Source: Actinoplanes ianthinogenes
GTDB lineage: Bacteria > Actinomycetota > Actinomycetes > Mycobacteriales > Micromonosporaceae
DNA: 64,000 nucleotides
Assembly (NCBI RefSeq): GCF_018324205.1
Contig: NZ_AP023356.1
Location: 2,046,001 to 2,110,000, forward strand
Direction of reading: 5' to 3'
Position 1 is the first letter of the stretch, and every line of letters begins with the position of its first letter. Positions 1 through 64,000 of this stretch are shown in pieces. Both the position numbers and the translations under genes were made by a program. The notes under the pieces were generated by a model. That model was given only the letters and a program-made list of their open reading frames with translations. It was not told the origin of the DNA and ran no database searches.

Positions 1-198
1 CTCGACGCCGAGCAGGACCTCGGCCACGTCCGGCGGCGGGATGAGCGGCCCGCGCCAGGCGCCGTAGCCGGTGTGGTTGGAGAAGTTCACCGTGTGGACC
101 GGCACGACCTCGACACCGATGCGCTGAAGCGGGAAGACGGCCGCGGAGTTCCCGACGTGCCCGTGGGCGACCGCCGACTGGATGGACAGAACCTTCAT
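1..198 (-). CDS. pdxY: Pyridoxal kinase PdxY, N-terminal part (cut by window edge)
   Basis: Only the first 66 codons lie in the window. They read [20 protein letters not shown] and continue with [18 protein letters not shown], the characteristic start of PdxY/PdxK-type pyridoxal kinases of the ribokinase fold. These enzymes phosphorylate pyridoxal with ATP in the vitamin B6 salvage pathway in the cytosol. The GNSAA and NFSNHTGYG segments belong to the substrate-binding side of the family. The gene starts at an ATG at 198 and faces away from the AhpD-like gene at 263, so the 64 bases between them must hold both promoters. The catalytic C-terminal half is outside the window and cannot be judged. 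Confidence 0.9.
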
Positions 199-262
199 AT
201 CCCCAGCCTAGGCAGCACGGATGAAGATGTACGGCCGGGTGGGTGGCTGCCACCCTGGGGGC

Positions 263-832
263 ATGGCCTATATCGATCTCGGCGTGGACGAGAAGAGCTT
301 CCCGGGCATCACCGGGCCGATGGCGTTCCGGCCGGAGACCGCGAAGCCACTCAACGAGCTGGCCGAGGTGCTGCTGCGGGCGCCGAACTCGCTGCCGGCC
401 GCGGAGCGCGAGCTGATCGCGGCGTACGTGTCCGGCCTCAACGAGTGCGTCTTCTGCTGCTCCTCGCACACCGCGTTCGCGGTCGCCCAATACGCCGCCG
501 CGGACGTCACCGACGGCGCCTCGATCGTGGCGCAGGCCCGCGCCGACCTGGACACCGCGCCGATCCCGGCGAAGCTGAAGGCGCTGCTGCGGATCGCCGG
601 CGCCGTCCAGCAGACCGGCCGCGCGGTCACCCCGGAGCTGGTCGACGCCGCCCGGGCGACCGGCGCCACCGACGTCGAGCTGCACGACACGGTGCTGATC
701 GCGGCCGCGTTCTGCATGTTCAACCGCTACGTCGACGGGCTCGGCACGTTCGCGCCCCAGGCGCCCGAGGACTACACGCCGATGGCCCACCGGATCGTCG
801 AGCAGGGGTACGGCATCCCGCAGGTGCGCTGA
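263..832 (+). CDS. AhpD-like carboxymuconolactone decarboxylase / peroxidase-related protein
   Basis: This 189-residue protein carries the AhpD core motif E61-C62-x2-C65-C66-x2-H69 (ECVFCCSSHT), the thiol pair plus histidine used by alkylhydroperoxidase AhpD-like enzymes to reduce peroxides. The remainder is helical and Ala-rich, as expected for the all-helical CMD fold. The ATG at 263 was chosen because a GGGG run lies directly upstream; an in-frame ATG at 221 would add 14 residues without family similarity. The substrate is unknown. By family knowledge such stand-alone proteins are thiol peroxidases or reductase partners, and no lipoyl partner gene sits next to it. The downstream neighbour is convergent with only 19 bases between stops. 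Confidence 0.85.
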   Translation: MAYIDLGVDEKSFPGITGPMAFRPETAKPLNELAEVLLRAPNSLPAAERELIAAYVSGLNECVFCCSSHTAFAVAQYAAADVTDGASIVAQARADLDTAPIPAKLKALLRIAGAVQQTGRAVTPELVDAARATGATDVELHDTVLIAAAFCMFNRYVDGLGTFAPQAPEDYTPMAHRIVEQGYGIPQVR

Positions 833-851
833 GCACCCTACCGGACCGCGC

Positions 852-1922
852 TCACCGCCGCGATCTCCGGCGCTGATAGACCCCGATGCCGAGGCCGGCG
901 AGGAGGATCCCGCTGCCGGCGAGGACCCGGCGCACAGTGGTGGAGTTCTGCGCGCGGCACTCCGCCGGGTCGTCGTGGGTCAGGGCGCACGCGATCAGAG
1001 CGCCCTCCTTCGCGCCGTAGGTCTGCTTCAGGGCGGCCTGAAGCTCCTCCCACTGGTGCCGGGTCTCGACGATCGCGCCCGTCACCGCCTTGGCGAAGTT
1101 GGTGCGCACGATGCCGCGCGGGGTGGTGGGATCGGTCGTGTCGCCGGTGTCCGGATCGACGATGCCGTTGTCCTTGTTGAGGGCGGCGTGGGTGATCCGG
1201 TTCGCGCAGGCTCCGGTGCCGGGGATGCTGTCGTCGAGGACGAAGCAGCCGGTGGACAGTTCGCCGGGCACCGTGGGTTTGCCGGTGCCACGCAGGTCGA
1301 GGACCGCGCTCGGGGCGGGCAGGTCCAGACCCGGCGGGTTGTCGGCGCCGGGCTGCCGGTCCGGGTCGGCCTCGTCGGACCAGTTGCTGTGTGAGTAGAA
1401 GTCCTGGGCGCCGTGCAGCGCGCGGCCGAAGGCCTCCAGCGCCTTGCACTTGGCCCGCGGCTCGGCCTTCGGGGACAGCTCGCAGTCGGTGCCGAGATCG
1501 ACCTGCGCGTCGATGATCCGGCCGTCGTCGTCGAGCACGCCGCCGGCGGCCCGGACCGCCTCCGTGAAGCGGCCGCGCAGGTGGTCGACGCAGCGCAGCA
1601 GCGCCGCGGTGGCCTGGTCGCGGGTGCGCGGGTAGCCACCGGCGAGGTAGTCGGCGTCGTCGCAGTGCGCGGCCGGGTCGGAGATCTCGGTGCTGTCCGG
1701 GGAACCGACGCCGCCGAACTTGCGCTCGTGGCCGGCGAGCTGGTCCATCGACCGTGGCGCGAAGCACGCGGCGCCGTGCTCGGCGGCGGTCCGGCAGGCG
1801 ACCGCGGCGCGGGTGATCCGCTCGTGTTCCCGGTGCTGGCCGCCGCCGTCGATGGTGCCGAACCCGGGGACGATCGCGAGCACGAGGGCCGCCGCCGCTC
1901 GTCCCATCCGCTCGCCGCCCAT
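852..1922 (-). CDS. Secreted HET-C/CinY-like protein with C-terminal membrane anchor
   Basis: The 356-residue product starts MGGERMGRAAAALVLAIVPG, a short signal peptide, and ends in one transmembrane stretch (VLAGSGILLAGLGIGVY) followed by QRRRSRR. That gives an extracellular domain anchored at its C-terminus. The body contains GQHREHERITR and HGAQDFYSHSNW, the signature shared by fungal HET-C, vertebrate VWA7 and actinobacterial CinY-like proteins. Several conserved Cys (for example CFAPRS, HCDDAD, TDCELS) suggest disulfides outside the cell. The histidines of the motif look like metal ligands of a zinc phospholipase-like helical fold, but this is inference. The start at 1922 is preferred over much longer in-frame readings because the signal peptide begins there; 1907 is an alternative. 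The biological role is not established. Confidence 0.7.
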   Translation of the reverse strand: MGGERMGRAAAALVLAIVPGFGTIDGGGQHREHERITRAAVACRTAAEHGAACFAPRSMDQLAGHERKFGGVGSPDSTEISDPAAHCDDADYLAGGYPRTRDQATAALLRCVDHLRGRFTEAVRAAGGVLDDDGRIIDAQVDLGTDCELSPKAEPRAKCKALEAFGRALHGAQDFYSHSNWSDEADPDRQPGADNPPGLDLPAPSAVLDLRGTGKPTVPGELSTGCFVLDDSIPGTGACANRITHAALNKDNGIVDPDTGDTTDPTTPRGIVRTNFAKAVTGAIVETRHQWEELQAALKQTYGAKEGALIACALTHDDPAECRAQNSTTVRRVLAGSGILLAGLGIGVYQRRRSRR

Positions 1923-2028
1923 CCGTCCAGGCTGCCCGAGCGGCGCCGTCCCGGAACCACCCCGTCCGGATGAGCGCCTCCCTGCTTGACAGCAATTCAC
2001 GTCGATGAAACATTGATGAAACTTTCCT

Positions 2029-2040
2029 GAGAGCGCTCTC
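2029..2040. promoter_or_regulatory. Palindromic LacI-type operator candidate upstream of the lectin/beta-helix gene
   Basis: GAGAGCGCTCTC is a perfect 12-base palindrome 45 bases before the ATG at 2086. It matches the core of the exact CebR box found at 50759 in this window (GAGCGCTC shared, outer bases differ). LacI-family regulators bind such centrally CG-symmetric sites, so sugar-dependent control of the secreted protein is likely, though the regulator is unknown. Confidence 0.5.
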
Positions 2041-2085
2041 TCCCTCTCCCAGGGCGCCCTCCCCTCCTCGTAGGCAGGACGGCAC

Positions 2086-4284
2086 ATGAACGTTGTCCTT
2101 CGACCACGCCGCCGCGTGCTCATCGCGGCATCGGCGCTGCTGGTGATCGCCGCCCTCGGCGTCGGCACCCCCGCCTCGGCAGCCGCCGTCGCCGGTAACA
2201 CCATCGCCGGGCCGGGCGGCAAATGTGTCGACGTCAGCGGCGACGACACCGGCGTCAACGGCACCGCGGTCCAGCTCTGGGACTGCCAGGCCACCGCCGC
2301 CGACCAGCACTGGACGTGGAGCGGCACCGCGCTCACCACCATCGGCCGCTGCCTGGACATCACCAGCGGCGGCACCGCCAACGGCACCAAGCTCCAGCTC
2401 TGGGACTGCAACGGCACCGGCGCGCAGCAGTGGACCCAGCAGGCCGACGGCAGCCTGAAGAACCCGCAGTCCGGCCGCTGCATGGACTCACCCAGCGGCG
2501 CCACCGCCAACGGCACCCGCCTGCAGATCTGGGACTGCAATGGCACCGGCGCGCAGAAGTTCACCGTCACGACGACGACGCCGGGCACCTGCCCGACCTA
2601 CTCCGACACCCCGGACTTCGGGCCGAACGTGCACATCTACGACCACTCGATGTCGGACGCCGCCATCCAGTCGTCGCTGGACAGCGTGTTCAACGCGCAG
2701 AAGGACACGCAGTCGGCGCAGTTCGGCACCCGGCGCGACGCGCTGGTGTTCAAGCCGAGCACCACGCCGTACGCGGTCGGCGCGAACATCGGCTTCAACA
2801 CCTCGATCCTCGGGCTCGGGCAGAACCCCGACGACGTACGCATCAACGGCGCGGTCACCGTCGACGCGTTCAACGCCAGCGACGCCGGCAACGCCACGCA
2901 GAACTTCTGGCGGTCGGCCGAGAACCTGTCGATCAACACGCTCGGCGGCACGAACCGCTGGGCGGTGGCGCAGGCCGCGCCGTACCGCCGGATGCACGTG
3001 ATCGGCGGCCTGAACCTCTTCCCGGCCAGCTACGGCTGGGCCAGCGGCGGGTACATCTCCGACTCGAAGATCGACGGGAACGCCGAGTCGGCCTCGCAGC
3101 AGCAGTGGTACACCAAGGACAGCACGCTCGGCTCGTGGAGCGGCTCGAACTGGAACATGGTGTTCTCCGGCACCAACGGCGCCCCGGCCAACAACTTCAA
3201 CACCAACCCGGCCGCCGGGCCGCGGTACACCACGCTGGGCACCACGCCGATCTCGCGGGACGTGCCGTACCTGTACCTCGACTCGGCCGGCAAGTACCGG
3301 GTCTTCCTGCCCTCGCTGCGCACCAACGCCAGCGGGCCGAGCTGGGCGGGTGGCAGCACGCCCGGCAGCTCGCTGCCGATGAGCACCTTCTTCGTGGCGA
3401 AGCCGGGCGACTCCGCCGCGACGATCAACACCGCGCTCGCCAACGGCTGCAACGTCTTCTTCACGCCGGGCATCTACCACGTGAACCAGACCCTGCACGT
3501 GACCAAGGCGAACACGGTCGTGCTCGGCATCGGTTACCCGACGATCATCCCGGACAACGGGGTCAACGCGATGGACGTCGCCGACGTCGACGGCGTGCGG
3601 CTCAAGGGCCTGCTCTTCGACGCCGGCACCACCAACAGCGACACGCTGCTCAAGGTCGGCCTCGCCAAGACCGCGGTGTCGCACGCGGCGAACCCGGCCA
3701 CGGTGCAGGACGTGTTCTTCCGGATCGGCGGCATGGTTGCCGGCAAGGCCACCAACAGCCTGGTGGTGAACACCAACAACACGATCGTCGACCACACCTG
3801 GGCGTGGCGGGCCGACCACGGCGCCGGGATCGGCTGGACGGTCAACACCGCCGACAACGGGCTCACCGTCAACGGTGACAACGTGCTGGCCACCGGCCTG
3901 TTCGTCGAGCACTACCAGAAGAACGAGGTGGTCTGGAACGGCGCCAACGGGAAGATCATCTTCTTCCAGAACGAGATGCCGTACGACCCGCCGAACCAGG
4001 CCGCCTGGATGAACGGGTCGGCCAACGGCTACCCGGCGATCAAGGTGGCCTCCGGGGTCACCACGTTCGAGGCCTGGGGCCTGGGCAGCTACTGCTACTT
4101 CAACGTCAACAACTCGGTGGCGTCGGCCCGGGCCTTCGAGGTCCCCGCGGTCGCCGGGGTGAAGTTCCACAACATGGCGATCGTGTCGCTGGGCGGGGTG
4201 GGCACCATCTCGCACATCATCAACAACACCGGCGCCGCGGCGAACTCCAGCAACACCAATTCGTACCTCGTGAACTTCCCGTAA
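2086..4284 (+). CDS. Secreted ricin-B-type lectin (CBM13) fused to a beta-helix, probably polysaccharide-active protein
   Basis: The 732-residue protein has a signal peptide (residues 1-33, ending TPASAAA). A ricin-B beta-trefoil follows at about 37-160, with three repeats each carrying an LQLWDC-type motif and QxW (QHW, QQW; the third has QKF). The large C-terminal part, about 170-732, is Asn/Gly-rich with repeating short beta-strands (NTNNTIVDHTWAW, ADNGLTVNGDNVLATGLF), typical of right-handed parallel beta-helix enzymes such as GH55 or pectate-lyase-like proteins. Similar actinobacterial proteins are often mislabelled adenylyl cyclase or coagulation factor 5/8 proteins. Catalytic residues could not be assigned, so the enzymatic activity is inferred only. 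A LacI-type palindrome precedes it and a hairpin terminator follows, so it is probably monocistronic. Confidence 0.75.
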   Translation: MNVVLRPRRRVLIAASALLVIAALGVGTPASAAAVAGNTIAGPGGKCVDVSGDDTGVNGTAVQLWDCQATAADQHWTWSGTALTTIGRCLDITSGGTANGTKLQLWDCNGTGAQQWTQQADGSLKNPQSGRCMDSPSGATANGTRLQIWDCNGTGAQKFTVTTTTPGTCPTYSDTPDFGPNVHIYDHSMSDAAIQSSLDSVFNAQKDTQSAQFGTRRDALVFKPSTTPYAVGANIGFNTSILGLGQNPDDVRINGAVTVDAFNASDAGNATQNFWRSAENLSINTLGGTNRWAVAQAAPYRRMHVIGGLNLFPASYGWASGGYISDSKIDGNAESASQQQWYTKDSTLGSWSGSNWNMVFSGTNGAPANNFNTNPAAGPRYTTLGTTPISRDVPYLYLDSAGKYRVFLPSLRTNASGPSWAGGSTPGSSLPMSTFFVAKPGDSAATINTALANGCNVFFTPGIYHVNQTLHVTKANTVVLGIGYPTIIPDNGVNAMDVADVDGVRLKGLLFDAGTTNSDTLLKVGLAKTAVSHAANPATVQDVFFRIGGMVAGKATNSLVVNTNNTIVDHTWAWRADHGAGIGWTVNTADNGLTVNGDNVLATGLFVEHYQKNEVVWNGANGKIIFFQNEMPYDPPNQAAWMNGSANGYPAIKVASGVTTFEAWGLGSYCYFNVNNSVASARAFEVPAVAGVKFHNMAIVSLGGVGTISHIINNTGAAANSSNTNSYLVNFP

Positions 4285-4294
4285 ACCTTGAGGT

Positions 4295-4321
4295 GGCCGG
4301 ACCCTCTCCGGGGGTCCGGCC
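4295..4321 (+). terminator. Rho-independent-type hairpin after the lectin/beta-helix gene
   Basis: GGCCGGACCC pairs with GGGTCCGGCC around a 7-base loop, 10 bases after the stop codon. There is no clear T-run, which is common for terminators in high-GC actinobacteria. Confidence 0.7.
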
Positions 4322-4402
4322 ATTGACCACGGTGGACGGTCATGATCCGATGGGCCCACTCACGGGGAAGATCATCTCTTCCCCTCGAAGGGAGCCTTCG
4401 GC

Positions 4403-4858
4403 ATGAAGAAGTTCCACACGCTCGTCGCCACCGGTGTCGCCGCCGCGGCGCTGGGTGTGTTCGCCGCCCCCACCGCCGCCTTCGCCGCCACCTCCGAGGT
4501 CGACCAGTGCGGTCCGCCGATCGGGGACGGCACCTGCTCCAACTACGTCGCCGCCACGATCACCTGGTACAACCGCACCGCCGGCATCGACGGTTGCGTC
4601 TACGACAACTTCGCCGGCGCCGACTTCACCGGCGTCGTCTTCGAGGCCTACGCCGGCAGCACCAAGATCGACAGCACCACCCGCTCGGCGAACGACACCG
4701 TCGACGATTTCGGGATCCGCTGCTTCGGCTTCACCATCGGCGACCCGGACCTGGTCGGCGGCATCGACCGGATCAAGGTCACGGTCCGCCGCGGCTTCGC
4801 GTCCGGCGGCTACGCCAACGGCGCCTGGAAGAACTACCAGAAGAAGGACGCTTCGTAG
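4403..4858 (+). CDS. Small secreted protein of unknown function
   Basis: The product has 151 residues with a clear Sec signal peptide (MKKFHTLVATGVAAAALGVF, cleavage near AFAAT). The mature part is about 120 residues with four Cys (DQCGPP, GTCSNY, DGCVYD, IRCFGF), likely two disulfides, and many aromatic and small residues. This suggests a compact extracellular beta-rich domain. No family was recognised. An AAGGGAG ribosome site lies ten bases before the ATG. Hairpins on both sides mark it as a single-gene transcript. Confidence 0.7.
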   Translation: MKKFHTLVATGVAAAALGVFAAPTAAFAATSEVDQCGPPIGDGTCSNYVAATITWYNRTAGIDGCVYDNFAGADFTGVVFEAYAGSTKIDSTTRSANDTVDDFGIRCFGFTIGDPDLVGGIDRIKVTVRRGFASGGYANGAWKNYQKKDAS

Positions 4859-4863
4859 TCCTT

Positions 4864-4884
4864 CCCGCCGAGACCACCGGCGGG
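4864..4884 (+). terminator. Hairpin terminator between convergent genes
   Basis: CCCGCCG pairs with CGGCGGG around AGACCAC, directly after the small secreted protein and before the convergent LuxR-ATPase gene. It can act on both strands. Confidence 0.6.
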
Positions 4885-4912
4885 AGCATCCGTTCCTGCC
4901 GGTGCCTCCCTC

Positions 4913-7828
4913 TCAGCCGGCATCCGCCAGCAGGAGCGCCCGTTTCTGCTGGTAGGGACAGCCCGCGGCCTCGAACGCGGCGGCGGTGGCGCGGATGCCC
5001 TCCCCATCGTCGTCGAGCAGGGCGGCGGCCCGGTCGAGGAGCGCGCCGGCGATCGGGTTCCCGGCGACCATCGGGCGGGTCTCGGTCAGCAGGTCGGCGG
5101 CCTTGGGGTGGCCGGACAGCACGGCGGCCTCCACCCGGAGGGCGACGTGCCACTGCTTCAGGATTCCGATGCGCCACGCGCCCGGGGCGTCCAGTCGTTC
5201 CAGGGCGAGCGCCGGCTCCCCGTGGTGGAGCAGGGCGATGGCCTCGAAGGCGGGGCTGTAACCGGCCCGGTCCTCGGCAGTGACGCCCATCCGGTCCAGG
5301 ACGGCGAACCACTCGTCCCGGGCCGCCCGGTCGCCCCGCAGATCGTGGACCAGGGCGACAGCGGCGGCCGCCGGGCCGAAGTTGCGGGCCTGCGGGCGGC
5401 CCGCCCGCGTCCAGCCGTCGAGGAACCGGCCGCTCGCCGCGAGCACGTCGGTGTCGTGGCCGGCGAGGGCGTCGGCCATCAGGAGCCGGGACGTCGCGAC
5501 GTGCCCGGCCTCGGCCAGCAGTGGCAGGTCGCGGAGCCGCTGCCCCCAGCGGTGGGCCGCCACCAGGTCGCCGGTGCCGATGCTGGTGGCGGTGGCGATC
5601 AGGAGCGCGTCGATCAGCTCGTCCGCGATGTCCGGGGTGAGCGGCAGGTGCTCCAGCAGCTCGACGCGGCGACGGGCGACGGCTGCGGCGGCGGCCTCGT
5701 CGCCCACGCGGCGTCGCGCCCCGATCAGCGAGAACAGGGCGGCGCACTCGGCGAGCGGATCGTCGAGGCGGCGGGCCAGGTCCACGGCACGCTCGGCCAG
5801 CGCGGTCATCCGTGCCGCGGCCTCCGCAGCCCGCTCCCCCTCGGTCGGCGTCGCCGCGGCTCGCTCTCCCTGGTTCGGCGTCGCCGCGGGCCGCTCGGCG
5901 AAGAACGCGTAGCTTGCGGCGGCGCAGTCGGCGAGAGCGATCGCGGCCTGCGCGGCGAGGTCGTCCCCGGCCAGCTCCCGCGCCCGGTCGAGCAGCGCGG
6001 CCGCCTCCTCGCGCGGCGGGCGCTGGACGAAGGCCCCGGACTTCCGGAAGAACGTGGTGGTCGCGGTCGCGAGATCCCGCGCCGCGCCGGGCGTCTCGCC
6101 GGCCGCCTCGGCAGCGGCCCGCCACAACCGGTAGGCGTCGTCGCCGCGCATCCGGCACGCGGCCACGCTCGCCGCCAGACGCAGCGCCGCGGGGTCCTCG
6201 GTGAGGGCGGCGGCCTGTTCGTACCGCTGCTGGGACTCGCCGATCAGGTTGCGGTCGAAGGCCAGCCGCCCGAGCAGCAGAGCCAGCCGGTGCGCGTCGG
6301 CACGCCGGTCGGGCCGCTCGGCCGCCCAGCTCAGGGCCGCCCGCAAGTCGTCGGCCACCGCGTCGAACCTGACTCGCCAGCCCTCCTCCCCCGAGGCTGC
6401 CAGCTCCTCGGCGACTTCCAGGCACCAGCGCAGGTGCCGGGCCGGCGCGGCCTCCCGCTCGCCGGCCGCGGCGAGTTGCTCGGTCCCGTACTGCCGGATC
6501 GTCTCCAGGACCCGATAGCGGGTCCCACCCGCCGACGCGGTCACGCTCAGCAGGCTCTGATCGGCGAGACGCGCCAGGCCGTCGGCGACGTGCCCGGGCG
6601 CCAGCGGATCGAACCCGGCCACGGCAGCAGCGGCGGCGGCGGTGAACGGCGAGACGAAGACCGAGATCCGCCGCAGCAGCGCCAGGTCGTCCCCGCTGAG
6701 CAGCGCCTGACTCCAGTCGAGCATCGCCCGCACCGACCGGTGCCGATCGTCGGCCCGGTATCCACCGACGAGCAGCCGCAGATGGTCGGAGAGGCCGGCC
6801 ACCAGCCCGTCGAGCCCCAGCGTCGGCAGCCGCGCGGCGGCCAGCTCGATCGCCAGCGCCACGCCGTCCAGCTTCCGGCACAGGTCGGCGACCTGTGCCA
6901 CCTGCTCACCCTCGATGGTCCAGCCCACCGCCGCAGCCCGGTCCCGGAACAGCGCGACCGCGTCCGGCTCGCCCTCGGGAAAGAGCGAGCCGTCACCGAA
7001 AGGAGGGCCGTCGCCGGAAGGAGAGCCGTCACGGGACGGAGAGCCGTCACGGGAGGGCGACCCGTCACGGGAGGGCGACCCGTCACGGGAGGGCGACCCG
7101 TCACGGGAGGGCGACCCGTCGCGGGAGGGCGCCCCGCCAAGAGACAGCGGCGGCACCGGGTAGACCCACTCGAACGGCACCATCAGCCGCGCCCGGCTGG
7201 TGGCCAGCACGCTCACCTGCGGGCACCGCGCCAGCAGCCGCTCCAGGAACGGCGCCACCCCGTCGGTCACATGCTCACAGTTGTCCAGCACCAGCAGCGC
7301 CCGCCGCTCGGCGAGCGCCGCCACCACCGAGTCACCGAGGCTCCGGCCCTGCTGCTCCCCGACGCCGAGCGCGGTCGCGACCGCCGCCGCCACCATCGCC
7401 GGGTCGGTGACCGGCACCAGGTCGACGAACCACACCCCGTCCGGAAACGCCCCGCCCAGATCGGCCGCCACCGACAGCACCAGCCGGGTCTTGCCCACCC
7501 CGCCGGGCCCGACCGCGGTGACCTGGCGACGCGTGGTGACCGCCGCGCGCAGCGCCTCGCGTTCCCGGACGCGGCCGACGAACGCGCTCAGTGGCGCCGG
7601 CAGGACGGCGGACCGCTGTGCCGGCCGGGCACGGTCGGCGAGCTCGCGACGGTCGGCCGCGCCGAGCTTGCGCAGCAGCGACGACACGTGTGTCTCCACG
7701 GTGCGCACCGAGATGAACAGCTGGGCGCCGATCTCGGCGTTGGTCCGGTGCTCCCCGACCAGGGCCAGGATCTCGGCTTCCCGGGGCGAGATCCCCGGCG
7801 TGGCTGGCTGCTTCGACACGCGGGTCAT
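4913..7828 (-). CDS. LuxR-type regulator with STAND/NB-ARC ATPase and helical repeat C-terminus
   Basis: The 971-residue protein begins with a LuxR helix-turn-helix (about residues 13-70, ISPREAEILALVGEHRTNAE then VRTVETHVSSLLRKLG). Next come a P-loop ATPase with Walker A GPGGVGKT at 107-114 and a Walker B-like LLVLDNCEHV at 178-187, then a long Ala-rich region compatible with tetratricopeptide-type helices. Having the HTH at the N-terminus, before the ATPase, is the reverse of MalT-like LAL regulators. Such proteins act as ligand-gated switches on transcription, but the signal here is unknown. Residues about 233-280 hold a perfect-looking SRDGSP repeat array where relatives have a short loop. 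A second small duplication occurs near residues 640-665 (ATPNQGERAA/ATPTEGERAA). It faces away from the VOC gene at 7909. Confidence 0.85.
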   Translation of the reverse strand: MTRVSKQPATPGISPREAEILALVGEHRTNAEIGAQLFISVRTVETHVSSLLRKLGAADRRELADRARPAQRSAVLPAPLSAFVGRVREREALRAAVTTRRQVTAVGPGGVGKTRLVLSVAADLGGAFPDGVWFVDLVPVTDPAMVAAAVATALGVGEQQGRSLGDSVVAALAERRALLVLDNCEHVTDGVAPFLERLLARCPQVSVLATSRARLMVPFEWVYPVPPLSLGGAPSRDGSPSRDGSPSRDGSPSRDGSPSRDGSPSRDGSPSGDGPPFGDGSLFPEGEPDAVALFRDRAAAVGWTIEGEQVAQVADLCRKLDGVALAIELAAARLPTLGLDGLVAGLSDHLRLLVGGYRADDRHRSVRAMLDWSQALLSGDDLALLRRISVFVSPFTAAAAAAVAGFDPLAPGHVADGLARLADQSLLSVTASAGGTRYRVLETIRQYGTEQLAAAGEREAAPARHLRWCLEVAEELAASGEEGWRVRFDAVADDLRAALSWAAERPDRRADAHRLALLLGRLAFDRNLIGESQQRYEQAAALTEDPAALRLAASVAACRMRGDDAYRLWRAAAEAAGETPGAARDLATATTTFFRKSGAFVQRPPREEAAALLDRARELAGDDLAAQAAIALADCAAASYAFFAERPAATPNQGERAAATPTEGERAAEAAARMTALAERAVDLARRLDDPLAECAALFSLIGARRRVGDEAAAAAVARRRVELLEHLPLTPDIADELIDALLIATATSIGTGDLVAAHRWGQRLRDLPLLAEAGHVATSRLLMADALAGHDTDVLAASGRFLDGWTRAGRPQARNFGPAAAAVALVHDLRGDRAARDEWFAVLDRMGVTAEDRAGYSPAFEAIALLHHGEPALALERLDAPGAWRIGILKQWHVALRVEAAVLSGHPKAADLLTETRPMVAGNPIAGALLDRAAALLDDDGEGIRATAAAFEAAGCPYQQKRALLLADAG
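6989..7132. repeat. In-frame 18-bp minisatellite inside the ATPase domain
   Basis: An 18-base unit (for example GTCACGGGAGGGCGACCC) is repeated about seven to eight times, with near-identity in the centre and decay at the 6989 end. On the coding strand it adds (Ser-Arg-Asp-Gly-Ser-Pro)n to the LuxR-ATPase. Because the unit is a multiple of three, gain or loss of copies would change loop length without breaking the frame. Confidence 0.9.
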
Positions 7829-7908
7829 TCTCGCGTACCGCGTCTACGGGGTGGTCTCCGTGGTCAGCACGGATGTTCGCGGCACCCCACCGGCGGCAAG
7901 CTTTCCGC

Positions 7909-8244
7909 ATGTCCATCAAGACGATCATCATTCCGGTACGCGATCTGCCGGCTGCCAGCGCGTTGTACCGGGCGGTGCTGGGCGTGGAGCCCTACGCGGA
8001 CGAGCCGTACTACGTCGGCTTCCGGGTCGGGGACCAGGAGATCGGCCTGGACCCCAACGGCCACAACCACGGGATGACCGGCCCGGTGAACTACTGCCAC
8101 GTCGACGACGTGCCCGCGACCCTGCACGCGGCCGTCGCGGCGGGCTGGCTCACCCGGCAGGGCGCCAAGGATGTCGGCGCCGGCCGGCTCGCCGCCATCG
8201 TCGAGGACCCGAACGGCAACGTCCTCGGCCTCCTCCAGCGCTGA
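7909..8244 (+). CDS. VOC-superfamily (glyoxalase/bleomycin-resistance fold) protein
   Basis: The 111-residue protein starts MSIKTIIIPVRDLPAASALY, the typical first beta-alpha element of a VOC half-domain pair, and ends VEDPNGNVLGLLQR, the matching last strand with the usual D-P-x-G-N-x-x-G. A pair of such modules forms a metal- or ligand-binding cup. No substrate can be deduced. The ATG at 7909 is chosen because the family domain begins immediately there. The second VOC gene starts 28 bases downstream on the same strand, so both are probably co-transcribed. Confidence 0.85.
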   Translation: MSIKTIIIPVRDLPAASALYRAVLGVEPYADEPYYVGFRVGDQEIGLDPNGHNHGMTGPVNYCHVDDVPATLHAAVAAGWLTRQGAKDVGAGRLAAIVEDPNGNVLGLLQR

Positions 8245-8272
8245 CCACCACCCACCGAGAGGAAACCACGTC

Positions 8273-8884
8273 ATGACAAGCATCGAGCACATCACCCTCG
8301 AAGTCGCCGACCCCGCCGCCGCCGAGACCTTCTACACCGACGTCCTCGGCCTGGGCGCCTGGGTCCGCGTCCGCGCCTCGGACGCGCCGACCACCGGGTT
8401 CCGCGGTTTCACCCTGTCGCTGGTCGTCTCCCAGCCGGCGAACGTCGACGCACTCGTCGACGCCGCCCTGGCCGCCGGCGCCACCATCGTGAAGCCGGCT
8501 GAGAAGTCCCTGTTCGGATACGGCGGCGTCGTCCGGGCCCCGGACGGCACTGTCGTGACGGTCGCGTCCCCGTCGAAGAAGAACACCGCCCCGGCCTCCA
8601 CGGAGATCGACGACATCGTCCTCCAGCTGGGCGTGGCCGACGTGGCCGCCGCCAAGCGCCACTACGTCGCCGGCGGCTTCACCGTCGGCCGGAGCTTCGG
8701 GAGCAGGTACGTCGAGTTCAAGGCCCCCGCGCGTACCGTAAAGATGTCGCTCTTGAAGCGGAAGGCGCTGGCCAAGGCCGCCGGAGTGCCGGTGGACGGC
8801 ACCGGGTCACACCGGGTGGTGATCGGTGGCGGCGCGCCGGGCGCCGACCCGGACGGCTTCGTGTGGGAGGCCGCCTCGGCCTGA
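8273..8884 (+). CDS. VOC-superfamily protein, two-module type
   Basis: The 203-residue protein begins MTSIEHITLEVADPAAAETF and has a second module from about residue 118 (IDDIVLQLGVADVAAAKRHY). It is therefore a full two-module VOC protein, unlike its 111-residue upstream neighbour. A GAGAGGAAA ribosome site precedes the ATG at 8273. The C-terminal SHRVVIGGGAPGADPDGFVWEA contains the usual closing strand. Possible roles are isomerase, dioxygenase or drug-binding protein; no catalytic set can be fixed. It is convergent with the SDR gene, with 14 bases between stops. Confidence 0.85.
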   Translation: MTSIEHITLEVADPAAAETFYTDVLGLGAWVRVRASDAPTTGFRGFTLSLVVSQPANVDALVDAALAAGATIVKPAEKSLFGYGGVVRAPDGTVVTVASPSKKNTAPASTEIDDIVLQLGVADVAAAKRHYVAGGFTVGRSFGSRYVEFKAPARTVKMSLLKRKALAKAAGVPVDGTGSHRVVIGGGAPGADPDGFVWEAASA

Positions 8885-8898
8885 GCCGGACAGCTCGG

Positions 8899-9651
8899 TC
8901 AGCGGGCCATCCAGCCACCGTCGACGACCAGGACGTGGCCGTTGACGTAGTCGGCGGCGGGGGAACTCAGGAAGACGGCCGCACCGGCGATGTCGGCGCC
9001 CTCTCCCCAGCGACCGGCGGGAATGCGTTCGAGGATGGATCGGGCCCGGTCCGGGTCGGTGCGCAGCGCGGTGGTGTTGTCGGTGGCCATGTAGCCCGGC
9101 GCGATGGCGTTGACCTGCACGCCGAGGGGCGCCCACTCGTTCGCCAGGGCCTTGGTGATCCCGGCGACGCCGTGCTTGCTGGCGGCGTACGACGCGACGC
9201 GGATGCCGCCCTGGAAGGAGAGCAGGCTGGCGACGTTGACGATCTTGCCGTGTCCACGCTCGGTCATCGGCCGCCCGAACGCCTGGCACAGCAGGAACAG
9301 ACCGCTCAGGTTGACGTCCAGCACCCGGTTCCACGAGTGCCGGCTGACGTCCACCGAGTCCTCGCGCTCGATGATGCCGGCGTTGTTGACCAGGATGTCC
9401 ACCCGGTGGTCGCGGTTGATCCCGGCGGCGACCCGCTCGACGGCATCGTGATCGCTGACGTCGAGGTCGACGGCCACCACGTCGCGGCCGAGGCCGGCGA
9501 CCTGCTCGACGGTGCCCGACTGGCTCCCCGGCCGGCCGAGCAGCAGCAGGTCGGCGCCGGCCCGGGCGAGCCCGAGCGCGATGGCCTGTCCCAGGCCACG
9601 GCCGGCGCCGGTCACCACGGCGCGGCGGCCGTGCAGGTCGAACGGATGCAC
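8899..9651 (-). CDS. kduD: SDR dehydrogenase, KduD-like (2-deoxy-D-gluconate 3-dehydrogenase / DKI reductase)
   Basis: This 250-residue classical short-chain dehydrogenase has the NAD(P) motif TGAGRGLG, NNAG, the catalytic Ser in NVASLLSFQGG and the YAASK Tyr-Lys pair. The start HPFDLHGRRAVVTG, IIEREDSVD and the end YVNGHVLVVDGGWMAR are typical of KduD/2-deoxy-gluconate 3-dehydrogenases of uronate (pectin, alginate) breakdown. The GTG at 9651 was chosen because GGGAGG lies four bases upstream. Its upstream region contains TTCC-N8-GGAA and a perfect 12-base inverted repeat, compatible with an IclR/KdgR-type regulator, although no such regulator gene is in the window. Confidence 0.8.
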   Translation of the reverse strand: MHPFDLHGRRAVVTGAGRGLGQAIALGLARAGADLLLLGRPGSQSGTVEQVAGLGRDVVAVDLDVSDHDAVERVAAGINRDHRVDILVNNAGIIEREDSVDVSRHSWNRVLDVNLSGLFLLCQAFGRPMTERGHGKIVNVASLLSFQGGIRVASYAASKHGVAGITKALANEWAPLGVQVNAIAPGYMATDNTTALRTDPDRARSILERIPAGRWGEGADIAGAAVFLSSPAADYVNGHVLVVDGGWMAR

Positions 9652-10066
9652 CGATCCTCCCAAGCCACCGCGTGGCGCGACGTGAACGAAGGCGACGATA
9701 TCCCGCACGCGTCGCCGCGCACCACATGCGACCCGCGGCCGGCTGACTCGCTGGACACCACTTCCGGTCGACCGTCCGGCGGGATGCGTTCCACAATGGC
9801 GGAATGTTTCGGCAGGAATAGCGCGCGGCACCATCCGAAACATTCCTGACATCAACCGTCCTTCTCGGACTCGAAAAACACTCCTGGCCTGCCATTTCCG
9901 GCATGTCCGAGTTGGTGTTGCCGCAGCGTTTCGGCTTCGAAAACGCTTCAGCGCGCACTGCAAAATAGTCGACAGCGGACTTGAAAGGCATGGTCCTCCG
10001 ACAGTTAGGGTCCTTTCCGAACGGCGGGGGTGGGGCCCGCCGATTTGCGGGAAGAGGCATAGGACA
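9652..10066. promoter_or_regulatory. Long divergent control region rich in inverted repeats
   Basis: These 415 bases separate kduD from the glycan operon and hold no gene. They contain four symmetric elements. GGAATGTTTCGG at 9801-9812 is mirrored by CCGAAACATTCC at 9835-9846. TTCC-N8-GGAA lies at 9789-9804. CTCGGAC at 9864-9870 pairs with GTCCGAG at 9905-9911. AGCGTTT at 9925-9931 pairs with AAACGCT at 9941-9947. The two right-hand pairs may be operators or form a structured leader for the operon starting at 10067. Confidence 0.6.
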
Positions 10067-11317
10067 TTGGCTGCCGCCGTCATGGTTTTCGTCTCGGTGG
10101 TTCTCTCGGCATTCGCAGCGGTCACGCTGTGGTGGACGATGCACGCTTGGCGCACGCCGGAGACCCTGGCCGCCACGCGATTCGCGCCGCCGGACGGGGA
10201 ACAACACCTGACCTTCTCGCTCCTGGTTCCGGCCCGGCACGAACAGGCTGTCCTGGAGCACACAGTGGAGCGGCTGCTCCAGTCCACACACGAGGCCTTC
10301 GAGATCATCATCATCGTCGGGCACGACGACCCGGAGACCGCCGAGGTGGCCCACCGGGTGGCGGGCACGGCGCCGGGCCGGATCCTGGTGGTCACCGACC
10401 ACAACGAGGTGAAGAACAAGCCCCGGGCGCTCAACACCGCACTTCCGTACGCCCGCGGTGACGTCGTCGGCGTGTTCGACGCCGAGGACCAGGTGCACCC
10501 CGAGCTGCTGGAGCACGTCGACCACGCGTTCCGCGCGACCGGCGCCGACGTGGTGCAGGGCGGTGTCCAGCTGATCAACTTCCACTCCAGCTGGTACAGC
10601 CTGCACAACTGCCTGGAGTACTTCTTCTGGTTCCGCAGCCGGCTGCACCTGCACGCCAAGAAGGGCTTCATCCCGCTCGGCGGCAACACCGTCTTCGTCC
10701 GCACCGACGTGCTGCGCAAGGCCAACGGCTGGGACGGCACCTGCCTGGCCGAGGACTGCGACCTGGGCGTGCGCCTGTCGAGCCGGGGGTCCAAGGTGGT
10801 CGTCGCCTACGACTCGACGATCGTCACCCGCGAGGAGACGCCGCACTCGCTGCACGGCCTGCTCAAGCAGCGCACCCGCTGGCACCAGGGCTTCCTCCAG
10901 GTGCTGCGCAAGGGTGAGTGGCGGCGGCTGCCCGCGATGCGCCAGCGCCTGCTGGCCCGGTACACGCTGACCGGCCCGTTCATCCAGGCCTTCTCCGGTG
11001 TGGTCATCCCGATCGGCGTCGCGATCGCGATCTGGGCGGAGCTGCCCGTGCTCGTCGCCCTGTTCACGTTCCTGCCGGTGCTGCCGATGGTGGCCACCCT
11101 GATGTTCCAGGTGATCGGCCTGCGCGACTTCGGCAAGGAATACCGGCTGTCCATCAAGTGGCACCACTACGCCCGTTTGATCATCGGAGCTTTTCCGTAC
11201 GCCATCGTCCTGGCCGTGGCAGCGCTGCGTGCCGTCTGGCGCGAGTACACCGGCCGGCGCAACTGGGAGCTGACCTCCCACGTCGGCGCCCACCTGCGTG
11301 AGGTGACGCCCGCATGA
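10067..11317 (+). CDS. Processive family-2 glycosyltransferase (CslA/hyaluronan-synthase-like)
   Basis: The 416-residue membrane enzyme has an N-terminal helix (VMVFVSVVLSAFAAVTLWW). A GT2 catalytic domain follows with the UDP-sugar DxD-type motif D138-A-E-D141, LAEDCDLG containing the catalytic Asp, and Q268RTRW272, the QxxRW signature of processive synthases. Two or more C-terminal membrane spans follow. Such enzymes polymerise beta-linked sugars and extrude the chain. The TTG at 10067 follows GAAGAGG; an ATG at 10082 lacks a ribosome site. It overlaps the next gene by four bases (ATGA). Linkage to a copper-radical oxidase three genes later resembles cslA-glxA of Streptomyces, where a beta-glucan is made at hyphal tips, but this GT is shorter. 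The sugar used here is not known. Confidence 0.85.
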   Translation: MAAAVMVFVSVVLSAFAAVTLWWTMHAWRTPETLAATRFAPPDGEQHLTFSLLVPARHEQAVLEHTVERLLQSTHEAFEIIIIVGHDDPETAEVAHRVAGTAPGRILVVTDHNEVKNKPRALNTALPYARGDVVGVFDAEDQVHPELLEHVDHAFRATGADVVQGGVQLINFHSSWYSLHNCLEYFFWFRSRLHLHAKKGFIPLGGNTVFVRTDVLRKANGWDGTCLAEDCDLGVRLSSRGSKVVVAYDSTIVTREETPHSLHGLLKQRTRWHQGFLQVLRKGEWRRLPAMRQRLLARYTLTGPFIQAFSGVVIPIGVAIAIWAELPVLVALFTFLPVLPMVATLMFQVIGLRDFGKEYRLSIKWHHYARLIIGAFPYAIVLAVAALRAVWREYTGRRNWELTSHVGAHLREVTPA

Positions 11318-12879
11318 CCACGATCGAGCTCGCCGCGCCACTGCCCGCCGTCCCGGACGCGGCTGACGGCGTACGCAAGAAGGACCGGAAGCCGAAAGCG
11401 GACCTGGTCATCGCGCTGGGTCTGACCGCGGTGATCGTGGCGCTGCTGGCCTGGAACATCACCGGGTTCCCGACGGCCAGCGACGACGAGGGCACCTATC
11501 TGGCGCAGGCCTGGGCCGTGCAGCACGGCCGCGGGCTGGCGCATTACACCTACTGGTACGACCATCCGCCGCTGGCCTGGATCCAGCTGGCCGGACTCGC
11601 GTGGATCCCGGCCTGGCTGGCCCCCGGGCTGACCGCGGTGGCCGCCGGGCGGATCGCGATGCTGCCGGTCCAGGCGGCCGGGCTGCTGCTGGTCTACCTG
11701 GTGAGCCGGCGCATCGGCCTGCCGCGCTGGGCGGCCTCGCTCGCCCTGATCACTTACGGTCTGTCGCCGCTCTACCTGACCATGGGGCGGCAGATCTACC
11801 TCGACTCGTTCGCGGTCGTCTGGATGCTCGGGGCGTTCGCGCTGGCGCTGTCGCCGCGCAAGCATCTGTGGCACTTCGCGGCGGCCGGCGCCGCGGCCGC
11901 GATCGCCGTCCTGTCGAAGGAGACGATCCTCGTCATCCTGCCGGCCGTGATCCTGGCCCTGTGGCAGAACGCGGCCCGCAGCTCGACCCGGCCGTGGGCG
12001 ATCGGCGCCTTCGCCAGCGGTCTCGTGCTGGTCGGCTGCTTCTATCCGCTCTACGCGGTGCTGCGCGGCGAGTTGTTCCCCGGTCCGGGGCACGTCTCGC
12101 TGATCGGCGCGTGGCAGTTCCAGCTCGGGTCCCGCTCGGGGTCGGGCAGCGTCTTCACGGCCGGTTCGGGGGCGTCGTCGCTGCTGCACTCGTGGCTCTA
12201 CTACGACGCGGTGATCCTGATCGCGGGGGCGGTGGCCAGCTTCGCCGGTCTCGCGCTGCGCCAGGTGCGGCCGATCGCCCTGGCCGGCGCCGTCCTCGTC
12301 GTGGTCGCCCTGCGGCCGGGCGGTTACCTCCCGGCCATGTACGTCGTTCAGGTCCTGCCGTTCTTCGCGATCGCGATCGCCGGGGTGATCGGCAGTGTCG
12401 TCGCCGCCCTGCCTCCGGTGCAGGTCTGGTGGCGGTGGGCGGTGCTCGGCGCGGCGATCTCGCTGTCGGTCGCGGTGGTGGCGCCGCGCTGGTACGTGGG
12501 TGATCAGCGGGCGCTGACCACGAACGACAACGCGCCGTACGCGCAGGCCGCCGACTACATCCGCGACCGGTTGCCGGGCCGGGAGGGCGCGACCGTGGTG
12601 GTCGACGACGTGCTCTGGCTCGACTGTGTGGACGCCGGATACCCGCCCGACCGGGTCATCTGGTTCTACAAGATCGATCTTGACTCGGCGGTCGCCGAGC
12701 GGCTGCCCGGTGGCTGGCGGGACGTGGACTACGTCGTGTCGACGCCGGCCATGCGCCAGGACCCGAACAGCCTTCCCACCGTACGGACCCTGCTGACGAA
12801 CTCGACCGTGATCGCCTCGTTCGGCCCACAGGACGGCCAGATCGAGATCCGCCGTGTGGACAAGGGAGCTACCGCATGA
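11314..12879 (+). CDS. GT39-type (PMT/ArnT-like) polyprenol-dependent glycosyltransferase, membrane protein
   Basis: The 521-residue protein has about ten hydrophobic segments, and the sequence ASDDEGTYLAQAWAVQHG after the first helix. The acidic pair in the first external loop is the catalytic signature of GT39/ArnT-like enzymes that use lipid-phosphate sugars. YWYDHPPLAW further supports this family (the xHPPL motif). It probably transfers a sugar from polyprenyl phosphate to a protein or glycan outside the cytoplasmic membrane. The start ATG overlaps the upstream stop (ATGA at 11314), and the end overlaps the DPM1-like gene in the same way. The DPM1-like enzyme is therefore the likely donor-lipid supplier. 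Confidence 0.8.
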   Translation: MTTIELAAPLPAVPDAADGVRKKDRKPKADLVIALGLTAVIVALLAWNITGFPTASDDEGTYLAQAWAVQHGRGLAHYTYWYDHPPLAWIQLAGLAWIPAWLAPGLTAVAAGRIAMLPVQAAGLLLVYLVSRRIGLPRWAASLALITYGLSPLYLTMGRQIYLDSFAVVWMLGAFALALSPRKHLWHFAAAGAAAAIAVLSKETILVILPAVILALWQNAARSSTRPWAIGAFASGLVLVGCFYPLYAVLRGELFPGPGHVSLIGAWQFQLGSRSGSGSVFTAGSGASSLLHSWLYYDAVILIAGAVASFAGLALRQVRPIALAGAVLVVVALRPGGYLPAMYVVQVLPFFAIAIAGVIGSVVAALPPVQVWWRWAVLGAAISLSVAVVAPRWYVGDQRALTTNDNAPYAQAADYIRDRLPGREGATVVVDDVLWLDCVDAGYPPDRVIWFYKIDLDSAVAERLPGGWRDVDYVVSTPAMRQDPNSLPTVRTLLTNSTVIASFGPQDGQIEIRRVDKGATA

Positions 12880-14156
12880 CCGTCACCAGCGACCCAGCCG
12901 AGCTCGCCTCGGCCTCACCCGTGTCGGCCTCCCCCGTGTCGGATTCGCCCGTTTCGGATTCGCCGGCGTCGGATTCGGCGGCTCAGGCCCGGGCCGGCAA
13001 GGTGCGCGCGACGATGCGCGGGACCATCGGCGAGCTGCCCGTGCGGACCGCGTTGCGGCAGACCATCGTGGTGCCGACCTTCAACGAGCGGGACAACATC
13101 GTCACCCTGCTCGCCCGGCTCACCGCGGCGCTGCCGGCCGACGAGACCGAGATCGTCTTCGTCGACGACAGCACCGACGACACCCCCGAGGTCATCGCCG
13201 AGGCGGCGCTGAGCTGCCCGATCCCGGTGACCGTGCACCACCGTGAGGACGGCGTCGGCGGGCTCGGCGGCGCGGTGGTCGAGGGCATGCGGCTGGCCCG
13301 CGGCGAGTGGATCGTGGTGATGGACGCCGACCTCCAGCACCCGCCGGAGATCGTGCCCACCCTGATCGGGGCGGGCGCCCGGGACGGCGCCGACCTGGTC
13401 GTCGGCAGCCGCTATGCGGGTGGCGGCAACCGGGACGGCCTGTCCGGCGGGTATCGGCGGCTCGTCTCGGGTGGCTCGACCGCGGTGACCAAACTGATCT
13501 TCCGGAACTCGTTGTTGCAGGTGAGCGACCCGATGAGCGGGCTGTTCGCGATCCGGACCAGCTCGCTGGAGGTCGAGGAGCTGCGTCCGCTGGGCTACAA
13601 GATCCTGCTGGAGCTGGTGGTCCGCAACCGGCCCGGCCGGATCGTCGAGGTGCCGTACTCCTTCCAGCCACGGCACGCCGGCGAGTCCAAGTCGTCGATG
13701 GCCGAGGGCGTCCGGTTCATGAAGCATCTCGGGATGCTGCGGTTCGGCACCCAGCGGGCCCGGATGCTGATGTTCGGCCTGATCGGTGTCTCCGGACTGC
13801 TGCCCAACCTGATCGCGCTGTGGGTGCTCAACGACCTGGCCGGCGTGCACTACCTGCCGGCGGCGGTGCTGGCGAACCAGGTGGCGGTCGGGTGGAACTT
13901 CACCCTGACCGACACGCTGCTCTACCGCTCGCGCCGGGCGCACCGCAGCTTCTGGGGCCGGATCAGCCGATTCTTCCTGCTCGGCAACGTGGACCTGCTG
14001 CTGCGGATCCCGCTGCTGGCGTTGCTGGTCGACGGCGCGCACCTCGGGGTGCTCTGGGCGAGCCTGATCACGCTGGTGATCTCGTTCGTGGCTCGGTTCC
14101 TGATCTCCGACAAGGTCATCTATCGGGCGCGGGTGTTGAAGACGGTGACGGCGTGA
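12876..14156 (+). CDS. Polyprenol-phosphate sugar synthase (DPM1-like GT2) fused to a GtrA membrane domain
   Basis: The 426-residue fusion has a soluble GT2 domain at about 60-285. It carries TIVVPTFNERDNI, VDDSTDD, DADLQHPPE and the GGxxxG-containing loops, typical of dolichol/polyprenol-phosphate mannose synthases. A GtrA-like domain of about four helices follows (LMFGLIGVSGLLPNLIALWV to the end). DPM1 enzymes make polyprenyl-P-mannose or -glucose, and GtrA domains anchor or flip the product. The first 40 residues are a low-complexity Ser/Pro/Asp repeat (SASPVSASPVSDSPVSDSP) absent from the family core. ATGA and GTGA overlaps with both neighbours indicate translational coupling in the operon. 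Confidence 0.88.
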   Translation: MTVTSDPAELASASPVSASPVSDSPVSDSPASDSAAQARAGKVRATMRGTIGELPVRTALRQTIVVPTFNERDNIVTLLARLTAALPADETEIVFVDDSTDDTPEVIAEAALSCPIPVTVHHREDGVGGLGGAVVEGMRLARGEWIVVMDADLQHPPEIVPTLIGAGARDGADLVVGSRYAGGGNRDGLSGGYRRLVSGGSTAVTKLIFRNSLLQVSDPMSGLFAIRTSSLEVEELRPLGYKILLELVVRNRPGRIVEVPYSFQPRHAGESKSSMAEGVRFMKHLGMLRFGTQRARMLMFGLIGVSGLLPNLIALWVLNDLAGVHYLPAAVLANQVAVGWNFTLTDTLLYRSRRAHRSFWGRISRFFLLGNVDLLLRIPLLALLVDGAHLGVLWASLITLVISFVARFLISDKVIYRARVLKTVTA

Positions 14157-16207
14157 CCGCCCCACGACCATTGCTGAGTGACACCAACCGCAAGCAGATC
14201 GCTCGTACCCTCATCGTCGTTCTCCTCGCGGTGATCGCCGCGACCGTGCCGGCCGCGGCGCAGGCGAGCGCCAACCTGATCGCCAACCCGGGCCTGGAGA
14301 AACTCGACGCGAACGGGTTCCCGGTGTGCTGGGAGAAGTCGGGGTGGGGTGACCAGAGCTTCACCTTCGGGCTGACCGGTCCCGGACACACCGGCGCCAA
14401 CGCCATGCAGATCACGCTCGCCACCGCGCCGAACGGCGACCGCAAGGCGATGATGCTGGAGAACCCGTCGTGCGCGCCGAACGTCACGCCGCACCATCAA
14501 TACGACCTGTCGGTCTGGTACAAGACGACGACCGCGAACACGGTCATCACGATGTTCCGGCACGACGTGGCGCAGGGGTGGGTGTACTGGACCGACCTGG
14601 CGACGCTGCCGGTGACCTCGGCCTGGACACAGAAGACGGTCCGGACGCCGGAGGTGCCGGTCGGCACGGACCAGATCGTCTGGGGCGTCACCATCTACGG
14701 GGTCGGCACCTTGCAGACCGACGACTACGCGGTGAACGACGTGACCGCCCCGGCGGCCGGGACGTCGTGCAGCGCGGGAGCGGCGTGCACCAAGGGCACC
14801 TGGGCGGTCATGCCGTTCGATTCTCCGGTGCGCGGCATTCACTCGGTGGTGCTGCGTAATGGGGACGTGCTGCTGGTGGCCGGGTCCGGCAACAATCCGG
14901 ACGACTTCGCCGCCAAGACCTTCAAGACGGCGGTCTATCACCCGAGCAGCGGGACGTTCACCAATGTGGCGACACCCGCCGATCTGTTCTGCTCCGGGCA
15001 CGTGCAGCTGCCGGACGGGCGGGTGCTGGTGATGGGCGGGAACAAGGATTATCCGGCGGCGGACGGCAGCCACGGTTATGAGGGACTGAGGAATTCGTAC
15101 GTCTTCGATCCGGCCACCAATGCGTACACCCGGGTCAACGACATGACCGCCGGCTCGTGGTATCCGTCGGCGACGGTGATGGGGAACGGGGACGTGATCT
15201 CGCTGGGTGGGCTCGGCGAGGATTCGTCCGGGACGGTGGCCACCCAGTATTTCTCGAACGCCGAGCAGCGCTGGCTCGGGCTCGACGAGGCGCACCAGAC
15301 GTGGAACTTCTGGGGCCTGTATCCGTCGATGATCCTGATGCAGGACGGGCGGTTGTTCTATTCGGGCAGTCACGTGTTCGGGAACGGGCTGCCGGGGACC
15401 GGGGCGTCGATCTACAACTACGACACCTCTTCCATTACGCCGGTCAGCGGGTTGCAGAGGAAGGACGAGCGGGATCAGTCGATGAGCGTGCTTCTCCCGC
15501 CCGCGCAGGATCAGAAGGTGCTCACGATGGGCGGCGGGAACATCGACAGCAACCCGGACGCCAACGCGCTCACCGACGTGATCGATCTGAAGCAGGCCAA
15601 CCCGGTCTACACGGCCGGCCCGCCGCTTCCGACGGGCAAGATGTATGTCTCGGCCGTGCTGCTGCCGGACGGCAAGGTCTTCGAGACCGGCGGCGGCCTG
15701 CACAACCGCGCCGACCCGGTGTACGAAGCGTCGATGTACGACCCGGCCACCAACACGTTCACACCCGGGATGGCCACCGATCCGGTGCCGCGGACCTATC
15801 ACTCGTCGGCGTTCCTGCTGCCTGACGGGCGGGTGATGGCGGTCGGCGACAACCCGGGCAACGGCTCGTTCGACATGCGCCTGTCGGTCTACTCGCCGCC
15901 GTATCTGTTCCAGGGCGCCCGGCCGCAGATCCTGAGCGTGTCCTCGAATCAGTGGGCGTACGGGTCGACCCGGACCATCACGGTCGACGGCCCGATCCTC
16001 AAGGCGGAGCTGATCCGCCCCGAGGCGGTGACCCATTCCAGCGACCCCAACCAGCGTTTCGTCGACCTGCCGATGTCGGTGAACGGCGCAACGATCGGCC
16101 TCAACCTGACCTCGAACCCGAACATCGCCCCACCCGGCTGGTACATGCTCTTCGTGGTCGGCACGAACGGCGTCCCGTCGGTCGCGCAGTGGGTCCACGT
16201 CGGATGA
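14153..16207 (+). CDS. Secreted galactose-oxidase-like copper radical oxidase (GlxA-like, AA5-related)
   Basis: The 684-residue protein has a signal peptide or anchor (RTLIVVLLAVIAATVPAAAQA), then a carbohydrate-binding-like domain (LIANPGLEKLDANGFPVCWE). A seven-bladed Kelch domain and a C-terminal early-set Ig domain (DUF1929) complete it. Residues matching galactose oxidase are visible: C280 in FCSGHVQL and Y337 in GSWYPS for the Cys-Tyr cofactor, axial Y549 with H550 in RTYHSS, and H628 in VTHSSD as the third copper ligand. These enzymes oxidise primary alcohols, often of sugars, and make peroxide. It starts GTGA-coupled to the DPM1-GtrA gene and ends ATGA-coupled to the excalibur gene. 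In Streptomyces, GlxA acts on the CslA glycan at hyphal tips. An analogous role is inferred here. Confidence 0.85.
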   Translation: MTAPRPLLSDTNRKQIARTLIVVLLAVIAATVPAAAQASANLIANPGLEKLDANGFPVCWEKSGWGDQSFTFGLTGPGHTGANAMQITLATAPNGDRKAMMLENPSCAPNVTPHHQYDLSVWYKTTTANTVITMFRHDVAQGWVYWTDLATLPVTSAWTQKTVRTPEVPVGTDQIVWGVTIYGVGTLQTDDYAVNDVTAPAAGTSCSAGAACTKGTWAVMPFDSPVRGIHSVVLRNGDVLLVAGSGNNPDDFAAKTFKTAVYHPSSGTFTNVATPADLFCSGHVQLPDGRVLVMGGNKDYPAADGSHGYEGLRNSYVFDPATNAYTRVNDMTAGSWYPSATVMGNGDVISLGGLGEDSSGTVATQYFSNAEQRWLGLDEAHQTWNFWGLYPSMILMQDGRLFYSGSHVFGNGLPGTGASIYNYDTSSITPVSGLQRKDERDQSMSVLLPPAQDQKVLTMGGGNIDSNPDANALTDVIDLKQANPVYTAGPPLPTGKMYVSAVLLPDGKVFETGGGLHNRADPVYEASMYDPATNTFTPGMATDPVPRTYHSSAFLLPDGRVMAVGDNPGNGSFDMRLSVYSPPYLFQGARPQILSVSSNQWAYGSTRTITVDGPILKAELIRPEAVTHSSDPNQRFVDLPMSVNGATIGLNLTSNPNIAPPGWYMLFVVGTNGVPSVAQWVHVG

Positions 16208-16728
16208 CCCTCCGACGCATCACGACGCTCACCGCGGTGGCCGCCCTGGTGGCGGCCGCCGCGGCGGTGCTGGTGGCGCTCGTCCGGGCGGGCCTCGACA
16301 CGCCGTCACCGGTGGCTGCCGCCGCGCCCGCCATCACCGATTCGACGTGGCCGTTCCCCTCGCCCACCGCGGCCTCACGGTCGGCGGCCCCGGCCGTGAA
16401 GCCGGCCGTGGAGCCGGCCGGGACGACGCCGCCGGCTGTCGCGCCCGCCGCCTCGCCGGCCCCGTTCGTCCAGCATTTCGCGGACGGGGCCACCGCAAGT
16501 CCGTTGCCCGCGAAGAAGTCGCCGACCGCTCCGGTGAAGGTCCCGGCCTTCGCCGACGGCTGCGACCACAATTACGGCACCCCCACCCAATGCGTCCCGC
16601 TGACCTTTCCGGCCGGCGTCACGGATGCCTGCTCCTGGCTCGCGGCGCACGGCTTCACCGACCTGAAGGTGGCCGGTCGCGACGTGCAAAACCTCGACCC
16701 CGACGGTGACGGCACCGCCTGTAACTAA
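16204..16728 (+). CDS. Secreted excalibur-domain calcium-binding protein
   Basis: The 174-residue protein has an N-terminal helix (TLTAVAALVAAAAAVLVALV) followed by about 70 residues of Ala/Pro/Ser/Thr linker. Its C-terminal domain starts ADGCDHNYGTPTQCVPLTFP and ends LDPDGDGTACN, the DxDxDGxxC calcium-loop signature of the excalibur family. Two disulfides are likely. It is the last gene of the five-gene glycan operon, starting in an ATGA overlap. The role is unknown. By position it may bind the glycan or wall near the copper oxidase. An AT-rich inverted repeat begins on its stop codon. Confidence 0.8.
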   Translation: MTLRRITTLTAVAALVAAAAAVLVALVRAGLDTPSPVAAAAPAITDSTWPFPSPTAASRSAAPAVKPAVEPAGTTPPAVAPAASPAPFVQHFADGATASPLPAKKSPTAPVKVPAFADGCDHNYGTPTQCVPLTFPAGVTDACSWLAAHGFTDLKVAGRDVQNLDPDGDGTACN

Positions 16729-16751
16729 AGATATAAGTGTTTCAATATCTT
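16728..16751. promoter_or_regulatory. AT-rich inverted repeat after the glycan operon
   Basis: AAGATAT at 16728-16734 is mirrored by ATATCTT at 16745-16751 with a 10-base spacer. The A+T content is strikingly above the surroundings. It may be a terminator stem or an operator/promoter for the peptidase gene starting at 16820. Confidence 0.5.
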
Positions 16752-16819
16752 GTGCTGGGTGGTGAACTCCTGTTCTCCTACGGCGGGCCGCACATCGGCC
16801 TCGACCCTAGGAGCCCCTC

Positions 16820-18538
16820 ATGAGACTCAGAACGGTGACGGCAAGACCTGCCCTAGCTGTTTTCGTCGCGGCAACGATGGCGGTCGGCGCTCTGCCGGCG
16901 GCGGCCTCGGCCGACACTTCCCTGCTGGCCGCACCGCCGACCGTCAATGTCGCCGACGTCAACGCCCACCTGCAACAACTACAGACCTTCGCCACCAGCA
17001 ACGGCGGCAACCGGGCCACCGGCACGTCGGGGCACACCGCGACGACGACCTATCTCCAGCAGAAACTGCAAGCGGCAGGCTTCACCGTCACCGTGCAGAC
17101 CTGCACCACCTGCAGCGGCTCGGCGAAGAACATCATCGCCGACTGGCCGGGCGGCGACACCAGCAAGACCTACATGTTCGGTGCCCACTCCGACAGCGTG
17201 TCAGCCGGGCCGGGCATCAACGACGACGGCTCCGGTTCGGCCACCCTCCTGGCGGCCGCGCTCACGCTGGCCGCGAACAATCCGACCATGACCAACCACC
17301 TCCGGTTCGGGTGGTGGGCCGGCGAGGAGCAGGGCCTGATCGGCTCCAAGTTCTACGTCAACTCGCTGACCTCGGCCCAGAAGACCGCGATCAAGGCGTA
17401 CGGCACCTTCGACATGGTCGCGTCCACCAACGGTGGCTACTTCGTGACGGGCACCGACGCGATCGCCGTGAAGCTGCGCGAGTACTTCACCTCGATCAAC
17501 GTACCCACCGAGACGTCCACCGAGTGTTGCAGCGACGACGGCTCGTTCCGCAACGCCGGCATCCCGTCGTCGATCAACTCCACCGGGGCCAGCTACACGA
17601 AGACCAGCGCCCAGGTGACCAAGTGGGGCGGCACCGCCGGGCAGGCGTACGACTCCTGCTACCACAAGGCCTGCGACTCGTACCCGTCGAACGTCAACAG
17701 CACGTCGCTGGGCCGGTGGGCCAACGCCGAGGAATACGCCCTCTGGACCCTCACCACCGGCACGCCGACGGCCAACGACTTCTCGGTGTCGCTCAGCCCG
17801 AGCGCGGGCTCGGTGAACCCGGGCTCCTCGGCCACGGCCACCGTGAACACCGCGACCACCGCGGGCAGCGCGCAGACCGTCACGCTGACCAGTTCCGGCG
17901 CTCCCGCGGGTGTCTCGGTGAGCTTCAGCCCGGCGACGGTCACCTCCGGCGGATCGTCGACCATGACCGTCGCGACCACCACGGCCGCCGCTCCCGGCTC
18001 GTACACCATCACGGTGACGGGAGCGGGCTCGGTGACCCACAGCGCTTCGTACACACTGACGGTCACCGGGACCGGCGGCTGCACCGGCGCCGGACAGAAG
18101 CTCGGCAATCCCGGCTTCGAATCCGGAACCACACCGTGGACCGCCACGTCCGGAGTCATCGGCGCGAACACCGGTGACGGATCGCCGCGAACCGGCACCC
18201 GCGACGCCTATCTCGACGGCTACGGCTCGTCACACACCGACACCCTGTCCCAGTCGGTGACCCTGCCCAGCGGATGCAGCTCCTACGCGCTGTCGTTCTA
18301 CCTGAAGATCAGCACGGCGGAGACGACCACCACCAGCCAGTACGACAAGCTGACGGTGCAGGTCGGCACCACCACGCTGCAGGTGTTCTCCAACCTCAAC
18401 GCCGGCGGGTACACCCTGCGCTCGTACGACCTGGCCGCCTTCGCCGGGCAGACCGTCACCCTCAAGTTCACCGGGGTCGAGGACGCCTCGCTGAAGACGT
18501 CGTTCGTCATCGACGACACCGCGCTCACCGTCAGCTGA
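16820..18538 (+). CDS. Secreted M28-family zinc aminopeptidase with C-terminal accessory domains
   Basis: The 572-residue protein has a signal peptide (ending AAASAD) and an M28 catalytic domain. Zinc ligands are recognisable as H123 (GAHSDS), D135 (GINDDGSG), the general base/ligand pair E169-E170 (WAGEEQG), an Asp in GTFDMV and a His in CYHKACD. The order and the CCSDDGSF segment match the Streptomyces griseus aminopeptidase group, which releases hydrophobic N-terminal residues. An Ig-like domain (about 320-420, [16 protein letters not shown]) and a jelly-roll binding domain (about 430-572, [14 protein letters not shown]) follow, probably for substrate or wall attachment. A long hairpin terminator follows the gene. 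Confidence 0.88.
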
Positions 18539-18558
18539 CGCGGAGCCGTTCCACGCAC

Positions 18559-18597
18559 GGTGACGGGTCCTGGCCGAGCACGCCAGGGCCCGTCACC
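18559..18597 (+). terminator. Strong hairpin terminator
   Basis: GGTGACGGGTCCTGGC pairs over 16 positions (one G-U) with GCCAGGGCCCGTCACC around loop CGAGCAC, 20 bases after the peptidase stop. Confidence 0.85.
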
Positions 18598-18625
18598 CGT
18601 ACGCGGAATCGATTAGGCTCACCGC

Positions 18626-19720
18626 GTGACAGCGGGGGATCACGGCTGGCGTCGGCTCGTCGCCTGGCCGCTGGGTGTGCTGGGTGTCGTACTGCTGGGT
18701 GCCGCGCTGGTGCTGTTGCCGGGCATGGTGGTCGACCACGACCTGGGCGGGCGGCCGGTCACCGCGCAGGAGCGGCTCACCGCGATCAACAACGTGCGGG
18801 GCACGCTGTTGCAGACCACCGCCGGGATCGTGGTGTTCCTCGGCGCCCTGGCCACCTGGCGTCAGCTGAGGGTCAGCCAGGCCACCCTGCGGATCACCCA
18901 GGAAGGGCACCTGACCGGGCAGTTCAGCCGGGCCGTCGACCAACTCGGCAGTGACAAGCAGGACGTACGGATCGGGGGCCTGCTCGCTCTGCGCCGGCTG
19001 GCCGAGCATTCGGAACGGGACCGGGACGCCGTCATCTCGACGATGGCCGCGTTCCTGCGCACCCACCAGCCCTGGTCGTCCACCGCCGAACCCGACATCA
19101 ACAAGATCCTGCCGTTGGAGACCCGCGCGCCGGACAGCCAGCTCGCCCTGACCTGCGTCGGCGTCCTCGGCCGGTTCGAGCGCGCCGACCCGTGGCTCAA
19201 CCTGAGCCTGACCGACCTGCGCCGAGCCGATTTCGACGGCCTGTGGCTGAACCGGATGAACTTCGACCGGGCGAGCCTGGAGTCGGCCAGCCTGTTCGCC
19301 GCCAACCTGACCAGGGCCTCGCTGGTGTCGGTGAACCTGCGGCACGCGAGCCTGCGCCGGGCCGTCCTCACCGAGGCACGCTGTGTGCTGGCCGACTGCC
19401 GCGGCGCCCTGCTGGTCGAGTCCCTGCTGACCGGCGCCGACTTCACCCGGGCCGACCTGCGGAAAGCGCAGTTGCGGAAAGCGCGGGCCGGGACAGCGGT
19501 GTTCCGCGACGCCGACCTGCGCGACGCCGACTTGCGCGGCGCCGACCTGAGCGCGGCCGACCTGGACGGCGCCCGGCTGGACGGTGCGGTGGCCAGTGAT
19601 CAAACCCGCTGGCCGGCCGGTTTCGACGTCCAGGCCGCCGGGATCGTCACCGGCGCCGACCCGGGCCCGGAGCCCTCACCGTTGCTGCAACCGCCGGCGC
19701 TGTTCCAGGAGGCACCGTGA
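18626..19720 (+). CDS. Membrane protein with pentapeptide repeats
   Basis: The 364-residue protein has two N-terminal hydrophobic helices (LVAWPLGVLGVVLLGAALVLL and a second near residues 60-80) and a helical linker (QFSRAVDQLGSDKQDVRIGG). From about residue 195 it has pentapeptide repeats of the A(D/N)Lxx type (LTDLRRADFDGLWLNRMNFD, ADLRDADLRGADLSAADLDG), which fold into a right-handed quadrilateral helix. The QLGS-x5-RIGGLLALRRLA module is typical of actinobacterial pentapeptide membrane proteins of unknown function. The start is the GTG at 18626. The gene is convergent with the GNAT gene, with three bases between stops. Confidence 0.85.
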   Translation: MTAGDHGWRRLVAWPLGVLGVVLLGAALVLLPGMVVDHDLGGRPVTAQERLTAINNVRGTLLQTTAGIVVFLGALATWRQLRVSQATLRITQEGHLTGQFSRAVDQLGSDKQDVRIGGLLALRRLAEHSERDRDAVISTMAAFLRTHQPWSSTAEPDINKILPLETRAPDSQLALTCVGVLGRFERADPWLNLSLTDLRRADFDGLWLNRMNFDRASLESASLFAANLTRASLVSVNLRHASLRRAVLTEARCVLADCRGALLVESLLTGADFTRADLRKAQLRKARAGTAVFRDADLRDADLRGADLSAADLDGARLDGAVASDQTRWPAGFDVQAAGIVTGADPGPEPSPLLQPPALFQEAP

Positions 19721-19723
19721 GCC

Positions 19724-20203
19724 TCAGTCGAGGGGCTTGACCATCTGCTGGGTCACCACGCGGTAGCCGGAGCTCTCGTACAGCCGAACCGCGGGGGTGT
19801 TGTCCCCGAACACGTTCAGGCCGAGCGATCTCACCCCACGGGAGCGCAGCTCGTTCTCGGCCGCGGTCAGCAGCGCACGGCCGTAACCCGCCCCGCGGTA
19901 CGCCTCGTCGACCTCGATGTCGTAGATGAAGCCGCAGTCGGGCACGCCGCGCGGGTGAGTGAGGCTGAGCCAGAGGATGCCGACTCGGTTCCCGTCCGGG
20001 TCGTGAGCGAGGAGAAAGAGCATCCCGGGGGTGTCGAAGCCGTCCGGCAGCAGGGCGTCATGCCCTTCCGCCGCGAGCCGCTCCGCCTCACCGGCCGCCC
20101 AGTTGCCGGCCGCCACCTGTTCCTCGGCGTAGACCTTGATCGCCCTGCTGCGCCAGTCGTCGAACTCGGTCTGCGTCATCTGCCGGACGACCATCTCTGC
20201 CAT
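19724..20203 (-). CDS. GNAT-family N-acetyltransferase
   Basis: The 159-residue protein shows the GNAT acetyl-CoA site as DIEVDEAYRGAGYGRALLTA (Q/RxxGxG/A type), preceded by strand FIYDIEV and followed by SLGLNVFGDNTPAVRLYESSGY, the classical motif B region. It should acetylate an amine substrate that cannot be predicted. ATG at 20203 and ATG at 20194 are both possible starts. It stands alone, convergent with the pentapeptide gene. Confidence 0.85.
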   Translation of the reverse strand: MAEMVVRQMTQTEFDDWRSRAIKVYAEEQVAAGNWAAGEAERLAAEGHDALLPDGFDTPGMLFLLAHDPDGNRVGILWLSLTHPRGVPDCGFIYDIEVDEAYRGAGYGRALLTAAENELRSRGVRSLGLNVFGDNTPAVRLYESSGYRVVTQQMVKPLD

Positions 20204-20232
20204 GGCCGGATGATCTCATAGGACAGTCGCGG

Positions 20233-20249
20233 CCGGATCCGGGATCCGG
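20233..20249 (-). terminator. Short hairpin behind the sortase gene
   Basis: CCGGATC pairs with GATCCGG around CGG, four bases beyond the sortase stop on the minus strand. It is a compact GC hairpin, a weak terminator candidate. Confidence 0.4.
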
Positions 20250-20252
20250 TCG

Positions 20253-20933
20253 TCAGGGGCGCGCCGCGGCCGTCACCACGACGTTGTCGCGGTAGTGACG
20301 GGTTTCCGCGTCGAACGGGCCACCGCAGGTGATGAGGGTAAGCCGGACGGCGCCGTCGCGAGCGAAGTACTTCGGCAACGGGATGGCCGTCTTCCGATAG
20401 CGTTCCCGGGCCACCACCTCGAACTGTCGCTCCTCGCCGCCGTCGCCGGTGAGGATGATCCGGTCCCCGCTGTCCAGGGAACCGAGCCGGAAGAAGGCCC
20501 CCTTGCCTTCCGCGGCGCTGTCCACATGGCCGGCGATGACGATGGAACCGGCCGTGGCGAAGAGGCCCGGTCCGTATCGGTACCAGCCCACCCGGTCCAC
20601 GCTGGGCGGAACGGCGAACTCGCCGGTCGACGGCTCGATGCCGACGGCGTCGACCGCCGCGTCCAGGCGGAGATCCGGGATGCGTAACCGAGCCGGCCGG
20701 TCGACGGCGGTGATCGCCGGCACGGTGCCGTCGACGACCGGCACCCTCGTGGCCGCCTCGGAAGGCGCCGACGACGCCAGGACGGTGACGGCCGGGGCGC
20801 CGAAGTCCTCGCGGGGCTGCGCGCGGTGGATGACCACGGCGGCCGAGACCGCGAGCACCACACCCAGTGCCGTCAGCAGCAGGGCACGCCCCGGCGAGCG
20901 CCGGGGCGTGCGGTCCGCGGGCGTGACACTCAT
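20253..20933 (-). CDS. Sortase, class F-like
   Basis: The 226-residue protein has a single N-terminal membrane helix (ALLLTALGVVLAVSAAVVI) and an extracellular sortase domain. It has the catalytic triad H136 (IAGHVDS), C203 (LITCGGPFD) and Arg near 215 (HYRDNVVV). The TLITC-GGPFD and YRDNVVV contexts are those of actinobacterial class F sortases. Sortases cleave a C-terminal sorting signal and attach the protein to cell-wall precursor. The gene overlaps the end of the DUF4397 gene by four bases, so the two are one operon. No standard LPxTG protein is encoded within the window. Confidence 0.88.
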   Translation of the reverse strand: MSVTPADRTPRRSPGRALLLTALGVVLAVSAAVVIHRAQPREDFGAPAVTVLASSAPSEAATRVPVVDGTVPAITAVDRPARLRIPDLRLDAAVDAVGIEPSTGEFAVPPSVDRVGWYRYGPGLFATAGSIVIAGHVDSAAEGKGAFFRLGSLDSGDRIILTGDGGEERQFEVVARERYRKTAIPLPKYFARDGAVRLTLITCGGPFDAETRHYRDNVVVTAAARP

Positions 20934-21754
20934 CGGCGGGCGGTGACCAGCCGGGTCAGCCCGAACACGGCGAGCAGGATGCCGACGCCGCCGGCGCCGT
21001 ACCAGGGCAGCGAACCGTTGCCGTCGGCGGCGCCGCCGTCCCCGCTGGGCACGCCGCCCGGCGCGGAGTGCAGTCCCTCGATGCTCTGCGAGACGATGTC
21101 CAGGGACTTGTCCTGGGCGGAGCCGACCGCGTACACGATGGTCGCGGTGCCTTCCTCGAGGTCCAGGTCGGCCGGGCCGAGCACCCGGTCGTCGGTGCCG
21201 GCCAGCACCACGTCGGCCGAGACGGTGCCGGCGGCGAGGTCGGCTTTGCCTTCCTTGCCGTTGGTCACGCCGGTGAAGACCGGTTTGCCGCCGGCGCGGA
21301 CGTCGACGGCCGGAGCCGCCGCGGTGTGCCGCACGATCAGCCGGGCCTGGCCGGCGCCGAGCTTGCTGGTGTCGTTGACGAACGGGGTCAGGGCCGGCTT
21401 GCCGCCCTCGTCGAGGTGGGCGACCAGGCTGATGTCGGCGTCACCGGGAACCTTGGCATCGTTGACGGTCAGCAGCGCTTCACCGATCGCGTCACCGGGC
21501 TTGGTGAGCGCGATGTCGTACTCCCCGGCCGGCAGGCTCAGCGGGCCGGCGACCTTACCGGGCTGGAAGTCCGGAATGGTCTTCTTGCCGTTGACATAGA
21601 CGTCGACCGGCTGGCCGGGAATCCCGTGCACCACCGTGACCTTCGAGTTCGCCTTGGCGTACGCCGGGGACGCGGCAAACCCCGCGAAGCCGCCGAACGC
21701 GAGCAGGGACACGGCGCCGACAGCGGCGGCGCGGCCGAAAGGCAGAATGCGCAT
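20930..21754 (-). CDS. Secreted DUF4397 protein with C-terminal membrane anchor
   Basis: The 274-residue protein has a signal peptide (GAVSLLAFGGFAGFAASPAYA), then two beta-rich DUF4397 modules. The first begins VTVVHGIPGQPVDVYVNGKK and the second ARLIVRHTAAAPAVDVRAGG. A Gly/Asp-rich linker and a terminal helix LPWYGAGGVGILLAVFGLTRLV follow, ending in TARR. The tail resembles a sorting signal (polar linker, LPWYG, helix, basic tail) but lacks LPxTG, so anchoring by the coupled sortase is only possible. The start ATG at 21754 follows GGAGGAGAT. Its promoter region contains the GCATCCA-N16-CGAAG motif shared with the divergent fasciclin gene. Confidence 0.82.
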   Translation of the reverse strand: MRILPFGRAAAVGAVSLLAFGGFAGFAASPAYAKANSKVTVVHGIPGQPVDVYVNGKKTIPDFQPGKVAGPLSLPAGEYDIALTKPGDAIGEALLTVNDAKVPGDADISLVAHLDEGGKPALTPFVNDTSKLGAGQARLIVRHTAAAPAVDVRAGGKPVFTGVTNGKEGKADLAAGTVSADVVLAGTDDRVLGPADLDLEEGTATIVYAVGSAQDKSLDIVSQSIEGLHSAPGGVPSGDGGAADGNGSLPWYGAGGVGILLAVFGLTRLVTARR

Positions 21755-21795
21755 CGGATCTCCTCCAGGTCGTCCTCATTGACTGGCTACGTCAT

Positions 21796-21826
21796 GTCCT
21801 TCGCCACGGTCGCGGCGGTTGGATGC
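21796..21826 (-). promoter_or_regulatory. ECF-type promoter candidate of the DUF4397-sortase operon
   Basis: Reading on the minus strand, GCATCCA (21826-21820), 16 bases, then CGAAGGAC (21803-21796) end 41 bases before the ATG. The same two boxes with identical spacing occur in front of the divergent fasciclin gene, which supports a shared sigma factor. Confidence 0.6.
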
Positions 21827-21889
21827 GGGCCACCGAAAAACAGGGCACCCGCAACCTGCCGGGAATCGGGCCGATGCCGAGAACGTCAT

Positions 21890-21920
21890 GCATCCATCCG
21901 GCGGGCTCGGGTCGAAGTAC
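21890..21920 (+). promoter_or_regulatory. ECF-type promoter candidate of the fasciclin gene
   Basis: GCATCCA at 21890-21896, a 16-base spacer and CGAAGTAC at 21913-21920 lie 53 bases before the ATG. The boxes match those of the divergent operon. A -35 box of the CATCC type recalls promoters of SigK-like factors that control fasciclin proteins in mycobacteria; this comparison is from memory. Confidence 0.6.
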
Positions 21921-21949
21921 GGGTGGTGGCGATCGCAGCCACCACCCGT
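21919..21949 (+). promoter_or_regulatory. Perfect hairpin at the 5' end of the fasciclin mRNA
   Basis: ACGGGTGGTGGC (21919-21930) pairs perfectly with GCCACCACCCGT (21938-21949) around GATCGCA. Relative to the predicted -10 box the transcript would start in or near this stem. It could protect the mRNA or bind a regulator. It stays clear of the AAGAGG ribosome site at 21961. Confidence 0.55.
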
Positions 21950-21973
21950 TCCCGATCGGAAAGAGGCTCACCG

Positions 21974-22624
21974 ATGAGGTTCACCCGTCTCGGCAAGCAG
22001 GCCGCCGCTGTCGTCACCGCCGCTGTCGTCGCCTCGGCCCTGGGGGCCGCACCCGCTCAGGCCAGCAGCAAGCCGCTCAAGACCAAGTCGCTGGCCGCGG
22101 TGCTGACCGCGGACAAGAGCGGCTTCGACCACAACGGTCACGACTACGACATCCTCACCGCCGCTGTGCAGGCCGTGCTCAAGGCGAAGCCGGGCAGCAA
22201 GGTCGCTGTGCTCGCCGACGGCAAGACCGCCCTGACCGCGTTCCTGCCCAACGACCGGGCCTTCGAGCTGCTCGTCAAGGACATCACCAAGGCCAAGAAG
22301 CTGCCGAGTGAGAAGAAGGCGTTCACCGCCGTCGCCGGTCTCGGCATCGACACGGTCGAGGCGGTGCTGCTCTACCACGTGGTGCCGGGCGCCACGATCA
22401 CCAAGAAGGCGGCGCTGAAGTCGGACAACGCCCGGCTGACCACCGCGGCGGGTTCGACGATCAAGGTCAACGTGTACGGGCCGCGCTGGCACAAGCGGAT
22501 CTCGCTGATCGACGCCGACCGCAGCGACCGCAACCCGCGGGTGGTCCGGTTCGACATCAACAAGGGCAACCGGCAGATCGCCCACGGCATCGACCGCGTC
22601 CTGCGCCCGATCAACCTGCCCTGA
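21974..22624 (+). CDS. Secreted fasciclin-domain protein
   Basis: The 216-residue protein has a signal peptide (AAVVTAAVVASALGAAPAQA) and one fasciclin (FAS1) domain. Hallmarks are TALTAFLPNDRAFELLVKDI for the H1 box and EAVLLYHVVPGATITKKAAL for the YH region with H2. FAS1 domains mediate adhesion. Relatives in mycobacteria (MPT70/MPT83) are abundant secreted or lipid-anchored proteins. No anchor is visible here, so it is probably free or wall-associated. The ATG follows AAGAGG. Divergence from the DUF4397-sortase operon and a matching promoter motif suggest they are made together. Confidence 0.88.
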   Translation: MRFTRLGKQAAAVVTAAVVASALGAAPAQASSKPLKTKSLAAVLTADKSGFDHNGHDYDILTAAVQAVLKAKPGSKVAVLADGKTALTAFLPNDRAFELLVKDITKAKKLPSEKKAFTAVAGLGIDTVEAVLLYHVVPGATITKKAALKSDNARLTTAAGSTIKVNVYGPRWHKRISLIDADRSDRNPRVVRFDINKGNRQIAHGIDRVLRPINLP

Positions 22625-22640
22625 CCTGCCTCACCGCCAG

Positions 22641-22684
22641 GAACGACCCCGGACGCGGGCTGCCCCTCGCGTCCGGGGTCGTTC
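22641..22684 (+). terminator. Very strong hairpin terminator after the fasciclin gene
   Basis: GAACGACCCCGGACGCG pairs perfectly over 17 bases with CGCGTCCGGGGTCGTTC around a 10-base loop, 16 bases after the stop. Confidence 0.9.
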
Positions 22685-22787
22685 GCGTGCTCTGTCATTT
22701 CTGATCCGGGTGGGTCATGGAGGTTTGGTTTCGCTCGCGAGGGGTATGCGCCGCATCTTCACCAGGCCTCTCGAGGAGATGCAGGCA

Positions 22788-23831
22788 GTGACTGAGTCGC
22801 TCGGGATGGCATTGGACCTGGCAGCGGAGATCCACCGGCTGACACCGAGCGGTGATCCGGCGCGAGACCTGGATTTCGTGTGGGATCCGATGAGCCGCCT
22901 GGTGCCGTTCGTGGCGAGCTGGATCGGCACGCTCGACGAGGATCACTGTGGTTACACCACGGTGGCGTCCGCGGGTCACGACCTGGATGGCCTGGCGTAC
23001 ATGGAATCGGCGGATCTGACCGCGCAGCGCAAGACGACCGGTCTGCTGCGGCGACGCCGGCCCGTGCGGTTGCAGGACGTGCCGAACGCGATGGAGTTGC
23101 CGTGCTGGTCCGAGCAGTGGTGGCCGATCGGCTTCCGGGAAGTCGTCGCGGCTCCGCTCGTCACACCGGATGGCCGCCACTTGGGTGTCCTGACCCTGCA
23201 CACCGACACCGCCGTCCAACCGACCGTGGATGCCCGGGACGCGATGGTGGTGATCGCGCACGCGATGACGGCCGTCCTGGACCCGATGAACTCGTTGAGC
23301 GGGCTGGCTCGGCTGGTGCAGGGCGCTGTCGCCGCCGCTGCCGTCGACCGGCGGGGCACCGTCGTCCCGCTGCCCGGGATGCCCTCCGATCCCTTGCTCA
23401 TCGGACGCCCCGACATCGTCACCACAGCGGTCGGCCATCTCAGCGACCAGGTGCGGCACACGTCCTTCCTCTTCCCGATCCCGGCGGACGGGGGCCAGCA
23501 GCGCTACATCCGGGTCACCGGACTCGCCTGCCCACCGGGCACGTCGGAGGAACCCGTCGGGCTCGTCGTGCTCTCGCCGGCGGGGGACCTTCGCGGTCTG
23601 ACGTTTCGCGAACTGGTCGTCCTCGGACTGGTGATCGAGGGGTACGCCAACCAGGGCATCGCGAGCCGGCTGTCCATCACCGCGCGGACCGCCGCCGCTC
23701 ACCTCGAACACATTCGAGCGAAGTTGAGCGCGCCGACGCGTACGGCCGCCGCTGTGCTCGCACTGCGCTCCGGCCTCTACGTCCCGTACGGCCTCGTGGA
23801 CAACGCGGGCCACGGCAGCGCCTCCTCGTGA
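22788..23831 (+). CDS. GAF-like sensor with C-terminal LuxR helix-turn-helix (paralog 1)
   Basis: The 347-residue regulator starts at a GTG preceded by GAGGAG and matches the start of its paralog at 36101. The N-terminal two thirds is a GAF-like sensor (LGVLTLHTDTAVQP near residue 140). The C-terminus LTFRELVVLGLVIEGYANQG then TARTAAAHLEHIRAKL is a LuxR-type DNA-binding domain ending LRSGLYVPYG. The paralog at 36101 is very similar, including WDPM-x2-LVPF, CWSE-x-WWP-x-GFRE and LDPMNSL. The sensor ligand is unknown; two Cys-Trp positions (PCWSEQWW) are conserved in both. Longer starts at 22710 are possible but lack a ribosome site. Confidence 0.8.
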   Translation: MTESLGMALDLAAEIHRLTPSGDPARDLDFVWDPMSRLVPFVASWIGTLDEDHCGYTTVASAGHDLDGLAYMESADLTAQRKTTGLLRRRRPVRLQDVPNAMELPCWSEQWWPIGFREVVAAPLVTPDGRHLGVLTLHTDTAVQPTVDARDAMVVIAHAMTAVLDPMNSLSGLARLVQGAVAAAAVDRRGTVVPLPGMPSDPLLIGRPDIVTTAVGHLSDQVRHTSFLFPIPADGGQQRYIRVTGLACPPGTSEEPVGLVVLSPAGDLRGLTFRELVVLGLVIEGYANQGIASRLSITARTAAAHLEHIRAKLSAPTRTAAAVLALRSGLYVPYGLVDNAGHGSASS

Positions 23832-23851
23832 CGGCGCGGGAACGCGTCACG
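23827..23851. terminator. Small hairpin between convergent genes
   Basis: CGTGACG pairs with CGTCACG around GCGCGGGAACG, overlapping the stop region of the GAF-LuxR gene and preceding the convergent LtrA stop. Confidence 0.4.
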
Positions 23852-23859
23852 GATCGCGG

Positions 23860-24999
23860 TCAGTCCGGCTGCGGACGTGCGCCGCCGATCTCCGGCTGCC
23901 GCCACACCTCCCACCCCACGAACGCCACACTGACCGCGGTGACGGCGGCCAGGATCCTCAGCGCGGGCACTGCCGTCGCCATCGGGACGAGCGCGATCAG
24001 GACGACCGCGGTGACCAGGCGGTCGGTCGCGATCTCGTGATGATCACGCCATCGGTACCACACCTCGCCGGCGTAGAACAACGCCGCGCCGCCGCAGAGG
24101 GCCAACCCCGACAGCGGTGGCAGCGGTTCGTCGGGATGGGCGATCGACTCGCCCACCCCGAGGCTGTACCAGATGATGCCGGCGATCAGCGGCAGGTGCA
24201 GATAGCTGTACGCGTCCCGGGCGAGCCGGGCGCGTTCGGATGCCGGAGCCCGGCGCAGCCGGGCCGCCGCACCGTGCTTCAGCCCGAAGTACGCCCACCA
24301 CATCGCCGCCGAGACGAGAACACCGAGCACCACGGCGACCAGGACGTCGGCCCTGCGCACATCGCCGGTGGCCGCCCGGCCCATCTGGTAGATGGATTCG
24401 CCGAGCGCGATGATGACCATCAAGCCGTGGCGTTCGACGAAGTGCCCGGGACGCACGTGGAAGCCGCCCATGCCGAACACGGCCGGGCCGCCGAAATCCA
24501 CGAGCACCGCACTAAGCCACAACGCCTCTCGCAGGGGCGACTCCTGAGTCGCGGCCAGCACGACCAGCCCCGGGCCGATGAGCAGGACCGGCAGCAGCCG
24601 CACGAGGGCGCGTCGCCACCGTGTGTCCCGGCGCGCCGAGTAGATCAGCAGAACGACGTGCAGCAGGCGCACCGTGAGCAGTGCCAGTGCGAACACCATT
24701 GCCTCGCCGAACGCCTCGACCAGGGAACTCGCCGCGACCAGCATCGCCGACACGGCGAGGAAGATCAGCGTCCGCGCCAGGGTGCCCGACTCCGCCGAGG
24801 TGTTCGTCAGCCAGGTGAAACAGACCCACGCCCACCAGACCGCCATCAGCGCCAGCACCCCGTGACCGAACCCGGCCCACGAGCGGTGTTCCTCGATCAG
24901 ATGCGTCACCTGCGACATCGCGTAGACGAAGACCAGGTCGAAGAACAGTTCCAGGGCACCGACCGCACGGTCGTCCTCAGGACGCTGCGGCGGCTCCAT
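23860..24999 (-). CDS. ltrA: LtrA-family (low temperature requirement) membrane protein
   Basis: This protein of about 379 residues has ten or more hydrophobic helices. It carries the LtrA hallmarks: ALELFFDLVFVYAMSQVTH at the first helix, WWAWVCFTWLTN, and RHGLMVIIALGESIYQMG in the middle, where the E-R-H-G-L and ALGES segment is diagnostic. The name stems from Listeria cold growth mutants, and the molecular function is unknown. The start is uncertain: ATG 24999 is directly before the conserved region, while GTG at 25026 or 25089 would extend it by up to 30 poorly conserved residues. It follows the redox-chaperone operon on the same strand after about 150 bases, so read-through is possible. 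Confidence 0.85.
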   Translation of the reverse strand: MEPPQRPEDDRAVGALELFFDLVFVYAMSQVTHLIEEHRSWAGFGHGVLALMAVWWAWVCFTWLTNTSAESGTLARTLIFLAVSAMLVAASSLVEAFGEAMVFALALLTVRLLHVVLLIYSARRDTRWRRALVRLLPVLLIGPGLVVLAATQESPLREALWLSAVLVDFGGPAVFGMGGFHVRPGHFVERHGLMVIIALGESIYQMGRAATGDVRRADVLVAVVLGVLVSAAMWWAYFGLKHGAAARLRRAPASERARLARDAYSYLHLPLIAGIIWYSLGVGESIAHPDEPLPPLSGLALCGGAALFYAGEVWYRWRDHHEIATDRLVTAVVLIALVPMATAVPALRILAAVTAVSVAFVGWEVWRQPEIGGARPQPD

Positions 25000-25148
25000 G
25001 GCGGGTTCGGCAGCGGCCGATCGCACGTCCGGGCCCTGGCCGTACGCGATCAGGCGGTGGCAGCGGCGCCGCGGAGGGCCACCGCCCACCAGTGACGGCT
25101 GAGTGTCTCCAACATGATGGTTCCTTCCGGGCGTCAGGTGCGGAACCG

Positions 25149-26816
25149 CTACCGCTCGGCAGCGTGTCCGAACCTGGCCAGGTGGTCATGGATCAGGCGA
25201 ACGGCCATGGATCCCTCGCCGACCGCGGACGCGACCCGTTTGATCGAGCCGCTGCGGACGTCACCCACGGCGAGGACCCCGGGCCGGCTGGTCTCGAGCA
25301 TCACCGGCTGCGGCGCGTCGGTGCGCACCTGCGCTCCGGTCAGGACGTAACCGCGCTCGTCCAGGGCGACGCTGGACGCCAGCCAGCCGGTGCACGGCTG
25401 CGCCCCGATGAAGACGAACAACACCGTCGTCGGGAACTCCTGCCGCTCACCGGTTCTGGTGTCGCGTACGCCGAGCGCCTCCAGCCGGCCGTCGTCGCCG
25501 ATCAGCTCGGTGACCTCCGTGCGGCGCAGCAGCTCGACGTTGGGCAGTCGCTCGATCTGGTCGACCAGGTACCGGGACATGTCGCGGTTCAGGTCGTCGT
25601 GCCGGATGATCAGCCGTACCCGCGCGGCGTGCCGGGCGAGGAAGACCGTGGCCTGGCCGGCCGAGTTGCCGCCGCCGACGACCGTCACCGGCTGCCGCTC
25701 GCAGAAGACCGCCTCCATGAACGTGGCGGCGTAGTACACGCTGGTGCCCTCGAACTCCGCGAGGCGCGGCACGTCGAGTTTCCGGTACCGCGCGCCGGTG
25801 GCGATCACCACCGTCCGGGTCCGCAACCGTGCCCCGTCGTCGAGGTGCACCATCTGGTCGCTGTCGTGCCATTCGAGGCGAACCGCCTCGGCCGGCACGT
25901 TGAGTTCGGCGCCGAACTTCTTCGCCTGCACCACGGCACGGTCGGCCAGGTCGGCACCCGAGATACCGGCCGGGAAACCCAGGTAGTTCTCGATCCGGGA
26001 GGAGGTACCGGCCTGCCCGCCGGTGGCCACCGCGTCGAGGACGATCGTCGCGAGTCCCTCGGAGGCGCCGTACACGGCGGCGGCGAGGCCGGCCGGTCCC
26101 GCGCCGACCACGACGACGTCGCAGATCCTCTCGTCGTGGCCGGAGCGCCGCAGGCCGGCGACCCGGGCCAGTTCCGCGTTCGAGGGGTTGCGCAGCACCT
26201 TGTCCCGCCAGATCACCACCGGTGTGTCCGTCGGCCTGATGGACAGCCGATGCAACAGCTCCTCGGCGTCCGGATCCTCCTCCAGGTCGATCCAGGTGTG
26301 CGGCACCCGGTTGCGGGCGGCGAGTTCGCGCAGGCGGCGGGTGTCCGGGCTGAACCGCGAGCCGACGATCTTGATGCCGGTGATGCTGCCGATCAGCAGT
26401 TCCCGGCGGGTAAGGAAACTGCGCAGGATCAGGTTCCCGAGGTCGGGCTCCTCGCGGACCAGTTCGTGCAGCCCGGGCAGGGGCACCGCGAGAATCTCGC
26501 CCGGTTCCTGCGCGACCATCGAGACGAAGGACGGCTGGCCGGTGAGCAGGCCGAGCTCGTCGAGGAACCGGCGCGGGCCGTGCACCCGGACCGTCCGGGC
26601 CTTCGGGGTGCCGTACCCCTCGATCACCGCGACCGTGCCGGACAGCACGACGAGGAAGTCGCGGTCCCGCCGGCCCTCGGCGACAAGCACGTCGCCCGCC
26701 TGCACCGGCCGCTTCTCGCCGCGGCGGCTCAGCAGGCCGATCTGTTCGTCGGACAGGCGGGGATAGGCCCCGGCCACATCCGGCGTCTCGGCGAGCCGCT
26801 CCTGGTCCGGGTTCAC
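25149..26816 (-). CDS. Fusion: cyclic-nucleotide-binding domain + thioredoxin-like domain + thioredoxin-reductase-like flavoprotein without CxxC
   Basis: The 555-residue protein starts at GTG 26816, overlapping the thioredoxin stop (GTGA). Domains in order are a CRP-type cNMP-binding fold (about 20-135, GDVLVAEGRRDRDFLVVLSG), a thioredoxin/glutaredoxin-like fold without Cys (about 145-235, HTWIDLEEDPDAEELLHRLS), and an FAD/NADPH domain with VVVVGAGPAGLAAAVYG, GGQAGTSSRIENYLGFP, VVGGGNSAGQA and GVLAVGDVR. Where thioredoxin reductase has CATC, this protein reads YYAATF, so the redox-active dithiol is missing. It may reduce its partner by another route or act as a sensor. Operon position after thioredoxin and clpB points to redox or stress control of the chaperones. 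Confidence 0.85.
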   Translation of the reverse strand: MNPDQERLAETPDVAGAYPRLSDEQIGLLSRRGEKRPVQAGDVLVAEGRRDRDFLVVLSGTVAVIEGYGTPKARTVRVHGPRRFLDELGLLTGQPSFVSMVAQEPGEILAVPLPGLHELVREEPDLGNLILRSFLTRRELLIGSITGIKIVGSRFSPDTRRLRELAARNRVPHTWIDLEEDPDAEELLHRLSIRPTDTPVVIWRDKVLRNPSNAELARVAGLRRSGHDERICDVVVVGAGPAGLAAAVYGASEGLATIVLDAVATGGQAGTSSRIENYLGFPAGISGADLADRAVVQAKKFGAELNVPAEAVRLEWHDSDQMVHLDDGARLRTRTVVIATGARYRKLDVPRLAEFEGTSVYYAATFMEAVFCERQPVTVVGGGNSAGQATVFLARHAARVRLIIRHDDLNRDMSRYLVDQIERLPNVELLRRTEVTELIGDDGRLEALGVRDTRTGERQEFPTTVLFVFIGAQPCTGWLASSVALDERGYVLTGAQVRTDAPQPVMLETSRPGVLAVGDVRSGSIKRVASAVGEGSMAVRLIHDHLARFGHAAER

Positions 26817-27247
26817 GCCGCACTCCGCAAGAACTCGTCGGTCCAGCTGCGCAGGACCGCGGCGGGCGCGGCGCCCGCCCGGCGCGCCACCACCTTGCCG
26901 TCGCGCATCAGGATCAGCGTGGGTACGGCCTGGATCGTGAACCGCTCGGACACCTTGGGCGCCTTGTCCACGTCGACCTTGACCAGCTTGACCTTGCCGG
27001 CCAGGTCGCGGGCCACCTGTTCCAGCGCGGGACTGACCTGCCGGCACGGGCCGCACCAGGTCGCCCACATGTCCACCAGGACCAGGATGGTCGCCCGCTC
27101 GGCGACGTCACCGAAGTCGTCGTCGCCCGCCTCGGCGATCCAGGGCATCGGCTTGTGACAGTTGCCGCAGTGCGGGATGCCCTCGGCGGCCGGGAGGACC
27201 CGGTTCTTCTGCCCGCAGCTCGGGCACTCGATCACCTTGCTGCCCAC
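26813..27247 (-). CDS. trxC: Thioredoxin 2-like protein with N-terminal zinc ribbon
   Basis: The 144-residue protein has an N-terminal zinc ribbon (C8-x2-C11 and C27-x2-C30) and a thioredoxin domain with the active site W64-C65-G-P-C68 and cis-Pro in AVPTLI. This is the layout of thioredoxin 2 (TrxC), a cytosolic disulfide reductase whose zinc site responds to oxidation. It ends in a four-base overlap with the flavoprotein fusion and starts one base after the clpB stop region, so it belongs to the heat-shock operon. Because the flavoprotein lacks CxxC, its electron donor may be the housekeeping thioredoxin reductase, which is not in this window. Confidence 0.9.
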   Translation of the reverse strand: MGSKVIECPSCGQKNRVLPAAEGIPHCGNCHKPMPWIAEAGDDDFGDVAERATILVLVDMWATWCGPCRQVSPALEQVARDLAGKVKLVKVDVDKAPKVSERFTIQAVPTLILMRDGKVVARRAGAAPAAVLRSWTDEFLRSAA

Positions 27248-27248
27248 G

Positions 27249-29873
27249 TCACTCCTCCGGCGCCTGCTCGTAGGTGACGGTCAGCTCATCGTCGATCAGG
27301 TCCACCCGGATCACCGCGCCGTCCCGGGCGTCCCCGGCGAGCAGCGCCCGGCCGATACGGGTCTCCACCTCACGGGCGATGAAGCGGCGCAGCGGCCGGG
27401 CGCCGTACACCGGATCGAATCCCTGGCGGGCGATGAAGCGCTGTGCCTCGTCGGTGACCTGCAGCGTCATCCGCCGCTCGGCCAGCCGCTCGCGCAATTC
27501 GCTGAACATCAGGTCGACGATGCGCTCGATCTCCGGCTGGGTGAGCGGCTTGAACAGCACGATGTCGTCGGCACGGTTGAGGAACTCGGGCCGGAAGTGC
27601 CGCCGCAGCTCGCCCATGACCAGTTCGCGGCCCTCGGGCTTGATCTCACCGGCGTCGGAGATGCCTTCGAGCAGATACTGGGAGCCGATGTTCGAGGTCA
27701 TGATGATCACGGTGTTGCGGAAGTCGACGGTACGGCCCTGCGCATCGGTGAGACGCCCGTCGTCGAGCACTTGCAGCAGCGTGTTGAACACGTCCGCGTG
27801 CGCCTTCTCGATCTCGTCGAAGAGCACCACCGAGTACGGCTTGCGCCGGACCGCCTCGGTGAGCTGCCCGCCCTCTTCGTAGCCGACGTATCCGGGCGGC
27901 GCCCCGACCAGCCGGCTCACGGTGTGCCGCTCCTGATATTCGCTCATGTCGATCCGGACCATGTTGTCCTCGGTATCGAACAGCGCCGCGGCCAGCGTGC
28001 GGGCCAGCTCCGTCTTGCCGACTCCGGTGGGACCGAGAAAGATGAACGACCCGATCGGCCGGCGCGGGTTCTTGATGCCGGACCGGGCGCGGATGATCGC
28101 GTCGGTGACCGACTGCACGGCCTCGTCCTGTCCGATCACCCGCTCGTGCAGGATCTCGTCCAGGCGCAGCAGCTTCTGGCGTTCACCCTCGGTCAGCCGG
28201 CTGACCGGGATGCCGGTCCACCGGGAGACGATACCGGCGATCTCGGCCTCGGTGACGACCTCGCGGAGCAGCCGCTTGCCGCCCTGCTTCGCGGTGAGCC
28301 GCTCCTCCTCGGCCTGCAGCCGGCGCTCCAGCTCCGGTAACCGGCCGTGCCGCAACTCGGCGGCCCGGTTCAGGTCGTAGTCGCGTTCCGCCTGTTCCGC
28401 CTCGTGCCGGATCTGTTCGATCTCCCGGCGCAGGTCCTGGACTCTGCGCAGGGCCTGCCGCTCGGCGTCCCACTGGGCGCGCAGCGCGTCCACTTCGGCG
28501 CGCAGGTCGGCCAGTTCCTTGCGGAGCTGGTCGAGGCGGGCCAGGCTCGCCGCGTCCTCCTCTTTGGACAGGGCCGCTTCCTCGATCTCGAGGCGGGTCA
28601 GGCGCCGGGTGCGCTCGTCGAGTTCGGCCGGCATCGAGTCGATTTCGGTACGCAGCATGGCGCACGCCTCGTCGACCAGGTCGATCGCCTTGTCCGGAAG
28701 GAAACGGTCGGAGATGTACCGGCGGCTGAGGACCACCGCGGCGACCAGCGCCGCGTCTTGGATCTTCACGCCGTGGAAGACTTCCAGCCGTTCCCGCAGT
28801 CCGCGCAGGATCGAGATGGCATCCTCCTCGGTCGGCTCCTCGGCCAGCACCGGCTGGAAGCGGCGCTCCAGCGCCGCGTCCTTCTCGATGTGCTTGCGGT
28901 ACTCGTCCAGCGTCGTCGCGCCGATCATGTGCAGTTCGCCGCGGGCGAGCATCGGTTTGAGCATGTTGCCGGCGTCCATCGCGCCCTCGGAGCCACCCCC
29001 GGCGCCGACGATCGTGTGCAGCTCGTCGATGAACAGCAGGATCCGTCCCTCGGCGGCCTTCACCTCGGACAGCACGGCCTTGAGCCGTTCCTCGAACTCG
29101 CCGCGGTATTTCGCGCCGGCCACCAGGGAACTCATGTCCAGCGCGAACACCACCTTGTCCCGCAGTCCCTCGGGCACGTCGCCGTTGGTGATCCGCTGGG
29201 CCAGGCCCTCCACGATGGCGGTCTTGCCGACGCCCGGTTCACCGATGAGCACCGGGTTGTTCTTGGACTTGCGGGACAGGATCTGGATCACCCGGCGGAT
29301 CTCGCCGTCGCGCCCGATGACCGGGTCCATGGTGCCGGCGGCGGCGTCGGCGACCAGGTCGCGGCCGTACTTGGCCAGCGCCTCGTACGCGACCTCCGGC
29401 ATCGCCGAGGTCACCCGCTGGTTGCCTCGGATCTTCGTCAGCTCCTGGAGGAAGCCGTCCCGGGTGAGCCCCGCGTCGCTGAGCAACCGGCCGACGGTGG
29501 AGCTTCGGCCCTCCTGCAGCATGGCGATCACCAGGTGCTCGACGGAGACGTACTCGTCCTTGAGCCGTTTCGCCTCGCGCTCGGCGGCGTCGAACAGCCG
29601 GGCCAGCCGCTGGGTGACGAATACCTGACCGGGTGCGGCGCCAGGTCCACTGACCCGGGGACGCCGGTCCAGTTCCGCCTCCACCTGGTCCCGTAGCTTG
29701 TCCGGGTCGACGCCGGTCGCCGAGAGCAGCCTGGGCACCAGCCCGTCCGGCTGCTCGATCAGGGCGAGCAGCAGGTGCTCGCCGTCGACCTCGGCGTGGC
29801 CGTACCGCAGCGCCTTGGTCTGGGCATCGTGCAGGGCCTCCTGCGATTTCTGGGTCAGCCGGTTCAGGTCCAC
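27249..29873 (-). CDS. clpB: ClpB protein disaggregase
   Basis: The 874-residue HSP100 ATPase has all ClpB parts: an N-domain ([20 protein letters not shown]), first AAA+ module with GEPGVGKT and [12 protein letters not shown], the coiled-coil middle domain ([20 protein letters not shown]), and second AAA+ module with GPTGVGKT and [11 protein letters not shown]. Pore loops KYRGEFEER and [11 protein letters not shown] are intact. It pulls proteins out of aggregates with DnaK. The GTG start at 29873 lies within the end of cbpM, preceded by GGAGG. Its place behind dnaK-grpE-dnaJ-cbpM suggests the full bichaperone system is made from one transcript. Confidence 0.97.
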
Positions 29874-30193
29874 GATCTGCCTCCGGTGCGTCGAGAGGTC
29901 GTGACACGAAGTTCGTGCTCGAGGGCGGCCACGCGGTCGAGCAGGTCGATCACGAGGCCGAGGGCGGCATAGTTGACGCCCAGGCCGGCGCGCAGGCGGC
30001 GGACGCGGGCAAGAGCGAGCACCTGATCACGGCCGAACCACAGGTTGCCGGCGTCGTCGCGTTCGGGGTCCAGGATGCCCAGCGTGACGAGCCGCTGGAC
30101 CATCTCCGGGTGCACGTCGCCGGAATGACAGAACGCGGTCAAGCTCTGACGGCCGAGCGTCTGCCCTGACGCCCGGACGAGGGGGTAGGTCAT
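29864..30193 (-). CDS. cbpM: CbpM-like chaperone modulator (MerR-like fold)
   Basis: The 109-residue protein has the MerR/CbpM helix pattern: [40 protein letters not shown], then [26 protein letters not shown]. CbpM binds the J-domain of CbpA and inhibits it. The gene sits directly after the DnaJ/CbpA gene (ATGA overlap) as in other cbpA-cbpM pairs. In many actinobacteria the repressor HspR occupies this place. HspR is longer and has a typical N-terminal MerR helix-turn-helix, which is not recognised here, so the operon may lack its own HspR. Confidence 0.78.
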
Positions 30194-31149
30194 TGCTGCC
30201 TCCGCGGGTCGAAGGTGGAGACCGCGGCGAGTTGCTCGAACAACCGCCGTTCCTCGTCGGACGGTTTCGGCGGGACCAGGATCCGGACCTCGGCGTACAG
30301 GTCACCCGGCCGGCCGCGGGGGTCGGGCAGGCCCCGTCCCTTGAGCCGCAACCGCCGGCCGCTGGACGTGCCCGGGGGAACCCGGACCTTTCCCTCGCCG
30401 CCGGGTGTGTCGACGGCGACGGAGGCGCCGAGTGCGGCCTCCCACGGCGCCAGCGGCAGGGTGACGGTGATGTCCCGTCCGTCGACCCGGTACCGCGGGT
30501 GCGGTGCCAGCCGCACCACAAGGTAGAGGTCACCGGCCGTGGCGCCGTCGCTGCCGCGGCCGCCCTGGCCGCTCAGCCGGATCCGCTGGCCGTCGGTGAC
30601 CCCGGGCGGAATCGTCACGTCGAGCGTGCGGCTGCCGTCCGGGCCGGACAGCGTGACGGTCCGGTGACCGCCGGCGTACGCCTCCTCGACCGGCAGTTCG
30701 ATCTCGGCCTCCTGGTCCGCGCCCGGCACAGGGCCGAAGCGGCCGCCGCCGCGACCGCCGAACATGCCGCCGAACATGCTCTCCAGGTCGATGTCCTGGA
30801 AGCCACCGGACCAGGTGTAGGCCTGCTCCGCAGGACCGCCGCCGCGGCGTGTCTGTCCACCGCCGCGAGCCCCGGCGCCCGCCCGCGCGCGTGCCCAGGC
30901 CTGCTGATCCATGTCCGGCGGCACCTGGCGGAAGTCCGGGCCGAAGGCGTCGTAACGCCGCCGCTGCTCCGGGTCGGAGAGCACGTCATACGCCTCGGAG
31001 ATGTCCTTGAACCGGTCCTCCGCGCCCGGATCCTTGTTGACGTCCGGGTGATAGGTCCGGGCCAGTTTGCGATACGCCCGCTGGATGTCGTCGGTGCTGA
31101 CATCTCTGGCGACGCCCAGCGTGTCGTAGAAGTCGCGGGCCGGCGCCAT
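30190..31149 (-). CDS. cbpA: J-domain co-chaperone, CbpA-type (DnaJ without zinc finger)
   Basis: The 319-residue protein has an N-terminal J-domain (DFYDTLGVARDVSTDDIQRA, with HPD in RTYHPDVNKD), a Gly/Phe- and Gly-Arg-rich linker (about 90-135), and two DnaJ C-terminal substrate-binding domains (RTLDVTIPPGVTDGQRIRLS, VRVPPGTSSGRRLRLKGRGL). The Cys-rich zinc finger of classical DnaJ is missing, so it is a type II/CbpA protein. It stimulates DnaK ATPase and delivers substrates. The ATG at 31149 follows the grpE TGA directly, and the stop overlaps cbpM by four bases. Confidence 0.92.
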   Translation of the reverse strand: MAPARDFYDTLGVARDVSTDDIQRAYRKLARTYHPDVNKDPGAEDRFKDISEAYDVLSDPEQRRRYDAFGPDFRQVPPDMDQQAWARARAGAGARGGGQTRRGGGPAEQAYTWSGGFQDIDLESMFGGMFGGRGGGRFGPVPGADQEAEIELPVEEAYAGGHRTVTLSGPDGSRTLDVTIPPGVTDGQRIRLSGQGGRGSDGATAGDLYLVVRLAPHPRYRVDGRDITVTLPLAPWEAALGASVAVDTPGGEGKVRVPPGTSSGRRLRLKGRGLPDPRGRPGDLYAEVRILVPPKPSDEERRLFEQLAAVSTFDPRRQQ

Positions 31150-31692
31150 TCAGGATCCCTTAGCCACGACCACCGCGGCGGGCCGCAGCGGACGCTCGTC
31201 GGTGCCGTAACCGGGCCGGACCACCTGCAGGATCGTGCCCGGCGCGGCGCCGGTGGCCGGCAGCACCGCCACCGCCTCGTGCCGGCTCGGGTCGAACGGC
31301 TCGTTCAGGTCGGCGCGCAGCGGATAACCCAGGTCGGCGAGGACGGAGAGTGCCTGCTGGCGGACGGCCTCCAATCCCGAAATGATCGACGCCGGTTCAG
31401 CGGTGGCGTGCTGCAGGGCGAGTTCCAGGTTGTCGAGGACGGGCAGCCATCGGGCCGCCACCCGGGCCCGCTCGTCCTCGCGCTCCCGGTCGACGTCGCG
31501 CGCCATCCGCTTACGCAGGTTGTCGTAGTCGGCCACCGCCCGCCGGTAGCGCTCGTCCGACTGGGCCAACTGGGCACGCAGCTCCGCGGTCTCGTCACGG
31601 GCCTGCGGGGCCGTACCGTCAGCGGCCGGTTCCGGCGGGCCGGACGGTGCGGCCGCACCGGTTGCTGCCGGCTCCCGTTCCTGATCGGTCAT
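31150..31692 (-). CDS. grpE: GrpE nucleotide exchange factor
   Basis: The 180-residue protein has a disordered acidic N-terminus (about 1-35), the long coiled coil (ETAELRAQLAQSDERYRRAV, NLRKRMARDVDREREDER) and the beta-domain ending ILQVVRPGYGTDERPLRPAA, the GrpE signature V-x2-GY. It releases ADP from DnaK. It lies seven bases downstream of dnaK and abuts the CbpA start. The sequence is more Ala/Arg-rich than typical housekeeping GrpE proteins, in line with an additional stress-specific copy. Confidence 0.93.
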   Translation of the reverse strand: MTDQEREPAATGAAAPSGPPEPAADGTAPQARDETAELRAQLAQSDERYRRAVADYDNLRKRMARDVDREREDERARVAARWLPVLDNLELALQHATAEPASIISGLEAVRQQALSVLADLGYPLRADLNEPFDPSRHEAVAVLPATGAAPGTILQVVRPGYGTDERPLRPAAVVVAKGS

Positions 31693-31698
31693 CGCCGG

Positions 31699-33585
<1,887 letters not shown>

Positions 33586-33697
33586 GACTCTCTCTCCTCC
33601 AACATCGCGGGTGGGTTTGAGATATCCGGGAGCCGTGTCGCCCGGCATGCACACGTGATCGCCGGCTCCCTGTTTTCACCACACCAGCAGCCGCTAC

Positions 33698-33731
33698 GGG
33701 TGTCGATTGGCAGATCTGCCAATCGACACCC
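33698..33731. promoter_or_regulatory. Perfect 34-base palindrome between dnaK and the BON gene (operator O1)
   Basis: The half-site GGGTGTCGATTGGCAGA (33698-33714) is followed directly by its exact reverse complement (33715-33731). The core is TTGGCA-GATC-TGCCAA. Related sites occur at 33758 and 35949. Symmetry of this length is typical for a dimeric regulator; the position allows control of both divergent transcripts. Confidence 0.8.
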
Positions 33732-33757
33732 CTCGGCAGCCCGGCTACGGCCACGGA

Positions 33758-33773
33758 TCGGCAGTCCTGCCAA
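33758..33773. promoter_or_regulatory. Second operator copy (O2)
   Basis: TCGGCA-GTCC-TGCCAA matches the O1 core with one changed base, and its right flank TGCCAATCGACA is identical to O1. The centres of O1 and O2 are 51 bases apart, about five helical turns. Confidence 0.7.
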
Positions 33774-33865
33774 TCGACAAATCCCCGGCCGCGTTGGTGG
33801 GATCGAGACAGAACACGACCCCACGACGTGGGCGAGTGCGCTCGGATGAGAGTCGGAGGACCGGG

Positions 33866-34543
33866 ATGACCAGCACAGTAACCCCTCATACAGATGAGGA
33901 CATCCAGCGTGAGGTGCTCCTCGAGCTGAAGTGGGACGCCGGGATCGCGCCGAACGAGATCGGCGTGTCCGTCCGGGACGGGGTGACGACGCTGACCGGC
34001 TCGGTGGACACGTTCAGCAGGAAGTGGGCCGCGGAACGCGCGGCGCTTCGTGTCCGCGGGGTCAAGGCCGCTGTCAACAACATCGAGGTACGCCTGAGCC
34101 CCGGTCACGAGCAGACCGACGTCGCCCTGGCCCGATCCATCACGCAGGCGCTCGAGATGGACTCCCTCGTACCCGACGACCGGGTGAAGATCTCGGTGTC
34201 CGGCGGCTGGGTCACCTTACGCGGCGAGGTGGACTGGGACTACCAACGGCAGGAGGCGGAACGGGTGGTCCGGTACCTCACCGGCGTCATCGGCGTCGGC
34301 AACCACATCACCGTGCGGCCGAGTAGCGGCCCGTCGCCCGAGGACCTCCGGACGAGGATCGAGGACGCCCTGATCCGTACGGCCGAGACGGACGCGGAAC
34401 GGATCCACGTCACCGCCGAGGGCAGCAAGGTGATCCTGACCGGGAGCGTACGGTCATGGGCGGAGCGCCGCGAGGCCGAACGCGTCGCCTGGTCGGCGCC
34501 CGGCGTCACCGATGTGGAGAACCTGATCGCGGTCAACCCGTGA
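33866..34543 (+). CDS. Triple BON-domain protein
   Basis: The 225-residue cytosolic protein (no signal peptide) contains three BON domains, at about residues 10-78, 85-150 and 155-225. Each has the G-x-V-x-L-x-G-x-V pattern: [40 protein letters not shown] and [20 protein letters not shown]. The pattern then closes with a GVxxVxNxIxV strand. Such proteins resemble OsmY/hyperosmotic-stress proteins and are often induced in dormancy or stress, possibly binding membranes or phospholipids. The ATG at 33866 follows GGAGGA. It diverges from dnaK across the O1/O2 operators, implying common control. Confidence 0.88.
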
Positions 34544-34553
34544 TCCGTACGTC

Positions 34554-34588
34554 CGCCGCGGTGCTCGTCGGAGGCGGGCACCGCGGCG
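34554..34588. terminator. Hairpin between the BON gene and the convergent zinc-finger gene
   Basis: CGCCGCGGTGC pairs perfectly with GCACCGCGGCG around a 13-base loop. It can terminate from both sides. Confidence 0.75.
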
Positions 34589-34607
34589 CCTGGATGTGCC
34601 GTTCCGG

Positions 34608-34862
34608 TCAGACCAACGTCTCGTCCACGTAGCACCAGCGCCAGTTCTCGCCGGGCTCGAACGACTGGACGATCGGATGGCCCACGGCGTGCGCGTGCGC
34701 CCGCGCGTGCCGCAGCGGTGACGAGTCGCAGCAGCCGACCTGCCCACAGGTCAGGCACAGCCGCAGATGCACCCACGCGGTGTTCAGGCGCAGGCATTCA
34801 CCGCAGCCTTCCGGCGTCTGCGGCACAACCGACTGAATCATGTCGAGGTGTGGGTCGGGCAT
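34608..34862 (-). CDS. UBP-type zinc finger protein
   Basis: The 84-residue protein is a single zf-UBP domain: C-G-E-C (CGECLRLN), LCLTCGQVGCCDSS, then RHARAHAHAVGHPIVQSFEP and NWRWCYVDETLV. The Cys/His order matches the ubiquitin C-terminal-binding zinc finger of eukaryotic deubiquitinases, which occurs as a stand-alone protein in many actinobacteria with unknown role. It is followed upstream on the same strand by the PrsW gene with a 15-base gap, so both may be co-transcribed. Confidence 0.88.
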   Translation of the reverse strand: MPDPHLDMIQSVVPQTPEGCGECLRLNTAWVHLRLCLTCGQVGCCDSSPLRHARAHAHAVGHPIVQSFEPGENWRWCYVDETLV

Positions 34863-34877
34863 ACGGGTGGTCCCTTC

Positions 34878-35825
34878 TCAGCGTCCGGCGCCGTGCCACG
34901 ACGGCGGGACGGGGATCGGCGGGGCGACGCGCTCGAACCGAGCCGACCGGCGCCACAGGACGACCAGCCAGACGATCCCGATGAGCGAGATGACCGCCAG
35001 GCCGGCCCATTGCATGCCGGAGAACAGATTGACCTGCTCCGTGCTCGGCTCGACCAGCCAGCCCTGCTGCGACGGGACCAGCCGCTCCCCCTCGGTCAGC
35101 AGCATGGTCAGGTACAACGCGATGCTGTCCATCGAATCCCACAGACCGTGCAGGACGGACACCCCGAGGTACGCCAGGATCAGCTTGCCCGTGATGGCGA
35201 TCCGGCCGTGCCGCGAAGTGGCGAACAGGATCCCGCCCAGAATCGCGGTCCAGAGGCCGTGTCCCACCGGCGCCAGCAGGCCCCGGATCAGCTCGGTCTG
35301 CACCAGCTGGACGATGGACAGCCCGTCGACGGTGAAGAGGGCGGTGAAGGCGTAACCGGCGGACTCGAAGGCGGCGAAGCCGAATCCGACGGCCGCACCG
35401 AGGATCATCCCGTCGCGCAGCGACCGGGTTCGCAGGTGACGGGTCAGCACGATCAACGCGACGAGCTTCACCGCTTCCTCGATCAGCCCCACGCCGAGGA
35501 ACAACCACGGCGACGGGTACAGCAGGTACGCCTCGAGCACCGACGCGCCGAGCACACCGAGGACGCCGCCGGTGAGGAACGTCGAGAGCACCAGGCCCGC
35601 GGTCAGTTCGCCGGTGTCCCGGCGTTCGAACGCCCACGCGACGAAGGTCACCGGCACGAGGAAACTGCCGAGCAGGACCAGGGTGGGTATCAGATTGGCA
35701 TTGCCGGTGAGAAAGGTGACCACCACCGTGACCAGCCAGAGCGCCAGGCCGACGAGGAAGATCCGCAGCCACGTCCGGCCTGTCTGCCGCGGGACGCCCT
35801 CCTGGACACGTTCGATCCCGACCAC
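34878..35825 (-). CDS. PrsW-family intramembrane metalloprotease
   Basis: The 315-residue membrane protein has about eight helices and the PrsW/CPBP-like motifs EEAVK (GVGLIEEAVKLVALI), FAAFES, HGLWTAILG and HGLWDS. In the family the Glu pair and the histidines form the metal site. PrsW cleaves anti-sigma factors in Bacillus; the target here is unknown, although several regulators are nearby. The GTG at 35825 was chosen because AGGAGG lies six bases upstream; a reading from 35942 would add unrelated residues. The divergent GAF-LuxR gene and operator O3 lie upstream. Confidence 0.85.
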   Translation of the reverse strand: MVGIERVQEGVPRQTGRTWLRIFLVGLALWLVTVVVTFLTGNANLIPTLVLLGSFLVPVTFVAWAFERRDTGELTAGLVLSTFLTGGVLGVLGASVLEAYLLYPSPWLFLGVGLIEEAVKLVALIVLTRHLRTRSLRDGMILGAAVGFGFAAFESAGYAFTALFTVDGLSIVQLVQTELIRGLLAPVGHGLWTAILGGILFATSRHGRIAITGKLILAYLGVSVLHGLWDSMDSIALYLTMLLTEGERLVPSQQGWLVEPSTEQVNLFSGMQWAGLAVISLIGIVWLVVLWRRSARFERVAPPIPVPPSWHGAGR

Positions 35826-35948
35826 CGCGAACCTCCTGTCAGCTATGACCGATCGTGGGTGACGCATAACGCGGTCCGTCAGGGGGTGTGATCGCACCCG
35901 CGGCACATCCGGTACCTCAGAATTACCGTGTCCGGCGGTCACCGTCGA

Positions 35949-35964
35949 TTGGCATCATTGCCAA
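35949..35964. promoter_or_regulatory. Third operator copy (O3) before GAF-LuxR paralog 2
   Basis: TTGGCA-TCAT-TGCCAA, with left flank GTCGATTGGCA identical to O1 over 11 bases, is 136 bases upstream of the GTG at 36101. It lies between the divergent prsW and GAF-LuxR genes, so it may control one or both. Confidence 0.75.
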
Positions 35965-36100
35965 TGCCGCGGATCAGTGGTGGCGACGAACGGACCGCTC
36001 TGTCGCTCCGCCAATCGGCTCCGGTCCCCACGGTTTGCCGCTGTCATCGGCGGGTACGCCGCACCGGCACCGCCCGTCCCGGCGTGAGGAGGTGAGCGCC

Positions 36101-37165
36101 GTGACCGAGTTGCTAGCGGTGGCGTTGGAGCTCGCGGCAGCGATCAACCGGGTGACACCGGCCACCGACAATCCGGCAGAGGATCTGGCATTCATGTGGG
36201 ATCCGATGAAACGGCTCGTTCCGTTCGCAGCCGGGTGGGTCGGCACGCTCGACGGGGATCAGAGCCGCTACACCACGGTCACCTCGGTCGGCCACGACCG
36301 GGTGAGCCGCGCGTACATGGGATCGGAGGAACTGACGGAACTGAGGAAGAAAGTGGGTCTGCTGCAGCGACACCGACCCATGCGCCTGCAGGACGCTCCG
36401 CCGCGCACGGTGGAGCTGCCGTGCTGGTCCGAGCACTGGTGGCCGGCGGGATTCCGCGAAGGCGTCGCCGTCCCGCTCGTCACTCCGGACGGCCGCCACC
36501 TGGGCGTCCTCGGGCTGCACACGGACACGGCAAGCCAGCCGACCGCCGAGGCCCGGGACGCGATGGGTGCGATCGCGCCCACGGTCACCGCCGTTCTGGA
36601 CCCGATGAACTCGTTGGCCGGGCTGGCGCGGCTGATCCACGGCGCAACCGCCGCCGTCGCCGTCGACTGCCGAGGCGCCGTCACCCCGCTGCCCGGGATG
36701 GAGACCGATCCCCTGCTCACCCGATGTCCCGACGTCGTGCCCACAGCGGTCGACGGTTTGACGGAGCGGGTCCGATACACGGCGTTCCTCTGCCCGATCC
36801 GGGAGGATGACGGCCGGGAGCGCTACGTCCGGGTCACCGGTCTCGCCTGTCCGCCGGGCACGTCGGACGACCTCGTAGGACTCGTGGTGATCTCGCCGGC
36901 TGACGACCTCTGCGCGTTGACGCTCCGGGAACTGGTCGTTCTCGGCCTGGTGATCGAGGGGCACGCCAACCAAGGCATCGCCGCGCGCCTGTTCATCACC
37001 GCACGGACCGCCGCGGCTCACCTCGAACACATCAGGACCAAGCTGCGCGCACCCACGCGTACCGCCGCCGCGGTGCTGGCGATGCGCCGTGGGCTGTACA
37101 TCCCGTACCGGATCATCGATGTACGGACTGGCACGTCGCGTGCGGTGCCGGTCAGCGCCGGTTAG
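36101..37165 (+). CDS. GAF-like sensor with LuxR helix-turn-helix (paralog 2)
   Basis: The 354-residue regulator starts at GTG 36101, seven bases after GAGGAGG (MTELLAVALELAAAINRVTP). Domain order equals that of paralog 1 at 22788: GAF-like sensor, then LTLRELVVLGLVIEGHANQG and TARTAAAHLEHIRTKLRAPT. The two proteins match in most positions. Operator O3 lies in its promoter and two related sites lie in the dnaK/BON region, so it is the best local candidate for the protein binding them, possibly with autoregulation. This is inference. Confidence 0.8.
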   Translation: MTELLAVALELAAAINRVTPATDNPAEDLAFMWDPMKRLVPFAAGWVGTLDGDQSRYTTVTSVGHDRVSRAYMGSEELTELRKKVGLLQRHRPMRLQDAPPRTVELPCWSEHWWPAGFREGVAVPLVTPDGRHLGVLGLHTDTASQPTAEARDAMGAIAPTVTAVLDPMNSLAGLARLIHGATAAVAVDCRGAVTPLPGMETDPLLTRCPDVVPTAVDGLTERVRYTAFLCPIREDDGRERYVRVTGLACPPGTSDDLVGLVVISPADDLCALTLRELVVLGLVIEGHANQGIAARLFITARTAAAHLEHIRTKLRAPTRTAAAVLAMRRGLYIPYRIIDVRTGTSRAVPVSAG

Positions 37166-37229
37166 ACGTGCCGGACCGGTTCACGACAGGTAGGGTGAAT
37201 CTGGATCAAGCCGCCGCGAATGGGGCCCG

Positions 37230-38264
37230 ATGGTGTTGGACCTGCCACCACATGCCGCCGAGGTCGCCATGGAGGTGACCGCACTGGCGGATCTGCCGGC
37301 GAGCCCCGCGGAGCGCGCGGAGGCGATCCTGGACCCGCTTCGCCGAGTGATCCCGTTCCAGGCCGTCCGGATCGCATTGCTCGATCCCGAGGCGCGCCGG
37401 CACGACTTGCTGAGCTGTCATGGGTACGACGACCACATCCGTGCCTACATGACCACCTCGGAGGACTACGACGAGATCGAGTCGCTGGGCCTGCACGGGA
37501 CTACGCCGCTCCGTGTCCACGACTTCCCGGTGCCCGCGGAGGAGATCCGCAGCTGGGTGGAGCTGTTCCGGCCGGCCGGATTCGTGGAGGGTGTGGGTGT
37601 CGGTCTGATCACCCGTGAGGGCCGGCAGGTCGGCTTCCTGGGACTCAACACCGACAGTCCGGCACACCCCAGCCCGGCCGCGTGCAATCTGGTGCGGCTG
37701 CTGGCCCCCACCATCGCGTACGCGGTGGATCCGCTCCGCTCACTCGCGGTGCTGGCCCGGATCGTCCGGGGAATGACCGCCGCCACGGTGCTCACCATGT
37801 CCGGCGGGACGCTGGCCCTTCCCGGGCTGCCGACGCATCCGCTACTGACGGCGAAGCCGGCCGTCCTCCAGACGGCGGTCGCGCACCTCGGCGGAAAGCC
37901 GGACTACGCCACATTCCTGACACCGTACGACCAGCCGCCGGCCGAAGCCGGACATGCCCGGATCACGATTTTCGGATGCGACAGCCGGACCCCGCGTCAT
38001 CTGCGAGCCGTCGTCGCCGTGAGCCCACCGGGCGACCTGCGTGGACTGACCGGAACCGAGCTGGAGATCCTGGGCGCGCTCATCGACGGTGCGACAGCGG
38101 CGTCCATCGCCGTCGCGAGGGGCATCCCGGTCCCGATCGTCGACGCGCACCTCGACAGCATCCGGATCAAACTCGCCGTCCCGGACCGGATCACGGCCGC
38201 CCTGCGCGCCGCGCGGGAGGGCCTCTACGTCCCGGCCAAGCTGGCCGCCGCCGCCCGGCCGTAA
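37230..38264 (+). CDS. GAF-like sensor with degenerate LuxR helix-turn-helix (paralog 3)
   Basis: The 344-residue protein shares the layout of paralogs 1 and 2 (ILDPLRRVIPFQAVRIALLD, GRQVGFLGLNTDSPAHPS, YAVDPLRSLAVLARIVRGMT, and the end REGLYVPAKL). Its DNA-binding region is diverged: LTGTELEILGALIDGATAAS and VPIVDAHLDSIRIKLAVPDR replace the clear TARTAAAHLEHIR recognition helix of the others, so specificity should differ. It starts 64 bases after paralog 2 on the same strand and could be co-transcribed. ATG at 37230 is the start used. Confidence 0.75.
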   Translation: MVLDLPPHAAEVAMEVTALADLPASPAERAEAILDPLRRVIPFQAVRIALLDPEARRHDLLSCHGYDDHIRAYMTTSEDYDEIESLGLHGTTPLRVHDFPVPAEEIRSWVELFRPAGFVEGVGVGLITREGRQVGFLGLNTDSPAHPSPAACNLVRLLAPTIAYAVDPLRSLAVLARIVRGMTAATVLTMSGGTLALPGLPTHPLLTAKPAVLQTAVAHLGGKPDYATFLTPYDQPPAEAGHARITIFGCDSRTPRHLRAVVAVSPPGDLRGLTGTELEILGALIDGATAASIAVARGIPVPIVDAHLDSIRIKLAVPDRITAALRAAREGLYVPAKLAAAARP

Positions 38265-38355
38265 GCCGAGCGGCGGCGGCACCCTCACAGCTGTTTCGAC
38301 GCTTTCCGGAACCCCTGATCAGGTACGACGCGACGGTGCTCCCCCGGTCGGCAAC

Positions 38356-41300
38356 TCACTGACCGGATGAGGCGCTCTGGGTGAGCCACCGCTCGATGCA
38401 GGCGAGCAGATCCTCGGCGTCGACCGGCTTGGTCACGTAGTCGCTGGCGCCCGACGAGATGCTCTTCTCCCGGTCGCCGTGCATCGCTTTCGCGGTCACG
38501 GCGATGATCGGCAGGTTCGCGTACTTGGGCATGGCGCGGATGGCGGCGGTGGCGGCGTAGCCGTCCATCTCGGGCATCATGACGTCCATCAGGATCAGGT
38601 CGATGTCGTCGTGCTGGGCGAGCACGTCGATGCCCTTGCGGCCGTTCTCGGCGTAGACGACCTCCATCCCGTGCAGTTCCAGGATGTTGGTCAGCGCGAA
38701 CACGTTGCGGGCGTCGTCGTCGACCACCAGGACCTTGCGGCCGGCCAGGTTCTGCGCGATGCCGGAGACGCCGGCGATCGTGTCGATGCGCATCGGTGGT
38801 GGCATCACCGGGTAGCCGGCCTCGGTCGACAGGTGCAGGGTGATCCGCTCGCGCAATTCGTCCAGGCTCGACAAGGACTCCAGCGGCCGGGTCTGCGCGA
38901 GCGCCTGCAACAGGGTGTCGTTGCCCGGCGGCGCCTGCTGGTTACGGAACACCAGCACCGGCAGCTCACGCAGCTCCGCCTCGTCGTGCAGCGCTTTGAG
39001 GAAATTCGGGCCGCTGTCGGCCGGCATGTTCAGATCCATCACGACCGCGTGGAACGGCTGTGCGCGTAGCTGTCCGATGGCCTCGGCCGAGTCGACCGCC
39101 GTCAGCACGTCGATCGGTCCCTGGGTCTGGGTCACCGCCGCAGCGGCGCCCCGAGCGATCAGTGTCAGCAGCCCTTCGGCATTGTTCTCCACGACCAACA
39201 GCCGCCGGGGGCCGTCCAGTTCGACGAGCGGCGCCATCTCCGAGGCGGGCAGCGCCGGCGCCATGGGCGCCGCGGGCACGGTGGCCCGCTGGACCGGCAT
39301 GTAGAGGGTGAAGGTGCTGCCCTGCCCGAGCACACTCTGGGCGGCGATCTCACCGCCGAGCAGCCAGGCGATCTCGCGGCTGATGGACAGGCCGAGGCCG
39401 GTGCCGCCGTAGCGGCGGCTGGTGGTGCCGTCGGCCTGCTGGAAGGCGTCGAAGATCGCGGTGAGTTGCTGTTCGGCGATGCCGATGCCGGTGTCGGTCA
39501 CCCGGAAGGCGATCACCGTGTCCTGCTCGGCCAGCGCCGGGGACAGCTCGTCGGGCCGGGCGCGGTCGATGCGTAGCCGGACACCGCCCTGTTCGGTGAA
39601 CTTGACCGCGTTGGAGAGCAGGTTACGCAGAACCTGGCGCAGCCGTTGCTCGTCGGTGAACAGCCCGGCCGGAACGTCGGCGGCGGTGGTCACCTCGAAG
39701 TCGAGGTTGCGGGAGGTGGTCAGCGGCCGGAACGTCGCCTCGACGTAGCCGAGCAGGTTGCGCAGCTCGAACGCCTCCGGCGCGATGTCCATCTTGCCGG
39801 CCTCGACCTTCGACAGGTCCAGGATGTCGTTGATCAGCTGCAGCAGGTCGGTGCCGGCCGAGTGGATCACGGTCGCGTATTCGACCTGCTTGGCGGTCAG
39901 GTTCCGGTTCGGGTTCTGCGCCAGCAACTGCGCGAGGATCAACAGCGAGTTCAGCGGCGTACGCAATTCGTGGCTCATGTTGGCCAGGAACTCCGACTTG
40001 TACTTCGAGGCGAGCGCGAGCTGCTGGGCGCGGGCCTCGAGTTCCTGGCGGGCCTGTTCGATCTCGGAGTTCTTCGTCTCGATGTCGCGGTTCTGCCGGG
40101 CCAGCAGCGACGCCTTGTCCTCCAGCTCGGCGTTCGAGCGCTGCAACTCTTCCGAGCGGGCCTGCAGCTCCTCCGAGCGGGCCTGCAGCTCGGCGGCGAG
40201 CCGCTGTGACTCGGTGAGCAGCACGTCGGTACGGGCGTTGGCGACCATCGTGTTCACGTTGACCCCGATGATCTCCATCAGCTGGTCCAGGAAATCGTGG
40301 TGCACCTGCAGGAACGGCGTCATGGCGGCCAGCTCGATGACACCCAGCGCCTGGTCCTCGACCAGGATCGGGACCACGACCACCTGCATCGGAGCCAGCG
40401 AGCCGAGGCTGGAGGAAACGGTGAAGTACTCCGCGGGCATCTCGTCGACCACGATGCGCCGTTTCGCCACGGCGGCCTGACCGACCAGGGACTCGCCGAG
40501 GGCGTATCGCCGGCCGGCCCCCTGGTGTCCGTAAGTGCCGACCACACGCAGGTCCGCGCTCGGGCCGATGTCGTCGACCAGCAGGAACGTGCCGAGCTGC
40601 GCGCCGACCAGGGGGACCAGTTCGTTCATCACCAGGGAGGCGACGACTTCGAGGTCCCGGTGGCCCTGCATGAGGGACGAGATGCGGGCCAGGTTGGTCT
40701 TGAGCCAGTCCTGTTCCTGGTTGGCCCGGGTGGTCTCGCGCAGCGACTCCACCATGAAGTTGATGTTGTCCTTGAGCTCGGCGACCTCACCCGAGGCGTC
40801 CACCGTGATCGAGCGGGTCAGGTCGCCGGTGGCCACGGCGCTGGTCACCTCGGCGATGGCACGGACCTGACGGGTCAGGTTCCCGGCGAGCTCGTTGACG
40901 TTCTCGGTGAGCCGCTTCCACGTACCGGAAACGCCTTCGACCTCGGCCTGACCGCCCAACCGGCCCTCGCTGCCGACCTCCCGGGCCACCCGGGTGACCT
41001 CCGCGGCGAAACTGGACAGCTGATCGACCATCGTGTTGATGGTGGTCTTGAGTTCCAGAATCTCGCCGCGCGCGTCGACGTCGATCTTCTTCGTCAGATC
41101 ACCCTGCGCGACGGCGGTGGTCACCTGGGCGATGTTGCGGACCTGGCCGGTGAGGTTGTTCGCCATCGAGTTGACGTTGTCGGTCAGGTCCTTCCACGTC
41201 CCGGCCACGTTCGGCACCCGAGCCTGGCCGCCGAGCTGCCCCTCGGTGCCCACCTCACGGGCCACGCGGGTCACCTCGTCGGCGAACGCGGACAGGGTGT

Positions 41301-42870
41301 CGACCATCGTGTTGATCGTCTGCGCCAGGACGGCGACCTCGCCCTTGGCCTCGACGGTGATCTTGCGGCTCAGGTCGCCCTGGGCCACCGCCGTGGCGAC
41401 CAGCGCGATCGAGCGCACCTGGTTGGTCAGGTTGGAGGCCATCACGTTGACGTTGTCGGTGAGGTCCTTCCAGGTGCCGCCGACGTTGAGCACCCGTGCC
41501 TGGCCACCGAGACGGCCCTCGGTGCCGACCTCGCGGGCCACCCGGGTCACCTCGTCGGCGAACGCGGACAGCTGGTCGACCATCGTGTTGATGGTCTCCT
41601 TCAGCTCGGCGATCTCACCACGGGCGTCGACCCGGATCTTCTGGGTCAGATCACCGCGGGCCACGGCGGTGGTCACCTCGGCGATGCTGCGCACCTGAGC
41701 GGTCAGGTTGTCACCCATGACGTTGACCGACTCGGTGAGGTCCTTCCACGTGCCGGAGACACCCTTGACGTCGGCCTGGCCACCGAGACGGCCCTCGGTG
41801 CCGACCTCCCGGGCCACCCGGGTCACCTCGTCGGCGAAGCTGGAGAGCTGGTCCACCATCGTGTTGATGGTGTTCTTCAGCTCGAGGATCTCGCCCCGGG
41901 CGGTCACCGTGATCTTCTGCGACAGGTCGCCACGAGCCACCGCCGTGGCTACCTGCGCGATGCTGCGGACCTGGTCGGTGAGGTTGCCGGCCATCGAGTT
42001 CACCGAGTCGGTCAGGTCGCGCCAGGTGCCCGCGACGCCGCTGACCTGGGCCTGCCCGCCGAGCCGGCCGTCGGTGCCGACCTCGCGGGCCACCCGGGTC
42101 ACCTCGTCGGCGAAGCTGGAGAGCTGGTCGACCATCGTGTTGATGGTGCTCTTGAGTTCGAGGATCTCGCCGCGCGCGTCGACGGTGATCTTCTGCGACA
42201 GGTCACCGCGGGCCACGGCCGTGGTCACCTGGGCGATGTTGCGGACCTGGTTGGTGAGGTTGCCGGCCATGAAGTTCACCGAGTCGGTCAGGTCACGCCA
42301 GGTCCCGGCGACGCCGGGCACCTCGGCCTGCCCGCCGAGCCGGCCCTCGCTGCCGACCTCGCGAGCCACCCGGGTCACCTCGTCGGCGAAACTCGACAGC
42401 TCGTCGACCATCGTGTTGATGGTGTTCTTCAGTTCGAGGATCTCACCGCGTACGTCGACGGTGATCTTCTGCGACAGGTCGCCGCGGGCGACCGCGGTGG
42501 CGACCTGCGCGATGTCGCGGACCTGGTCGGTGAGGTTGCCGGCCATCGCGTTCACCGAGTCGGTGAGGTCCTTCCAGGTGCCGGAGACCCCCGGCACCTC
42601 CGCCTGCCCACCGAGCTGGCCTTCCGTGCCGACCTCCCGGGCGACCCGGGTCACCTCGGAAGTGAACAGCGACAGCTGGTCCACCATGCCGTTGAAAACC
42701 GTGGCGATCTCCCCGAGCAGGCCGTCACCGTCGTCGGGCAGACGGGTGCCGAAGTCACCGTCGCGGACAGCGGTCAGCCCAGCCAGCAACTGCCGCAGGT
42801 CACGGTCGGCCACCGCCGGACTCGCCACCACACCGGCCGCGGAATCGTGCATGGGCACATCGTTGCTCAC
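38356..42870 (-). CDS. Cytosolic hybrid histidine kinase with an eight-unit HAMP array, GAF, and two receiver domains
   Basis: The 1504-residue protein has no transmembrane helix. It starts with a HAMP-like unit and then seven 92-residue repeats, each containing [12 protein letters not shown]-x-[19 protein letters not shown]-x-IA and [14 protein letters not shown]. Next come a GAF domain, a coiled coil ([20 protein letters not shown]), HisKA with [14 protein letters not shown], HATPase with DTGIGI and GTGLGLSIS, a receiver-like domain lacking a clean phosphosite context (VVMDLNMP), and a classical receiver ([13 protein letters not shown]). This is the layout of Nik1/group III osmosensing kinases. 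The GTG at 42870 follows GGAGAG. Signal and partner are unknown; the convergent GAF-LuxR genes are neighbours. Confidence 0.9.
40770..42700. repeat. Seven tandem 276-bp units encoding HAMP modules
   Basis: Corresponding positions recur every 276 bases (for example near 42611 and 42335). Units are similar but not identical, with more divergence at the 40.9 kb end. They are coding repeats, not a CRISPR array. Confidence 0.9.
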
Positions 42871-43050
42871 AGGATGCTCTCCACCGCTCGTCGTCACCCC
42901 GTCACGGCCGGGGCAGGCGCGACGGTCGGCGGTAAGTATGCACTGATCCCTTTCGGTGGTCGTACACACGTTCGCCGCAAATAGATCATGCGGGAACCGG
43001 CTGCCGACGGCCACACGAGCGCCTCGGCTCAGGTGCCTCGGCGGATGGGT

Positions 43051-43079
43051 ACGCGGCACCCCTCGGGGAGGTGCCGCGT
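43051..43079 (-). terminator. Hairpin behind the flavoprotein gene
   Basis: ACGCGGCACC pairs perfectly with GGTGCCGCGT around CCTCGGGGA, 27 bases beyond the stop at 43106 on the minus strand. Confidence 0.75.
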
Positions 43080-43105
43080 GCCCGCGGTCGAGGGTGCACT
43101 CGCGG

Positions 43106-44524
43106 TCAGCGGCCGTAGGTCTCCAGCAGCCGCAGCCAGACCTCGCTGACCGTGGGGAACGACGGCACCGCGTGCCACAGCCGGTCCAGCGGAACCTCGC
43201 CGACGATCGCGATCGTCGCCGCGTGGACCAGCTCGGCGACATCCGGGCCGACCAGGGTGAACCCGACGATCACCCGGCGGTCCTCGTCCACGACCATGCG
43301 GGCCGTGCCCTGGTAACCCTCGGCGTGCAACGAGGAGCCGGCCACCCGGCCCAGGTCGTAATCGACGACCCGGGTACGCAGCCCGGCCGCCTCGGCCGCG
43401 GCCGCGGTCAGGCCGACGGAGGCGACCTCGGGATCGGTGAACACGACCTGCGGGATCGCTCGTTCGTCTGCGGTCACCGCGTGCCGGCCCCAGGCGCCGG
43501 TGTCGGCCGGTTCGCCCTTGGCCCGGGCCACGATCGCGTCACCCAGGTTGCGTGCCTGGTATTTGCCCTGGTGGGTGAGTAGCACCCGGCGGTTGACGTC
43601 CCCGGCGGCGTACAGCCAGTCCCCGGCGCCGACGACGCGCAGGGCCTCGTCGACCGCCAGCCAGTCACCCGGTTCGAGCCCGACCGTGTCCAGCCCGATG
43701 TCCCGGGTGTTCGGCGTCCGGCCGATCGCCACCAGCACCTCGTCCGCCTCGACCTGGCCGCCCTCGGCCAGGGTGACGCGTACCGTCGCGTCAGGGTTTC
43801 GCCGGACCTCGACGGCTTCCGCGCCGACCCGCACGGATACGCCGGCGGCCCGCAGCGAGGCGATGACTCGCTCCCCCACGAACGGCTCGGCCAGGGGCAG
43901 CACGCCGTCGCGGGCCAGCAGCGTCACCGACGAGCCGAGAGCCGTGAACGCGGTCGCCATCTCGGCGCCGACCACCCCACCGCCGATGACCACCAGCCGG
44001 GCCGGCACGCGTTTCGCCGACGCCGCTTCCCGACTGGTCCACGGCCGGGCGTCGCGCAGGCCGGTGATGTCCGGCACCAGCGCGCTGCTGCCGGTCGCCA
44101 CGACCACCGCGTGACGAGCGGTCAGCGTGGTCACCGTGCCACCGCCGGTGACCTCGACCGTCCGCTCGCCGCTGATCCGGCCCTGGCCGCGGAAGAGGTC
44201 GATCCCGGCCGACTCCAGCCACGAGACCTGGCCGTCGTCCTTCCAGTTGGACGCGAAGGAGTCGCGCCGGCTCAGGACCGCGGCCACGTCCAGCTCGCCG
44301 GTCACCGCCTCCCGGGCGCCGGGCAGCTGCCGGGCGGCCCGCAGCGCCGCCGCACTGCGCAGCAGCGCCTTCGTCGGCATGCACGCCCAGTAGGAGCACT
44401 CGCCCCCGACCAGTTCACGCTCCACGATCGCCGCGGTCAGACCGCCCTGCATCACGCGGTCGGCGACGTTCTCCCCGACCGGGCCGGCACCGATCACGAT
44501 GACGTCGTACTCCGTGGTGGTCAT
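43106..44524 (-). CDS. FAD-dependent pyridine nucleotide-disulfide oxidoreductase (mercuric-reductase/LpdA-like)
   Basis: The 472-residue flavoprotein has the FAD motif VIVIGAGPVGENVADRV, an active-site disulfide region GGECSYWACMPTKALLR (C-x4-C), the NAD(P) motif LVVIGGGVVGAEMA, and the dimerisation domain with IPQVVFTDPEVASVGLT and HAVPSFPTVSEVW (His-x4 -T-x-S-E). The C-SYWA-C variant is known in a subgroup of uncharacterised reductases and differs from C-VNVG-C of mercuric reductase. No MerA-type extra Cys pair is present at the C-terminus. It starts two bases after the upstream stop, coupled to the membrane protein, and is under the putative TetR operators. Confidence 0.87.
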   Translation of the reverse strand: MTTTEYDVIVIGAGPVGENVADRVMQGGLTAAIVERELVGGECSYWACMPTKALLRSAAALRAARQLPGAREAVTGELDVAAVLSRRDSFASNWKDDGQVSWLESAGIDLFRGQGRISGERTVEVTGGGTVTTLTARHAVVVATGSSALVPDITGLRDARPWTSREAASAKRVPARLVVIGGGVVGAEMATAFTALGSSVTLLARDGVLPLAEPFVGERVIASLRAAGVSVRVGAEAVEVRRNPDATVRVTLAEGGQVEADEVLVAIGRTPNTRDIGLDTVGLEPGDWLAVDEALRVVGAGDWLYAAGDVNRRVLLTHQGKYQARNLGDAIVARAKGEPADTGAWGRHAVTADERAIPQVVFTDPEVASVGLTAAAAEAAGLRTRVVDYDLGRVAGSSLHAEGYQGTARMVVDEDRRVIVGFTLVGPDVAELVHAATIAIVGEVPLDRLWHAVPSFPTVSEVWLRLLETYGR

Positions 44525-44526
44525 GA

Positions 44527-45087
44527 TCAGTTGCCCTTCGCGACGCGGCCGAGCCGGATGGCGGCGATGAGGAAGAAGATGGCGCCGGGGACGGCGTAGC
44601 CGGCCGCGTTGGTCAGCGCCGGGTCGGCGGCGGAGGCGCCGGCGATGAACGAGCCGCCGGCGAGCACCGAGATACCACCGCTGATGATCATCGGCCACTG
44701 GCCGCCAAGCTTGCGGCGCGGGATCGCCACGATGAGCTGCACCAGACCGGCGACGATCGCCCAGGCGCCCCACACCCGCAGCATGGCCGGGATGCCGGAC
44801 GCGGCGGCCGCGCCCAGGCCGACCGCGGTGAGCAGGCTGACCACGATGTTCCCGGAGAGCAGGGCCGGCGAGGTGGCCGTCCGTGACGTGCGCAGGTCGT
44901 ACACGGCGGCGCCGACGTCGAAGAGCGGGTAGAGCACGAACAGGGTCACCGTGAGCGGGTTGATCTCCTTCGCGGTGGTGATCGCGACGACGGCCCACAC
45001 GATGGCGAACGCGAAGCGGATGAAGTAGAGCCGGCGCAGCGCGGAAGCCGTCTGGGCGATGCCGGGCGAAGCAGCGGTGGTGGTCAC
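44527..45087 (-). CDS. Small membrane protein, DUF308-like
   Basis: The 186-residue protein has six predicted helices (LYFIRFAFAIVWAVVAITTA, LTVTLFVLYPLFDVGAAVYD, LLSGNIVVSLLTAVGLGAAA and others), with short basic loops (IPRRKLGGQWP). The pattern resembles HdeD/DUF308 proteins; no function is known. The GTG at 45087 follows GAAGGGGT and was chosen over 45168, which would run through the operators. It forms an operon with the flavoprotein and is divergent from TetR. Confidence 0.75.
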   Translation of the reverse strand: MTTTAASPGIAQTASALRRLYFIRFAFAIVWAVVAITTAKEINPLTVTLFVLYPLFDVGAAVYDLRTSRTATSPALLSGNIVVSLLTAVGLGAAAASGIPAMLRVWGAWAIVAGLVQLIVAIPRRKLGGQWPMIISGGISVLAGGSFIAGASAADPALTNAAGYAVPGAIFFLIAAIRLGRVAKGN

Positions 45088-45120
45088 GGTGACCCCTTCA
45101 GTCGATGCCTCCACAGGGGG

Positions 45121-45181
45121 AGAACGTTCTGTCTCCCAAAGACTGCAGCGTTGAACCGGCACTGTCAAGACAGAACGTTCT
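45121..45181. promoter_or_regulatory. Paired TetR operators
   Basis: AGAACGTTCTGTCT (45121-45134) and its exact reverse complement AGACAGAACGTTCT (45168-45181) flank the likely promoters. Each contains the 10-base palindrome AGAACGTTCT, with centres 51 bases apart. Location between the divergent TetR and membrane-flavoprotein genes fits repression of both. Confidence 0.8.
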
Positions 45182-45230
45182 ACCTCTCTGCTCGTAGCAG
45201 AGTGAACGATCTGTCGTTTAGGCTGAATTC

Positions 45231-45845
45231 ATGACGCGCGGTGCGACCGACATCCGACCCTCCGAGGCGCGAACCCGGCTCCTCAGCACCGCCACCAGGA
45301 TTTTCTACGCGGAGGGGATCCACGCGGTCGGCGTCGACCGGATCATCGCCGAGGCGAAGGTGACCCGGGCCACCTTTTACCGGCACTTCCCCGGCAAGGA
45401 CGATCTCATCCTCGCCTACCTGCGCGAAGTTCACGCCATGGACCGCGGCCAGATCGAAGCGGCCGTCGCGGCCGCCGGCTCGTCCCCGGTCGACCAGGCA
45501 CTGGCCATCGCCGGCACCATCGCCGCGGGGATCCAGTCGCCCGACTTCCGCGGGTGCGCCTTCCTGAACGCCGCCGCGGAATACCCGGACGAGGCCCACC
45601 CCGTGCACTGGGAGATCATCGCCCACCGGCAGTGGTTCCTGGACACGCTCACCACGCTGATGGCCCAGGTGCACCGGGAGACGGCCGACCCCGCCGCGCG
45701 CCACTTCGTCATGCTCCGCGACGGCGCGATGGCGGCCGGCTGCCTCTTCGACCCCGCGCTGGTCGTCGAGACTTTCCTGCGCGGGATCGAAGGACTCCTG
45801 CGGGTCAACACCGACCGCCAGTCGGCCGACTCCGCGGCCGGATAA
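45231..45845 (+). CDS. TetR/AcrR-family transcriptional regulator
   Basis: The 204-residue protein has the N-terminal TetR helix-turn-helix (TRLLSTATRIFYAEGIHAVG and AKVTRATFYRHFPGKDDLIL) and a C-terminal ligand-binding domain with several Cys/Trp (FRGCAFLNAAAEY, the subgroup motif GCxFxNAAAEY). This subgroup often controls detoxification genes and binds an unknown ligand. It is divergent from the DUF308-like/flavoprotein operon with two matching operators between. The ATG at 45231 is used. Confidence 0.9.
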   Translation: MTRGATDIRPSEARTRLLSTATRIFYAEGIHAVGVDRIIAEAKVTRATFYRHFPGKDDLILAYLREVHAMDRGQIEAAVAAAGSSPVDQALAIAGTIAAGIQSPDFRGCAFLNAAAEYPDEAHPVHWEIIAHRQWFLDTLTTLMAQVHRETADPAARHFVMLRDGAMAAGCLFDPALVVETFLRGIEGLLRVNTDRQSADSAAG

Positions 45846-45869
45846 CCTCGGCGCCGCGGACCGGCCACC

Positions 45870-46207
45870 TCGGGCCCTGTATCTGCTGCTGGCCCTGATC
45901 GCCGCGGTGACCGCCGGGCTGAGCCTGCCCGCCGTGCAGGGGCAGATGCGGGCCACCGACCAGAACGCCCTGGTCTTCAGCCCGGCCGGGGCTCGGCCAC
46001 TGCCGGGTGCGGTGCTTGAGTCCCTTCTTCTACGCCGTCGACACCGTCGTGCCGCTGATCGACCTGCATCAGCGGTCCACCTGGTACCTGGTGGCCGAAG
46101 GCGACGGCGTGCTGCTGGCGTGGGCGCTCAACCTCTGCACGATCCTCGGCTGGGTCGCCTCGACCGTCTTCGCGGTGTCCTTCACCCGCCTCGGGCGAGG
46201 TGGGTGA
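45870..46207 (+). pseudogene. Remnant of a polytopic membrane protein, frameshifted
   Basis: Two frames join into the C-terminus of a known actinobacterial membrane protein type. Upstream, frame 1 reads LYLLLALIAAVTAGLSLPAV and continues to about 46000. From 46007, frame 2 reads LSPFFYAVDTVVPLIDLHQR then STWYLVAEGDGVLLAWALNL, ending at 46207. The (F/L)YAVDTVVPL-(V/I)-DL-x-QRSTWY motif is typical for the end of large pentapeptide-repeat membrane proteins. The N-terminal bulk is missing, so it looks like a decayed fragment. It directly follows tetR. Confidence 0.5.
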
Positions 46208-46300
46208 CCGGTCGCACAGCCGTCCTGCGGTCACATCGCGCGCGACGATCGATCCGCCGGGCCGGACGCTCTCGCGGGGTCTGCGCCAGGGAACACGGCA

Positions 46301-46330
46301 GCGGACGGCGCGAGGATCCGCGCCGTCCGC
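46301..46330 (-). terminator. Hairpin behind the SRPBCC gene
   Basis: GCGGACGGCGCG pairs perfectly with CGCGCCGTCCGC around AGGATC, 13 bases past the stop at 46343 on the minus strand. Confidence 0.75.
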
Positions 46331-46342
46331 CACGAACAAACG

Positions 46343-46807
46343 TCAGGCGCCGGGGTGGTCGACGTCCCCGCGCCACGAGCCGGTCTCGATGCCACGGCTC
46401 TCGATGAACTCCTTGAACCGCTTGGCGTCTGCCTTGACCTGGTGGCTGTCCACGCCCACCGCACTGCCGACCTTCTCGGCGAACCCTTCCGGCTCCCAGT
46501 CGAGCTGGATGGTCACCCTGGTCTCGTTGTCGGCGAGGCGGTGGAACGTCACGACGCCGGCGTGCCGGGTGTCCCCGCCGGTGCTCTTCCACGCCACCCG
46601 CTCGTCCGGGTGCTGTTCGGTGATCTCCGCGTCGAACTCCCGGGTCTGCCCGGCGACCTTGGTCACCCAGTGGGTGCGGGTGTCGCCGACCTGGGTGATC
46701 GACTCGACGCCGTCCATGAACTTCGGGAAGTCCTCGAACTGGGTCCACTGGTTGTACGCCGTACCGATCGGCACGTTCACATCGACGGACTCGGTCACGG
46801 TGCTCAC
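46343..46807 (-). CDS. SRPBCC-fold (polyketide cyclase/dehydrase-like) protein
   Basis: The 154-residue protein has the START-like pattern: STVTESVDVNVPIGTAYNQW, QFEDFPKFMDGVESITQVGD, WVTKVAGQTREFDAEITEQH, and the end with VDSHQVKADAKRFKEFIESR. This subgroup (cyclase/dehydrase, 'ribosome-association toxin RatA-like') binds lipids or small hydrophobic ligands; no catalytic residues are known. The GTG at 46807 follows AAGGAG at a six-base distance; 46861 would add unrelated residues. It is divergent from the gene at 46920. Confidence 0.83.
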   Translation of the reverse strand: MSTVTESVDVNVPIGTAYNQWTQFEDFPKFMDGVESITQVGDTRTHWVTKVAGQTREFDAEITEQHPDERVAWKSTGGDTRHAGVVTFHRLADNETRVTIQLDWEPEGFAEKVGSAVGVDSHQVKADAKRFKEFIESRGIETGSWRGDVDHPGA

Positions 46808-46919
46808 GATCTTCTCCTTCGCTCCGGGTACCGGTCGACTACCCGGGAGCGAGGGAGCCAAACAAGTTGCGTCGATTCGTGCGTCGATTCATATTCCGAA
46901 GAGCGGGTAATGACCGCCC

Positions 46920-47588
46920 ATGAGGTTGTTGAGCACGGCCCTGGTGATCGGGCTGGGTGTCCGCGTCGTCCGCTCGCGCCACCGGCGTTTCCTGCATCCG
47001 GCCGGCCGCTCGTTCACCGGCACACTGGAGATCTGGGGCGCTGGCGAGCTGCTCGGCGCGGCTCTCCTGGACCAGCCGGCCGTCTACGGCGTCACCGTCC
47101 GGATCTCCAAGGGGGTGGGCACCAAAGGCGCCCGCGGCGACATCCGCGGTGTCGCCATCCGCGTCGACGGCATCGACCTGCTGCTCTCCTCCACCGGCAC
47201 GACACCGGTGACCAAACGCCTGCCGGTCCCCCGGCGCAGCTTCGACACCGTGTACGGCGCGATCACCCCGTACCGCTCCGCGACCCGCAAGCTGTACCTG
47301 GAGACGGTCCCGGACCCGGACGGCCGATCGCTGGGCAGGTCGCTGGCCACGGTGCCGTCCGGCGCGACGCTGCTGCTGCGCGCGAGCGACCACACGGTCG
47401 GCCGGCTCACCCTCGGCCATGAGTTGCCGCCGGCCGTGGACGAGGCGCTCGCCTTCGACCCGGTCCGCAACACCACGGCCGACCTGCACCCGACGGGTCT
47501 CATCCACGCGTCCCGCGCGGTGGCGTACCGGATGAGCCAGCGCTGGCGCGGCGCCGTCACCAGCCGAGGGTCCCGCGCCTGCCCTTGA
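46920..47588 (+). CDS. Catalase-fold-like protein of unknown function
   Basis: The 222-residue protein contains RISKGVGTKGARGDIRGVAI followed by DGIDLLLSSTG, similar to the R-(F/L)-S-x-G-x-G-x3-G-x-x-D-x-x-G-x-A segment of the catalase barrel. The heme-ligand Tyr and active His regions of true catalases are absent or cannot be matched, so it is likely not a catalase. Related short actinobacterial proteins are annotated phosphodiesterase without proof. The N-terminal hydrophobic stretch (STALVIGLGVRVV) is too short for a clear signal peptide. Confidence 0.6.
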   Translation: MRLLSTALVIGLGVRVVRSRHRRFLHPAGRSFTGTLEIWGAGELLGAALLDQPAVYGVTVRISKGVGTKGARGDIRGVAIRVDGIDLLLSSTGTTPVTKRLPVPRRSFDTVYGAITPYRSATRKLYLETVPDPDGRSLGRSLATVPSGATLLLRASDHTVGRLTLGHELPPAVDEALAFDPVRNTTADLHPTGLIHASRAVAYRMSQRWRGAVTSRGSRACP

Positions 47589-47998
47589 ACAGCCGACGAT
47601 GCCTGCGGTGATCCACCCGCCGTAGAAGTCACGGTCCTGCGGCCGAGCCGGCTGCGACCGCCGGGAAGCAGTGCGAGCCGCTTATGAGGAGCGCCAGGCC
47701 CAAACGCAGCACCCCTCGCCGTCCACCCAGGACGCCGAACAGCAGCGTCGGCCGTCGGCTGCAAGACCCCAAGACGCCGAACCCAGCGCGCCAGGCTGCT
47801 CATCGACCGCAGAGATTGCGTCTTCGCGCTTCCACGGCCACGCTGCGACGGGCCTCGCGACCACCGGAAACGGTGACCGGCCGGAACAGCCGGTCGGCAA
47901 CCCGCCCCCGCACGGGCGAAGGAAAGTCGCGATGGACACAGGGCATCTGAACCGGGCGGGTGAAGAACGCCGCCTGAATTCTTGCCCCCAAACGCAAA
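47589..47998. other. Region without recognised gene
   Basis: About 410 bases before the tRNA terminator. Open frames here have no family features, poor start contexts and atypical codon use. Short dyads such as GACCGGCCGGAACAGCCGGTC occur near 47875, of unknown meaning. Confidence 0.5.
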
Positions 47999-48034
47999 CA
48001 GGGACTTGCTCCGCGTAAAGCGGGAAAGTCCCTG
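47999..48034 (-). terminator. Terminator of the tRNA-Pro gene
   Basis: On the minus strand CAGGGACTT pairs with AAGTCCCTG and is followed by TTTGCGTTT, a T-rich tail. It starts ten bases after the tRNA end. Confidence 0.8.
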
Positions 48035-48043
48035 TGACCTGCG

Positions 48044-48117
<74 letters not shown>

Positions 48118-48168
48118 ATCCCGCCCCGAACCTCAGCCCGGCGCGACATCTCCTAAAGCTTACCAACC

Positions 48169-49611
48169 TCACCCATGAGCTTTCCCCCGGCCCCCCGGCC
48201 CCGTCTTCTTCCGAGGCTTCACCGACAGCTCGATCGGAGTCCCCTCGAACCCGAACTCCTCCCGCAGCTTCCGCTCGATGAACCGCAGGTACCCCGCGTC
48301 GAACGGCCCGGTGGTGAACAGCACGAACCGGGGCGGCGCCACCCCGGCCTGCGTCACGAAGAGCGCCCGGGGAGCCCGCCCACCCCGGACCGGGTGCGGC
48401 GTAGCCTGGGTCAGCGCGGTCAGCCACTGGTTCAGCGCGCCGGTCGGGATGCGCTGCTCCCACGACGCCAGCGCTCGGCGTACCGCGGGGGCGATCTTGT
48501 CCACCGCCCGGCCGGTCTTGGCCGAGATGTTCACCCGGACCGCCCAGGTCACCCGTTTGAGGTCCCGGTCGATCTCCTTGTCCAGGTAGAACCGCCGGTC
48601 CGGGTCGACGAGGTCCCACTTGTTGAACGCGATCACCAGCGCCCGGCCGGACTCGATGACCTGGGAGATCACCCGCTGATCCTGCTCGCTGATCACCTCG
48701 CCGGAGTCGAGCAGCACCACCGCCACCTCGGCGGCCTCGACGGCGCCGGCCGTGCGGAGGGACGCGTAGTACTCGGTGCCGGACGCCTGGTGCACCCGCT
48801 TGCGCAGGCCGGCGGTGTCCACCAGCTGCCAGATCTCGCCGTCCATCTCGACCAGGCTGTCCACCGGGTCGACGGTGGTGCCCGCCACCGAGTCGACGAC
48901 CGCCCGCTCCTCGTTCGCGAGGCGGTTGAGCAGGCTGGACTTCCCGACGTTGGGACGACCGACCAGGGCGATCCGCCGCGGGCCGCGCGGGCCGCCCTCC
49001 ACCACCGGCGGGGTGGGCGGCAGCGAGTCGAGAATCAGGTCGAGCAGGTCGCCGGATCCCCGCCCGTGCAGCGCCGAGATCGGATGCGGCTCACCGAGTC
49101 CCAGCGACCACAGCGAGACCGCCTCGAGCTCGAGGTTCTGGTTGTCGGCCTTGTTGGCGATCAGGATGACCGGCTTCTTGCTCCGCCGCAGCATCTTGAC
49201 CGCGGCCTCGTCGACGTCGGTGGCGCCGACCGTCACGTCGACCACGAAGATCACCACGTCGGCCGTCTGCACCGCGATCTCGGCCTGCGCCGCGATGGCG
49301 GCCGCGCGGTCCCGGGCGTCCGGCTCCCACCCGCCGGTGTCGACGACGGTGAAGCGCCGCCCGTTCCACTGCGCGTCGTAGGGAACCCGGTCCCGGGTCA
49401 CCCCGGCGACGTCCTCGACGACCGCCTGCCGGCGCCCGATGATCCGGTTGACCAGCGTCGACTTGCCGACGTTGGGGCGGCCGACGACGGCGACGACCGG
49501 CACCGGGCCAGAGAAGGAATCCTCGGAGGACGACGGGTCCTCGGAAGAACTGGAGAAATCGAACCCGCCCTCGAAGTCGTTGAGATCGAGGCCGGCGGGG
49601 AACTCAGTCAC
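48169..49611 (-). CDS. der: GTPase Der (EngA), ribosome assembly
   Basis: The 480-residue protein has two tandem GTPase domains: [20 protein letters not shown] with DTGGW, NKAD, and [20 protein letters not shown] with DTAG, NKWD. A KH-like C-terminal domain follows. Der is essential for 50S maturation. The first 35 residues are an acidic Ser-rich extension ([17 protein letters not shown]), usual in actinobacteria. The GTG start overlaps the cmk stop by four bases (GTGA), so it is co-translated with cmk. Confidence 0.96.
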
Positions 49612-50288
49612 TTACTTACCTTGCTGTCGAGCAGACTCAGGAGGTGCTGCACGACCTCGTCGATGCCCATTCCGGTGGTGTCCACCTCGATGGCGTCGGA
49701 GGCCTGGCGCAGCGGGTCGGTGGCGCGGGTGCTGTCCAGCTTGTCGCGGCGCGCCAGGTCCGCTTCGGTGGCCGCCACCTCGGTGGCGTCCTCGGCGCTG
49801 CGCCGCGCGGCGCGGGCGGCGGCCGAGGCGGTCAGGTACACCTTGAGGTCGGCGTCCGGCGCGACCACGGAGGCGATGTCGCGGCCCTCGACGATGATCC
49901 GCGGGTGCGACGTGATGATCGCCTGCTGGAGCGCGACCAGGTGCTTGCGGACCGCCGGCACCGCGGCGACGGCGGACACGGCGCCGGTCACCTCGGGCCC
50001 GCGGATGGGCGCGTCGACATTCGTCCCGTTCGCGGCGAAATGCGGCGCGGTGGGGTCGGTGCCGATCGACAGCTCGGTCTCCAGCACGATCTTCGCGATC
50101 GCGTCCTGGTCGGCCAGTTCGACGCCCGCCTGCAGGACTGCCCAGGTCACCGCCCGGTACATCGCGCCGGTGTCGAGGTAGACCCCGTCGACCGCGCTCG
50201 CGAGCCGGCGGGAGACGGTGGACTTACCGGAGCCCGATGGGCCGTCGACCGCCACGACGCACTTCGTGGGCCGTGCTTCTAGCGCCAC
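49608..50288 (-). CDS. cmk: Cytidylate kinase
   Basis: The 226-residue protein has the P-loop [34 protein letters not shown], and [14 protein letters not shown] with RARR-type lid residues ([11 protein letters not shown]). It phosphorylates CMP/dCMP with ATP. The GTG at 50288 follows GGAGGA and gives the usual length; earlier frames are noncoding. cmk-der is a conserved pair. The genes that precede cmk in many actinobacteria (scpA, scpB, pseudouridine synthase) are not adjacent. A 0.5-kb gap and the cellulase gene follow instead. Confidence 0.95.
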
Positions 50289-53119
<2,831 letters not shown>

Positions 53120-53129
53120 CGACCCCGCG

Positions 53130-53158
53130 GGGCGCGCGTCCACCCCGGACGCGCGCCC
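53130..53158. terminator. Bidirectional hairpin terminator
   Basis: GGGCGCGCGTCC pairs perfectly with GGACGCGCGCCC around ACCCC between the convergent cellulase and LacI genes. Confidence 0.85.
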
Positions 53159-54150
53159 TAGCGCTGGCTGCTCTCGCGGATCTTCAGGTCGGTCTGGAGC
53201 GTGACCGTCGAAGGGGGCCGGTCGGGTTCGGCGATCCGCTCGGCCAGCAGCGTCGCGGCGGTGCGGCCCAGCTCGTACGTCGGCTGGGCGATCGTGGTCA
53301 GTGACGGGCGGAACAACCGTGCCCCGGGAATCTCGTCGAAGCCGACCACGCCGATCTCGGCGGGGATGGCGACGCCCCGGTCGACCAGGCACTCGACGGC
53401 GCCGACGGTCATCAGGTTGTTGGCGGCGAAGACCGCGTCCGGCGGGTCGCCCGCGTCGAGCAGGGACGCCATCGCGGCGTAGCCACCGTCCTCGCGAAAG
53501 TCGGCGTGCCGGACCAGGCTGTCCGGGGCCTCCAGGCCGGCGGCTGCGAGCGCCCGCTGGTAACCGCGCAGGCGTTGCACGGCGGTGGACACCGTGCGCG
53601 GGCCGGTGATGCAGGCGATCCGCCGGTAGCCGTGCTCGGCCAGGTGCGCGGTGGCCAGCTCGGCGCCGTGCTCGTTGTCGACCAGGACGCTGTCGACCCG
53701 GGTGCCGCTGATCTGCCGGTCGATCGCGACCACCGGGGTGCCGGCCTCGATCAGCCGCTGAACGTTGGCGGACCGGCCGGAACTGGAGATGATCACGCCG
53801 GCCATCTGGTCCTCGAGCGCGGCCGTGACATACCGCGCCTCCTTCGCCGGGTCCTCGTCGCTGTTGCAGAGCACGACCGAGTAACCGGCGCGCTGGCCCA
53901 CGTCCTCGACGCCACGGACCAGCGCGGTGAAGAACGGGTTCCCGACGTCGGAGATGATCACCGCCCACAGTGTGGTGCGGCTGCGGCGCAGGTTGCGGGC
54001 CACGCTGTTGGGCCGGTAGTTGAGGTCGCGGACCGCGGTCTGCACCCGGGCGGCCAGGTCGGGGTCGACGGTGGCCTGCCCGTTGAGCACCCGGGAGACG
54101 GTGGCCGGGGAGACCTGCGCTCGCTGCGCGACGTCATAGATGGTCGCCAT
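53158..54150 (-). CDS. LacI-family transcriptional regulator
   Basis: The protein of about 330 residues has a LacI helix-turn-helix (ATIYDVAQRAQVSPATVSRV) and hinge (NYRPNSVARNLRRSRT), followed by a periplasmic-binding-protein-like sugar domain (VIISDVGNPFFTALVRGVED, VDSVLVDNEHGAELATAHLA, VGFDEIPGARLFRPSLTTI). It lies tail-to-tail with the GH9 gene. It is a candidate repressor for the CebR-type box there, though true CebR genes usually sit by the cebEFG transporter, which is not in this window. The start is ATG 54150, with ATG 54159 also possible. Confidence 0.9.
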   Translation of the reverse strand: MATIYDVAQRAQVSPATVSRVLNGQATVDPDLAARVQTAVRDLNYRPNSVARNLRRSRTTLWAVIISDVGNPFFTALVRGVEDVGQRAGYSVVLCNSDEDPAKEARYVTAALEDQMAGVIISSSGRSANVQRLIEAGTPVVAIDRQISGTRVDSVLVDNEHGAELATAHLAEHGYRRIACITGPRTVSTAVQRLRGYQRALAAAGLEAPDSLVRHADFREDGGYAAMASLLDAGDPPDAVFAANNLMTVGAVECLVDRGVAIPAEIGVVGFDEIPGARLFRPSLTTIAQPTYELGRTAATLLAERIAEPDRPPSTVTLQTDLKIRESSQR

Positions 54151-54246
54151 GATCCCCATCTTTCCCGACCGGCCGGGCGGCGGGCACGCGACCGCCCTCG
54201 GAGCGCCATGATGTCACGCCGATCATCCGCCGACGCGCGGCCGGGA

Positions 54247-54903
54247 CTACGCGCGGTAGCCGTCGAAGAGGGGACCGCCCGCGCTCCGGAGGATCTCGGT
54301 GACCAGTGGGGCCGGGTCGTCGCGGGACGCGAGCCAGCGGTCGGCGAAGGCGGGATCGTGGTCGCGCAGTTCGCGCAGCAGCCACTTGCCGCTGCCGAGC
54401 CAGCGGCCGGCCAGGGTGAGGCGGGCCTCGGCGGCGCCGGTCCACAGGGACGCGGCGATCACGGTGCGTTCACCCGGGTCGGTGGCGTGGCGGAGGTCGT
54501 CGAGACCGTCGGTCAGGGCGTACCGAAGCCAATCCCGCTCGGCGGTGGTGAGCGGGCCCGGACCGGCGGCGAGCACCTCGGCACAGTGCGCCGGCAGGTC
54601 ACCCGGGTCGCCGACGAGGACCACGCCGTGCGCCAGCATGCGGTGGGTGCTCGGCTTGCGCTGGGACCGCTCGCTCGCCATGAACCCGGCGAGCCTCTCC
54701 CGGGTGTGGACGAAGAACTCGACCGGCCAGCCGCTGAGGGTCAGGCTCTCCCGGTGGCCGGGGTCGGTCTCGTCGAGCACGACGATGTCCAGGTCGGAGC
54801 CCGCGGTGCGGTGCGGGCCGAGCACGCTGCCGGTCAGCATCGCCCACTCGGCATCCGGAAAACGATCACGGACGAGCTCGCGGGCGACATCCACCGGATC
54901 CAC
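54247..54903 (-). CDS. Nucleotidyltransferase-fold protein
   Basis: The 218-residue protein shows the minimal nucleotidyltransferase motif MLTGSVLGPHRTAGSDLDIV (G-S-V-x-G plus D-x-D) near residues 22-42 and VEFFVHTRERL with a third possible acidic position. The C-terminal part is helical (ERDWLRYALTDGLDDLRHAT). Relatives include aminoglycoside nucleotidyltransferases and MNT-type domains, but the target is not predictable. It lies alone upstream of LacI on the same strand with an 87-base gap. Confidence 0.75.
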   Translation of the reverse strand: MDPVDVARELVRDRFPDAEWAMLTGSVLGPHRTAGSDLDIVVLDETDPGHRESLTLSGWPVEFFVHTRERLAGFMASERSQRKPSTHRMLAHGVVLVGDPGDLPAHCAEVLAAGPGPLTTAERDWLRYALTDGLDDLRHATDPGERTVIAASLWTGAAEARLTLAGRWLGSGKWLLRELRDHDPAFADRWLASRDDPAPLVTEILRSAGGPLFDGYRA

Positions 54904-55149
54904 GGGTTGCTTCCTCTCTGACCGATATCGGCCACGCCGCGCAGAACGCTGGATCGATGATCACCCGAACGCCGGATTCCGGCAAACTTTTTCAAGCGTT
55001 TCGGAACAGCACGCTGACCTGCGGTTATCCGGGTCGCTCCACGCTCCCGGGGACCCCTTGCGGGCGACAGGCATTGAACCGCCCGCCCGGCGGCTCCCGT
55101 ATGGCCCCCCAACCGGTGAACATCGACGTCCAACGACGAGGAGTGCTTC

Positions 55150-56067
55150 ATGAGGTCGCGCGCGTACCGACGAGTCCAGGGAAATCCGGGAAACCGGCGG
55201 AAGGCGATCGGCGCGGCGGTGGTCGCGGGAGTACTGGTGGCCACCGGCGTGGCGGGTGTCCAGCTGGCGAACGCGAGCACCCAGCCCAAGGCCGCCAACC
55301 TGGTGAGCGTGGACGGTCAGCAGTTCGACGTCTCGCAATGCAAGCAGTTGCAGGTGAACGCGGGCAGCGTGATCTGCGACGGCGAGGAGTTGCAGCCGGT
55401 GGCGGCGCAGGACGCGGGGGCGGCGGCGGTCGCTTCGGCGCAGGCGCTGGAGGCGGCTTGTGACCAGTTCGCGGCGGATGCCGCGGCGGCGAACGGGGAG
55501 CAGGCCGGGCAGGCCGCGGATCAGAGCGCGGCGGAGAACAAGGCGGCGAACAAGAAGCTGGCCAAGAAGTACCTCAAGGCGCTGAAGAAGAAGGCGGCGG
55601 GGAAGGGCGCGGCCGGCAAGGGCGCGGGCGGCAAGGGTGCGGCCGGGAAGGGCGCGGGCGGCAAGGGCGCGGAGGCCTCGCAGGGCGCGGCTGACGAGCA
55701 GGGCGCGGCCGGCGAGCAAGAGGCGGCGGGCGACCAGGGGGCGGCCGGCGAGCAGGGGGCGGCGGGTAACGACGCCGCTGCTCAGGCGGTGACCTCGGCG
55801 CAGGCCACGCTCCTTCAGGCGTGTCTGGCGCTTGCCGACGCCAAGGCGGTGGCCGGGGCGGCCGGCGCGGGTGCCGACGATCAGGGCGCCGGGGATCAGG
55901 GTGCTGGTGACCAGGGCGCCGGGGACCAGGGTGCCGGTGACCAGGGTGCGGCGGACGATCAGAACGCTGGTGACCAGGGCGCGGGCGATGCCGCCGGTGC
56001 GGCTGACGAGCAGGGCGCGGCCGGCGACGCCGGGGAGGCCGGTGCGGCTCCGGCTGCCAAGAAGTGA
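55150..56067 (+). CDS. Secreted low-complexity Ala/Gly/Lys/Asp-repeat protein
   Basis: The 305-residue protein has an N-terminal signal or anchor (AIGAAVVAGVLVATGVAGVQLA), a short globular part with Cys pairs (SQCKQL, VICDG, EAACDQ), then low-complexity repeats. A basic block (KGAAGKGAGG units, about 150-175) is followed by neutral and acidic blocks (AADEQGAAGEQ, DQGAG units, about 240-275). Charge segregation suggests a wall-binding or phase-separating protein. No family was recognised. The ATG follows GAGGAG. The 15-base DNA repeats could vary in number. Confidence 0.7.
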   Translation: MRSRAYRRVQGNPGNRRKAIGAAVVAGVLVATGVAGVQLANASTQPKAANLVSVDGQQFDVSQCKQLQVNAGSVICDGEELQPVAAQDAGAAAVASAQALEAACDQFAADAAAANGEQAGQAADQSAAENKAANKKLAKKYLKALKKKAAGKGAAGKGAGGKGAAGKGAGGKGAEASQGAADEQGAAGEQEAAGDQGAAGEQGAAGNDAAAQAVTSAQATLLQACLALADAKAVAGAAGAGADDQGAGDQGAGDQGAGDQGAGDQGAADDQNAGDQGAGDAAGAADEQGAAGDAGEAGAAPAAKK

Positions 56068-56087
56068 TGCGCTGAACGTACGGAAAC

Positions 56088-56123
56088 CGGGGTGGGCCTT
56101 TTGGTGCCCACCCCGCCCGTTTT
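56088..56123 (+). terminator. Hairpin terminator with T-run
   Basis: CGGGGTGGGC pairs with GCCCACCCCG around CTTTTGGT and is followed by CCCGTTTT, 21 bases after the repeat-protein stop. Confidence 0.85.
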
Positions 56124-56162
56124 CCTGCGGCAGTGCGCCGGGAATTCCTAGAGTGCTTGCTT

Positions 56163-56591
56163 ATGCGCCGCGTCGCCCGGGTCATCGCCACACTCACCGC
56201 CGGATTCGCGGCGGCCGCGCCCCTTCCGGCGCCGCCGCCACTGCATCAGGGGTGGATCGTGACGAAGGCGGATCACACCCGATGTCTGACCGGCGGGGCG
56301 ATCGGCAGCATTCTGCGGGTCCTGCCGTGCTCGAACGAGACGCCGGGTCAGAACTGGTTCCAGGCGAGCACCGGCAAGTTCTACAACGGGGAGAACTGCA
56401 TCCGGGCCGAGGGTGCCGTGGTGCGGGTGGCGGCCTGCGACGGAACGGATCCGGCGCAGGAGTGGTGGTTCGTCGACGTGATTCGCAGCGGCCGCTACGG
56501 CCCGTGCCTGACCGAAGAGAACAGTTCCGGAACGGTCCGGCTGCGTGACTGCACCTGGCGGCGGAATCAGAAGTGGCGGTCCACCTCCTGA
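56163..56591 (+). CDS. Small secreted ricin-type beta-trefoil lectin
   Basis: The 142-residue protein has a signal peptide (MRRVARVIATLTAGFAAAAP) and a single RICIN domain with three QxW motifs (PGQNWFQ, PAQEWWF, RNQKWRS) and paired Cys (RCLTGG, LPCSNE, NCIRAE, AACDGT, PCLTEE, DCTWRR). Ricin domains bind galactose-type or other sugars. No catalytic domain is attached, so it is a stand-alone secreted lectin. ATG at 56163 is preferred over 56133 because the signal peptide begins there. Confidence 0.75.
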   Translation: MRRVARVIATLTAGFAAAAPLPAPPPLHQGWIVTKADHTRCLTGGAIGSILRVLPCSNETPGQNWFQASTGKFYNGENCIRAEGAVVRVAACDGTDPAQEWWFVDVIRSGRYGPCLTEENSSGTVRLRDCTWRRNQKWRSTS

Positions 56592-56648
56592 TCACGCGGC
56601 ACATCATGGGCAAACGCGTGATGAGCGTGGCCGGTAGTCTCGATCGCC

Positions 56649-57251
56649 GTGAATAGGTTCAGGTATGCGTTCGCGGCGCTGACGGCTGCCGCGCTCACCG
56701 TCACCACGATGGTCGTGTCGCCGGCGGTGGCGCAGGCCGCGGCGCCGGAATACTCCCACTGCCAGCAGAATCTCGTGATCGTCTCGTCCTCGGACGAGGT
56801 GGTGTCGGCCGAACTCGGCTACACCGGCAGCAATGCGAACATGCTCCGGGCCCGCGCCGGCGACCGCTTCGGGCCGTGGGAGCAGTTCGTGATCTGCTGG
56901 AAGGAATTCAATTTCCCGTACCACCTGAACTCGGCCGAGGTCATCATCGGCTCCCTGGCCGCGGGCAAATGGGTGTCGGCCGAGTACGGCTACACCGGCT
57001 CCCGCTACGCCATGCTGCGCGCCCGGGCCGACCAGATCGGGCCCTGGGAGACGTTCAAGATGCGGAGTCTGGGCAACGGTGACGTGGTCATCGCCAGTTC
57101 GCAGGGCTATGTCTCGGTCGAGCGCGATTACACCGGCTCCACCAACCGGATGCTGCGGGCCCGGGGTCAGCAGATCGGGCCGTGGGAGACGTTCCGCATC
57201 GTCGACACGGAGACCGGTCAATCCCTGCACTACCTGTTCCCGAACTGGTGA
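56649..57251 (+). CDS. Secreted three-repeat beta-trefoil-like (fascin-like) protein
   Basis: The 200-residue protein starts at GTG 56649 with a signal peptide (ending AVAQAAAPE). It has three internal repeats of about 45 residues: VSAELGYTGSNANMLRARAG ending FGPWEQF, VSAEYGYTGSRYAMLRARAD ending IGPWETF, and VSVERDYTGSTNRMLRARGQ ending IGPWETF. Threefold repeats with this V-S-x-E...YTG...MLRAR...GPWE pattern fit a beta-trefoil of the fascin/RICIN-like type. The function is probably carbohydrate or surface binding. No enzyme motif is seen. Confidence 0.75.
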   Translation: MNRFRYAFAALTAAALTVTTMVVSPAVAQAAAPEYSHCQQNLVIVSSSDEVVSAELGYTGSNANMLRARAGDRFGPWEQFVICWKEFNFPYHLNSAEVIIGSLAAGKWVSAEYGYTGSRYAMLRARADQIGPWETFKMRSLGNGDVVIASSQGYVSVERDYTGSTNRMLRARGQQIGPWETFRIVDTETGQSLHYLFPNW

Positions 57252-57279
57252 GTCCCGCCTCGGTGGGTAGCATGCGCGG

Positions 57280-57846
57280 GTGACGACATTCGTGGTCCTC
57301 CTGCGCGGCATCAATGTCGGCGGCAAGAACAAGGTTCCGATGGCGCAGCTCAAGAAATGTCTCGAGGAGTGCGGGTTCCGCGACGTTTCCACCTTCATCG
57401 CCAGTGGAAACGTCATGCTGACGTCGGACCGGAGCCCGGACGAGACAGCGGCCCGGATCGAAGCCGCGCTCCCCGAACACTTCACGCTGGACAGCGAGAT
57501 CGTCAAAGTCCTGGTCCTCCCGAGCGATCGGCTCCACGCGATCGTGCGGGACCGGCCGGAGGGCTTCGGCGATCAGCCGGACAAGTACCACAGCGACGCC
57601 ATCTTCCTGATGGGCGTGGAGGCCGCCGAGGTGATGCCCATCTTCAATCCCCGCGAGGGCGTCGACAGGGTGTGGCCCGGCGATGGTGTCATCTATTCGC
57701 AGCGCCTCAGCGCCCAGCGCACCAAGAGCCGGCTGAGCGCGATGATGACGTCGCCCCTCTACAAGTCGATGACCATCCGAAGCTGGAAGACAACGGTCAC
57801 GCTGTCCGAAATGCTCATCGCGAGAGAAGAGCGCGAGGACGCTTAG
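57280..57846 (+). CDS. DUF1697 protein
   Basis: The 188-residue cytosolic protein begins MTTFVVLLRGINVGGKNKVP and continues MAQLKKCLEECGFRDVSTFI and ASGNVML, the signature of DUF1697. Structures of this family show a two-domain ferredoxin-like fold with unknown function. The C-terminal KSRLSAMMTSPLYKSMTIRS and RSWKTTVTLSEML are also typical. The start is GTG 57280. It lies 28 bases downstream of the trefoil gene, probably by chance, and is convergent with the next gene. Confidence 0.88.
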   Translation: MTTFVVLLRGINVGGKNKVPMAQLKKCLEECGFRDVSTFIASGNVMLTSDRSPDETAARIEAALPEHFTLDSEIVKVLVLPSDRLHAIVRDRPEGFGDQPDKYHSDAIFLMGVEAAEVMPIFNPREGVDRVWPGDGVIYSQRLSAQRTKSRLSAMMTSPLYKSMTIRSWKTTVTLSEMLIAREEREDA

Positions 57847-57853
57847 TGCCGGG

Positions 57854-58807
57854 TCAAGGCCACATCTGCTCCCAGTGGCGGTCGCCCCAGCCGTCCTGGT
57901 CGAGGAGGTAGCCCTCGAAGATTTCGGCTACCTCCTCGATGGAGTCGACTTCGCACCGGAAATGTAGGTCTTCGCTACCTTCGCGGCGTTCGACCAAGAA
58001 CTTGCCGAGCGGGATGTTGTATCGGCCGCCGGCGGCTGCCTGGAGATAGTTCTCCCGGCTTCTGTCGAGGATCAGGTGATGGAGACCGTTGCCGAGGCGG
58101 GCAACCTCGGAGGCTACGTCGAGGGCTGACGGCTGGATGATCGGGCGGCCCGGCGACCGTTGCAGCTCGATGGTGGGTGCGCCGAGTCGGAACCCGGCAA
58201 GCGGCACCCGATACACGTCGGGCATCTCCCTCACCGGCATGCCTTCGAGGACGAAGCCGCACAGCGCCGCGAGCACGTCCTCGCCCAGATCCAGCGGATG
58301 GAACAGCAGCGGATAAGGCTCGTCGTCCTCGTCCTCGTCGTCGAGTGGGTGCTCGCCGGCCCAGTACGGCTGCTCGAACGACAGCCGGTCACCACGGTCC
58401 TCGACGATTCCCTGGCCGGGGCTCAGGCACAGCGCTCGTTCGAGCGATCCGTCCGCGGCCCAGACTGCGAAGCCGAGGAAGTCCGAGACGCTGTGCATCG
58501 AGTGCAGGATGACGCGTCGGCCCGCGCCCTCGGCCAGCCAACCGGGGCGGAGAAGAGCGGGCGGGATCTCGGCCAGCTCGGGAGAGCAGATCACTGTCAG
58601 ACCGCGGAACACTCCGGCGTAGAGGAAGCCGTCCGGCGGGTTGCGGTTCTGGCCCAGGCTGCCGTCTTCGACGGTGACCAGTTCGAGCCCTGGGAGCAGC
58701 CTCGCCACCAGCGCTTCGGTCGCCGCGCGATCGAGCTCGACGGCATCTCGCAACGCCTGCGCCACCTCGCCGTCGGCGTACATCAGAAGCGCTGTCTTCG
58801 CACCCAC
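57854..58807 (-). CDS. DUF6928-like protein of unknown function
   Basis: The 317-residue cytosolic protein starts MGAKTALLMYADGEVAQALR, the typical beginning of a large actinobacterial family of unknown function (DUF6928, recalled from memory). It contains DGFLYAGVFRGLTVICSPEL, SMHSVSDFLGFAVWAADGSL and an acidic stretch DDEDEDDEPYP. No catalytic motif, signal peptide or membrane segment is seen. It stands alone, convergent with the DUF1697 gene. Confidence 0.65.
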   Translation of the reverse strand: MGAKTALLMYADGEVAQALRDAVELDRAATEALVARLLPGLELVTVEDGSLGQNRNPPDGFLYAGVFRGLTVICSPELAEIPPALLRPGWLAEGAGRRVILHSMHSVSDFLGFAVWAADGSLERALCLSPGQGIVEDRGDRLSFEQPYWAGEHPLDDEDEDDEPYPLLFHPLDLGEDVLAALCGFVLEGMPVREMPDVYRVPLAGFRLGAPTIELQRSPGRPIIQPSALDVASEVARLGNGLHHLILDRSRENYLQAAAGGRYNIPLGKFLVERREGSEDLHFRCEVDSIEEVAEIFEGYLLDQDGWGDRHWEQMWP

Positions 58808-58940
58808 GGGCGGAACGGTACGGCCTACTCACGGACCCGATCACGGCGGGACGGGGAGGGGTCAGCCCGTACCGGAAAATGGTTTTTGTCTATCAGCGGG
58901 CCGCGGGTTTGTGTCGTACCCGGGCCGTAGCGTGCCGGTC

Positions 58941-59470
58941 GTGACGATGATGGAGGATCGCCTGTACTTCTTCTCCGGGTCGGCTGACCTGCCGCCCGGG
59001 GAGGGGTGCACGAGCGGGTCGCCGATCCGGCCGGCTACGCGGCGCTGGCGGGGGTGCGGCATTGGCGGCGGATGTTGTCGAACTTCTGGCCCGCCGAGTT
59101 CAGGCTCGGCGAGCGCACCTACCGCACCGTTGAGCACGCGTTTCAGGCGGCGAAGATCGCGCTGGTGGATCCGGTGCTGGCGGAGCGGTTCGCGCTGGAG
59201 AGCGGGTCCGGCCTGTCGGCCGGCGACGGTGCCGCGGCGCGCAAGCAGCGCAAACTCGTGCTGCTGGACGACGTTCAGCTGCGCCGGTGGGACGAGCGTA
59301 AGAACGCGGTGATGCGCGACGCGATGTCGGCGAAGTTCGGGCGGCACGAGGAGCTGCGCGCGGTGCTGATGGCGACTCGGCCGGCGCAGTTGTGGCACGG
59401 CACCGGGCGTGGCCAGCCGCCCGCGCGGATTCACGACCTGGAGACGATCCGCGACGAGCTGCACCGGTGA
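58941..59470 (+). pseudogene. NADAR (YbiA-like) family gene with apparent one-base frameshift
   Basis: From 59006 the frame encodes a NADAR domain: GVRHWRRMLSNFWPAEFRLG, YRTVEHAFQAAKI and KFGRHEELRAVLMATRP. NADAR enzymes hydrolyse ADP-ribose-type or riboflavin-precursor N-glycosidic bonds. The upstream frame encodes MMEDRLYFFSGSADLPPGEG, the usual N-terminus of the family (F-x-SxSADx-PGxG), but in a different frame. Insertion of one G in GAGGGGTGCAC at 59001-59010 would join both as PPGEG-VHERVADP. Either the gene is broken or the sequence lacks one G of a homopolymer. A shortened product from GTG 59006 is also possible. Confidence 0.75.
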
Positions 59471-59498
59471 CCCGGCACCGTCCACAACGAGGACGGTC

Positions 59499-60242
59499 TC
59501 AGGCGGTGAAACCGCCGTCGACGTTTACGGTCGCGCCGGTGACGTATCGGGCTTCCGGGGACGCCAGGAAGGCGACCGCCGCCGCGATGTCGGACGGCTG
59601 CGCGTAATGGCCGAGGGCGGTGAAACCGTTGATGGTGGCGGCCATCGGGCCGCCGGCCGGGTTCAGGTCGGTGTCGGTCGGGCCCGGGTGGACCAGGTTG
59701 ACCGTGATGGCGCGCGGGCCCAGCTCCCGGCCGAGGGCCTTGGTCAGGCCGATCAGGGCGGTCTTGCTCATCGAGTAGAGCGCGAAGCCCGGGAACGCGG
59801 CCCGCACCGCCACGTTGCTGCCGATGCTGATGATCCGGCCGCCGGCGGTCATGTGCCGGACGGCGGCCTGCGCCGCGACGAACGGCGCCCGCACGTTGAC
59901 CGCCATGGTCTGCTCGAAATCGTCCGGGCCGACCTGCTCGATCGGGCCGACCGGGAACAGCGCGGCGTTGTTGACCAGAATGTCGAAACGGCCGAATGCG
60001 GCGGCCGTGCTGTGCACCGCGTCCACCACCGCGTCCGGGTCGGCGCTGTCGGCCTGGAAGGCGACGGCGCGCCGGCCCTTCCCCCGGATCTGTTCGACGA
60101 TTTCGTCGGCCCGTGCCTTGTCCCGCTGAAAGGTGATCGCCACATCGGCGCCGTCCTCGGCGAGTCGCAGGGCGACGGCGGCGCCGATTCCGCGGCTGCC
60201 GCCGCTGACGAATGCCACCCGGTTTTCGATCGTGTCTCCCAT
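59499..60242 (-). CDS. SDR-family oxidoreductase
   Basis: The 247-residue classical SDR has FVSGGSRGIGAAVA (TGxxxGxG variant), NNAALFP, catalytic Ser in IISIGSNVAV and Y-S-M-S-K, ending ARYVTGATVNVDGGFTA. It is a 3-oxoacyl-ACP reductase/FabG-type enzyme by similarity; the substrate is unknown. It has the same direction as the MFS gene upstream (67 bases gap), so the two may form an operon regulated by the divergent LysR. Confidence 0.88.
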   Translation of the reverse strand: MGDTIENRVAFVSGGSRGIGAAVALRLAEDGADVAITFQRDKARADEIVEQIRGKGRRAVAFQADSADPDAVVDAVHSTAAAFGRFDILVNNAALFPVGPIEQVGPDDFEQTMAVNVRAPFVAAQAAVRHMTAGGRIISIGSNVAVRAAFPGFALYSMSKTALIGLTKALGRELGPRAITVNLVHPGPTDTDLNPAGGPMAATINGFTALGHYAQPSDIAAAVAFLASPEARYVTGATVNVDGGFTA

Positions 60243-60309
60243 GCCGGCAAGCCTGCCGAAGAACGGCGGCCCGGTCTGGCGGTGATCGGACCTGGCATTG
60301 CGCCGGGCA

Positions 60310-61542
60310 TCAGCGCCGGAGGGTCCGGGAGGCGACCGCCGCGAGCAGGGCCAGCATCAGGATCACGAAGCCGGTCATCGCGGTGAGCACCGTGAACGCC
60401 TGGGTGGCCAGTCCGAGACCGATCACCGGGACGGTCAGGCCGAGGTACGCGATCAGGAACAGCCCGGCGAGCGACTCCCCGCGGCGGGCCGGGGCGGCGA
60501 GCGCGGTGACCGTGCCGACCGACGCCTTGAACAGGGTGCCCGCGCCGATCCCGGCGATCAGGCCGCCGGTCACGAAGATCGGGAGGCCGGCCAGGTACAT
60601 CCCGGCGAGCAGGATCAGCACGCCGAGTCCCTGGGCGGCCAGGCCGAGGCTGAGCTTCGCGTGGGCGGTCAGCCGCCCGGTCAGCGCCTGCGCGGCCGCC
60701 GCCGCGCCGAAGACCGCGAAGACCAGGGCGCCGGCGACCAGGCGGGACGGGTGGTGCAGGGTGCCGGCGACGAACCCGGGCGCGACCGAGGTGAACAGGC
60801 CGAAGACGGCGAAGGCGGCGAAACCGGCGGCGAGGTAGCCGGCCACGGTGCGGTCGGCGCGGATCTTCTGGGGGCGGTAGGCCGGCGCGGCGGGGCGCTC
60901 GGCCACCGTCTCCGGGGTCAGGGCGACGGCGGCGAGGGCCAGCAGCAGGAGTGCGGCGAAGACCAGATACGGCGTACGCAAAGGGGTGTGGGCGAACGCG
61001 GCGATCCCGCCGGCGAGCAGCGATCCGAAGCCGAGCCCACCGGTGTTGGCCGCCGTGGAGACGATCTCGAAGCGTTGCCTCGAGGCGCCGGGGCGGTGGG
61101 CGGCGTGCAGGTCGTGCAGGTAGGCGGTCGCCGTCGCGGTGATCATGCCGACCCCGAGGCCGGTCAGGAAGCGGGCGGCCAGCAGCACCGGCAGCGACGT
61201 GCCGGTCAGGAAGAGCACGGCGGCGGCCAGTTCCAGGCCGAGCGCCGGGATCAGGATCCGCTTGCGGCCGGTCCGGTCGGAGACGTGGCCGGCGAGCAGC
61301 AGGCTGATCACGACACCGACGGCGTAGACCGCGAACACGATCGTTCCGGTGAACGTGGAGAACCCGTCCCGGGCCTGGTAGAGCGGGTAGAGCGGGGTCG
61401 GGACGGTGGAGAACGCCATCGCGATCAGGAACGCGGCGGCGATCAGCCAGAACCCGGCGCCGTGCCGGGTCCTGCCGGAGCGGGAGCCAGAAGAGTCATG
61501 CCGACAGCTTCCGCGCGTCCGAGCATCAACACCAACGATCAT
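60310..61542 (-). CDS. Major facilitator superfamily transporter
   Basis: The protein of about 410 residues has 12 hydrophobic helices. It carries the MFS loop 2-3 motif GHVSDRTGRKRILIPALGLE and a long central loop. The N-terminus HGAGFWLIAAAFLIAMAFST and the segment PLYPLYQARDGFSTFTGTIV match drug-efflux type MFS proteins of actinobacteria. The ATG at 61542 lacks a ribosome site, and the first 25 residues may not be translated. Its promoter is shared with the divergent LysR gene 39 bases away. Confidence 0.88.
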   Translation of the reverse strand: MIVGVDARTRGSCRHDSSGSRSGRTRHGAGFWLIAAAFLIAMAFSTVPTPLYPLYQARDGFSTFTGTIVFAVYAVGVVISLLLAGHVSDRTGRKRILIPALGLELAAAVLFLTGTSLPVLLAARFLTGLGVGMITATATAYLHDLHAAHRPGASRQRFEIVSTAANTGGLGFGSLLAGGIAAFAHTPLRTPYLVFAALLLLALAAVALTPETVAERPAAPAYRPQKIRADRTVAGYLAAGFAAFAVFGLFTSVAPGFVAGTLHHPSRLVAGALVFAVFGAAAAAQALTGRLTAHAKLSLGLAAQGLGVLILLAGMYLAGLPIFVTGGLIAGIGAGTLFKASVGTVTALAAPARRGESLAGLFLIAYLGLTVPVIGLGLATQAFTVLTAMTGFVILMLALLAAVASRTLRR

Positions 61543-61581
61543 TTTTGAACAGCACCATCAAGATCTGTGATACTCGGGACC

Positions 61582-62457
61582 ATGGAGTTGCGCCAGCTGG
61601 AGTACTTCGTCGCGGTCGCCGAGGAGCAGCACTTCTCCCGGGCCGCCGAGCGCCTGCACGTGGTCCAGTCCGCGGTCTCCGCCGCGATCAAGACGCTGGA
61701 GCGGGATCTCGGCGTCCCGTTGCTGGACCGCAACGCGAAGCGGGTGCTGCTCACCGACGCCGGCACCGCCCTGCTGCCGCGCGCCCGAGCGGCCCTGGAC
61801 GCGGCCCGCGACGCCCGCGACGCGGTCGACGAGGTGCGCGGCGGGCTGCGCGGCACACTCCGGCTCGGCGTGCTCACCTCGATCCGGCTGCTCGACCTGC
61901 CCGCGCTGCTCGGTGAGTACCACCGCCGCCATCCGGGCGTGCTGCTGCGGACCAGCGCCGCGCCGTCCGGCTCGGCCGGCCTGGTCACCGAGCTGACCGA
62001 GCACCGCCTGGACCTGGCGTTCGTCTCGCTGCCCGGCCCGCCGCCGCCCGGGATCCGGCTGATCGACCTGGCGTCCGCCCCGCTCGACCTGGTGGTGCCG
62101 CCCGATCACCGGCTCGCCGGGCGGGACACCGTGCCGATCACCGAGCTGACCGATCTGGACTTCATCGACTCGCCGGTCGGTTTCGGCAACCGGGCGGTGG
62201 CCGACCGCGCGTTCGCCGCGGCCGGGGTCCGCCGCCGGGTCACCATCGAGATCAGCGACATCGGCACCGGCGCGGACTTCGTGCGGCACGGGCTCGGCGT
62301 GGCGCTGCTGCCCCGGTTCGTGCTCGACGGCGTCACCGGGGTCACCGCGCTGCCGGTGACCGGTGCGGACCTGCGCTGGCCGCTGTCGCTGGCGATGCCC
62401 GCCGACCGCAGGCCGGGCGCCGCCACCCGGGCCCTGATCAGCCTCGTGTCGGCGTAG
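61582..62457 (+). CDS. LysR-family transcriptional regulator
   Basis: The 291-residue protein starts MELRQLEYFVAVAEEQHFSR with the LysR winged helix (RLHVVQSAVSAAIKTLERDL) and a periplasmic-binding-like effector domain (GTLRLGVLTSIRLLDLPALL and ADFVRHGLGVALLPRFV). It is divergent from the MFS exporter, the classic layout in which LysR controls its neighbour. ATCA/TGAT dyad elements at 61539 and 61568 lie in the narrow promoter. ATG 61582 is preferred to GTG 61567 because the conserved M-E-L-R-Q-L start is here. Confidence 0.92.
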   Translation: MELRQLEYFVAVAEEQHFSRAAERLHVVQSAVSAAIKTLERDLGVPLLDRNAKRVLLTDAGTALLPRARAALDAARDARDAVDEVRGGLRGTLRLGVLTSIRLLDLPALLGEYHRRHPGVLLRTSAAPSGSAGLVTELTEHRLDLAFVSLPGPPPPGIRLIDLASAPLDLVVPPDHRLAGRDTVPITELTDLDFIDSPVGFGNRAVADRAFAAAGVRRRVTIEISDIGTGADFVRHGLGVALLPRFVLDGVTGVTALPVTGADLRWPLSLAMPADRRPGAATRALISLVSA

Positions 62458-62525
62458 GGGACCTTTCCCCACCCCACGGACGGCGGCCAGCAGGATCGAT
62501 CCGGCCCGGCGTGCTGCCTAGCGTC

Positions 62526-63704
62526 ATGGACATGCGAAAACATCGACGGATCATCGCAGCGTTCCTGCTCACGGCCGTCGCGGCGGCGGCCCTCGGCACG
62601 CCGGCTGTCGCGGCGCCACCCCCGGCCGGTCGCGGTGCGCTGCTCGCGCACCATCCGATCAGTTCCTTTCGGTACGACGTGAGCCTGCACCAACTCGTCT
62701 ACCGCACCATCGACGAGCACGGTAGGCCGACGACGGCGAGTGGCCTGCTCGCCCTGCCCGTCGGCGGCGCCCGCCACCTCAAGACGGTCTCGTTCGGCCA
62801 CGGCACCTCGGTGTACCGCGGCGACGCCCCATCGGTCGCCCAGGACGACCCCTTCCTCACCGGTCCCGCGGTCACCTTCGCCTCCGCCGGGTTCGCCGCG
62901 GTCGCCCCGGACTACCTGGGCCTGGGCGCCGGCACCGGCCCGCACCCGTGGATGGACGTGCCGACCGAGACCAGCGCCTCGCTCGACCTGCTCCGGGCCG
63001 CCCGCCGGTTCGCCGCCTCGCAGGGCCGGTCGCTGGACCGGGAGGTGTACGCCTCCGGGTTCTCGCAGGGGGCGTCGGCGGCGCTCGGCCTGGCCCGGGC
63101 GTTGCAGGACGGGGCGGACCCGTGGTTCCGGGTCGCGGCGGTCGCTCCGATCAGCGGGGCGTACGCGCTGCGGCGGGTGGAGATCCCGGCGGTGTTCACG
63201 CCCGAGGTGACGCCGCGGCTGGGCGCGGCGTACACGGCGTACCTGCTGACGGCGTACGACCGGTTGCATGACATCTACCGGGATCCGCGGGAGGTCTTCG
63301 CGCCGGGGTACACCGGGATGGGTGAGCTGTTCGACGCCAGTCACCCCGGTCAGGAGGTGCTGGCCGGGCTGCCGGAATCCGTGGACGGGCTGCTGACCGC
63401 GCGGGGGCGGGAGCTGCTGCGGCACCCGAACGCGCGGTTCGCGGCGGCGCTGCGGGAGGCGGACAGCGTCTGCGAGTGGGCCCCGGCGGTGCCGGCGCGG
63501 CTGTACTTCAGCCCGGGTGACGAGCAGGCGGTGAACGGGAACACGACGGCCTGTCAGGCGTCGTTCGCGGCTCGCGGTGTCCGGGTGCCGGCGGTCGACG
63601 TCGGGGTGGACCGGTCGTACAGCGGGATGGTCCACGAGGGGTCGCAGTTGCTGGCCGTGCCGCGGATCGCGGCCTGGTTCAGCAGTCTGGCCGGGTCACG
63701 CTGA
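62526..63704 (+). CDS. Secreted alpha/beta hydrolase, secretory-lipase-like
   Basis: The protein of about 392 residues has a signal peptide (IIAAFLLTAVAAAALGTPAVAA) and an alpha/beta-hydrolase domain. The nucleophile elbow is YASGFSQGASAALGLARALQ with Ser in G-F-S-Q-G, and the Asp and His parts are probably YFSPGDEQAV and SGMVHEGSQLL. Overall it resembles the secretory lipase (LIP) group of fungi and actinobacteria. The substrate is probably a lipid or ester. The start may be ATG 62526 or 62532; neither has a strong ribosome site. A perfect hairpin follows the gene. Confidence 0.82.
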   Translation: MDMRKHRRIIAAFLLTAVAAAALGTPAVAAPPPAGRGALLAHHPISSFRYDVSLHQLVYRTIDEHGRPTTASGLLALPVGGARHLKTVSFGHGTSVYRGDAPSVAQDDPFLTGPAVTFASAGFAAVAPDYLGLGAGTGPHPWMDVPTETSASLDLLRAARRFAASQGRSLDREVYASGFSQGASAALGLARALQDGADPWFRVAAVAPISGAYALRRVEIPAVFTPEVTPRLGAAYTAYLLTAYDRLHDIYRDPREVFAPGYTGMGELFDASHPGQEVLAGLPESVDGLLTARGRELLRHPNARFAAALREADSVCEWAPAVPARLYFSPGDEQAVNGNTTACQASFAARGVRVPAVDVGVDRSYSGMVHEGSQLLAVPRIAAWFSSLAGSR

Positions 63705-63718
63705 CCGATCGTCACCAA

Positions 63719-63742
63719 CCGGCGGGCGGGACCGCCCGCCGG
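63719..63742 (+). terminator. GC hairpin after the hydrolase gene
   Basis: CCGGCGGGCGG is mirrored perfectly by CCGCCCGCCGG around GA, 15 bases after the stop. Confidence 0.75.
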
Positions 63743-63835
63743 ACTCCGTCGGCTACGATGACCGGCCTCGTGGCGATGCCCTCGGAGCGGGTCACGGGAA
63801 TCAACACCCATCGGAAACTGGCAATCGGTAAAAAT

Positions 63836-64000
63836 GTGAAACTCAAGGCATCACGGGGACCCTCGCGGATGAACGGCACCGAAGCGCTCGCCGGGTGGTC
63901 CCGGCCACGAGCTGTTCTGTGGGCCACCGCGGGCATCGCGGCCCTCGGTTTTCTCGTCACGCTGGAATGCGCCGCACGCCATTACGGCCTGCCGGGACCG
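63836..64000 (+). CDS. N-terminus of a membrane protein, cut by window edge
   Basis: The frame open to the window end reads from GTG 63836, or from the better-placed ATG 63869: MNGTEALAGWSRPRAVLWAT followed by a hydrophobic helix AGIAALGFLVTLECAA. Only about 44-55 residues are present. The family cannot be named. The upstream 130 bases after the hairpin hold the promoter. The AT-rich context TCGGTAAAAATGTGAA near 63826 stands out. Confidence 0.5.
   Translation, partial: MKLKASRGPSRMNGTEALAGWSRPRAVLWATAGIAALGFLVTLECAARHYGLPGP

Follow-up and report, generated by a model that had tools for sequence, protein, structure and literature searches.

The locus examined here raises the question of which regulator acts through three similar palindromes that lie among chaperone and other stress genes of Actinoplanes ianthinogenes. 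In the window (the whole 64,000-nt stretch of DNA that was analysed) genes were called with a simple codon-usage script, by which gene starts may be off, as for dnaK in locus L057, and families were named by Pfam. The minus strand carries dnaK (31699–33585), one of the genome's two copies, followed by grpE (31150–31692), a gene for a DnaJ/CbpA-like co-chaperone (30190–31149), an HspR-like MerR_2 regulator gene (29864–30193), clpB (27249–29873) and a thioredoxin gene (26813–27247) named by its relative in genome G037. Beyond dnaK lie genes for a protein with three BON domains (33866–34543, plus strand), a PrsW-family membrane protease (34878–35825, minus strand) and a GAF-LuxR regulator (36101–37165, plus strand), which is our proposed binder of the palindromes. 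Two paralogues of this regulator are encoded on the same strand, one with a diverged recognition helix (37269–38264) and one with the helix RTAAAHLEHI, as in the 36101 protein, and without an upstream site (22746–23831). An earlier note on this DNA had counted three GAF-LuxR genes and all three are present, although with Pfam the 37269 protein scored 21.4 for GerE (cut-off 23.5), with no GAF match listed, and the GAF part of the 22746 protein scored 25.4 (cut-off 28.6), so that these two are labelled by their resemblance to the 36101 protein.

Palindromic sites in the window and genome

Site A (33698–33731) is a perfect, gapless 34-bp palindrome with a conserved 16-bp core, TTGGCAGATCTGCCAA, at 33707–33722. 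It is the longest palindrome in the window, where the runner-up measures 18 bp, and the longest found across 60 order-1 Markov windows was 24 bp. Site B (33758–33773, plus strand) is a near copy directed towards the BON gene, with one mismatch in its 16-bp core and the outer arm retained on one side only; similar sites stand before BON genes or before LAL (MalT-TPR-GerE) regulator genes in relatives. Site C (35949–35964, minus strand) is directed towards prsW, also lies 144 nt before the GAF-LuxR gene, and has a perfect core with the outer arm retained on the opposite side from that of site B. The perfect palindrome and two further copies described in the earlier note are thereby confirmed at 33698, 33758 and 35949, and its assertion that chance could hardly produce this recurrence holds for the genome, where the sites are rare and clustered, but not for the window alone. 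With up to two mismatches in the core we counted three sites in the window against 0.95 expected, and at least three were reached in 7 of 100 shuffles, a modest excess that leaves the window by itself unconvincing.

Across the 9.9-Mb genome the exact core TTGGCA-N4-TGCCAA occurs twice, both times in the window, and with up to one mismatch there are seven places, three of which are sites A, B and C, against six for the reversed control. With as many as two mismatches allowed, the longer pattern CGATTGGCA-N4-TGCCAATCG gave three sites in the whole genome, all in the window, with none for the control, and TTGGCA-N4-TGCCAATCGAC gave sites A, B and C together with one place within the other dnaK gene, with one for the reversed control. 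What is conserved of the putative operator is the 16-bp core together with TCGAC[AG] on one side. The full 34-bp symmetry has not been kept: in G037 and G044 the core of site A also stands before dnaK, but the far arm differs.

Control of dnaK operons by HspR proteins is known from actinobacteria, with CTTGAGT-N7-ACTCAAG as the HAIR element, and the dnaK-grpE-dnaJ-hspR-like-clpB gene order in the window is like that of HspR/HAIR systems. However, allowing up to three mismatches to the consensus sequences, we found neither HAIR nor CIRCE anywhere in the window, which bears out their reported absence near dnaK and sets the locus apart from both HspR/HAIR and HrcA/CIRCE systems. A HAIR-like site with two mismatches, for which the chance level was not estimated, lies upstream of the genome's other dnaK, which is 59% identical to the dnaK of the window.

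Recurrence of the sites in related genomes

Among 67 genomes of the genus the exact core was found in nine, with 19 matches in total and more than one match in five of the nine, against nine matches of the reversed exact core, one in each of nine genomes, and the bare core is therefore only moderately specific. The exact matches of G019 and G061 have poor flanks, lie outside any island and look like chance, and were not accepted as true sites. The flanked motif gave 29 sites in 13 of the 67 genomes against six for the reversed control, and 25 of the 29 fall in nine genomes. Extending to 354 genomes of the family, the one-sided motif TTGGCA-N4-TGCCAATCGAC matched in 19 at one mismatch, where 41 strand matches fall at 38 places, compared with four for the reversed control. 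An order sample of 397 genomes, 318 of them outside the family, contained the motif in five, including the window's own (G000), against three for the reversed control; G365, which belongs to another family, has three matches within 8.5 kb, and G382, G536 and G619 have single matches. We also built a weight matrix from 34 sites, whose consensus core is TTGGCA-N4-TGCCAA. Above 13 bits this matrix marked 66 places in 59 loci (1.18 Mb) against one for the reversed matrix, a count that includes the 34 training sites and comes from loci some of which overlap and many of which were picked by motif. Fifty of the 51 sites of at least 20 bits lie between called genes.

The scan for TTGGCA-N4-TGCCAA that had been suggested as a check thus finds the motif concentrated before the same stress genes in relatives, and not scattered. 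A site precedes dnaK in seven genomes (G000, G011, G017, G037, G044, G046 and G056), prsW in six (G000, G011, G037, G044, G046 and G056), the BON gene in G000 and G037, and the LAL gene in G044, G046, G056 and G062; further genes with a site in front of them elsewhere include those for amylase-like, ADH and sigma-STAS proteins. Measured from the site centre, the prsW start in six species is 131, 131, 132, 131, 131 and 138 nt away, and this near-constancy makes prsW the main target of the 35949 site. The earlier note had set this third copy before both the GAF-LuxR gene and prsW, and of the two the assignment to prsW is the firmer; control of the GAF-LuxR gene by its own product through the same site is possible but less certain. 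The 4-base spacer also goes with the target, being GATC at four of seven dnaK sites, ATGA at five of six prsW sites, and GTCC at all six BON and LAL sites. The prsW and dnaK sites of G011 are 2.7 Mb apart, so the regulator would have to reach the prsW site in trans.

These observations bear on whether the palindromes could be a repeat element, a terminator or a product of chance, which we consider scarcely credible. The perfect 34-bp palindrome could fold into a hairpin, and such an origin would suit the modest excess in the window and the 19 against nine matches of the bare exact core in the genus. Against it, the palindrome is not repeated elsewhere in the genome, the stronger sites are almost all intergenic, and site positions and spacer bases are conserved by target gene. 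Rfam at the gathering threshold gave no match in 18 kb of the window and three loci.

Distribution of the candidate regulators

Relatives of the GAF-LuxR protein (E ≤1e-30) are present in 43 of the 354 family genomes, and the one-sided motif was found in 12 of these 43 against 7 of the 311 without (Fisher 6e-8, kinship uncorrected). Among these 12 is G039, whose sole match lies on a different contig from the GAF-LuxR gene and looks like chance. Seven of the eight genomes with at least two site places carry GAF-LuxR, the eighth being G350, with two places and no GAF-LuxR at E 1e-30. At the same threshold GAF-LuxR is missing from G024, where a single good site of 34.6 bits precedes an amylase gene, and single matches without GAF-LuxR occur in G033, G270, G275, G278 and G323.

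Of the 68 distinct GAF-LuxR starts (from 70 rows, L072 repeating L108), 15 have a site of at least 24 bits in the 170 nt before them, and the remaining upstream regions score no higher than 11.8 bits, with a maximum of 7.2 for the reversed matrix. Four of these 15 genes have sites that belonged to the training set and a fifth is in a motif-fetched locus; the other ten, from five genera, fall outside both the training set and the motif-chosen loci. The GAF-LuxR genes of genus g30 (L111, L117 and L118) have weak matches of 7.8–11.8 bits at the same distance, and in a tree of the GAF-LuxR proteins the site-bearing members appear in more than one part.

The recognition helix follows a similar pattern, reading mostly RT[AV]AAH.EHI in site-bearing loci and RTA[VI]GH in a clade without sites. 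Among 39 loci chosen by GAF-LuxR, a site of at least 20 bits was found in 12 of 14 with an RTxAAH helix compared with 2 of the 25 lacking it (p 1.8e-6, kinship uncorrected), and in 9 of 11 helix-positive loci once the three that had contributed matrix sites (L065, L066 and L067) were removed. The loci that depart from this pattern are L069 and L136, with the helix but no 20-bit site, and L104 and L129, with a site but no RTxAAH helix. No separate palindrome for the RTAxGH clade could be seen by eye in an upstream alignment of seven genes, which mostly reads as the coding sequence of the neighbouring gene.

The site recurs at equivalent places in relatives and tends to go with one regulator gene, so it is probably the switch of that regulator. 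From these sequence comparisons, the binder is most probably the GAF-PAS-LuxR regulator at 36101–37165, and the sites the operators of its regulon. Among the three GAF-LuxR proteins this one is the best candidate, with the 22746 protein sharing its helix and that of the 37269 protein having diverged. The earlier suggestion of one regulator, perhaps GAF-LuxR, gains support in that the sites track GAF-LuxR genes and recur before the same stress genes.

Two other regulators encoded near sites were considered. The HspR-like MerR protein might bind the palindromes as a diverged HAIR, and its gene does sit in a dnaK operon preceded by a site; however, we regard this as very improbable, as G028, G058 and G062 bear sites but have no orthologue (at most 36% identity over part, or no match), and HAIR was not found in the window. 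Orthologues above 60% identity were found in 7 of the 13 genomes searched. Moreover, in genus g34 the sites precede GAF-LuxR genes and no gene of the DNAK cluster is labelled as a neighbour (HspR itself was not searched there). Binding by the LAL regulator, which adjoins sites in some species, is suggested by its GerE domain and by the upstream site in G044, G046, G056 and G062, but an orthologue above 55% identity exists in only 5 of the 67 genus genomes (G011 and these four), and it is absent from the window's genome, G037, G017, G028 and G058. In G365 the LAL gene is split by an insertion and the sites are still present, and we judge LAL binding to be extremely improbable. As a universal binder, either protein is ruled out by its distribution across site-bearing genomes. 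The GAF-LuxR regulator therefore remains our preferred binder; the 36101–37165 protein would act in this role, perhaps jointly with the 22746 paralogue, and as a dimer would bind the 16-bp core.

Domain architecture of the GAF-LuxR regulator and known systems

Using Pfam we identified GerE and GAF_2 (28.9 bits, cut-off 28.6) in the 36101 protein, with no match to Response_reg or PAS. The predicted structure (pLDDT 89, pTM 0.81) has a GAF domain at residues 1–166 and a GerE HTH at about 272–335, and between them residues 184–266 show a PAS-like order of strands and helices. Its HTH profile matches structures of DosR (1zlj, 1zlk) and NarL, and the N-terminal part weakly matches the NLH1 regulator domain (E 5e-4). 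Among the 50 Foldseek matches listed, most are phytochromes with low TM, and VqmA is also present (6kju, E 3.4e-6, TM 0.24–0.33), so the PAS label is one that we infer. Cys250 is nearly invariant across 40 aligned proteins and is a possible redox residue.

VqmA of Vibrio is a one-component regulator with PAS and LuxR HTH domains and in this respect resembles the model, but it is not known to have a GAF domain and its regulon is unrelated. Regulators of the PAS-LuxR (PimM) type of Streptomyces are also similar, being one-component sensors with a LuxR HTH, here a C-terminal GerE without receiver, and the PAS-like domain predicted by the model may add to this likeness; that group is not known to have a GAF domain. 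Their targets are antibiotic clusters, unlike the stress island here, and their operators differ, with a consensus of CTVGGGAWWTCCCBAG against TTGGCAGATCTGCCAA. DevR/DosR of Mycobacterium and OsdR share the HTH class and a stress and dormancy gene content, but as response regulators they carry a receiver domain, in place of which the GAF-LuxR protein has GAF and PAS-like domains. The OsdR site of Streptomyces is given in the accessible text of PMC5069765 as a 16-nt palindrome, AGGGCCGATCGGCCCT, and the half-site here differs from this consensus, OsdR being the one member compared. A literature search with the motif strings found no paper, although most subscription journals lay outside it, so that novelty in print is not established.

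Putative promoters and mode of action

TCGAC[AG] follows matrix-oriented sites on one side, as a rule that of the target, and a second conserved block lies 37–48 nt from the first core base. The 12-column score of this block, taken over 18 cluster representatives of similar downstream sequences, was reached by none of 2000 shifted sets, although its best single column is weak (p 0.02). Together, TCGAC[AG] and the block fit a -35/-10 pair spaced by 17–18 nt, which would place the core centre near -42. In the window the putative -35-like and -10-like elements are, towards dnaK, TCGACA at 33701–33706 and a block at 33674–33685 (minus strand), towards the BON gene, TCGACA at 33774–33779 and 33795–33806 (plus strand), and towards prsW, TCGACG at 35943–35948 and 35916–35927 (minus strand). 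Both perfect outer arms of site A look like -35 elements, in both directions.

PAS-LuxR regulators have a 16-bp palindrome-like site in the -35 region, according to the accessible text of PMC9774167, and the block downstream of the present sites is consistent with that position. The core-adjacent TCGAC[AG] would serve as the -35-like hexamer, with the -10-like block 17–18 nt on, and a dimer at about -42 would activate transcription once the GAF/PAS part senses a signal. By analogy with PAS-LuxR regulators we lean towards activation rather than repression alone. If the GAF-LuxR protein is the binder, its acting as a repressor released by stress seems unlikely: the sites overlap the presumed -35, where repressors also act, but PAS-LuxR regulators with 16-bp sites in this region are described as activators (PimM) in what is accessible of that literature.

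At 13 of the 15 GAF-adjacent sites the promoter-like side points away from the GAF-LuxR gene. On this outward side there is a called gene within 190 nt in the window, in G011 and in G343 (L108); in L104, L109, L110, L112, L113, L114, L116 and L121 no gene is called on the outward strand within 1.5 kb. Six g34 loci have a gap of ~180–325 nt on the outward side, followed by the end of an opposite-strand gene, and this gap contains a conserved hairpin, with the exact pattern in five and a variant in L114. The outward stretch with its hairpin may be a small RNA, or the hairpin may only be the terminator of the opposite gene.

An island outside the family

Further analysis of G365 showed dnaK (90%), BON, LAL, PrsW (81%) and ADH (94%) genes with four sites of at least 35 bits. 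A LuxR protein with the helix RTVAAHLEHI is encoded nearby, and since the match spans residues 144–347 only, its GAF part may be incomplete. The insertion that splits the LAL gene is ~0.9 kb long and reads like an insertion sequence; the sites remain. Identities this high between families point to the stress island having been transferred horizontally.

Meaning for the group

The three palindromes are probably operators of one dedicated local regulon within a transferable stress island. In a fuller and more tentative picture, this island would carry its own GAF-PAS-LuxR switch and private operator, and the switch would have removed a second dnaK-clpB operon from HspR/HAIR control and linked it with PrsW, BON, sugar enzymes and a sigma-STAS factor. 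In g34, a sister genus, the outward promoter reads into a short region that lacks a conserved open frame and is closed by the conserved hairpin, and could perhaps yield a regulated small RNA. The kind of system is already known, and what appears to be new is the operator and its regulon. Of the 311 family genomes that lack the regulator, 304 show no match to the one-sided motif at one mismatch, a specificity sufficient for predicting the regulon from the motif elsewhere in the group. For a stress island shared among large soil actinobacteria, in which a chaperone operon has apparently been moved under a private regulator, the analysis thus supplies an operator and a regulator that can be tested.

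Two dnaK genes and the neighbourhood of the GAF-LuxR genes

Upstream of the second dnaK of the genome (L141:1443, genome ~4.81 Mb) lies a HAIR-like element, ATTGAGT-N7-ACTCAAC, which has two mismatches to the HAIR consensus, and a scan of the window allowing up to three mismatches detected no HAIR at the window dnaK (31699-33585, minus strand). Judged from sequence, this points to an apparent regulator change between the two copies.

Between the BON gene (33866-34543) and prsW (34878-35825) we observed a short Cys/His-rich open frame of 84 aa on the minus strand (34608-34862), which was not called by the codon-usage gene script and whose product looks like a UBP-type zinc finger. The window GAF-LuxR pair (36101-38264) is adjoined by a very large sensor protein (38356-42870) with ~8 HAMP repeats and GAF, histidine kinase and receiver domains.

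In related loci, a conserved open frame of 141 aa (MSRR..R...) has a site upstream of it (sites at L057:19586, L060:16268 and L149:14651). The LAL gene of the out-of-family genome G365 is interrupted by ~0.9 kb (L149:16881-17806) that reads like an insertion sequence.

Beside GAF-LuxR genes of the sister genus g34, a hairpin, GGAGGGCGCGC-loop-GCGCGCCCTCC, is conserved ~140 nt downstream of the site facing outward from GAF-LuxR (L109:11507, L110:5864, L112:12210, L113:12225 and L116:12425; variants in L114, L121 and L104). No conserved open frame was seen there across the g34 loci compared, and the hairpin is a candidate small RNA or two-way terminator.

GAF-LuxR genes also occur in tandem, from pairs to quadruples, in L109, L112, L114, L116 and the window, with the recognition helix kept in some members of a set and diverged in others; heterodimers among these proteins are conceivable.
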